DNA from: a virus
Virus record (IMG/VR): IMGVR_UViG_3300025128_000225
Location: 1 to 29,209 of that record
Reading direction: 5' to 3' (one strand)
Length of the DNA stretch: 29,209 nt
This document shows, piece by piece, positions 1 through 29,209 of the stretch. How positions within the stretch are numbered: the stretch's first letter is position 1; each line of letters begins with the position of its first letter. The notes under the pieces are model-generated. The model was given only the letters and a program-made list of their open reading frames with translations, was not told where the DNA came from and did not search any database. Made by a program: the position numbers and the translations under genes.

Positions 1-335
1 GGGCAGCAGGTATTGTTGTAACACTGCCTACTGCGGCTGCGGGTATCAATTACACCTTTATTGTCGGCACCACCTTCTCAGGCGCAGGGCAGATCAATAC
101 GGACAATTCCAGTGACCTGTTTTCTGGTTTTGCACACATTTTTGATCCAGCCACGGCAACGGACATGAATACCTTCATTCCTGATGCCAGTAATGACGAC
201 ACCATTGATTTGGGTACGGCAGGACAGGGCTGGCTTGTGGGTGGAATTATTCGCCTGGTGGCAACCAGTGCAGCGGTCTGGCATTGCGAGGCTTTCTTGC
301 ATGGTGACGGCACGTTAGCGACACCGTTTGAGTAA
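1..335 (+). CDS. Probable virion (head/decoration) protein, 5' end outside window
   Basis: The reading frame is open from base 3 to a TAA at 333-335 and gives about 110 residues with no start in the window. The protein is rich in Ala, Thr, Gly and Asn with short beta-type segments (for example residues reading INYTFIVGTTFSGAGQI near its start), a composition seen in small phage capsid-decoration or virion surface proteins. It lies immediately before a hairpin and a set of connector genes, which fits the position just after the major capsid protein in many podovirus-like genomes. The protein family is not identified with certainty; the exact role is an inference from composition and place. It could also be the C-terminal domain of a larger head protein, since the upstream part is missing. 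Confidence 0.6.
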   Translation, partial: AAGIVVTLPTAAAGINYTFIVGTTFSGAGQINTDNSSDLFSGFAHIFDPATATDMNTFIPDASNDDTIDLGTAGQGWLVGGIIRLVATSAAVWHCEAFLHGDGTLATPFE

Positions 336-346
336 CGGCTGATTGT

Positions 347-382
347 TAGCTGGATGGGGCTTGTCTCCATCCAGCTACTTTT
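347..382 (+). terminator. Hairpin with short T run, probable intrinsic (attenuating) terminator
   Basis: Bases 347-357 (TAGCTGGATGG) and 367-377 (CCATCCAGCTA) form a perfect 11-bp stem around a 9-base loop (358-366). They are followed by CTTTT at 378-382. The T run is only four long, so read-through is likely. This is the only real intergenic gap in the window (336-394). It separates the first gene from the next one, whose Shine-Dalgarno AAGGAG follows directly at 383-388. The layout suggests a partial terminator, or a 3' mRNA-stabilising hairpin, behind a strongly expressed head gene. Confidence 0.7.
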
Positions 383-394
383 AAGGAGATAAAA

Positions 395-802
395 ATGGCT
401 GATACTGTAACAAGTCAAACCATTCAGGACGGCGCTCGTCGCGTGACAATGAGTTTCACCAATGTCAGTGATGGGTCTGGTGAATCTGCGGTTACAAAGG
501 TTGATGTCTCTGCGCTTGAGTCGGACCCAATGACAGGGGCCGCTTGTAACGGGGTGTCGATCGAGACTATTACATTTTCAACTTTTGGTATGAGTGTCCA
601 GCTTCTTTGGGATGCGTCTACAAATGTCCTGGCAGTACACTTACCTGCGGATTATGCAGATACGCTGGATTACAGCACTTTTGGAGGGTTAAAAAATAAC
701 TCTGCTTCGGGTAAAACTGGCGATATAGCGTTTACTACAGCAGGTCATTCATCTGGTGACGCTTATACTGTTACGCTGACAATGATTAAAAGTTATGCGT
801 AG
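395..802 (+). CDS. Small virion-type protein, 135 aa
   Basis: The ATG is preceded by AAGGAG at good spacing, and the stop TAG is at 800-802. The 135-residue product has no signal peptide or membrane segment. It is rich in Ser, Thr, Gly and Ala and appears to be all-beta, with alternating hydrophobic strands such as IETITFSTFGMSVQLLW around residues 52-68. This is typical of small structural proteins in the head/connector block of marine podovirus-like phages. I do not recognise a named family. Its position, first gene after the hairpin at 347-382, would allow it to be transcribed at a level different from the upstream head gene. Confidence 0.65.
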   Translation: MADTVTSQTIQDGARRVTMSFTNVSDGSGESAVTKVDVSALESDPMTGAACNGVSIETITFSTFGMSVQLLWDASTNVLAVHLPADYADTLDYSTFGGLKNNSASGKTGDIAFTTAGHSSGDAYTVTLTMIKSYA

Positions 803-811
803 GAGATTATT

Positions 812-1117
812 ATGGCGAAGTTAGAAATCTTTCAGAACGGGACTTCGATGCACCCGGACACGATGGGTGATCCTGTTTACCAGATTGGCACTAAAAACGC
901 TGATGGTGAATACGATGTTGTTGTTTTTGATGCAATGACTGAATCACAAGCCAGGGCAAAACTTGCAGAGATGCAGCCTGCCAAGCCCAATCCTGCATCT
1001 GAACCGAAGGCAAAAGCGCCTAAGAAAAAGGTTTCAACTAAAGATGCGGCAAAGAAGAAAGCAAAGAAAACGGCAAAGAAAAAGAAGGCTTCTGCAAAGA
1101 AAAAGAAGAGGCGATAA
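812..1117 (+). CDS. Small protein with histone H1-like lysine-rich tail
   Basis: The 101-residue product starts at an ATG preceded by TAGGAG. Residues 1-55 form a mixed, mildly acidic domain (KLEIFQNG..., DGEYDVVVFDAMTESQARAKL). Residues about 65-101 are almost only Lys, Ala and Pro, with 19 Lys and 2 Arg in the last 37 residues. Such tails bind nucleic acid non-specifically, as in histone H1-like proteins. The gene sits among virion genes, so a packaged DNA-condensing or capsid-interior role is possible, but this is inference. The A-rich coding tail carries runs of AAAAAG but no canonical seven-base slippery site with six A. The stop overlaps the next start by one base (TAATG). Confidence 0.75.
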   Translation: MAKLEIFQNGTSMHPDTMGDPVYQIGTKNADGEYDVVVFDAMTESQARAKLAEMQPAKPNPASEPKAKAPKKKVSTKDAAKKKAKKTAKKKKASAKKKKRR

Positions 1118-1269
1118 TGGCAATCAGTCGATCTCAAATGGGGAAGCAGGTCAGGAACAGCCCCTCCGGGAAAAGGGATGCGGGATCGACCCTGAAATTG
1201 CCGAAAGGAGTGAAGCCAGGGTCTAAGCCCAGGATTAAGGTGATGCGTCAATCAAGGAGACACGCATAA
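1117..1269 (+). CDS. Very basic 50-aa protein
   Basis: This short frame starts at ATG 1117, sharing one base with the stop of the preceding gene, and ends at TAA 1267-1269, directly against the next ATG at 1270. Such exact tiling between two genes supports a real gene. The product begins MAISRSQMGKQVRNSPSGK and contains 14 Lys/Arg against a single Asp. It is poor in hydrophobic residues and probably unstructured. The Shine-Dalgarno AAGGAG of the next gene lies inside its 3' end, so the two are likely translationally coupled. Function unknown. With the Lys-tailed neighbour it forms a pair of basic proteins in the head/connector block, possibly DNA- or scaffold-binding. Confidence 0.65.
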   Translation: MAISRSQMGKQVRNSPSGKRDAGSTLKLPKGVKPGSKPRIKVMRQSRRHA

Positions 1270-1965
1270 ATGGCAACCAGTGGAACATATTCGTTCAATC
1301 TTGATCTGAGCGACATTCTTGAGGAAGCCTATGAGCGGGCTGGCCTTGAGTTGCGCAGTGGGTATGACTATCGCACAGCAAGGCGCAGTCTGGACTTAAT
1401 GTTTCTGGAATGGCAGAACAAGGGTCTGAATCTCTGGACGGTACAGGAGACCTCTCAGACGCTTACAGCGGGTACCGGGCGTTATGCCTTGTCCGGCGAT
1501 CAGCTTGATATTGTCGAGGCTTCGTTAAGGACCGATGACGGGGATGCTGACAAGCAGAGCGATATGACCATGACCCGTATTTCAATCAGCCAGTATTCCC
1601 ACCTTACTAACAAGCTGACCCAGGGTCGTCCGGTTCAGTACTGGATTGAAAAAGACCCCGGCGCGATTGCTTTGAATGTATGGCCCGTCCCGGATGACGC
1701 TGTGACTTACAAGATTAACTATTATTACATACAGAGGGTAGAGGATACGGGAAGTCCGGCCTCTAACAATGTGGATATTCCGGCTCGGTTTATGCCCTGC
1801 ATGGTGGCGGGTCTTGCTTATTACATCAGCATTAAGCGCCCGGAAATCTCTGAAAGAGCGCCATTGCTGAAGCAAATCTATGATGAGCAGTGGGATTTGG
1901 CGGCAGATGCTGACAGGGACAAGTCTTCGTTTTACATGACACCGGGGGGGTATAGCCGGGTATGA
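1270..1965 (+). CDS. Head-tail connector / adaptor protein, P22 gp4-like
   Basis: The product has 231 residues, and AAGGAG lies 10 bases before the ATG. Residues 12-56 carry the pattern DILEEAYERAGLE...RTARRSLDLMFLEWQNKGLNLW. This matches the helical core of tail accessory factor/adaptor proteins of the P22 gp4 kind (helix, G, helix, L-x-x-M-x-x-EW, G). A beta-rich middle (about 60-165) and a C-terminal helix (about 178-215) follow. In podoviruses this protein forms the ring between portal and tail nozzle and closes the capsid after packaging. The next gene starts inside its stop (ATGA). The adaptor assignment rests on the N-terminal pattern and gene order; no database search was made. Confidence 0.7.
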   Translation: MATSGTYSFNLDLSDILEEAYERAGLELRSGYDYRTARRSLDLMFLEWQNKGLNLWTVQETSQTLTAGTGRYALSGDQLDIVEASLRTDDGDADKQSDMTMTRISISQYSHLTNKLTQGRPVQYWIEKDPGAIALNVWPVPDDAVTYKINYYYIQRVEDTGSPASNNVDIPARFMPCMVAGLAYYISIKRPEISERAPLLKQIYDEQWDLAADADRDKSSFYMTPGGYSRV

Positions 1966-2306
1966 GCAGTTATGCCGCAGGTAAAAAGGCTTTCGGGTTC
2001 TGTGATCGCACAGGGTTCAGGTATCCGCTCAAGGATTTGGTGCCACAGATAGAGAACGGCAGGCCCAATGGCCTGCTCGTAGGTCGGGATGTGGTGGATG
2101 AAGACCAGCCCCAGTTACAGCTTGGTCGTTTGAATATGAATGACCCGCAGGCGTTGCGTAATCCCAGACCGGACCAGGGAGAAGCGGAGAGTCGCAGGCT
2201 GTATGCTTTTGATCCTGTAGGTGGTGGTAATTCAGCACTTGGGAGTCGTACAGTGGGATTGGATATTACTGCCGTGGCCGGCAAAGTTACAGTGAGTACA
2301 GGCTGA
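1962..2306 (+). CDS. Conserved phage protein with RYPLKDLV motif
   Basis: The 114-residue product overlaps both neighbours: its ATGA is shared with the upstream stop and its TGATGG with the downstream ATG. Near the N-terminus (residues 13-45) it reads FCDRTGFRYPLKDLVPQIENG followed by GLLVGRDVVDEDQPQLQLG. I recognise this pattern from connector regions of many marine phage genomes. Cys14 sits next to an Asp-Arg-Thr-Gly-Phe turn; there is no second Cys, so a zinc site is unlikely. The C-terminal part (about 75-114) is a Gly/Val-rich beta segment. The role is unknown, and the place between two adaptor-type proteins argues for a structural or assembly role at the head-tail junction. Confidence 0.7.
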   Translation: MSSYAAGKKAFGFCDRTGFRYPLKDLVPQIENGRPNGLLVGRDVVDEDQPQLQLGRLNMNDPQALRNPRPDQGEAESRRLYAFDPVGGGNSALGSRTVGLDITAVAGKVTVSTG

Positions 2307-2947
2307 TGGCCTTTACATTTACAACACTTAAAAGTGCCATGCAGGATTACCTGCAAAATACTGAGACTACTTTTGTGGATAGTCTTCCAACGATTATTGT
2401 TCAGGCTGAAAACCGGATACTAAAATCCGTTCAGTTGCCCGATTTCAGAAAGAATACGACAGGAACGATGACCAGCGGTAATGCCTATCTCTCAACGCCT
2501 ACTGATTTTATGGCTCCGTACTCTCTGGCGCTTGATAATAGTGGTTATGAGTATTTGATTTTTAAGGATGTGAACTTCATACGAGAGGCTTATCCGGTCT
2601 CTTCGACAACTGCTACGCCCAAGTATTACGGTTTGTTTGATGACGATTCGTTTATTTTAGGCCCGACTCCCAACAGCAATTATTCTGTCGAGCTTCATTA
2701 TTTTTACAAGCCGACCTCCATAACAACCTCCGGGGACGGAACCAGTTGGCTTGGGGACAATGCAGAAACAGTTTTGCTTTACGGGTGTCTGGTAGAGGGC
2801 TATACCTTTATGAAAGGAGAGCCGGATTTATTAGCGGTTTATGAAAAACAATACCAGGATGCCCTGGTTAATCTAAAATCGCTTGGAGAGGGTTACAGTA
2901 CGACTGACAATTATCGTAGTGGGGCTGTCAGGAACCAGAGAATTTAA
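2306..2947 (+). CDS. Tail/adaptor protein, SU10 adaptor-like
   Basis: The product has 213 residues and its start overlaps the previous stop (TGATGG). The N-terminal helices (MAFTFTTLKSAMQDYLQNTE, then IIVQAENRILKSVQLPDFR) lead to a beta domain with YLSTPTDFMAPYSL and FILGPTPNSNYSVELHYFYK. A C-terminal helix reads LLAVYEKQYQDALVNLK. The order 'helical arm, P-x-D-F, PxPxxxYxVELxYYYKP' is that of phage adaptor proteins of the SU10 type, which join the portal complex to the tail. With the gp4-like gene upstream this gives two candidate junction proteins, as is common in podovirus-like genomes. I am fairly sure of the class and less sure which ring it builds. Confidence 0.7.
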   Translation: MAFTFTTLKSAMQDYLQNTETTFVDSLPTIIVQAENRILKSVQLPDFRKNTTGTMTSGNAYLSTPTDFMAPYSLALDNSGYEYLIFKDVNFIREAYPVSSTTATPKYYGLFDDDSFILGPTPNSNYSVELHYFYKPTSITTSGDGTSWLGDNAETVLLYGCLVEGYTFMKGEPDLLAVYEKQYQDALVNLKSLGEGYSTTDNYRSGAVRNQRI

Positions 2948-3237
2948 TGCTTGAATTAAGTGCAACAGTAAAACCGGGGGTTTGTGAAGTTCATACAACA
3001 GAGTATCGGGGGTTTACGCCGGAAGAAATTGCGGAACGGGCAGTTCCTAAAATTGTTTTTGTTGCAGAATCGGCTGACTCTGAAGTCAGGGAGCAGGCAG
3101 AGACATTCAAGAACAGGCTTTTTCATGTAATTGTCAAGGCTTGCAATGATGCGATAGAAAGCGACAGGACGACGCTTGCTAATCTTTTTACGCAACAGGG
3201 CCATGAAGACATGGCAGATATTTTAAGGAGGCTATGA
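2947..3237 (+). CDS. Conserved small phage protein, 96 aa, unknown function
   Basis: The start overlaps the upstream TAA (TAATG). The product is mainly helical, with a beta start (MLELSATVKPGVCEVHTTEYRGFTPEEIAE in two parts). It has an amphipathic helix around residues 45-70 (EVREQAETFKNRLFHVIVKAC) and ends EDMADILRRL. The pattern 'HTT-x-x-RGFTPEE-x-AER ... SDRTT ... LIRRL-like end' recurs in my memory of marine podovirus and siphovirus genomes directly next to virion genes. It is not assigned to a known reaction. Size and place suggest an assembly factor or chaperone rather than a major virion part. Confidence 0.65.
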   Translation: MLELSATVKPGVCEVHTTEYRGFTPEEIAERAVPKIVFVAESADSEVREQAETFKNRLFHVIVKACNDAIESDRTTLANLFTQQGHEDMADILRRL

Positions 3238-3238
3238 T

Positions 3239-3709
3239 ATGGCCCACTCACAAGCAGTAGCAACGAGTTTCAAGAGTGAATTGCTTCAGGGCATTCACAA
3301 TTTTCACAATGGTTCAGGTGGCGGTACAACTACAACTACGGGAACCGGGAATACATTCAAGATTGCGCTTTATACAAGCAGCAGCACGATGTCAGCCTCA
3401 ACTACCGCCTATACGACCACAAATGAAGTTTCCGGCACGAACTACAGCGCCGGAGGTAATACATTAACGAATGTTGATCCTTCAACTTCTGGAACGACAG
3501 CCCTGACAGACTTTGCGGACAGTACATGGTCGGATGCGACCATCACCGCGAACGGTGCATTGATTTACAACTCAAGCACTACGGCGGGTTCGGCAAACAG
3601 GGCAGTGGTTGTCCTCGCTTTTGGCGGGGATAAAACTTCAACAGCAGGCGATTTCACGATCACATTTCCCGCAGCCGATGCGAGCAATGCGATTATCAGA
3701 ATCGCGTAG
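3239..3709 (+). CDS. Virion/tail structural protein, 156 aa
   Basis: A strong AGGAGG lies eight bases before the ATG at 3239. The product is rich in Thr, Ser, Gly and Ala. It carries the run FKIALYTSSSTMSASTTAY at about residues 40-58, then a turn with YSAGGNTL, DFADSTWSDATITANGALIY, and a C-terminal GGDKTSTAGDFTITFP. I recognise this architecture (KIALYTSSA ... TWxxATITARGALIYN ... FGGDKTSTxGDFTI) as a widespread phage virion protein, often found near tail fibres. No signal peptide or membrane segment is present. A beta-sandwich tail or fibre-attachment role is likely but not proven. Confidence 0.7.
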   Translation: MAHSQAVATSFKSELLQGIHNFHNGSGGGTTTTTGTGNTFKIALYTSSSTMSASTTAYTTTNEVSGTNYSAGGNTLTNVDPSTSGTTALTDFADSTWSDATITANGALIYNSSTTAGSANRAVVVLAFGGDKTSTAGDFTITFPAADASNAIIRIA

Positions 3710-3721
3710 TGAGTAGATGAT

Positions 3722-4492
3722 GTGGCAGATGCAAAAGTCGCATGGCAGGGCTGGAACTCCAGCAATATTGCGTGGGGCGAAAGTACCTGGGGTGATGCAG
3801 AAGAGGCATTGCCGGGATCAACAGCGTCTGTTGGCTCCGTTTCTGTCGCTGCTGCCGCTGGCGTATCAGTCACAGGCAACTCAGCCACAGTATCAACCTC
3901 GTCTGTCACGGTTGCAGCAGCAGCCTCGGTTAGCGCAAGCGGTAACTCGGTTACTGCATCGACTGCATCTGTCACGGTTGCAGGCATTGCCAACGTATCG
4001 GTTACTGCGCCAGCATCTACAGCGTCTGTCGGCAGCGTTACTCCCTCGGCTTCAGCAGGAGTCTCGGCATCAGGTAATTCCGCTACAGCAAGTGTTGGCA
4101 GCGTTAGTATTACTGCCGCTGCTGGTGTCAGCGTTACTGGTCCGGGTGCTACTGCATCTGTTGGAAGCATTAGTATTTCTACCAGCAATGTTATTGAAGT
4201 TACCAGCCCTGAATCTCAGGCGCTTGCTGGAAGTGTCAGCGTTAATTCAGATGCGGTGGTTACGCCAAGCGGTAACAGTGTTGAGGCAACAACTTCCGGG
4301 GTCAATATATGGGGACTTGTTGATACAGACCAGACAGCAAGCTGGAGTGCTGTCAGCGATACCCAGACACCTAATTGGACCGACGTATCGACAACACAGG
4401 ATGCGTCATGGTCATCTGTATCAAATTCACAAACGCCTGACTGGAGTTCGGTGGATGCCGACCAGACTCCTGAATGGAAAGAGGTAGCTTAA
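3722..4492 (+). CDS. Repeat protein with 7 x 22-aa and 5 x 11-aa repeats, probable fibre/tail component
   Basis: The only start in frame is GTG at 3722, because a stop lies upstream at 3710. A competing long frame beginning ATG at 3717 is a shadow caused by repetitive codons. Residues 1-32 are Trp-rich (VAWQGWNSSNIAWGESTWG). Residues 33-186 are exactly seven 22-residue repeats with the pattern A-T-A-S-V-G-S-V-S-V-x-A-A-A-G-V-S-V-x-G-N-S. Residues 200-254 are five 11-residue repeats, V-x-x-x-Q-T-x-x-W-x-x. The 22-mers look like two beta strands each and so could stack as a solenoid or fibre shaft. The gene sits directly before the S74 fibre, one base upstream of its ATG. Virion location is inferred. 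Confidence 0.65.
   Translation: MADAKVAWQGWNSSNIAWGESTWGDAEEALPGSTASVGSVSVAAAAGVSVTGNSATVSTSSVTVAAAASVSASGNSVTASTASVTVAGIANVSVTAPASTASVGSVTPSASAGVSASGNSATASVGSVSITAAAGVSVTGPGATASVGSISISTSNVIEVTSPESQALAGSVSVNSDAVVTPSGNSVEATTSGVNIWGLVDTDQTASWSAVSDTQTPNWTDVSTTQDASWSSVSNSQTPDWSSVDADQTPEWKEVA
3818..4279 (+). repeat. Seven in-frame 66-bp (22-residue) degenerate tandem repeats
   Basis: The units start at 3818 and repeat every 66 bases without any insertion or deletion over seven copies. The copies are diverged at DNA level but keep the residue pattern (T)A-S-V-G-S-V-S and end in G-N-S, P-G or A-P. The conserved length with diverged codons indicates old duplications under protein-level selection. 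Confidence 0.8.
4319..4483 (+). repeat. Five in-frame 33-bp (11-residue) tandem repeats
   Basis: Five units begin with Val (V200, V211, V222, V233, V244). Each has Gln at position 5 and Trp at position 9, for example VSDTQTPNWTD and VSNSQTPDWSS. They form the C-terminal end of the repeat protein. Confidence 0.8.
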
Positions 4493-7045
4493 ATGGCAAC
4501 TTATGTAAATGATCTCAGGCTGAAAGAAATCGCTACTGGTGACGAATCAGGAACTTGGGGTACAAGCACGAACACGAATCTTGAGTTAATTGCGGAAGCA
4601 TGGGGAAGTGGCTCAGAGGGAATTACCGGCACGACGCACACCATCACGATGGCTGATGGCGCTTCCGATGCTGCAAGAGCTTATGCCCTGACGCTGACAG
4701 GTTCTACTACGGCCACTAACACAGTTACTCTGGCTCCTAATACAGTCAACAAGACTTGGATTATTCAGAACAGTGCCGGATATCAGGTAACGATCTCTCA
4801 AGGCACAGGCGCTAACGTCGTGATTCCCAATGGCGGAATCAAGATGGTCGTTTGTGATGGCGCGGGTTCAGGAGCCGCAGTTACCGATGTCTTGGACATG
4901 ACGGGCGGCACGGGTAACGTAGGACTGGGTTCTGGCAATTTAGGTACAGCTTTAACGACCGGAACGGATAACGTCGCCATAGGTGAGGCCGCACTTGATG
5001 CGGTGACTTCTGGAACGGACAATACCGCAGTAGGTGATAACGCGGCAGGAGCGATTACAACAGGTGGATCGAACGTAGCCATTGGTTCTGGCGCTCTGCT
5101 GGTTGCGACCACGGCAAGTAATAACGTGGCAGTTGGTACGGCTGCACTTACGGCAAATTCATCAGGTACGGATAACGTAGCAGTCGGTGATGCAGCCGGG
5201 GATGCCGTTACAACTGGCTCAGACAACACCCTGATCGGTGATAACGCAGGCGGAGCCATAACAACGGGCGGAAACAACGTCGCGGTGGGTTCTGGTGCTC
5301 TACTGGTAGCAACCACCGCAGCCGAGAATACTGCGGTGGGAACGCTGGCTTTAACAGCTAATAGCTCTGGAACAGACAACACCGCAGTGGGATATGCAGC
5401 CGGGGATGCTGTTACAACGGGAAGTAATAATACTTTTGTCGGGGACAATTCTGGTGGGGCTACGACAACAGCCGATCATAACACTGCCGTGGGCGCTAGT
5501 GCTTTGCTGGTTAATTCTACCGGAGCATCAAATGTTGCGGTTGGTAAAAGTGCATTAGCTGCTAACACCACGGCTTCAAACAACACAGCAGTTGGTTATT
5601 TAGCTGGAGATGCAATTACTACAGGCGCATCTAATGTAGCGATAGGAAGAGATGCTTTAGGGGCATTGACTACTGTTAGTGATTTGACTGCGGTAGGTAG
5701 AGAGGCTTTAGTCGCGAACACAACGGGTACAGCGAATACTGCATTAGGTCGTACTGCGTTAGGGGCTAATACCACGGGAGCATCGAATACGGCAGTTGGG
5801 TATTTATCTTTAGACGCAAACACTACCGCCTCCAACAACACGGCAATGGGGTATGCCGCATTAGGGGCAAATACCACAGGCGCTGATAATGTTGCTGTCG
5901 GTTATGCTGCTTTAGATGCAAATACAACAGCAAGTGAAAACACGGCTGTAGGTTCATCTAGTTTAAGCACAAACAGCACTGGCGCAGAGAATGTTGCTGT
6001 TGGTTATAGTGCTTTATCAAACGCCACCACAGCAAGTTACAACACCGCAGTGGGTAAAAGTTCTTTAGGAAGCAATACAACAGGTGCTAACAACACTGCG
6101 GTAGGTAAAAGCTCTCTTAGTAGCAACACTACCGCAAGCCGCAACACTGCTGTGGGCAAAGACGCATTAACAGCAAATACCACAGGTGCAGAAAATGTTG
6201 CAGTGGGGTCGTTAGCCTTGGACGCGAATACAACAGGCAACCAAAATGTTGCTGTGGGAGACGCGGCCCTGAGTACCGCAACTACAGCGTCATCCAACAC
6301 AATGGTAGGTAAATCGGCAGGAAATGCGATTACCACGGGCGCAGAAAACGTGGGAGTGGGGGCTTCAGCACTGGCGGCTGCTACCACAGGCGGCAGCAAT
6401 GTTGCAATGGGCTATTTAGCTCTGGACGCTAATACCACGGCAAGCAGCAATACTGCTGTGGGAAGGGAGGCTTTATCAGCAAACAGTACAGGAGCCAGTA
6501 ATACTGCTCTTGGCCGCAACGCTGGCCTCAGTGTAACCACAGGCTCAAATAATCTTCTGCTTGGGTTCGATGCAGGTCAATCAGGCAGTCCCGGCGGTGC
6601 TATAAGCACAGGCAGCAACGAAATAGTATTAGGTGATGAAAATATTACCGAGGCGCATATCCAAGTGGACTGGACCGTTGCCTCTGACGCACGGGATAAA
6701 ACTGACGTAGAAGATTTGAATGTAGGCTTGGAGTTCGTTAATCAACTACAACCAAAAACTTACCGCTGGGATCAGCGTAGTCTTTATGGCGATGAAAGAG
6801 ACATTTTTCCTGATGGCACTTATAAGAAAGATCAGTTGGATGTGGGCTTTCTTGCACAGGATGTGAGTTCGTTAGAGGAGCAGCTAGGCTTTGGCAAATC
6901 AGACAAGAAAAATATAATCTCCAGTCTTAGTGAAGACGGGCAGATGTACGGACTTAAATACAGTAAGTTTGTGCCGATGCTGGTAAATGCTGTTCAAGAA
7001 CTATCGGCTGAAGTAGAGGAACTAAAATCGAAATTAGGAGAATAA
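4493..7045 (+). CDS. Tail fibre with YadA-head-like repeats and C-terminal S74 autoprotease/chaperone
   Basis: The product has 850 residues. Residues 1-156 form an N-terminal domain starting MATYVNDLRLKEIATGDESG. Residues 157-683 are 31 consecutive 17-residue repeats (consensus G/A-x-x-N-T-A-V-G-x-x-A-L-x-A-N-T-T), resembling the beta-roll repeats of trimeric adhesin heads. A longer unit and a linker follow. From about residue 730 comes an intramolecular chaperone domain of the Peptidase_S74 family. It has SDARDK with the catalytic pair Ser731 and Lys736 (same five-residue spacing as in endosialidase CIMCD), then YRWDQ, GFLAQDV, YGLKYSKFVPMLVNAVQEL and a terminal coiled coil. The family trimerises the fibre and then cuts itself off before the Ser, here leaving a fibre of about 730 residues. 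Likely the receptor-binding fibre. Confidence 0.88.
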   Translation: MATYVNDLRLKEIATGDESGTWGTSTNTNLELIAEAWGSGSEGITGTTHTITMADGASDAARAYALTLTGSTTATNTVTLAPNTVNKTWIIQNSAGYQVTISQGTGANVVIPNGGIKMVVCDGAGSGAAVTDVLDMTGGTGNVGLGSGNLGTALTTGTDNVAIGEAALDAVTSGTDNTAVGDNAAGAITTGGSNVAIGSGALLVATTASNNVAVGTAALTANSSGTDNVAVGDAAGDAVTTGSDNTLIGDNAGGAITTGGNNVAVGSGALLVATTAAENTAVGTLALTANSSGTDNTAVGYAAGDAVTTGSNNTFVGDNSGGATTTADHNTAVGASALLVNSTGASNVAVGKSALAANTTASNNTAVGYLAGDAITTGASNVAIGRDALGALTTVSDLTAVGREALVANTTGTANTALGRTALGANTTGASNTAVGYLSLDANTTASNNTAMGYAALGANTTGADNVAVGYAALDANTTASENTAVGSSSLSTNSTGAENVAVGYSALSNATTASYNTAVGKSSLGSNTTGANNTAVGKSSLSSNTTASRNTAVGKDALTANTTGAENVAVGSLALDANTTGNQNVAVGDAALSTATTASSNTMVGKSAGNAITTGAENVGVGASALAAATTGGSNVAMGYLALDANTTASSNTAVGREALSANSTGASNTALGRNAGLSVTTGSNNLLLGFDAGQSGSPGGAISTGSNEIVLGDENITEAHIQVDWTVASDARDKTDVEDLNVGLEFVNQLQPKTYRWDQRSLYGDERDIFPDGTYKKDQLDVGFLAQDVSSLEEQLGFGKSDKKNIISSLSEDGQMYGLKYSKFVPMLVNAVQELSAEVEELKSKLGE
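4961..6541 (+). repeat. Thirty-one in-frame 51-bp (17-residue) repeats in the tail fibre
   Basis: Thirty-one units of exactly 17 codons run from residue 157 to 683 without a single length change. A related 18-residue unit comes before and a longer GSNNLLLG unit after. Asn4 and Gly8 of the unit are nearly invariant (unit 15 has DLTAVG instead of N-T-A-V-G). Units partly alternate between G- and A-starting forms, as if 34-residue pairs had been duplicated. Between 4961 and about 5500 a higher-order period of several units is visible (GTDN, GSxN, GGxN, A-x-x-N). Confidence 0.9.
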
Positions 7046-7046
7046 A

Positions 7047-7376
7047 ATGGCCGTAACGAAAACACTCACAACCGCCGTGCCGCACGTTAAGTCGAGCAAG
7101 GTGGAAAAGTGGGACTTGAAAATGACGTATGAGAACGACAGTGAAGGCGATTCGACGTACTACACCAGCACGTTTTCTACAGACGTTAATAATGTAGATG
7201 ATGATGGCGTTACGGTTTTTGCTAAAAAGGCGAAAGGCAGCTGGTCTAAATCCGAGCTAGAGGCGCTTTGCCCGACGAGCCATTGGGACGCGGTGTTTGC
7301 GAGTCAGGTGGACAGCGTAATTACCAGCCCACCGTCGAATCCTGTGCCAGATACAAGCTACACGATTCCGAGCTAA
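7047..7376 (+). CDS. Small protein following the tail fibre, unknown function
   Basis: The 109-residue product starts at an ATG preceded by TTAGGAG that lies inside the end of the fibre gene. The N-terminal half is beta-type (MAVTKTLTTAVPHVKSSKVEKWDL, in two strands, then DSTYYTSTFSTDV). The middle carries WSKSELEALCPTSHWDAVFASQ, and the end is Pro/Ser-rich. No signal peptide, membrane segment or known motif. Genes directly behind phage fibres often encode fibre-assembly chaperones or caps. That is a possible reading, but the sequence itself does not prove it. Its stop TAA overlaps the next ATG. Confidence 0.6.
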   Translation: MAVTKTLTTAVPHVKSSKVEKWDLKMTYENDSEGDSTYYTSTFSTDVNNVDDDGVTVFAKKAKGSWSKSELEALCPTSHWDAVFASQVDSVITSPPSNPVPDTSYTIPS

Positions 7377-8095
7377 TGCCAGAAATTCAATTTCAGAACT
7401 GGACCCTGCCTGCGGCATTTATGCTGGAAACCGATTTGCCTTCAGAAATGGTTGATGGTCTCAATGGTTATCTGGATGAACTTCTTGAAAGTGAGGATCG
7501 TCGCTCTCATGCGGGGACTCTGGTAGGCCAGATTCAGCATGGGCAGCAACTGACGATGAATCACGAAGCTCCTGAGTTAAAGGAGTTTTCTGATTTAATC
7601 TGTGGTCTTGGAATTGAGTATATCAAGAACTTCAGCCAGCAGACGGCAAACATCCTGACAGGAACACGCAAGGTCGAGGTTGACGAGTTGTGGTCAGTCC
7701 ACAGCTTTGAGGGTGACTACAATCCTATCCATGACCACGGCACTAAAACGATCATGGGGATTTCAGTAACCTGCTGGACGAAAGTGCCGCAGCAGATACT
7801 GGATCAGCCAACGGCAGGAACGCCGAATTATAATCTTTACAACTCCAGTGGAGCTTGTGACGGCTATCTGGCATTTCAGTACGGCAGAAACTCGCTTATG
7901 GATGTTGAGCGGTTACGGCCACCGCAGTCCACATCGTTGCAGCCCCAGGTAGGAAAACTTTATATGTTCCCGTCATGGCTACAGCATATGGTGTATCCGT
8001 TCAAGGGTGAGGGCGAGCGCAGGACAATCGCGTCGAACCTGAACGTATGGGACATCACCGATCAGATTGCAAAACAAACCGAAGAAGTCAATTAG
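7376..8095 (+). CDS. Putative 2OG-Fe(II) oxygenase (2OG-FeII_Oxy_5-like)
   Basis: I place the start at ATG 7376, overlapping the upstream stop (TAATG). A longer frame from 7268 would run through the preceding gene. The 239-residue product contains NPIHDHG (His119, Asp120, His121) followed by a strand pattern MGISVTCWTKVP. At residues 192-220 it has VGKLYMFPSWLQHMVYPF and then GERRTIASNL. The second block is the characteristic distal His (His204) and Arg (215/216) of small phage and bacterial 2OG-Fe(II) dioxygenases. Such enzymes bind iron through three side chains and use 2-oxoglutarate and O2 to hydroxylate a protein or small molecule. The usual H-x-D/E dyad is not clean here (HDH), so ligand assignment is open. 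Phage copies are common in marine genomes; the substrate is unknown. Confidence 0.75.
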   Translation: MPEIQFQNWTLPAAFMLETDLPSEMVDGLNGYLDELLESEDRRSHAGTLVGQIQHGQQLTMNHEAPELKEFSDLICGLGIEYIKNFSQQTANILTGTRKVEVDELWSVHSFEGDYNPIHDHGTKTIMGISVTCWTKVPQQILDQPTAGTPNYNLYNSSGACDGYLAFQYGRNSLMDVERLRPPQSTSLQPQVGKLYMFPSWLQHMVYPFKGEGERRTIASNLNVWDITDQIAKQTEEVN

Positions 8096-8104
8096 GGGGT
8101 ATAT

Positions 8105-8269
8105 ATGGGTACGATAATGACAACAATCAGCGTATTGACGATGATTGTTACTGTTGCGAGCCTTGTTGCGGCATCGACGCCGACACCGAAGGATGATGTG
8201 TGGATCGGTAAACTCTACAAGCTGGTTGATTTGCTGGCTTTGAATATAGGAAAGGCGAAGCAGAAATGA
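8105..8269 (+). CDS. Small single-span membrane protein (holin candidate)
   Basis: This 54-residue frame begins at ATG 8105 after AGGGGGT and ends at TGA 8267-8269, where the next gene's ATGA overlaps. Residues 5-23 are a hydrophobic helix (MTTISVLTMIVTVASLVAA). A turn TPTPKDD follows, and then a short basic amphipathic helix VWIGKLYKLVDLLALNIGKA. The arrangement of one membrane span plus a short charged tail, two genes before the endolysin, fits a small holin or a lysis accessory protein. A single span is also compatible with other roles, and two other holin candidates exist at 23296-24142. I see no signal-peptide cleavage motif. Confidence 0.65.
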   Translation: MGTIMTTISVLTMIVTVASLVAASTPTPKDDVWIGKLYKLVDLLALNIGKAKQK

Positions 8270-8478
8270 ATTTTTTCAGTCGATTATTAGGCTTTTTTTC
8301 CAAAGATACAGAGCCTGTCAGTGAGTCGGTTCCTATTGGTGTGGGAGCCACTTCTGAGGTTCCTGACGAGATGGTCAGGGCAAGGGACGGGAAAGGCCGG
8401 TATATCGCTGATGATCCCGAAACAGAACAGGACGAGGCTTGGGTTTCAAGAGGAAAGAATGCGAGAAAAACTGGTTGA
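8266..8478 (+). CDS. Small conserved phage protein, 70 aa
   Basis: The ATG overlaps the upstream stop (ATGA). The N-terminus MNFFSRLLGFFSKD is an amphipathic aromatic helix that could lie on a membrane. The remainder is polar and reads MVRARDGKGRYIADDPETEQ and then DEAWVSRGK. I have the impression that the pattern R-A-R-D-x-K-G-R-(F/Y)-x-A-D-D-P-x-T recurs as a short tail in marine phage proteins near lysozymes. No function is known. Its 3' end overlaps the endolysin gene by 20 bases, which suggests translational coupling. Confidence 0.65.
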   Translation: MNFFSRLLGFFSKDTEPVSESVPIGVGATSEVPDEMVRARDGKGRYIADDPETEQDEAWVSRGKNARKTG

Positions 8479-8881
8479 AATGCTGAAGGTGCATGAGGGC
8501 GTGGAAACACACGCTTATAAATGCAGTGCATCAAAGATTACGGTCGGGGTTGGCAGGAATATAGACCCTGAAGGCGGGATAGGCTTGTCAGATGATGAAG
8601 TGGACTACCTTCTTCAGAATGATATTGACCGTGTTGTTTCAGAGCTTGATTCTGAATATGGCTGGTTTGCGGGTCTTGATGATGTTCGTCAGGATGCAAT
8701 GATCGACATCAGCTTTAATCTTGGTCAGACACGCCTGAGAGCGTTCAAGAAGGCGCTTGCAGGAATGGCTTCCGGGGACTGGAATGAAGCAGCCGATCAG
8801 TTCATGGATTCCAGTTGGTCTGGTCAGGTGGGTAACAGGGCGAAAGAACTGACCCAAATGATCCGTACCGGGTCGTACTAG
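8459..8881 (+). CDS. Endolysin, T4-type lysozyme (GH24)
   Basis: I take ATG 8459, with AGAGGAAAG before it; a longer frame from 8321 only covers the preceding gene. The 140-residue product is a muramidase that cuts the MurNAc-GlcNAc bond of peptidoglycan. The catalytic pattern E-x8-(D/C)-x5-T is met by Glu13, Cys22 and Thr28 (VHEG, YKCSASKITVGVGRNID). The middle Asp of T4 lysozyme (D20) is thus Cys. This variant is known in the family, and a T4 D20C mutant is reported to stay active. DAMIDISFNLG and the C-terminal W-x-x-Q-V-G-x-R-A core follow. There is no signal peptide or SAR segment, so a holin should be needed for its release. Confidence 0.9.
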   Translation: MREKLVEMLKVHEGVETHAYKCSASKITVGVGRNIDPEGGIGLSDDEVDYLLQNDIDRVVSELDSEYGWFAGLDDVRQDAMIDISFNLGQTRLRAFKKALAGMASGDWNEAADQFMDSSWSGQVGNRAKELTQMIRTGSY

Positions 8882-8891
8882 GGATATTTTT

Positions 8892-9527
8892 ATGGGCATG
8901 GGCGGAAGAATTGGCGGACAGGGGGGCTATGAGCAGCCTCAGTTCGGTGGAGGATTTGGTGGGTACCAGCAGCCTCAGTTCGGTGGAGGATACCCAAGCG
9001 GCCCTGGCAAGGGCAGAGCGCCGATGGCCCAGCCTCTTGCTCCGCCAGGGCAGTATCCGGGGGGGACGGAGTTAGAGGCGGTGCAGCGGGAACAGCCATC
9101 TCCTTCGCCTCTTCGTCCGGTTGCTCCTCCTCCGACTCTTCGTCCGCCTGTTGCTCCCCCCCCGATAGACCAGACTCCGGTTGCTCCTCCTCAGATAATG
9201 CAACCGATGCCGTTTTCTTCTTATGGCAGTCCGGGCAAAGGGATGAGACCGCAGCCGTATGGCAGAGGATTTGGCAGAGGATTCGGTGGAGGATTCGGTG
9301 GAGGATTCGGTGGAGGATTCGGTGGAGGATTCGGTGGAGGATTCGGTGGATATCAACCTTCTCCGTATATGCCTCCTTCTCCCTATATGCCTCCTTCTCC
9401 GTATGGCGGTTCATTTGGCGGAGTTTTTAATCAGGGTTATGGAGTGCCGAGAGGAATAGGTTCTTTGCTTTCAAGCTACCCGTCTTATATGCCTCCAAGA
9501 ATGCCTTTTAATCCCTATGTGAGATAA
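8892..9527 (+). CDS. Gly/Pro-rich low-complexity protein
   Basis: The 211-residue product has three parts. Residues 1-40 are Gly-rich with a repeated QPQFGGG. Residues about 55-115 are Pro-rich with repeated RPVAPP / PPVAPPP units. Residues about 120-155 have a GRGFGRGFGGGFGGG array, followed by repeated SPYMPP motifs and a Pro/Tyr/Met-rich end. No folded domain, signal peptide or membrane segment is visible. Such sequences can be flexible linkers, phase-separating segments or structural coats. The place between endolysin and a large tail protein gives no decisive clue. A long frame on the other strand with RILHRILHRI repeats is only the shadow of the 12-bp array. Confidence 0.6.
   Translation: MGMGGRIGGQGGYEQPQFGGGFGGYQQPQFGGGYPSGPGKGRAPMAQPLAPPGQYPGGTELEAVQREQPSPSPLRPVAPPPTLRPPVAPPPIDQTPVAPPQIMQPMPFSSYGSPGKGMRPQPYGRGFGRGFGGGFGGGFGGGFGGGFGGGFGGYQPSPYMPPSPYMPPSPYGGSFGGVFNQGYGVPRGIGSLLSSYPSYMPPRMPFNPYVR
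8934..8991 (+). repeat. Direct repeat, 22 bp, two copies 36 bp apart
   Basis: CAGCCTCAGTTCGGTGGAGG and the two following bases AT occur at 8934-8955 and again at 8970-8991. They encode the repeated QPQFGGG of the low-complexity protein and share the GGTGGAGGAT core with the 12-bp array at 9262-9345. Confidence 0.85.
9262..9345 (+). repeat. 12-bp tandem array (GTGGAGGATTCG)n
   Basis: Five identical copies of GTGGAGGATTCG occupy 9286-9345. They are preceded by two variants, GCAGAGGATTTG (9262-9273) and GCAGAGGATTCG (9274-9285). The array encodes a four-residue G-G-G-F unit. Perfect identity of the DNA copies points to recent expansion by replication slippage. Copy number changes keep the frame. 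Confidence 0.92.
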
Positions 9528-9529
9528 CT

Positions 9530-11386
9530 ATGCCGTTAACCAAACTACAGTTTCAGCCAGGAATAAACAGAGAAGGTACTGAGTACAGTGCTGACGCTGG
9601 CTGGTATGACGCTGATAAGGTTCGGTTCAGGAAGGGCAGGCCAGAAAAGATAGGCGGCTGGGAAAAATATAGTTCTAATTCGTTTCTTGGCGTATGCCGG
9701 TCTCTGGAGGACTGGGTAGTCATTGATGGAATTGCTTACATTGGCCTTGGAACCCACCTCAAGTTTTACGTTAACGAGGGGTCATCTTTTTACGATGTAA
9801 CACCTATAAGAGCGACCACCAGTGCCGGTGATGTCACCTTTGCCAAAGTTGCCAATGATGACGCTACGATAACCGTCACCGATACAAGTCATGGAGCGGA
9901 AAAAAACGATTTTGTCACGTTCTCAGGGTCGGATAGTCTTGGTGGGAATATCACCGCAACGGTGCTCGATCAGGAATACCAGATTGCCAGCGTTACTAGC
10001 GCCAATGTTTATACCATAGAGGCCAAAGATACTGATGGTGATGAGGTTCTTGCCAATAGCAGTGATTCAGGGGATGGCGGTTCTTCTGTCGTAGGGGCAT
10101 ACCAGATCAATACCGGGCTGACTAACTACGTTCAGGGTGTCGGGTGGGGTTCTGATAAATGGGGCGCAAGTACCTTTGGTAGTGCGAGCAGTCTTTCTGC
10201 TGCTGGTCAGTTGCGTTTGTATAGTCAGGATGTCTTTGGCGATGACCTGGTTTTTAATGTACGCGCTGGTGGCGTGTACTACTGGGATGAGAGTGCCGGA
10301 ACATCAACCAGGGCCACTGCGTTATCTGCCGTTTCAGGAGCCTCTGACGCGCCAACAATAGCATTACAGGTAATGATGTCGGATGTAGACAAGCACGTTA
10401 TCTGTTTTGGAGTAAACCCGATTGGTTCATCAACCATTGATCCGCTTCATGTCAGGTGGAGCGACAGCGAGTCTGCCGCAGACTGGACTCCAACAGCGAT
10501 TAACAGTGCTGGTGGCGTAATTCTCAGCACAGGCTCTACGATTATCGGGGCGTTAAAAACAAGACAGGAAATACTTATCTGGACTGATGCCGGTATTCAT
10601 TCCATGAGATTTATTGGTTCTCCCTTCATTTTCCAGTTTAGTGTCGTTAACGAAGGCATTTCCATGATTTCGCCTAAAGCTGCGATAAACGCAGGCGGGG
10701 CCGTTTACTTCATGGATCGTGGTGGTTTTTATGTTTATAACGGTTCTGTACAGAGAATCCCGTGTTCTGTGCTTGACCATGTATTCAGCAATATCAATAT
10801 CGACCAGTCTTTTAAGGTTTTTTCCTCTACCAATGCAGATCATAACGAGGTGACTTGGTTTTATCCAATAGGCTCTAATGAAACAGACAACACGAATTAT
10901 GTAACTTATAACTACATGGAACAGCTTTGGACGATTGGCACGATGGTAAGAGGTGCCTGGATTGAGGCTAACAGCAAGAACTACCCGATTGCGTCCTCGG
11001 TAATTACCAGTTCTGACAATAACTACATCTATATTCAAGAGCGGGGGCATGATGCTGATGGTTCAGCGATGACCGCTTACATTGAATCAGGGGATGTAGA
11101 GATGGGCGATGGGGAGCGGTATATGCTGTTAAGCAAGCTGATTCCTGATTTTACCTTTAAGGGAAATACAGACGATGCCTCGATGGATGTAATCATCAAA
11201 GGAAAGGATTTTCCTTTAGAGGACACGACAACCTTATCGACCTCTACAGTTACCTCAACGACAAAACAGGCATTTTTAAGGGCCAGAACCCGTTCCTCTG
11301 CTTTCCGCATTGAAAGCAGTGAAAGCGGCTATGGCTGGCGTTTAGGCGACTTACGCTTCGATATGAGGCCGGACGGGAGAAGATAA
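9530..11386 (+). CDS. Large tail (nozzle/hub-type) structural protein
   Basis: The 618-residue product begins MPLTKLQFQPGINREGTEYS, followed by GWYDADKVRFRKGRPEKIGGWE. This N-terminus is one I know from many marine phage virion proteins, where it starts a large beta-propeller-like tail protein. The rest is nearly all beta: strands with Trp/Tyr-rich turns such as VYYWDESAG, HVRWSDSES, YFMDRGGFYVYNG and WRLGDLRFD at the C-terminus. By size, beta content and position it could play the nozzle role of T7 gp12 or the DNA-stabilising hub role of P22 gp10. This is analogy, not a demonstrated homology. The stop overlaps the next start (TAATG). Confidence 0.65.
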   Translation: MPLTKLQFQPGINREGTEYSADAGWYDADKVRFRKGRPEKIGGWEKYSSNSFLGVCRSLEDWVVIDGIAYIGLGTHLKFYVNEGSSFYDVTPIRATTSAGDVTFAKVANDDATITVTDTSHGAEKNDFVTFSGSDSLGGNITATVLDQEYQIASVTSANVYTIEAKDTDGDEVLANSSDSGDGGSSVVGAYQINTGLTNYVQGVGWGSDKWGASTFGSASSLSAAGQLRLYSQDVFGDDLVFNVRAGGVYYWDESAGTSTRATALSAVSGASDAPTIALQVMMSDVDKHVICFGVNPIGSSTIDPLHVRWSDSESAADWTPTAINSAGGVILSTGSTIIGALKTRQEILIWTDAGIHSMRFIGSPFIFQFSVVNEGISMISPKAAINAGGAVYFMDRGGFYVYNGSVQRIPCSVLDHVFSNINIDQSFKVFSSTNADHNEVTWFYPIGSNETDNTNYVTYNYMEQLWTIGTMVRGAWIEANSKNYPIASSVITSSDNNYIYIQERGHDADGSAMTAYIESGDVEMGDGERYMLLSKLIPDFTFKGNTDDASMDVIIKGKDFPLEDTTTLSTSTVTSTTKQAFLRARTRSSAFRIESSESGYGWRLGDLRFDMRPDGRR

Positions 11387-11589
11387 TGGCGCAGAGCAGA
11401 GTCATTCCGTTGCCGGTAGCACCCGAGGAGTATGAGTCACATAATGAGGCAACAACACGCCTGACGATTGAGCAGTCATTTCAGGACGTCAAGAACGATG
11501 TGGTTCTGGCAAAGACTCAGGGTGACAAGGACGGTAGCCTGGCAATGCGCAGATTCCAGTTCTTGCTGATGGGCGCGGGGGGATCGTGA
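11386..11589 (+). CDS. Small phage protein, 67 aa
   Basis: The start overlaps the stop of the large tail gene. The product reads MAQSRVIPLPVAPEEYESHN, then a helical part EATTRLTIEQSFQDVKNDV, and a C-terminal segment SLAMRRFQFLLMGAGGS. No catalytic motif or transmembrane span. Short proteins of this pattern (VPLP-x-APxEY ... QL-x-DI) usually precede a small virion protein in marine phages and may help assembly. The exact role is unknown. Its TGA overlaps the GTG start of the next gene (GTGA). Confidence 0.65.
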   Translation: MAQSRVIPLPVAPEEYESHNEATTRLTIEQSFQDVKNDVVLAKTQGDKDGSLAMRRFQFLLMGAGGS

Positions 11590-11915
11590 GTGACATCATT
11601 AAAGTCCTCGGTCAGTTGGATTGTGCGGCTACAACGCAGGAGACTCTGTACACGGTTCCAGACCTTACCCAGACTACGGTTAGTTCGTTTCTGGCCTGTA
11701 ACAGGACAGGAAGCGCGATTACATTCAGACTTCGGGTTAATGTTGCCGGGGCTGCGGACAATGACAAACAGTTTCTTTATTATGACAAGTCTGTTGCAGC
11801 AAATACGACATTTACAGCAGTTATTGGCATTTGTCTGGGGCAGAAAGATGTTGTCAAGACTTATGCGAGCGCAGTGGACATGACATTTACTTTATTTGGT
11901 GTTGAGACCAAGTAG
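11586..11915 (+). CDS. Small virion-type beta protein, 109 aa
   Basis: The start codon is GTG in a GTGA overlap with the previous stop. No ATG lies early enough in frame to replace it. The product has the pattern LGQLDCAATTQETLYTVPD, then TTVSSFLACNRTGSAITFRL, FLYYDKSVAANTTFT, and an end with VDMTFTLFGVE. I recognise this as a common phage virion protein: 'Q-x-T-T-LYTVP ... V-x-NR-x-x-x-x-T-FR-x-x-V ... FG-x-E' with a beta-sandwich composition. It is probably a decoration or tail-surface protein. The two Cys residues are in separate strands and not obviously a metal site. Confidence 0.7.
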   Translation: MSDIIKVLGQLDCAATTQETLYTVPDLTQTTVSSFLACNRTGSAITFRLRVNVAGAADNDKQFLYYDKSVAANTTFTAVIGICLGQKDVVKTYASAVDMTFTLFGVETK

Positions 11916-11924
11916 GATTTTATT

Positions 11925-14807
11925 ATGAATAGTTACGCACCTCCTTTGCAGGGAACTGCTGACAACTTGGCTCAGTATGGACGCTACGGCGATTCCATGC
12001 TGGTACACATGAACCCGATAGAGGTTCAGGGTATTGCTGCGCTCTCTCCGACCGGAAGGCTAACCACCAATCCAGTGACAGGTCAGCAGGAGGCGTTTCT
12101 GCCTTTCCTTGCGCCGTTATTGGGCAGTTGGTTAGGGTTGGGGGCAGGAGGCAGTGCTTTATTAAGCGGTGCTCTTACTTGGGCGAAAACAGGAGACCTG
12201 GGGAAGGGGATTCTCGGAGGGCTAACTAGCTTCGGTATGGGCAAGATTCTTGATGCCATTCCGTCTTCCGTTGATGTTGATGTACCTGATGTTCTGCCTG
12301 ATGCGACTGGTGTGACTGATGTTGTGACCGATGCTGCTACTACTGGTCTGACTGATGTTGCTACTGAAATGCCTGTACTGGACGAAATGTTACCACCATT
12401 AAGCGGTGATTTACCTACGGCGGATTTTGTTGGTGATTCTGGTGTTGCTGGCAGTCTGGCTGATGCTGCTACTTCTGCCATTACTCCTGGGGCTGAAACC
12501 CAGGGGCTTCTTGGTCGGGGTTTTACAAGAGATGGTCGCATTGATTGGAGCAGAGCCGGAGAACTTGATTTTAGTAAAGATGTAGCTGGTAATCTTATTC
12601 TTTCTAGTGCTGCTGGCGCTGAATTAGGCAGATTGGATGCGCTGGAAGATCTGGAAAAAACACAAGCAGGTCTTGATGCAGACAGGGAGGCTTCTTTGGC
12701 TGAAGCTGAAGAAGGCCATGAAAGAGCGGTACGCCAGAGAATCTACGACTATGGATGGCCCGAGGAGGGCATCAAGCCGCGCGACCCAAGATATGCGCCT
12801 ACAGGATATGGGGCTACACCAATGTTTGCTGCCGGTGGCGGGTTAATTTCTCTGAACCCATCTGATTACAGCAACAAGCGAGAAGGTCTTGCCAGGTTGA
12901 TGGGAGAGCCTGTACGGATGAATGGAGGGGGAATGATTAACGACGGAGATTTTTATAGTAACCCCCACCCTTATTATGGAAATCCGAGCTTTCCTGATCG
13001 ATTGAATCCTAATGCAGGAAGTATGTCTGCTAATACACCAAGTATGTCTGCCGCGCAGATTCAGGGTGCTCTGCGCGGACCACAGGTGATATCAGCAGAC
13101 CAGATGCGACAGTTAGCAGCCGCCGGGCATCGTCCGGGGATTGATCCTGAAATTCAGTTTTTCAGGCAACCAGAAGAATATCCGAGTTTTCTTGACCCAT
13201 TGAATCCTAATTCACCGACTCCGCCGGATATTATTCTTGATCCCGTAACGACTGATCCTGCTATAACACCTCCTCCTGATGATTTTAGGATACCGGGGAC
13301 AGGTAACAGCCGTGGGCTATTTGGCGGGTTAGGCGATATTGTCAGGGGATTTGATTTTGACAACATTGATTATCCTGATGATGAGGGTGACAGGAATTGG
13401 TGGGAAAACCTTGATGATAGAAATGTTGTTGAGGGAGAGGTTTCTCCTCCTATTGAGTCACGACCCAAGCGAAGAGATTACGGTGATGAAGAAGGTGCAG
13501 ATTTCAGGAGTGATTTAAGGGAGTGGCAGGCTTCTCAAAATCAGCCGCCTCCGCAAATAGCAGTTCCCCCTGTCCCAGCACCGACTGTAGCGCCTCCCGT
13601 GGTTCCGCCAATGCCAGGAAGAGCAAGAAGATACGCGGACTTGATAAAGAGGAACGCGCCTCCAGCGCCCCAGCCTCCACCCATGCCTCCTGCGGCAGTA
13701 GCGCCACCAGCAGTAATTCCACCATTTACGCTTCCAGATGACGCCATAGATACAGGAATAGGCGGTGGATTAGGAATGGGTGGACCGGGAATGGGGAAGA
13801 AGCCCGGAATGCGGCCACCGATCATGCCTCCTCCGCCAGTAGCGCCACCAGCAGTAGTTCCGCCACCTCCTGTGATGGGTCCGCCGCCGTCTATGGTCAC
13901 TCCTTTTACCCCGGATAAACCCGCCCCAATCTTTGTGCCGCCCAACAAGCAAATTGGTGCGCCCACTCCTCCGGTAATGCAACCTCAGGCAATGCCATTT
14001 ATGCCTCCTCCGGTAATGCCACCTATGCCTCCACCGCAGGTCGCGCCACCGATGGCTGCTCGTCCACCGATGGCTGCTCGCCCTCCGGGCGTTCCACGAA
14101 CTCCTTCGCCTTCCCCGGTAGTAGCGCCTGCCAGAGTTCCGGCAAGAACCCGGGCCCCTAAAAAGCCTGCTATGACAATTAAGGAGCTTAATGATTTGAA
14201 GCCAAGTCGTCGTGATTATGGCGATGATGACAGGGCAGAGTACCGGAGCGATTTAAGGGAGTGGAGTGAGCTTAGAAAAGAAATTCGGGGGTACCAAGAA
14301 GGCGGTATAACTGAACTGGTCGGTCAAGCTCCTGAAGCCGCAATGGCAATGGACCCGGCAATGGCCGGTCCAACAGCGGGTATGGATGCTGAAACAACAC
14401 AGTTAGTGGAGTTAACGGCTATGGCTGTGTTAGGTCAGATTCCTCAAGAACAGGTCGATGCAATCATTCAGGCATTTATCCAGCAGTTTGGCCCGGAAGC
14501 GTTCCAAATGTTCCGGCAGCAGGTGTTGGCCTCCGTAGAGCCTGGTGCTCAGAACGAAGGGATGATCCAAGGTCAGGGCGATGGAATGTCTGATGAAATT
14601 ATGGGATCTATCGGAGATCAGCAGAGAGTGGCCGTTTCTCCCGGTGAGTACATTGTCCCGGCAGACGTAGTTTCCGGTATTGGTAATGGCAGTAGTGATG
14701 CCGGGGCCGGTGAACTCGACAGGATGATGTCCGATATTCGTCAGGCCAGAACAGGAATGACGCAACAACCTCCCGAGATTGACCCCAGAACGGCAATGCC
14801 GGCATGA
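11925..14807 (+). CDS. Large Pro-rich internal virion/ejection-type protein
   Basis: The 960-residue product starts MNSYAPPLQGTADNLAQYGR, then MLVHMNPIEVQGIAAL and a Gly/Ala/Leu-rich helix region (about 55-120) that could insert in membranes. A Val/Asp/Thr-rich segment (about 120-170) follows, and a charged helix near 235-270. Residues about 430-720 are Pro-rich with PPVMPPMPPP-like runs. A 22-residue motif (RRDYGD ... RSDLREW) occurs twice, at about 513-534 and 760-781, bracketing the Pro-rich part. The C-terminus reads VAVSPGEYIVPADVVSGIGNG, split at the P, with a helix after it, a conserved ending in marine phage internal proteins. Likely injected with DNA or part of the internal core; inferred from size, place and motifs. 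Confidence 0.65.
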   Translation: MNSYAPPLQGTADNLAQYGRYGDSMLVHMNPIEVQGIAALSPTGRLTTNPVTGQQEAFLPFLAPLLGSWLGLGAGGSALLSGALTWAKTGDLGKGILGGLTSFGMGKILDAIPSSVDVDVPDVLPDATGVTDVVTDAATTGLTDVATEMPVLDEMLPPLSGDLPTADFVGDSGVAGSLADAATSAITPGAETQGLLGRGFTRDGRIDWSRAGELDFSKDVAGNLILSSAAGAELGRLDALEDLEKTQAGLDADREASLAEAEEGHERAVRQRIYDYGWPEEGIKPRDPRYAPTGYGATPMFAAGGGLISLNPSDYSNKREGLARLMGEPVRMNGGGMINDGDFYSNPHPYYGNPSFPDRLNPNAGSMSANTPSMSAAQIQGALRGPQVISADQMRQLAAAGHRPGIDPEIQFFRQPEEYPSFLDPLNPNSPTPPDIILDPVTTDPAITPPPDDFRIPGTGNSRGLFGGLGDIVRGFDFDNIDYPDDEGDRNWWENLDDRNVVEGEVSPPIESRPKRRDYGDEEGADFRSDLREWQASQNQPPPQIAVPPVPAPTVAPPVVPPMPGRARRYADLIKRNAPPAPQPPPMPPAAVAPPAVIPPFTLPDDAIDTGIGGGLGMGGPGMGKKPGMRPPIMPPPPVAPPAVVPPPPVMGPPPSMVTPFTPDKPAPIFVPPNKQIGAPTPPVMQPQAMPFMPPPVMPPMPPPQVAPPMAARPPMAARPPGVPRTPSPSPVVAPARVPARTRAPKKPAMTIKELNDLKPSRRDYGDDDRAEYRSDLREWSELRKEIRGYQEGGITELVGQAPEAAMAMDPAMAGPTAGMDAETTQLVELTAMAVLGQIPQEQVDAIIQAFIQQFGPEAFQMFRQQVLASVEPGAQNEGMIQGQGDGMSDEIMGSIGDQQRVAVSPGEYIVPADVVSGIGNGSSDAGAGELDRMMSDIRQARTGMTQQPPEIDPRTAMPA

Positions 14808-15316
14808 CCCAATTAGCATTAAAACAGGATGTTGAGATTAAGGACATTTCTCGTGAGCCGAGAGTTCATGCCAAAAATGCACCAAGAGTTGTTACACATA
14901 CGGTTGCGCTGATTCCTCCAAATTATGTGCAGACGCTGTGGGATGATGTCGAGGAGCACCTTGCTCCTGCGATTGCAAGATCGCGTGGCAGATGGGATAT
15001 GCAATCACTGTATGAGTCTGTCCGTAAAATGGAACAGCATTTGTGGGTGGCCTTTAACGAGGATAATGTGATTGAGGGGGTAGGCACGACTGAATTTGTT
15101 TTCTACCCGAAAAAGAAAATGCTGGCTATGCAGTATATTGGCGGAAAAAACTTCAATGGCTGGGTATGGGAGATGCTTGAAAAGTTCAATAGCTGGGCTA
15201 AAGACAATGAATGCGATGGTATTGAAGGCACCGCAAGGCATGGATTCTGGAAATGGCTTGAGCAGGATGGCTTCAAGCGTTCCTATACGGTATATGAGAA
15301 AGAGGTGTCAAAATGA
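14804..15316 (+). CDS. GNAT-fold-like phage protein, 170 aa
   Basis: The ATG overlaps the upstream stop (ATGA). The product carries VALIPPNYVQTLWDDVEEHL at residues 35-54, a helix RWDMQSLYESVRKMEQHLWV leading into VAFNEDNVIEGVGTTEFVFY. It continues with KKKMLAMQYIGGKNFNGWVW and a C-terminal block NECDGIEGTARHGFWKWLEQ. The order 'helices, strand-turn-strand with an internal I-x-G-V-x-T, then CDGIE-x-x-x-R-x-G-W-x-K-x-x-x-x-GF' matches the GNAT acetyltransferase-like proteins found among phage internal virion genes; T7 gp13 shares the same general plan. The acetyl-CoA binding loop is not clear, so it may be a structural derivative without catalysis. Confidence 0.7.
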   Translation: MTQLALKQDVEIKDISREPRVHAKNAPRVVTHTVALIPPNYVQTLWDDVEEHLAPAIARSRGRWDMQSLYESVRKMEQHLWVAFNEDNVIEGVGTTEFVFYPKKKMLAMQYIGGKNFNGWVWEMLEKFNSWAKDNECDGIEGTARHGFWKWLEQDGFKRSYTVYEKEVSK

Positions 15317-16758
15317 GTAAAGGCGGCAGCAGCAGACCTTCTGGCCCACAAGAAGTTACCCAGATCAGCAGCAATCTTCCCGAATATGCCGAGCCATATT
15401 TCAGGAAGGCGCTGGAAAGAACAGTTTACGAGTCTGCCCGTCCATACCAGACCTACACAGGTTCTCGGATGGCTGATTTTACGCCGGAAGAGCGTATGTC
15501 GATGCAGGGTATGACGGAGATGGCTGCTGCCGGAACGCCTTGGCAGATGCGGCAAGCCTCTGACATTGCCTCAAGAACAGGTTATCAGCCTGTAGGTCAG
15601 GGGCTGTCTATGGCGAGGGAGTTTCAGCCACAACCTATTACTTCTCAATATGCCGGTCCTCAGATAGACCCCGGTTATCAGGCTGGAGATATATCGCAAG
15701 ACTATCAGGCTGGCGCGAGACAGGTTGGCTACACTGGCAGACCGGGTGATGTCTGGGCGCTTGGTGCGCCCGATGGCGGTCCCGGCATTGGTCCCCCAGG
15801 GGGGCAGTTCGGCCCCGGATTCTCCCCGGGTACGGTTGCCGATCCCCAGACGCTTGAAAGCTACATGAGTCCGTACCAACAGATGGTGACGGACGTTGAG
15901 AAGCGTGAAGCTAGACGAGAATCAGACATAGCAGGAAGCCAGATAGGGCAACAGGCAGCGCAGGCTGGTGGTATGGGTGGTTATCGAGAGGCCATTATGC
16001 AGGCCGAGCGTGAGCGCAATCTTGGTCAGCAGTTAGGTGACATTCAGACCAGAGGTAGTCAGGCAGCGTTTCAGCAGGCACAGCAGGCATTTGAAGCTGA
16101 TCGTGCTGCAAGGTTGCAGGCAGGACAGCTTGGATTACAGACAGGGCAAGCCAGAGAGCAGGCTTTGCAGGAAGGTGAGCGTTTCGGTCAGCAGCAATTT
16201 ATGACTAATGAGCAGTTGCGCCAGCAACAGCAGCAGGCACAGCTTGGTGTTTATCAGGCCGGAGAAGCTGCGAGACAACAGGCTGGCGCGATGGGTATGA
16301 CCGCACAGGAGATTGAAGACAGGGGTCGCCAGGCTGAGAACCAAGCCAGAATGAGCGCACAACAGTTTAATGTTGAGCAGCAAAGAGCAGCAGCAGAACT
16401 GGGTCTCAGAGGTCTTGGGTTCGATCAGGCAACAAGGGATCAACAGCTTCGTGCAGCACAGCAACTAGGTGGCCTGGGTTCCCAGGAACAGCAGATGGCT
16501 TACGAGCGGTTGAAGAGTATGCAGGCAGCAGGGGAGATGCAGAGGCAGCTACAGCAGCAGGGATTAACGATGCAGTACCAGGACTTCCTGCGACAGCAGG
16601 CATTTCCGAGAGAGCAGCTTGGTATGTTCAACCAGATGCTCAGAGGTTTGCCGATCACACCGGGAACAACTCAGGCAACTTACGGAGGCCCGAGCAGCAT
16701 GGAACGATTGCTGGGTAGCGGTATTGCTGGCGTTGGTCTCTATCGTGGGTTGAGGTAA
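15313..16758 (+). CDS. Gln-rich helical internal virion protein
   Basis: The 481-residue product starts at an ATG with GAGGTG before it, overlapping the upstream TGA. The N-terminal part reads SNLPEYAEPYFRKALERTVY, then a Tyr/Gln/Pro-rich stretch with repeated YQAG elements (about 110-145) and a Gly/Pro-rich linker (about 145-175). Residues about 190-420 are extremely rich in Gln, Ala and Arg and predict long helices, for example AGGMGGYREAIMQAERERNL. The end carries PITPGTTQATYGGPS and a short Gly helix. In marine podovirus-like phages a protein of this plan (LPEW/Y-x-x-PYF start, Q-rich helices, G-x-GLY end) lies before the largest ejection protein. DNA ejection role inferred. Confidence 0.65.
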   Translation: MSKGGSSRPSGPQEVTQISSNLPEYAEPYFRKALERTVYESARPYQTYTGSRMADFTPEERMSMQGMTEMAAAGTPWQMRQASDIASRTGYQPVGQGLSMAREFQPQPITSQYAGPQIDPGYQAGDISQDYQAGARQVGYTGRPGDVWALGAPDGGPGIGPPGGQFGPGFSPGTVADPQTLESYMSPYQQMVTDVEKREARRESDIAGSQIGQQAAQAGGMGGYREAIMQAERERNLGQQLGDIQTRGSQAAFQQAQQAFEADRAARLQAGQLGLQTGQAREQALQEGERFGQQQFMTNEQLRQQQQQAQLGVYQAGEAARQQAGAMGMTAQEIEDRGRQAENQARMSAQQFNVEQQRAAAELGLRGLGFDQATRDQQLRAAQQLGGLGSQEQQMAYERLKSMQAAGEMQRQLQQQGLTMQYQDFLRQQAFPREQLGMFNQMLRGLPITPGTTQATYGGPSSMERLLGSGIAGVGLYRGLR

Positions 16759-16763
16759 GAACT

Positions 16764-19163
16764 ATGCCAAATATTATCGAACAGCAGGATCAGGTCATGG
16801 GGCTTTCCAAGGAAGCTCTTATTAATTATGCACAGAATCCATCTGGCGCTCTGCCGATGTTCCTTGTTGTGGAACGAATTAAGGACTTGGGAGATCAGGA
16901 AAAGAGGTTTCTTGCCCAACAGGAACAACCTCAGGGAACGGTAAGTGAGCAAATTGTTGCTGAAGCGACCGCACCACAAGGAATTGGAGCATTGCAGCCA
17001 CAGATGCCACCAGGGGCTTCTGGAAGGGCTATGCCGCCTTCTAATGCCATGCAGCAACCACCAATGCCCCCTGAGATGATCTCAGCGCAGATGAACGCTC
17101 AGCCCCAAATGCTGGCAGCAAGGGGTGGCAGGATGCCTTATCCGGCAATGGCCGGTGGCGGCATGGTTCCGCCTAATTCTCTGGTAGAGGATGCTTCCAA
17201 GTTTAATCCTCAGAGTATGTATGACATGGACCCCTCTCAAATGGCAATGGCAAATCCCACTAATATGGGTATTGCTTCTGTCTTGCCGATGTCCGGTGGT
17301 GGTGTTGTGAGGATGAAGGAAGGTGGATATCAAGAATTTAGGGATTCAGTAGCAGGTGGGGCAAGGGAAGCATTAGGCGTGGGAGGAGATGTATTAGATT
17401 GGATTATTGACCAATATACGGATGAAGATGGCACTGTTGACTGGTCGGATGTAGCACTGACAGCGGCTACGTTTACTCCCCTTGGTTGGGCCGCAAGGGG
17501 TACTCAATTAGCGACAAAATTGCCAGCAATAGGAAGAGGTATTAAGAGCTTATATCAAAGTAGAAATGTTTTGCCTCCCTCAGTTCGGTCCAACCTGGGC
17601 CAAAGAATTGCCGCTCAGTTGGGACAAAAAGGCCCGGGCAGGGGGCGAAAAGGAGGGCAGGAATGGTATGACCGCCTAATAAAAGAACATCCTTGGCGAG
17701 CCGGGGGATTAGCGGCTAAATCTGTTGGCAGTGGGACTGGCCGGGCTTTTTCATATCCGTTTAGAAGGTATGAAAAAACAACCAGAGGGGCCTTAGGACT
17801 GGCGCTTATCGATAGTATGCTTGATGCAGGGACAAATGAAGGTGCTCCAGCGAGTGTAACATCGGAACCCTCGGTATTTAATGGAGGGGCTTCAGAGCCT
17901 CCAGGGAGCAGGGCTGATGCAATAGCCTTCATTCTTGAGAATCAAAATAATCAAACCAATGAACTGTCCGGCGGCGGTGTAATCAGGATGAGAGAAGGGT
18001 CGCTCACAGCCATAGACGATACTCAGCAGCCTGTTCCCACTAATATGACTGATGCGGAAATAGCACTCCATTTGCAAGAATTGAAAAGACAAGGACATCC
18101 TATTCCACCGAATTTGGAACATTTTCTTGCCCCAACCGGACCGAAAACAGATACAAGCAACGGCTCAGTAACCAATTATGAGAATATGATTAGAGCTTCT
18201 GAAGCCGACATTGGCAAAGATACAGATGGTCTAACTGATGCTCAAACATCTGGATTATTTAGCGGTGCTTTAACCCCAGGAGAGACATTATTAGACGGTG
18301 ATTCAACTTTGGGATCTAATGTTTTTCAGAAACATGGGGCTGATGCCCTGAATTTAATACAACCTGGTGGTGTGATTGAGGTGTCTTCCACGGACGGTAA
18401 AGAGGTTGCTCCTGTAAACGGTAAAGTTGAGGATGGGGATGCCCGCCCGAGATCACCTTTATCGGTTAATGATCGGTTGCTTAGTATGTTGAGTGAAAGG
18501 ATGGGAACTATTGAGAATTTACTGAAAACAGAAACAAGCCTTCCTGATTATGAGGCTTTAAGAGCAAACATTACGGAGGGTGTAGACGATGATGTGGTGG
18601 CTTCTATTCTTACATCAATAGGAAAATCTATTTATGAAGGTAAGGGTCTTGCCGGAGCAGACGTATCCGAGGCGCAAGCTATAAAACAGAAAATGAGGGA
18701 TTCTCTTTCTGCGCTTGAACTTGCCAAAGCGAAAGGACTTTCTGATAAAGAAATTGCTGATTTGGACAGACAGCTTACAGCCCAAACTTCCATGCTTGCT
18801 GCTATTCCTGCTCCGCAAAGGAGTATTAATCCGCTGACGGGGATGACTCAATTACAGAAATTGCACTACTACAGAGACACTTTGCCCGAGGGCCACCCAG
18901 ACAGGGAAGCAGTGGAAAGCCTAATAACAACAATGTCACAGCCAGGCATAAGGGATCGGATGGACGGTTTGTTTAGAACGATGGACGAAGGTGTATCGAT
19001 GTATGATCCCGCTTCTGGCACTACCAAGTTGGTAAAAGGTCTGGAAGCTCTTGACGAGAATCAACGAAAACTATGGGATTTAGGAATGGAGATATCAAGG
19101 ATTGATCGATTAGTAGAGGATGCTTTTGGTTCTTCTCTGAATCTTTCTGATGTAGTCGAATAA
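16764..19163 (+). CDS. Large internal virion/ejection-type protein, 799 aa
   Basis: The start has GAGGTAAGAACT before ATG. The product opens with a helix (EQQDQVMGLSKEALINYAQN) and a Met/Pro/Gln-rich region to about residue 125. Two nearly identical Gly motifs stand out: SGGGVVRMKEGG at about residue 176 and SGGGVIRMREGS at about 403. Each comes before a new segment, as if marking domain borders. Between them lies a region with AALTAATFTPLGWAARG-like hydrophobic helix (about 230-260) and a basic stretch QKGPGRGRKGGQEWY. The C-terminal third is helical (LAKAKGLSDKEIADLDRQLT). No enzymatic motif seen. Place and plan suggest an internal core/ejection protein. Confidence 0.6.
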   Translation: MPNIIEQQDQVMGLSKEALINYAQNPSGALPMFLVVERIKDLGDQEKRFLAQQEQPQGTVSEQIVAEATAPQGIGALQPQMPPGASGRAMPPSNAMQQPPMPPEMISAQMNAQPQMLAARGGRMPYPAMAGGGMVPPNSLVEDASKFNPQSMYDMDPSQMAMANPTNMGIASVLPMSGGGVVRMKEGGYQEFRDSVAGGAREALGVGGDVLDWIIDQYTDEDGTVDWSDVALTAATFTPLGWAARGTQLATKLPAIGRGIKSLYQSRNVLPPSVRSNLGQRIAAQLGQKGPGRGRKGGQEWYDRLIKEHPWRAGGLAAKSVGSGTGRAFSYPFRRYEKTTRGALGLALIDSMLDAGTNEGAPASVTSEPSVFNGGASEPPGSRADAIAFILENQNNQTNELSGGGVIRMREGSLTAIDDTQQPVPTNMTDAEIALHLQELKRQGHPIPPNLEHFLAPTGPKTDTSNGSVTNYENMIRASEADIGKDTDGLTDAQTSGLFSGALTPGETLLDGDSTLGSNVFQKHGADALNLIQPGGVIEVSSTDGKEVAPVNGKVEDGDARPRSPLSVNDRLLSMLSERMGTIENLLKTETSLPDYEALRANITEGVDDDVVASILTSIGKSIYEGKGLAGADVSEAQAIKQKMRDSLSALELAKAKGLSDKEIADLDRQLTAQTSMLAAIPAPQRSINPLTGMTQLQKLHYYRDTLPEGHPDREAVESLITTMSQPGIRDRMDGLFRTMDEGVSMYDPASGTTKLVKGLEALDENQRKLWDLGMEISRIDRLVEDAFGSSLNLSDVVE

Positions 19164-19169
19164 ATAGTT

Positions 19170-22100
19170 ATGGGAACTATTCGGGTACAGGGTTTGGGAG
19201 ATTATGAAATAGCGGGTGACGTTCCGACTGAAGCAGAGAGGCAGGCTATTATTGATGCTGTTGCTGCAAAAGAAGCTATTCAAACAGAAACTGATTCAAC
19301 TCCTTTGTCTTTTTCTGAAATCAGCACTGAAGATGATGATTCCTTCAAAGATAGCATCCCTGCCCAAATTTGGGGGGGAGTTATGGATGCAGCACAAAAC
19401 ACTCTTGATCTTGTGGTTAACAGGCCCGCCAAATGGGCAGGGGTTTCCTTTTTCGATGAAAAGGGCAATTACGATCTTGATTACACCCCTGAAAATGCAA
19501 CGAGACCGTTTCAGCCGATAAAACTTCCCGAGTCTTGGCAGGTAGCTCCGGCAGAAACAACGGGAGGGAACGTGGTAAGAACAATGTCTCAGTTTTTTAT
19601 CCCTTATCTCGGAGCATTGAAAATGATCGGTCTGGGCAAGGGAGCCTTGAGCACCCTGGCAAGGGCGGAAGGTGCTGCAATCCTTACAGAGCAAGCAGTT
19701 TTTAATCCATTTGATGAAAAATTGTCTGATCTGGTTCAGGAGTTCCCCGTATTGCGTAATCCTATCACCGAGTATTTACAGGCTGATGAGGATGATACTG
19801 AGGCAGAAGCGAGATTCAAACTTGCGATAGAAAGCGCGGGTCTGGGCGCTATGTTTGCAACGATAAGTCATAGCATAAGAGGGCTGACTAAACTTAAACA
19901 GGGAAAAACAAATGAAGCCTTAGAGGAAATTGATAAAGCTGATAAGGCGAATCCCAGCGATGTTGGAGGGGAGCGTTCTATTGCCCAGATTAACGCGGAT
20001 CGTCTGGGGGTTTCTGTTGACGAGGTTCTTGAATCCTCTTCAGTTGTTTCAGACAGCATTGCTACGGCAAGGGGTACTCCGCTTCCGCTAGAAAAATATG
20101 TTGGTACTACCATAGAAAACACAGACGATTTGCAGAGAGTTTTGCGTAATGTTGAAGCTACCAAAGCTGATGAACTGGCGCATTACATGGACGAGGTGCA
20201 TACAGAGGAACGTGTTATTGCCTTGGCAAGAGAATCCGGTCTGACTCCCGATGAGATAAGGTCTAAGGACTTTACAGATATGTGGAATGACGGAGAACAG
20301 TACAGGATGAGGGAGTTAATGGCTGAAAGCGCACTGGGGCTTCATAATTTAGCGGTGATTGCCAGAAACTCTGGTTCAGAGGCAGACCTTTTGAGGCTGA
20401 AGGATGCGCTTGAAATGCACGTTGCTTTGCAGGGTCAGGTTAGAGCTATGAGGGCCGAAACAGGCAGGGCATTAAGGCAGTGGAGATATGTTGTTGGGGC
20501 AGATATAGATGAAATGATAAATGCTGCTGGCGGAAAGGGTAATATGCGAGACATAGCTAAAATGCTTTCCTCCTCTGACCCTAAAGATGTGGCTAATATG
20601 AATCAATTAGCTAACAAACTGAATGACCCTACATTAAGCGACAAATGGCTTGAAGCGTGGATCAACGGTCTTTTGTCAGGGCCACAGACTCATGTGGTCA
20701 ATATCTTATCAAATATTTTGACCGGGCTTTGGTCTATACCTGAACAGTATTTAGCCGCTGGAATTGGCGCTTTGAAGAGAACGCCTGACCGGGTGACTTT
20801 TGGCGAAGTTAATGCGAGGGCTTGGGGTTATTTGCAGGGAGCCAGGGAGGGTCTTTCTTTAGCAAAGAAAACATTTCTTACGGAAACACCTTCGGACGTT
20901 TTCTCAAAACTGGAGGCCAGAAGGGAAAAAGCAATAAAAGGGAGATTGGGTCAATTTGTCCGTCTTCCGGGCAGGGCGCTCATGTCCTCTGATGAGTTTT
21001 TTAAGTCCATTGGTTACAGAATGGAGCTTAATGCTCAAGCCTACCGGAGCGCGACAAAAGCCGGATTGAAGCCAAACACCAGAGAATTTGCACAACACAT
21101 GAAGGGGGTCATTGATGATCTGCCTACCGGCAAGAATAAGGCGGAAACAACAAAACTGGTAAAAGCAAGAGCAGACGAATTGGGCATGACCGTTAAAGAG
21201 TTGAAAAAACTAAAAGAGGAAGTCAACCTTAAAGGCACAGACAACGCCAGATACCTTACCTTTACCAAGCCCCTTGAGGGAATAAGTCAGTATTTGACAA
21301 AAGCCCAGGCAAAAGTGCCTGCGATGAGATTGGTTGCTCCTTTTGTAAGGACTCCGGTTAACATTGTACGTTTTGCTGCTGAAAGAACTCCTATGGGCGC
21401 TTTTATGAGGGAGTACAAGGGGATGAAAGGAGCAGCAAAAGATGCACAGCAGGCAAAGATGGCGCTGGCTTCGATGGCTGGAGCAAGTGCTGCTATTGCT
21501 GCTGCCGATGGAAAGATAACGGGTTCCGGTCCAACTGATTCCAAGGCGAGACAAAGGACGAGAGAAACGGGCTGGCAACCTTATTCATTTGTCATAGAGC
21601 AGGAAGACGGAAGGAAGCGATATTTAGCTTTCAACCGCGTTGAACCTCTGGGAATTATATTGGGTCTGTCTGCTGATTTCTCTGATATAGCTGGCTCTAT
21701 GAACGAAGAAGACAGGGATGGTTTGGCAGCAATGATTTCTGCGGCTATCACGCAAAATCTAACAGATAAAACTTTTTTCAAGGGAATTACTGATGTGATT
21801 GAAGCGGTCAATGATCCTGATCGTTTTATGGCAGCTTATTACAGGAACATGGTCGGAACAGTTGTTCCTACAGCATTAGCACAGGTAGCAAGAACTGTTG
21901 ATCCGGTTCTTAGGGATACCCAGACTGCGATGGAGCGTGTTAAGTCAAGAATCCCGGGCTGGTCACAAACCCTTTCCGCAAGAAAAAACTTTTGGGGTCA
22001 GCCTATTACCCTTTCAGGCGGGCTGGGACCGGATATTATTTCCCCTATTTACTCTTCATATTCTAAGGATGACCCGGTAGCAAATGAGTTAATAAGGCTT

Positions 22101-22445
22101 GAGTATTATCCGGCAATGCCGCAAAGGTCTATTCAGGGTAAAGATATCCCAGATGATTTGTACTGGAACTATGTGGAGATGGCTGGCAAGCCCGCACATA
22201 CTGCGCTTCAACGGCTGGTAACTTCTCCTGGTTACAGAAAGTTAGATAAATACCCTTCTGTGCAAATAGATGAAATCAACAAAATCATTCAGGAATTTAG
22301 AAGCAATGCAGCAACACTTGTTAAGGCGCAGATGGGTTTGCCGTTTAACAGATCAGACAGGGGAATTTTGCGGGACTTAAAAAAGTCAAACCCTGACTTT
22401 TTTGAAAGGTTGTCTATACCAGAAAGGATCAAAAAAAATATTTGA
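19170..22445 (+). CDS. Very large internal virion (ejection) protein, 1091 aa
   Basis: The product starts MGTIRVQGLGDYEIAGDVPT. The short N-terminal pattern 'V-x-GLGD-x-x-IxGDxPTExE' is what I know from the largest internal proteins of marine podovirus-like phages. Later conserved blocks are WINGLLSGPQTHVVNILSN (from Trp497), LPGRALMSSDEFFKSIGYR (about 600), a helix cluster around 690-780, and KITGSGPTDSKARQRTRETG (about 784) followed by WQPYSFVI and FNRVEPLGIILGLSADFSD. The first 500 residues are mostly charged helices. No transglycosylase motif is evident. Such proteins leave the capsid before the genome and help build the trans-envelope channel; this role is inferred by analogy. The Shine-Dalgarno is weak (only AATAGTT before ATG). 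Confidence 0.7.
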   Translation: MGTIRVQGLGDYEIAGDVPTEAERQAIIDAVAAKEAIQTETDSTPLSFSEISTEDDDSFKDSIPAQIWGGVMDAAQNTLDLVVNRPAKWAGVSFFDEKGNYDLDYTPENATRPFQPIKLPESWQVAPAETTGGNVVRTMSQFFIPYLGALKMIGLGKGALSTLARAEGAAILTEQAVFNPFDEKLSDLVQEFPVLRNPITEYLQADEDDTEAEARFKLAIESAGLGAMFATISHSIRGLTKLKQGKTNEALEEIDKADKANPSDVGGERSIAQINADRLGVSVDEVLESSSVVSDSIATARGTPLPLEKYVGTTIENTDDLQRVLRNVEATKADELAHYMDEVHTEERVIALARESGLTPDEIRSKDFTDMWNDGEQYRMRELMAESALGLHNLAVIARNSGSEADLLRLKDALEMHVALQGQVRAMRAETGRALRQWRYVVGADIDEMINAAGGKGNMRDIAKMLSSSDPKDVANMNQLANKLNDPTLSDKWLEAWINGLLSGPQTHVVNILSNILTGLWSIPEQYLAAGIGALKRTPDRVTFGEVNARAWGYLQGAREGLSLAKKTFLTETPSDVFSKLEARREKAIKGRLGQFVRLPGRALMSSDEFFKSIGYRMELNAQAYRSATKAGLKPNTREFAQHMKGVIDDLPTGKNKAETTKLVKARADELGMTVKELKKLKEEVNLKGTDNARYLTFTKPLEGISQYLTKAQAKVPAMRLVAPFVRTPVNIVRFAAERTPMGAFMREYKGMKGAAKDAQQAKMALASMAGASAAIAAADGKITGSGPTDSKARQRTRETGWQPYSFVIEQEDGRKRYLAFNRVEPLGIILGLSADFSDIAGSMNEEDRDGLAAMISAAITQNLTDKTFFKGITDVIEAVNDPDRFMAAYYRNMVGTVVPTALAQVARTVDPVLRDTQTAMERVKSRIPGWSQTLSARKNFWGQPITLSGGLGPDIISPIYSSYSKDDPVANELIRLEYYPAMPQRSIQGKDIPDDLYWNYVEMAGKPAHTALQRLVTSPGYRKLDKYPSVQIDEINKIIQEFRSNAATLVKAQMGLPFNRSDRGILRDLKKSNPDFFERLSIPERIKKNI

Positions 22446-22495
22446 GGAAGTAACATGATCGCAGGACAAAAGGTTGTTGGCTGGTTGAGGTAACT

Positions 22496-22915
22496 ATGAA
22501 TCTTGGTATTGTGCTTGGTTTTTTACTGGTTGCCACCGCCGGAGGCTCTTACTTCTACATCAATATGCAGAAGGCCCAGATAGGTCAGCTTCAGGTAGAG
22601 CTTCAGACTGCGGTTAATAACCAAGAGGTTCTTGAAAACACAATTGCCAATCAAAATACGCAGTTGCAGGAGCAACTGGAAAACCAGAGGCTGAACCAGG
22701 TACGCATTACAGAACTAACTGAAGCTAACGATGAGGCCCGTCAGGAGGTCTCCGAGATGCGTAATACATTCGCCCGACATGACCTCAATAACCTCGCTAT
22801 CGCCCGTCCGGGGCTGATTGAGGGCGTTGTAAACAGGGGTACTGCACAGGTACACCAACAGTTCATTGATCTAACTAACCCGCGCCAATTCGATGAAGCT
22901 CCTGATATTCAGTAG
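22496..22915 (+). CDS. i-spanin-like inner-membrane protein (Rz-like)
   Basis: The 139-residue product has an N-terminal signal-anchor helix at residues 3-21 (LGIVLGFLLVATAGGSYFY). A long Gln/Glu/Asn-rich periplasmic coiled coil follows to about residue 95 (QIGQLQVELQTAVNNQEVLE, ITELTEANDEARQEVSEM), then a short polar tail. This is the plan of Rz-type inner-membrane spanins. The next gene, a lipoprotein, starts inside its 3' end (22893), as in two-component spanin pairs. Together they would connect inner and outer membranes and fuse them in the last lysis step. Shine-Dalgarno GAGGTAACT precedes the ATG. Confidence 0.8.
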   Translation: MNLGIVLGFLLVATAGGSYFYINMQKAQIGQLQVELQTAVNNQEVLENTIANQNTQLQEQLENQRLNQVRITELTEANDEARQEVSEMRNTFARHDLNNLAIARPGLIEGVVNRGTAQVHQQFIDLTNPRQFDEAPDIQ

Positions 22916-23294
22916 CCTGTTGTGCCTGACGGGATGCTCAACACTGGGAGGATTGTTTGGCAGAACCCCGGCTGTTCCTGAAGTCGCTCCGGTCGAGGTG
23001 GTTACAATCACCGAGCCTGCTCCTATGTACCATCCTCCGCTGCCTGAATCGGTAAGTCCTGCCGAGATTGAGTGGACAGTGCTGAACCCCAGCGTGATGC
23101 GCGAATACATTGATAATTACGATGAAGGTAATGCACCTGCACTTGCTTACTACGCGCTAACAGCCCAGACCTATGAGAACTTAGCCAATAATCTTGCTGA
23201 TATCAGGAGATATATCAGGCAAACACTTAACATCATTAAGTATTATCGGGACAATGATCCGACCAGGGACGAGCCAGAAACAACGGAAGAATGA
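22893..23294 (+). CDS. Outer-membrane lipoprotein, probable o-spanin
   Basis: The 133-residue product has a lipoprotein signal peptide with lipobox LTGC (Cys15; MKLLIFSSLLCLTGC). A Pro-rich stretch follows (TPAVPEVAPVEVV, MYHPPLPESV). Then comes a conserved-looking block IEWTVLNPSVMREYID and a helix TYENLANNLADIRRYIRQTL ending near IIKYYRDND. A Pro-rich lipoprotein partially overlapping the i-spanin gene by 23 bases is the usual o-spanin arrangement. At 133 residues it is longer than Rz1 of lambda, and the C-terminal helical block is a variant I remember from marine phages. The o-spanin role is therefore probable, not certain. Confidence 0.72.
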   Translation: MKLLIFSSLLCLTGCSTLGGLFGRTPAVPEVAPVEVVTITEPAPMYHPPLPESVSPAEIEWTVLNPSVMREYIDNYDEGNAPALAYYALTAQTYENLANNLADIRRYIRQTLNIIKYYRDNDPTRDEPETTEE

Positions 23295-23295
23295 T

Positions 23296-23607
23296 ATGGA
23301 CAATGAAACAATAAAGAGAAAAATCGACCTTGAGGTTGAAGTAACTCCTAACAATATCGGCGTAAACCCTTATCAGAAATGGGTTCATTTAGCTAAAACG
23401 ATAGACGCATGGCGTATCTTTCCGAGGGTCTTTGTCGGTGTATATATCTATCTTCTCTACGAGGTAGTAATTTGGTTTATGACACTGGAAGAACCTAATC
23501 TGGAACAAGCCGGTCTGGTGTCTGTTGTTGTCGGCGCTATGGCGGCGGTGTTTGGTATTTATGCCGGGACATCTCAGACTAAGAATTTCAAGGGTGAGGA
23601 GGAATGA
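23296..23607 (+). CDS. Two-span membrane protein (holin candidate)
   Basis: I take ATG 23296, just after the upstream TGA. A longer frame from 23194 would run through the lipoprotein gene. The 103-residue product has a polar N-terminal part (residues 1-30), then KTIDAWRIFPRVFVGVYIYL leading into the first span (about 42-63, ending in WFM). The second span is at about 72-91 (GLVSVVVGAMAAVFGIYAG), with a short charged tail. The pattern 'D-A-W-R-I-x-PR-x-F ... two spans ... FG-x-Y-x-G' is common in marine phages near spanins. Two spans and a charged tail are compatible with a class II holin. The next gene starts four bases before its stop. Confidence 0.7.
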   Translation: MDNETIKRKIDLEVEVTPNNIGVNPYQKWVHLAKTIDAWRIFPRVFVGVYIYLLYEVVIWFMTLEEPNLEQAGLVSVVVGAMAAVFGIYAGTSQTKNFKGEEE

Positions 23608-23885
23608 ACGAAGCCTTCTCGTTAATTGGAGATGTTGGCTTCCCGATTGCCATTGCCCTGATCGCAGGGTTTTTTATTTTCCTGACCATTAAGTACATTT
23701 TAGAATCGGTTATCGGTCAGGTGAATGGCATACACGGCATTGTGCAAGCCCTTGATAACAGGGTAAAAACCATGAATCATGATATTGTCAGGCTTGATGC
23801 AACGATGTGCAGCGTGTTGGGCATCAGGCCGGACCTGAACAGGATCGCCAGGGCAGACGGGAAAGAAGATGCAAGAAGAGATTAA
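23604..23885 (+). CDS. Single-span membrane protein with coiled coil (paralogue A)
   Basis: The ATG overlaps the upstream TGA (ATGA), with GAGGAGG-type Shine-Dalgarno GTGAGGAGG before it. The 93-residue product has GFPIAIALIAGFFIFLTIKY as a membrane helix at about residues 12-31. A short coiled coil follows (VQALDNRVKTMNHDIVRLDA), then a tail with GIRPDLNRIARADGKEDARR. The end 'LGIRPD-x-x-R-I-(S/A)RADGK-(D/E)DARRD' is familiar from many marine phages. It shares the GFPI span and the N-R-V-x-x-M-x-x-D-I-x-R-L coil with the next gene, so the two are tandem paralogues. Lysis regulation or membrane anchoring is possible; function unknown. Confidence 0.7.
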   Translation: MNEAFSLIGDVGFPIAIALIAGFFIFLTIKYILESVIGQVNGIHGIVQALDNRVKTMNHDIVRLDATMCSVLGIRPDLNRIARADGKEDARRD

Positions 23886-24142
23886 TGGATGTAGCAGCAG
23901 CAATCAGCGAGTACGGCTTTCCAATAGTCGCTACGGTGGGTCTGCTATACATGATCCATTATATTTGGTCGTTCATCACCAACAATATCAAGGCAAAACT
24001 GGCAGATGCTAATGTTACCTTGATTGCATTGATTGACCGCATCCGTATGTTAGATAACGATATCATACGCTTACAGCAGAAACTGGATACGGTCATTGAG
24101 CTTCGGGAGCAGAAAAATGAGAATATTGTTAATGATGATTAG
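23885..24142 (+). CDS. Single-span membrane protein with coiled coil (paralogue B)
   Basis: I take ATG 23885, overlapping the upstream stop (TAATG); a longer frame from 23807 is not needed. The 85-residue product reads MDVAAAISEYGFPIVATVGL, has a span at about 12-32 ending in HYIWSFITNN, and a coiled coil LIALIDRIRMLDNDIIRLQQ. It lines up with the preceding gene product over span and coil but lacks the RADGKEDARRD tail. The csgF-like gene starts inside its 3' end (24117), so translation of this membrane protein and of the curli module is probably coupled. Confidence 0.68.
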   Translation: MDVAAAISEYGFPIVATVGLLYMIHYIWSFITNNIKAKLADANVTLIALIDRIRMLDNDIIRLQQKLDTVIELREQKNENIVNDD

Positions 24143-24581
24143 TTTGCTCGCATTCCCTGCGGCAGCAACTGATTTGGTTTACCAGTTCAAGAGTCCTTCG
24201 TTTAACGGTATGGGGCAGTCCGCTCATTACCTGACGATTGACGAGCAGGAACGCACCCGGAGGCAGGCTATCCTTGAAAAAGCTGAGTCAAGGGCAGAGG
24301 AGCTTCTGAGAGAGCAGGAAAATACCACGCTCGCCAAGTTCATAAGAAATCTTGAGAGCCGTATCTTTTCCCAGCTTTCCAGGGATCTGGCTGAATCGTT
24401 ATTCAATTCCGAGGAAGGTGGGTCAGGCGGTGTATTTGATCTGGAGGGCAACAGCATTGCTTTCGTGAATACCGGCACTGAGATTATCCTCACAGTCACA
24501 GATGTGGACGGAGCAATTACGGAAATCAGAATCCCAATCGGTTCTTTCGGTATTTGCAGTACGGACGAGTGCGGTATCTGA
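24117..24581 (+). CDS. csgF: CsgF-like curli assembly factor
   Basis: I choose ATG 24117 (GGGAGC eight bases before). A TTG at 24096 in the same frame would put extra residues before the signal peptide. The 154-residue product has a signal peptide (MRILLMMISLLAFPAAA, cut after Ala17). The mature N-terminus TDLVYQFKSPSFNG corresponds to the E. coli CsgF start GTMTFQFRNPNFGG, the part that plugs into the CsgG channel. A charged helix follows (about 40-70, where E. coli has a shorter Gln/Asn/Ala segment), then IRNLESRIFSQLSRDLAESL and the C-terminal beta hairpins TGTEIILTVTDVDGAITEIR, as in CsgF. The end carries two Cys (GICSTDECGI) not known from E. coli. It overlaps both neighbours. In curli systems CsgF works at the outer surface, anchoring fibre nucleation to the pore. 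Confidence 0.87.
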   Translation: MRILLMMISLLAFPAAATDLVYQFKSPSFNGMGQSAHYLTIDEQERTRRQAILEKAESRAEELLREQENTTLAKFIRNLESRIFSQLSRDLAESLFNSEEGGSGGVFDLEGNSIAFVNTGTEIILTVTDVDGAITEIRIPIGSFGICSTDECGI

Positions 24582-25372
24582 TCCTATGCCTGGCAGGATT
24601 GACGCTTGTCGGCTGCGTGAGTGTTGATCCGTACCGATGCGGGACGCTAAGTAACTATTGCTCGCCGGAACCACGGGTAGAACGTCCGACACTGAATGAA
24701 CTGGTTAATCTGCCTATGCCCCGCCAGAAAGCGGTGGTCAGTGTCTATAACTTTTCAGACCTGACAGGGCAAAGGGCCACAGCGGACAACATGGCGTTAT
24801 TTTCTACCGCTGTGACGCAGGGCGCAGACAGCTTCCTGATTGACGCACTGATGGCTGCGGGAAATGGAAAGTGGTTTTTGGTGGCGGAACGTGGCGATCT
24901 GGATGCCCTGACGCGAGAACGACAACTGATTATTTCAACCCGAAATAGCTACGATGGAGAGGGATCTAATCGGTTGGAGCCGTTATTGTTTAGCGGTCTT
25001 ATCATGTCAGGCGGTATCATAGGTTATGACACAAACCTCATAAGCGGCGGTATAGGGGCGAGATACCTTGGCATAGGGGTTAGTAATCAGTATCGCGTAG
25101 ACGAGGTTACAGTGGCGCTCAGGGCCGTTCTGGTGCAGACCGGACAGGTGTTGCTGAATGTGATTACCAGTAAGCAGGTATATTCAACATCAACGGGATT
25201 TGATACTTTCAGGTTTACAGAAAATGGTACTGAATTGATAGAGGTGGAAGCCGGAGCAGCCAGGAATGAAACAGCGACATACGCTGTAAGAAGCGCAATT
25301 GAGCAGGCGGTTCTGGAGATAATACACCAGGGTATTGAACAGGATTTGTGGGATTACTCCACGGGAGGTTAA
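24569..25372 (+). CDS. csgG: CsgG-like outer-membrane curli secretion channel lipoprotein
   Basis: I choose GTG 24569 so that the signal peptide is MRYLILCLAGLTLVGC with lipid Cys16; TTG 24554 in the same frame is an alternative. The 267-residue product follows E. coli CsgG along its length. LVNLPMPRQKAVVSVYNFSD matches HLPAPTGKIFVSVYNIQD, then come TGQ and FSTAV at the constriction loop, and IIGYDTNLISGGIGARYLGI at about 150-169 (E. coli IIGYESNVKSGGVGARYFGI). The end SAIEQAVLEIIHQGIEQDLW matches SAIETGVIFLINDGIDRGLW. CsgG forms a nonameric pore that exports unfolded curlin. The constriction Phe (F78) is kept while the E. coli Tyr and Asn of that loop are not at the same places. Extra Cys24 and Cys31 lie after the lipid anchor. 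It overlaps csgF by 13 bases. Confidence 0.95.
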   Translation: MRYLILCLAGLTLVGCVSVDPYRCGTLSNYCSPEPRVERPTLNELVNLPMPRQKAVVSVYNFSDLTGQRATADNMALFSTAVTQGADSFLIDALMAAGNGKWFLVAERGDLDALTRERQLIISTRNSYDGEGSNRLEPLLFSGLIMSGGIIGYDTNLISGGIGARYLGIGVSNQYRVDEVTVALRAVLVQTGQVLLNVITSKQVYSTSTGFDTFRFTENGTELIEVEAGAARNETATYAVRSAIEQAVLEIIHQGIEQDLWDYSTGG

Positions 25373-25374
25373 AG

Positions 25375-26091
25375 ATGAGCAGGAACATCATTAAAACCTG
25401 TACAGCATATCTGCTGTTTTTGTATTCATTTGCTTATGCGGTATCTGCGTATAGCGCCAACAACTCGATATATATCACGCAATCGGGAGGATCGTCGGCC
25501 CTGACGATGAATATAGACCAGATCGGAAACTCTAACGTGGTCGGAACATCTCAGACAAGAGTCTCATTGTCAGGAACGAGCATGGTTGTAGACGTAGATC
25601 AAATCGGTGACTCAAATGTCATTGCCGCGTCAATCGCTCAAGGGAACAGCAGTTCGTTTACTCTGACAAGCACAGGTGACTCAAATACCCAGACTCTTGC
25701 AGTTGGAGGGACGGGGGATACGGCTGGCAGTGATTTCGATTTCGCCGCGACGGGGGACTCCAACGTCCTTACATTCACCCAGGGAGCGGCTGCAACAGCA
25801 ACGTCTGGAAATACCGACATCGTAATTGCCGGAACGTCTAACAATCTGAATCTGGTCAGTGAGGTGGTTGGTGGAACAAACAACTGGGATGTGGACGGCG
25901 ACTCAAACGACATCGACACAACCCAAACCGGAAATGCAAATCACTCCATCACCGCAGACATCACTGGTAATACCAACAATATCGACATTGACCAGACCAA
26001 TTCAGGCGGCAGCACTTCAGGCATATTGGATATTGTTGCGGTGACTACTGGCGGTGTGATTGACATTGACCAATGCACAAGTGGCTGTTAG
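25375..26091 (+). CDS. Secreted curlin-repeat protein 1 (putative amyloid subunit)
   Basis: ATG 25375 follows the csgG stop by two bases with GGGAGG upstream. The 238-residue product has a signal peptide ending around residue 28 (AYAVSAYSA), then SIYITQSGGSSALTMNIDQI and at least nine degenerate units marked by turns such as QIGNSN, QIGDSN, STGDSN, ATGDSN, DGDSND, QTGNAN and ITGNTN. This matches the logic of CsgA repeats (S-x5-Q-x-G-x-x-N-x5-Q), with stacked strand-turn-strand units. The first two and the last units are closest to curlin; the middle ones lose the Gln. It ends with a C-T-S-G-C pair. As the gene directly after csgG it is the obvious export substrate. Amyloid formation is not shown by sequence alone. 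The frame overlaps the next gene by 19 bases. Confidence 0.8.
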   Translation: MSRNIIKTCTAYLLFLYSFAYAVSAYSANNSIYITQSGGSSALTMNIDQIGNSNVVGTSQTRVSLSGTSMVVDVDQIGDSNVIAASIAQGNSSSFTLTSTGDSNTQTLAVGGTGDTAGSDFDFAATGDSNVLTFTQGAAATATSGNTDIVIAGTSNNLNLVSEVVGGTNNWDVDGDSNDIDTTQTGNANHSITADITGNTNNIDIDQTNSGGSTSGILDIVAVTTGGVIDIDQCTSGC

Positions 26092-27155
26092 TTTTTTTTC
26101 CACTGGCAGTTAATGCTCAAGTCGGTGAAATCACTGAGCTTAGAGGCGTTGGTGAGGTTGTTCGTCAGGACACGACGGATTCTCTCATAGCAGAACTGGA
26201 ACTCGGCATTGCCAGTTACGATGATGTGCGTACTGGTAATGGCAGGATGGCGATATCCTTCCTCGATGATTCTGTTCTGAGGCTTACTGAGCACAGCAAG
26301 ATTGTCATAGATGATTTTGTTTTTGATCCTGACCCGTCCCGTTCCCGGCTGGCTCTTAACATGGCGAGTGGTACGGCAAGGTTCCTTACAGGTGCGCTGG
26401 GGCGTATTAACCGTGAGAACATCAGTATCCGCACCCCTACGGCAACCATTGCGATACGAGGTACTGACTTCACCACGACCGTAGATGAGATAGGCCGAAG
26501 CCTGGTTATCCTGCTGCCCAATGAAGACGGCAGTGCCAGCGGCGAGATAACGGTAGAAACCACTGCCAGCGTGGTGGTTCTTAACCAGCCGTTTCAGGCA
26601 ACGATGACGACCGTTTCAGAGGCGGCTCCGACACGGCCCGTTGTTTTGTCAAATATGACACTGGGGTTCATTGATAACCTGCTCATTGTCAGTCCACCTG
26701 ATGAGATTGTGGAAGCGGTTGATGAGCAGTCAGGTACGGCCTCTAACATCCTAGATGTGGATCTGCTGGAAGAAACAGAACTTGATGAGAACGAACTGGA
26801 CGAGGATGAGTTACAGGACGAACTTGGCAGACTTGATATTGACCTGCTGAACGTCGATTTCCTGACTGACTTGCTGAACATTATCGAGGTATCGGCAACC
26901 GATAAAAAAGAGGTAGCCGAGATAGGTGGCGTAGAACTGGAGGGTATCCTGCCGGGATTCGATCAGCAGAACCAGACGTACACGTTTGTCGAAGGTGAGG
27001 TGCTGACGATTTTCAGAAGCGTTGAGAACACTTTCGACCTTGAGCTTGATAAGGGAAATTCTTATAACATCATGGTGATGACCGCAGGCAAGAAGCTCGA
27101 TATCACCGTGAACGGAGGGGGCGATAATGCGATTTATATTAATCAGTCTCCTTAG
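26073..27155 (+). CDS. Secreted FecR-domain protein with acidic region and curlin-like C-terminus
   Basis: The 360-residue product starts at ATG 26073 inside the end of the curlin-like gene. It has a short signal peptide (MHKWLLVFFPLAVNA, Ala15). A FecR domain covers about residues 45-150: YDDVRTGNGRMAISFLDDSV, LRLTEHSKIVID and the hallmark ISIRTPTATIAIRGTDFTT (117-135). FecR domains act as periplasmic or exported sensor/scaffold domains. Many lack the cytoplasmic anti-sigma part, as here. After a beta region an acidic Leu-Glu-Asp stretch (about 228-264) follows. The last 20 residues read DITVNGGGDNAIYINQSP, ending in a strand like the curlin unit S-I-Y-I-x-Q of both neighbours. It may bind, cap or nucleate the repeat proteins; this is inference. 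Confidence 0.82.
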   Translation: MHKWLLVFFPLAVNAQVGEITELRGVGEVVRQDTTDSLIAELELGIASYDDVRTGNGRMAISFLDDSVLRLTEHSKIVIDDFVFDPDPSRSRLALNMASGTARFLTGALGRINRENISIRTPTATIAIRGTDFTTTVDEIGRSLVILLPNEDGSASGEITVETTASVVVLNQPFQATMTTVSEAAPTRPVVLSNMTLGFIDNLLIVSPPDEIVEAVDEQSGTASNILDVDLLEETELDENELDEDELQDELGRLDIDLLNVDFLTDLLNIIEVSATDKKEVAEIGGVELEGILPGFDQQNQTYTFVEGEVLTIFRSVENTFDLELDKGNSYNIMVMTAGKKLDITVNGGGDNAIYINQSP

Positions 27156-27912
27156 TTTGCCTGTTTTTGCGTCAGATAATTCAATCGAGATAGACACCAA
27201 GGGTTCCAATACCAGTATCTACATCGACCAGATCGGGTCAGGCAATACCGCTCGCGTGTGGTGCGGATTGTCGAATGGAACCTATGCTACGCATACCTGC
27301 TCCAGTGCCACGATTGACATAGACCAGGACGGGACCGGAAATCTTGCCAAAGCCTATTCTCAGTACACAAACCATACCGGGAATGAATACACGATAAATC
27401 AGGATGGCAATGACAATATTGGTTACATAGATGCCGATGAAGACAACAACGAAATGACAATCACGCAAACGGGTGATGACAAGGAAGCTGAAATCTATAT
27501 GTCAGGCGATGATAATGTCTACACGATCAACCAATCAGGAACGGGAGAACATTACGCGAAGTTCTATGCCTTCGGGGATGATTCAACCTGGACAGCAACT
27601 CAGTCAGGCAGCGGCGATCATAATGCGTATATCAAGTCATGCAACAACTGCAACAACAACGATGCGACGATCACGCAGTCAGGCAGCGGTAACAAAGACG
27701 GGGATATTGAGTTCAGGAACAACCCGTCTGATAACTCAACGGTCAACCTGACGCAATCAGGTGACGGGGCGCACGTTGGCAATGTTCGCGTGGAGCAAGG
27801 GAACTATACCGTTAACGCTACGCAGAGCGGTGTAAGCGCAAAGTCCTATATTGCGGTGTTTGATTGCACGACAAACTGCAACAAGACCATTACCATCAAT
27901 CAGTACGACTAG
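27127..27912 (+). CDS. Secreted curlin-repeat protein 2 (putative amyloid subunit)
   Basis: ATG 27127 is preceded by GGAGGGGG and lies inside the end of the FecR gene. The 261-residue product has a signal peptide MRFILISLLSLPVFA. About ten repeats of the type I-x-I-x-Q-x-G-x-x-N follow: SIYIDQIGSGN, TIDIDQDGTGN, EYTINQDGNDN, EMTITQTGDD, VYTINQSGTGE, WTATQSGSGDHN, ATITQSGSGN, VNLTQSGDGAH, VNATQSGVS and a final TITINQ. These are clearer curlin-type units than in protein 1. The spacing varies, with Asp/Asn-rich insertions. Cysteines occur in pairs (VWC..HTC, CNNC, DCTTNC), uncommon in CsgA, and could form disulfides outside the cell. Rich in Asp and Asn, predicted very acidic. Probable second substrate of the CsgG pore. 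Confidence 0.85.
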   Translation: MRFILISLLSLPVFASDNSIEIDTKGSNTSIYIDQIGSGNTARVWCGLSNGTYATHTCSSATIDIDQDGTGNLAKAYSQYTNHTGNEYTINQDGNDNIGYIDADEDNNEMTITQTGDDKEAEIYMSGDDNVYTINQSGTGEHYAKFYAFGDDSTWTATQSGSGDHNAYIKSCNNCNNNDATITQSGSGNKDGDIEFRNNPSDNSTVNLTQSGDGAHVGNVRVEQGNYTVNATQSGVSAKSYIAVFDCTTNCNKTITINQYD

Positions 27913-27921
27913 GAGGCGCAG

Positions 27922-28185
27922 ATGGCTAAAAAGAAAAAGAAAAGGAATTATCGGAAGGAATACGATAATTACCAGGGCAAGAAAAAGCAGAAGAAGCGTC
28001 GTGCTGCCCGTAATTCCAGTCGTGCTGCGATGAAAAAGAGGGGCAGGGTCTCGAAAGGTGACGGAAAGGACGTACATCATAAGGACGGCAACCCCAAAAA
28101 CAAAAAGGCCAGCAACCTGAAGGTGACTTCCAAGGCTAAGAACAGGTCGTTCAGGAGAACAAAGAGCGCCGGGAAAAAGCGGTAA
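27922..28185 (+). CDS. Basic protein with partial HNH-like motif
   Basis: ATG 27922 follows a strong AGGAGG. The 87-residue product is strongly basic over residues 1-48 (MAKKKKKRNYRKEYDNYQGK, KKQKKRRAAR). It then carries DVHHKDGNPKNKKASNLKVT at 50-69 and KAKNRSFRR. The pattern 'VHHKDGN-x-x-N-x-x-x-NL-x-x-x-x-x-x-x-N' is the core of HNH-type nucleases (His52/His53, Asn57, Asn65), but the usual Cys pairs or a further His are missing. Small proteins like this are frequent in marine phage genomes and annotated as HNH-like. Whether this one cuts DNA is doubtful. It is out of place in a secretion module, so it may have hopped in. Confidence 0.7.
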   Translation: MAKKKKKRNYRKEYDNYQGKKKQKKRRAARNSSRAAMKKRGRVSKGDGKDVHHKDGNPKNKKASNLKVTSKAKNRSFRRTKSAGKKR

Positions 28186-28448
28186 TGTCAGGAAATTTGA
28201 ACAAAAGACAGATTGTTGAGGTTGTCTGGCAAGATGCCTGGATCAGCCCGGAAAATATGTTGTCTAAAGACCAGGATAATTCTTTGCCGGTTCTGCGATC
28301 TGCAATGGGCTATGTGATTTCCAAAGATAATGAGGAATGTCTTATTTTGTCTACTGATCTGTATGAGAAGGCACCGGGAATCGTCAATGCTCCTATGGTC
28401 ATCCCCTGGGATTCGATTATCGAATGGTATGAGTTTCAGGTGCATTGA
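28185..28448 (+). CDS. Small conserved phage protein, 87 aa
   Basis: The start overlaps the preceding stop (TAATG). The product contains RQIVEVVWQDAWISPENM, then a strand set MGYVISKDNEECLILSTDLY and an end VIPWDSIIEWYEFQVH. Proteins of this pattern ('V-x-V-x-WxDS ... SxGYL(V/I)xxDxxxxxLAxxxxxx ... IPxxxIxxxxxL') occur widely in phages of aquatic bacteria, and no role is known to me. It lacks signal peptide and membrane segments, so it stays in the cytoplasm, unlike its neighbours. The stop overlaps the TTG start of the next gene (TTGA). Confidence 0.68.
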   Translation: MSGNLNKRQIVEVVWQDAWISPENMLSKDQDNSLPVLRSAMGYVISKDNEECLILSTDLYEKAPGIVNAPMVIPWDSIIEWYEFQVH

Positions 28449-29209
28449 AAACTCTGCTAACTTTACTGGCTGCGTTATTGCTTTTTCGGGTCATTGATCC
28501 GTGGCCTGTCGAGACCCTGAGACTCAAATACTTCGATGCGCTGCTAACCATTAAAGAGCCGGTCGAAAGCCAGAACATCTCCCTCTACAACATTGACGAA
28601 GCCGCATTAGCAGACGGCGGTCAATGGCCGTGGCCCAGGCAGCAGCTTGCACAGCTTAATCAAAATCTTTTCGATGCAGGCGCTGCGGCCGTGGTGTATT
28701 CGGTGCTGTTTCCAGAAGAAGACCGCTTTGGTGGCGATTCCGAGTTTGCCGAGAGCATGGCCCGGATGCCGACATTCCTCTCTGCGGTAGCCACAGCCGA
28801 CACGGATCGGCAGGACGGCTGGCACATCGGCGTAGCCACGCTGGGTCAGGTCAATGAGAATGCCATCAATTATTCGGGCATCCTGCCTAATGTTTCTGTG
28901 CTGCAAGAAGCGGCTGTCGGTACGGGAGTAGTGAATACCGCTCCAGAGGTAGATGGGCTGGTCCGCAGAGTGCCGATGGTGGTCAGAGTTGGGGAGAGTC
29001 TGTACCCGGCCCTTGGGCTTGATGTCCTGCGTGGACTGGCCGGAGACCCCTCCTACCAGGTCAGAGGATCTGAGACAGGCATAGAGGCGGTCAGGGTGCC
29101 TAGCTTCGATACCATCAATACCGATGCAGCAGGCAGGGTATGGATAGACTGGGGAACCACGTTTGCCCAGCAACCTATCAATGGAACTATCATCTTTGTC
29201 GGTGTAACT
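28445..29209 (+). CDS. CHASE2-domain membrane sensor protein, 3' end outside window
   Basis: The frame is open from TTG 28445, in a TTGA overlap with the previous stop, to the window end. It gives 255 residues; no earlier start is possible in frame without crossing the upstream gene. Residues 1-17 are a hydrophobic signal anchor (MKTLLTLLAALLLFRVI). A CHASE2 domain follows: RLKYFDALL, ISLYNIDEAAL, GGQWPWPRQQLAQL (58-71), AAAVVYSVLFPEED, GTGVVNTAPEVDGLVRRVP, YPALGLDVL and GTIIFVGVT at the edge. CHASE2 is a periplasmic sensor domain normally fused to histidine kinases, adenylate/diguanylate cyclases or Ser/Thr kinases, with membrane spans behind it; that part is cut off here. Four 60-bp blocks sampled in this gene contain 142 G+C of 240, higher than blocks I counted upstream (27-33 of 60), which may mark transfer. 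Confidence 0.88.
   Translation, partial: MKTLLTLLAALLLFRVIDPWPVETLRLKYFDALLTIKEPVESQNISLYNIDEAALADGGQWPWPRQQLAQLNQNLFDAGAAAVVYSVLFPEEDRFGGDSEFAESMARMPTFLSAVATADTDRQDGWHIGVATLGQVNENAINYSGILPNVSVLQEAAVGTGVVNTAPEVDGLVRRVPMVVRVGESLYPALGLDVLRGLAGDPSYQVRGSETGIEAVRVPSFDTINTDAAGRVWIDWGTTFAQQPINGTIIFVGVT

Follow-up and report, generated by a model that had tools for sequence, protein, structure and literature searches.

A phage curli gene set with a FecR–CHASE2-adenylate cyclase pair at the end of a late operon

In the 3' region of the window (the whole 29,209-base contig of a marine phage that was analysed), a late operon closes with a curli (type VIII secretion) gene set that carries a grafted FecR–CHASE2-adenylate cyclase pair. 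The FecR-domain protein ends in a curlin-type strand, and by sequence comparison this shared terminal strand suggests a link between the FecR–cyclase pair and the fibre itself. The presence of bacterial amyloid genes in abundant ocean phages is a standing puzzle, and the curlin-like FecR end brings a specific question within reach: is the FecR–cyclase pair connected to the fibre? Added here to what has been published on these gene clusters are the bacterial origin of the pair, the curlin-type FecR end, and the orphan predicted cAMP output.

The genes of the window lie on the late strand only (+), and run from virion genes through lysis genes to the curli module. The virion stabilisation-type protein is most closely related to those of Phage DSL-LC04, the Roseobacter phages CRP-901/902, and the Pelagibacter phages HTVC023P/HTVC027P. 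Virion genes occupy the interval upstream of csgF where large genes were sought. The lysis cassette upstream of the curli module consists of an inner-membrane Rz-like spanin (22496..22915; phrog_739, 3.3e-10), an Rz1-like outer-membrane spanin lipoprotein with the lipobox LTGC (22893..23294; phrog_812 Rz-like spanin, 4e-12), and a small protein with two hydrophobic segments predicted by hydropathy (23284..23607; phrog_10198, no assigned function), which is holin-like by position only. Two small single-TM proteins follow: the coiled, 93-residue smTM1 (23604..23885; phrog_18771, 1.2e-28) and its 85-residue paralogue smTM2 (23885..24142; phrog_18771, 9.8e-26), as recognised by alignment.

The Pfam search of the window gave the order CsgF, CsgG, curlin 1, FecR, curlin 2, and CHASE2. 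CsgF (24096..24581; PF10614, 1.8e-15) precedes the lipoprotein CsgG, the outer-membrane curli pore (24554..25372; PF03783, 3.6e-49), which shares 45-48% identity with the CsgG of HTVC008M and Melnitz. Curlin 1 is CsgA/B-like (25348..26091; Curlin_rpt PF07012, 1.2e-6), and its mature N-terminus, NNSIYITQSG, fits the N-strand consensus. The FecR-domain protein (26073..27155; PF04773, E=1.4e-11) and curlin 2 (27127..27912; PF07012, 2.1e-14, 6 stretches) come next, so that FecR is flanked by a curlin gene on both sides, as the preliminary description had stated. The curlin-like C-terminal segment of FecR (GGDNAIYINQSP) is encoded at 27117..27152, in a stretch that overlaps the beginning of curlin 2, which is read in a different frame. 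Curlin 2 is separated from the CHASE2 gene by a small basic HNH-like protein (27922..28185; PF13392, 1.5e-6), an insertion shared with close relatives, and by an 87-residue ORF with no assigned function (28185..28448; weak phrog_25889), present in relatives as well. The CHASE2 gene begins with TTG at 28445, about 1.3 kb downstream of the stop codon of FecR, in agreement with the earlier description, and is cut by the window end (28445..29209; PF05226, E=1.4e-27); only residues 1-255 of 609 are contained. Among the proteins scanned in the window, which holds only about half of the genome, there was no match to csgD, csgE, or csgC.

The question of what follows position 29209 was answered by contig L004, which overlaps the 3' end of the window over 4179 bp at 99.76% identity. 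The complete gene (L004:3415-5244) encodes 609 residues, in which CHASE2 (1.2e-38) continues through several hydrophobic segments into a class III cyclase domain (PF00211, 2.7e-20). Downstream of it are a hairpin with a T-run on the opposite strand and then mostly opposite-strand phage genes, including a Sak-type annealing protein and a PD-(D/E)XK nuclease, and also a RusA gene. The hairpin and the phage genes mark the CHASE2 gene as the last gene of the same phage's late operon. An assembly chimera is ruled out by the overlap, which runs on into phage replication genes; the CHASE2 gene thus belongs to the phage genome, as had been supposed.

Six key positions of class III cyclases comprise the metal-binding Asp pair, the adenine-specifying Lys and Asp, and the transition-state Asn and Arg. 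All six in the L004 protein are the adenylate-cyclase set DKDDNR, which is also found in 123 of 148 unique phage cyclases. The CHASE2 gene product is therefore predicted to make cAMP. Melnitz and six relatives (7/148) have DKDSSR instead. Their cyclases lack both the Asn of the transition state and the Asp that specifies adenine, and look impaired, whereas the window's population has DKDDNR; these phages retain FecR and curli.

The gene set itself is not new. Wittmers et al. 2022 (PMC9599517) described nine HTVC023P-type genomes and pelagimyophages with a curli cluster including FecR and an adenylate cyclase, and the csgF/csgG part was described in phages by Zaragoza-Solas et al. 2020 (PMC7029224) and Buchholz et al. 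2022 (PMC9004378). The published order of Wittmers 2022 (csgF, csgG, curlin, FecR, second curlin, adenylate cyclase) is matched by the window together with L004, and the window is thus a further member of the published set. The same genes in the same order are found in the HTVC023P-type podophage and pelagimyophage clusters, in HTVC008M, and in the OM43 myophage Melnitz (PMC9004378). The window differs from the HTVC023P-type and pelagimyophage clusters in the two extra small genes (the HNH-like gene and the 87-residue ORF) before CHASE2. The CHASE2 domain, the bacterial FecR–CHASE2 pairing, and the curlin-type FecR end were not named in the searched text of Wittmers 2022 or Zaragoza-Solas 2020.

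Scanning viral contigs with each of CHASE2, CsgG, and FecR as query yielded about 220 loci. FecR and curlin lie within 6 kb of csgG in all 93 csgG genes with enough flank, and CHASE2 does so in 90 of these 93; conversely, csgG lies within 6.5 kb of CHASE2 in 73 of 74 CHASE2 genes. The co-occurrence with csgG, on which the earlier proposal depended, is thus nearly complete, and since the contigs are relatives of the window's own genes, the counts describe this lineage rather than all phages. The order csgF-csgG-curlin-FecR-curlin-CHASE2/cyclase is near-invariant across the related viral contigs, as well as in HTVC008M and Melnitz, far more often than chance would allow. A few loci (L093, L104) have FecR without a detected CHASE2.

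FecR and CHASE2 genes had been described as frequent neighbours in bacteria, and this is borne out in Alphaproteobacteria. The matches listed for 337 alphaproteobacterial genomes (the best 150 per domain) include 104 CHASE2 genes whose genome also has a listed FecR. Of these, 32 are no more than 5 kb away from that FecR, where a rough calculation from density would predict about 0.7. Twenty bacterial FecR–CHASE2 loci were read. The CHASE2 protein ends in a class III cyclase in most of them; the remaining ones have other C-termini with no cyclase match. The Burkholderia BiofilmReg operon, which affects biofilm, pairs FecR with a CHASE2 histidine kinase, and its FecR carries LysM, unlike the phage pair (PMC5192318). 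As in the phages, FecR with an export signal adjoins a CHASE2 membrane signalling protein in the bacterial pairs, but there are no curli genes nearby, and none of the 20 bacterial FecR proteins has a curlin-type end.

Bacterial curli loci were read in the same way. In 24 of 24 bacterial csgG loci of Pseudomonadota (4 + 20), with flanks of about 9 kb or shorter at contig ends, there was no FecR, CHASE2, cyclase, or small single-TM protein. Bacterial curli operons are thus rejected as the source of the pair (0/24). The FecR–CHASE2 pair is common in bacteria yet absent from these loci, which indicates that it was added to curli in the phage module. Both the bacterial pairing and its absence from bacterial curli loci are new here. 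A genome-contig search with the phage FecR returned mostly phage-like contigs inside metagenome bins.

The AlphaFold2 model of the FecR protein (mean pLDDT 76.6) contains a FecR domain (16-180) and a C-terminal beta domain (281-358). The acidic linker (221-278) is of low confidence in the model and probably disordered. The window protein has a signal peptide with no hydrophobic segment after it, and such a segment is likewise absent from 155 of 178 relatives. Foldseek matched the FecR domain to anti-sigma cell-surface signalling domains (PupR, 6ovk; and 4m0h), and to a cell-surface anchoring domain of an RTX adhesin (5ix9; rmsd 1.5 A, ~62 columns, 26% identity), which is also matched weakly by sequence (E about 1e-3). 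The similarity to 5ix9 is confined to the ~62 superposed residues; the rest of the protein is unrelated, and no RTX repeats or type I secretion genes were seen.

FecR regulators are defined by a cytoplasmic N-terminal anti-sigma domain and a transmembrane helix. The phage protein shares the FecR-domain fold with them, but the cytoplasmic anti-sigma domain and the transmembrane helix are absent. Chance-level matches aside, Pfam detected no additional family (for example an anti-sigma domain) in the FecR proteins, and no sigma factor or TonB receptor family was found among the window neighbours scanned. Nor does the protein resemble a curli subunit with several curlin repeats: it has no PF07012 match and only one curlin-type strand, at its terminus.

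This terminal strand is highly conserved. Of 145 unique phage FecR proteins, 143 terminate in [ILVFY]x[ILVFY]xQ followed by 0-4 residues (an IxIxQ-type strand); the window protein ends in NAIYINQSP. Such an end was found in 0/144 cyclases, 5/139 CsgG, 1/128 CsgF, and 10/1791 other ORFs. All these counts come from related sequences and are not independent events. In the curlins, the last curlin-type strand lies within 9 residues of the end in 130 of 133 curlin 1 proteins, and within 3 residues in 116 of 132 curlin 2 proteins. The FecR end, G-D/E-N-x-I-x-I-x-Q-S, aligns position by position with the mature N-strand of curlin 1, G-N-N-D-I-Y-I-T-Q-S-G (common pattern GxNxIxIxQS). Among 60 diverse FecR proteins, Q358 is the sole invariant residue in the last 106 positions (after L254), and I354 and I356 are conserved in at least 90%.

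The FecR end overlaps the start of curlin 2 in most loci. The gene overlap is ruled out as the cause of its conservation, because 13 loci without curlin 2 retain the end; 11 of these 13 have an overlap of at most 4 bases with the next gene, and gaps reach up to 914 bases. The curlin-type FecR end is a new observation as far as the literature searched goes, in which there was no mention of it, nor of a FecR–curlin link beyond Wittmers 2022 (PMC9599517). The preliminary description proposed that the phage monitors the host envelope; this is less specific than the evidence, since a FecR protein ending in a curlin strand points to the phage's own curlin rather than to the host envelope.

These features can be joined in a mechanism. 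FecR would be exported, and its curlin-like last strand would bind curlin subunits or the growing fibre. The FecR domain, on the periplasmic side, would be able to touch the CHASE2 domain of the inner-membrane cyclase, and the pair would report curlin export or assembly as cAMP. By analogy, the FecR proteins of bacteria, whose C-terminal parts differ, would inform their CHASE2 partners about other structures of the envelope. That FecR couples curlin export or assembly to the CHASE2 cyclase is put forward tentatively, at somewhat less than an even chance, with export, curlin binding, and CHASE2 contact each inferred. The impaired-looking cyclases of the Melnitz type in phages that retain FecR and curli, the loci with FecR but no detected CHASE2, the scarcity of cNMP-binding proteins in SAR11-family genomes and curli phages, and the position of the last strand within the modelled beta domain speak against it.

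A fuller version of this coupling, in which the curlin-strand FecR senses curlin export or fibre growth, switches the CHASE2 cyclase, and so brings cAMP into cells such as SAR11, is possible but doubtful. It raises the puzzle of what reads cAMP in these cells. A cNMP-binding domain was found in only 4 of 79 SAR11-family genomes, and a class III cyclase match in only 3 of 79, two of which are bins holding phage-like FecR contigs. A phage-encoded cAMP receptor was sought as a cNMP-binding domain and rejected, with none in 15 curli-phage records including the complete HTVC008M and Melnitz. The predicted cAMP output is thus without a known reader in SAR11, which may not be the host of the window phage. 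The earlier suggestion that the phage tunes host second-messenger or kinase signalling is accordingly right for the second messenger, as a prediction from the intact catalytic residues; the host side of it meets no known receiver in SAR11, as 75 of the 79 genomes are without a cNMP-binding domain.

The main rival to the sensor reading is that FecR is a structural curli part (anchor, nucleator, or plug) and the cyclase senses something else. As an anchor, the FecR domain would sit at the outer membrane or in the periplasm, the acidic linker would span the CsgG pore, and the end would join up with the fibre; FecR would then stand in for CsgB, the missing CsgE, or both. The curlin-type end, the match of the domain to the RTX adhesin anchoring domain by both sequence and fold, and the probably disordered linker are consistent with such a role. 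So is the finding that FecR domains in bacteria occur in very long reading frames, some of which reach thousands of residues. However, the constant CHASE2-cyclase after FecR in the phages and the frequent pairing in bacteria without curli would be left unexplained, and a structural role is considered a real but rather unlikely alternative.

The cyclase might also act on host physiology apart from curli, through a rise in cAMP, a drain on ATP, or interference with cyclic-nucleotide defence. The FecR end would then be the last strand of the beta domain; AlphaFold2 places the end inside that domain, so that it may be merely structural, and most phage cyclases have intact catalytic residues. On the other hand, the cyclase in these contigs nearly always comes with curli genes (73/74), SAR11 genomes mostly contain no cNMP-binding protein, and the resemblance of the FecR end to curlin would be a coincidence. 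This explanation is judged unlikely.

The sensor reading is also preferred to a role of the curli module in lysis, for which a CsgG/CsgF pore timed with lysis was proposed in Melnitz (PMC9004378). The position of the module directly downstream of the spanin genes in the window agrees with this proposal, but the curlin genes and the FecR–cyclase pair hold the same order across phages. Moreover, the proposal assumed that the other curli genes were missing, whereas the Melnitz record annotates curlin and FecR genes; a lysis role appears very unlikely. The suggestion that FecR controls curli transcription in response to iron or ferric citrate (Wittmers 2022, PMC9599517) is highly improbable. The FecR domain and its PupR-like fold agree with it, but our findings argue against it and leave the label unsupported: the protein has no anti-sigma domain beyond chance-level matches and no hydrophobic segment after the signal peptide, and the scanned neighbours include neither a sigma factor nor a TonB receptor family.

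A further point of comparison with the published clusters concerns the genes before csgF, where histidine kinase gene(s) were placed (Wittmers 2022, PMC9599517). By position, these correspond here to the two 85-93-residue single-TM proteins, which are without a kinase domain; smTM1 matched no kinase family in Pfam or NCBIfam and is not a histidine kinase. This is probably a difference in naming, as judged from position. The only phage records in which smTM1 was found are those of the curli phages HTVC008M and Melnitz, and in viral loci the PHROG family of the two proteins accompanies the curli module even at shifted positions.

In the cyclases of the Melnitz type (catalytic positions DKDSSR; the intact adenylate-cyclase set is DKDDNR), both the Asn that stabilises the transition state and the Asp that contacts the substrate have been lost. 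They were found in the viral loci L003, L052, L062, L066, L072, L076, and L079, and, judging by these residues, are probably inactive or altered. In L062, L072, and L081, csgF-csgG-curlin-FecR-curlin lie on one strand, and the adjoining CHASE2-cyclase gene lies on the opposite strand. Both cNMP-binding domains and class III cyclases are absent from nearly all of the SAR11-family genomes examined (G703 family).

The curlin 2 of HTVC008M (L002:6598-7923) is a single fused protein, with a PA14 domain (2.7e-6) N-terminal to the curlin repeats; the curli fibre may thus carry a binding domain on its surface, which would fit a role in adhesion or 'sibling capture'. Between curlin 2 and CHASE2 of the window, a small basic HNH-like protein (27922-28185) is encoded, inserted there in close relatives. 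Its presence at other positions in related loci, such as L118 and L183, suggests a mobile gene.

Phage curli genes are accompanied by single-TM proteins of phrog_18771. Just before csgF, two such paralogous coiled proteins of 85-93 residues, smTM1 and smTM2, are encoded (23604-24142); a conserved DxRRD forms the C-terminal end of smTM1. The 'histidine kinase' annotation of Wittmers 2022 (PMC9599517) probably refers to these proteins. The genes immediately preceding the curli module, and co-oriented with it, encode a spanin pair and a possible holin (22496-23607). An 850-residue protein (4493-7045), read by eye, contains many TAVGxxAL-type repeats and a C-terminus resembling the chaperone/peptidase S74 type; it is probably a tail fibre.
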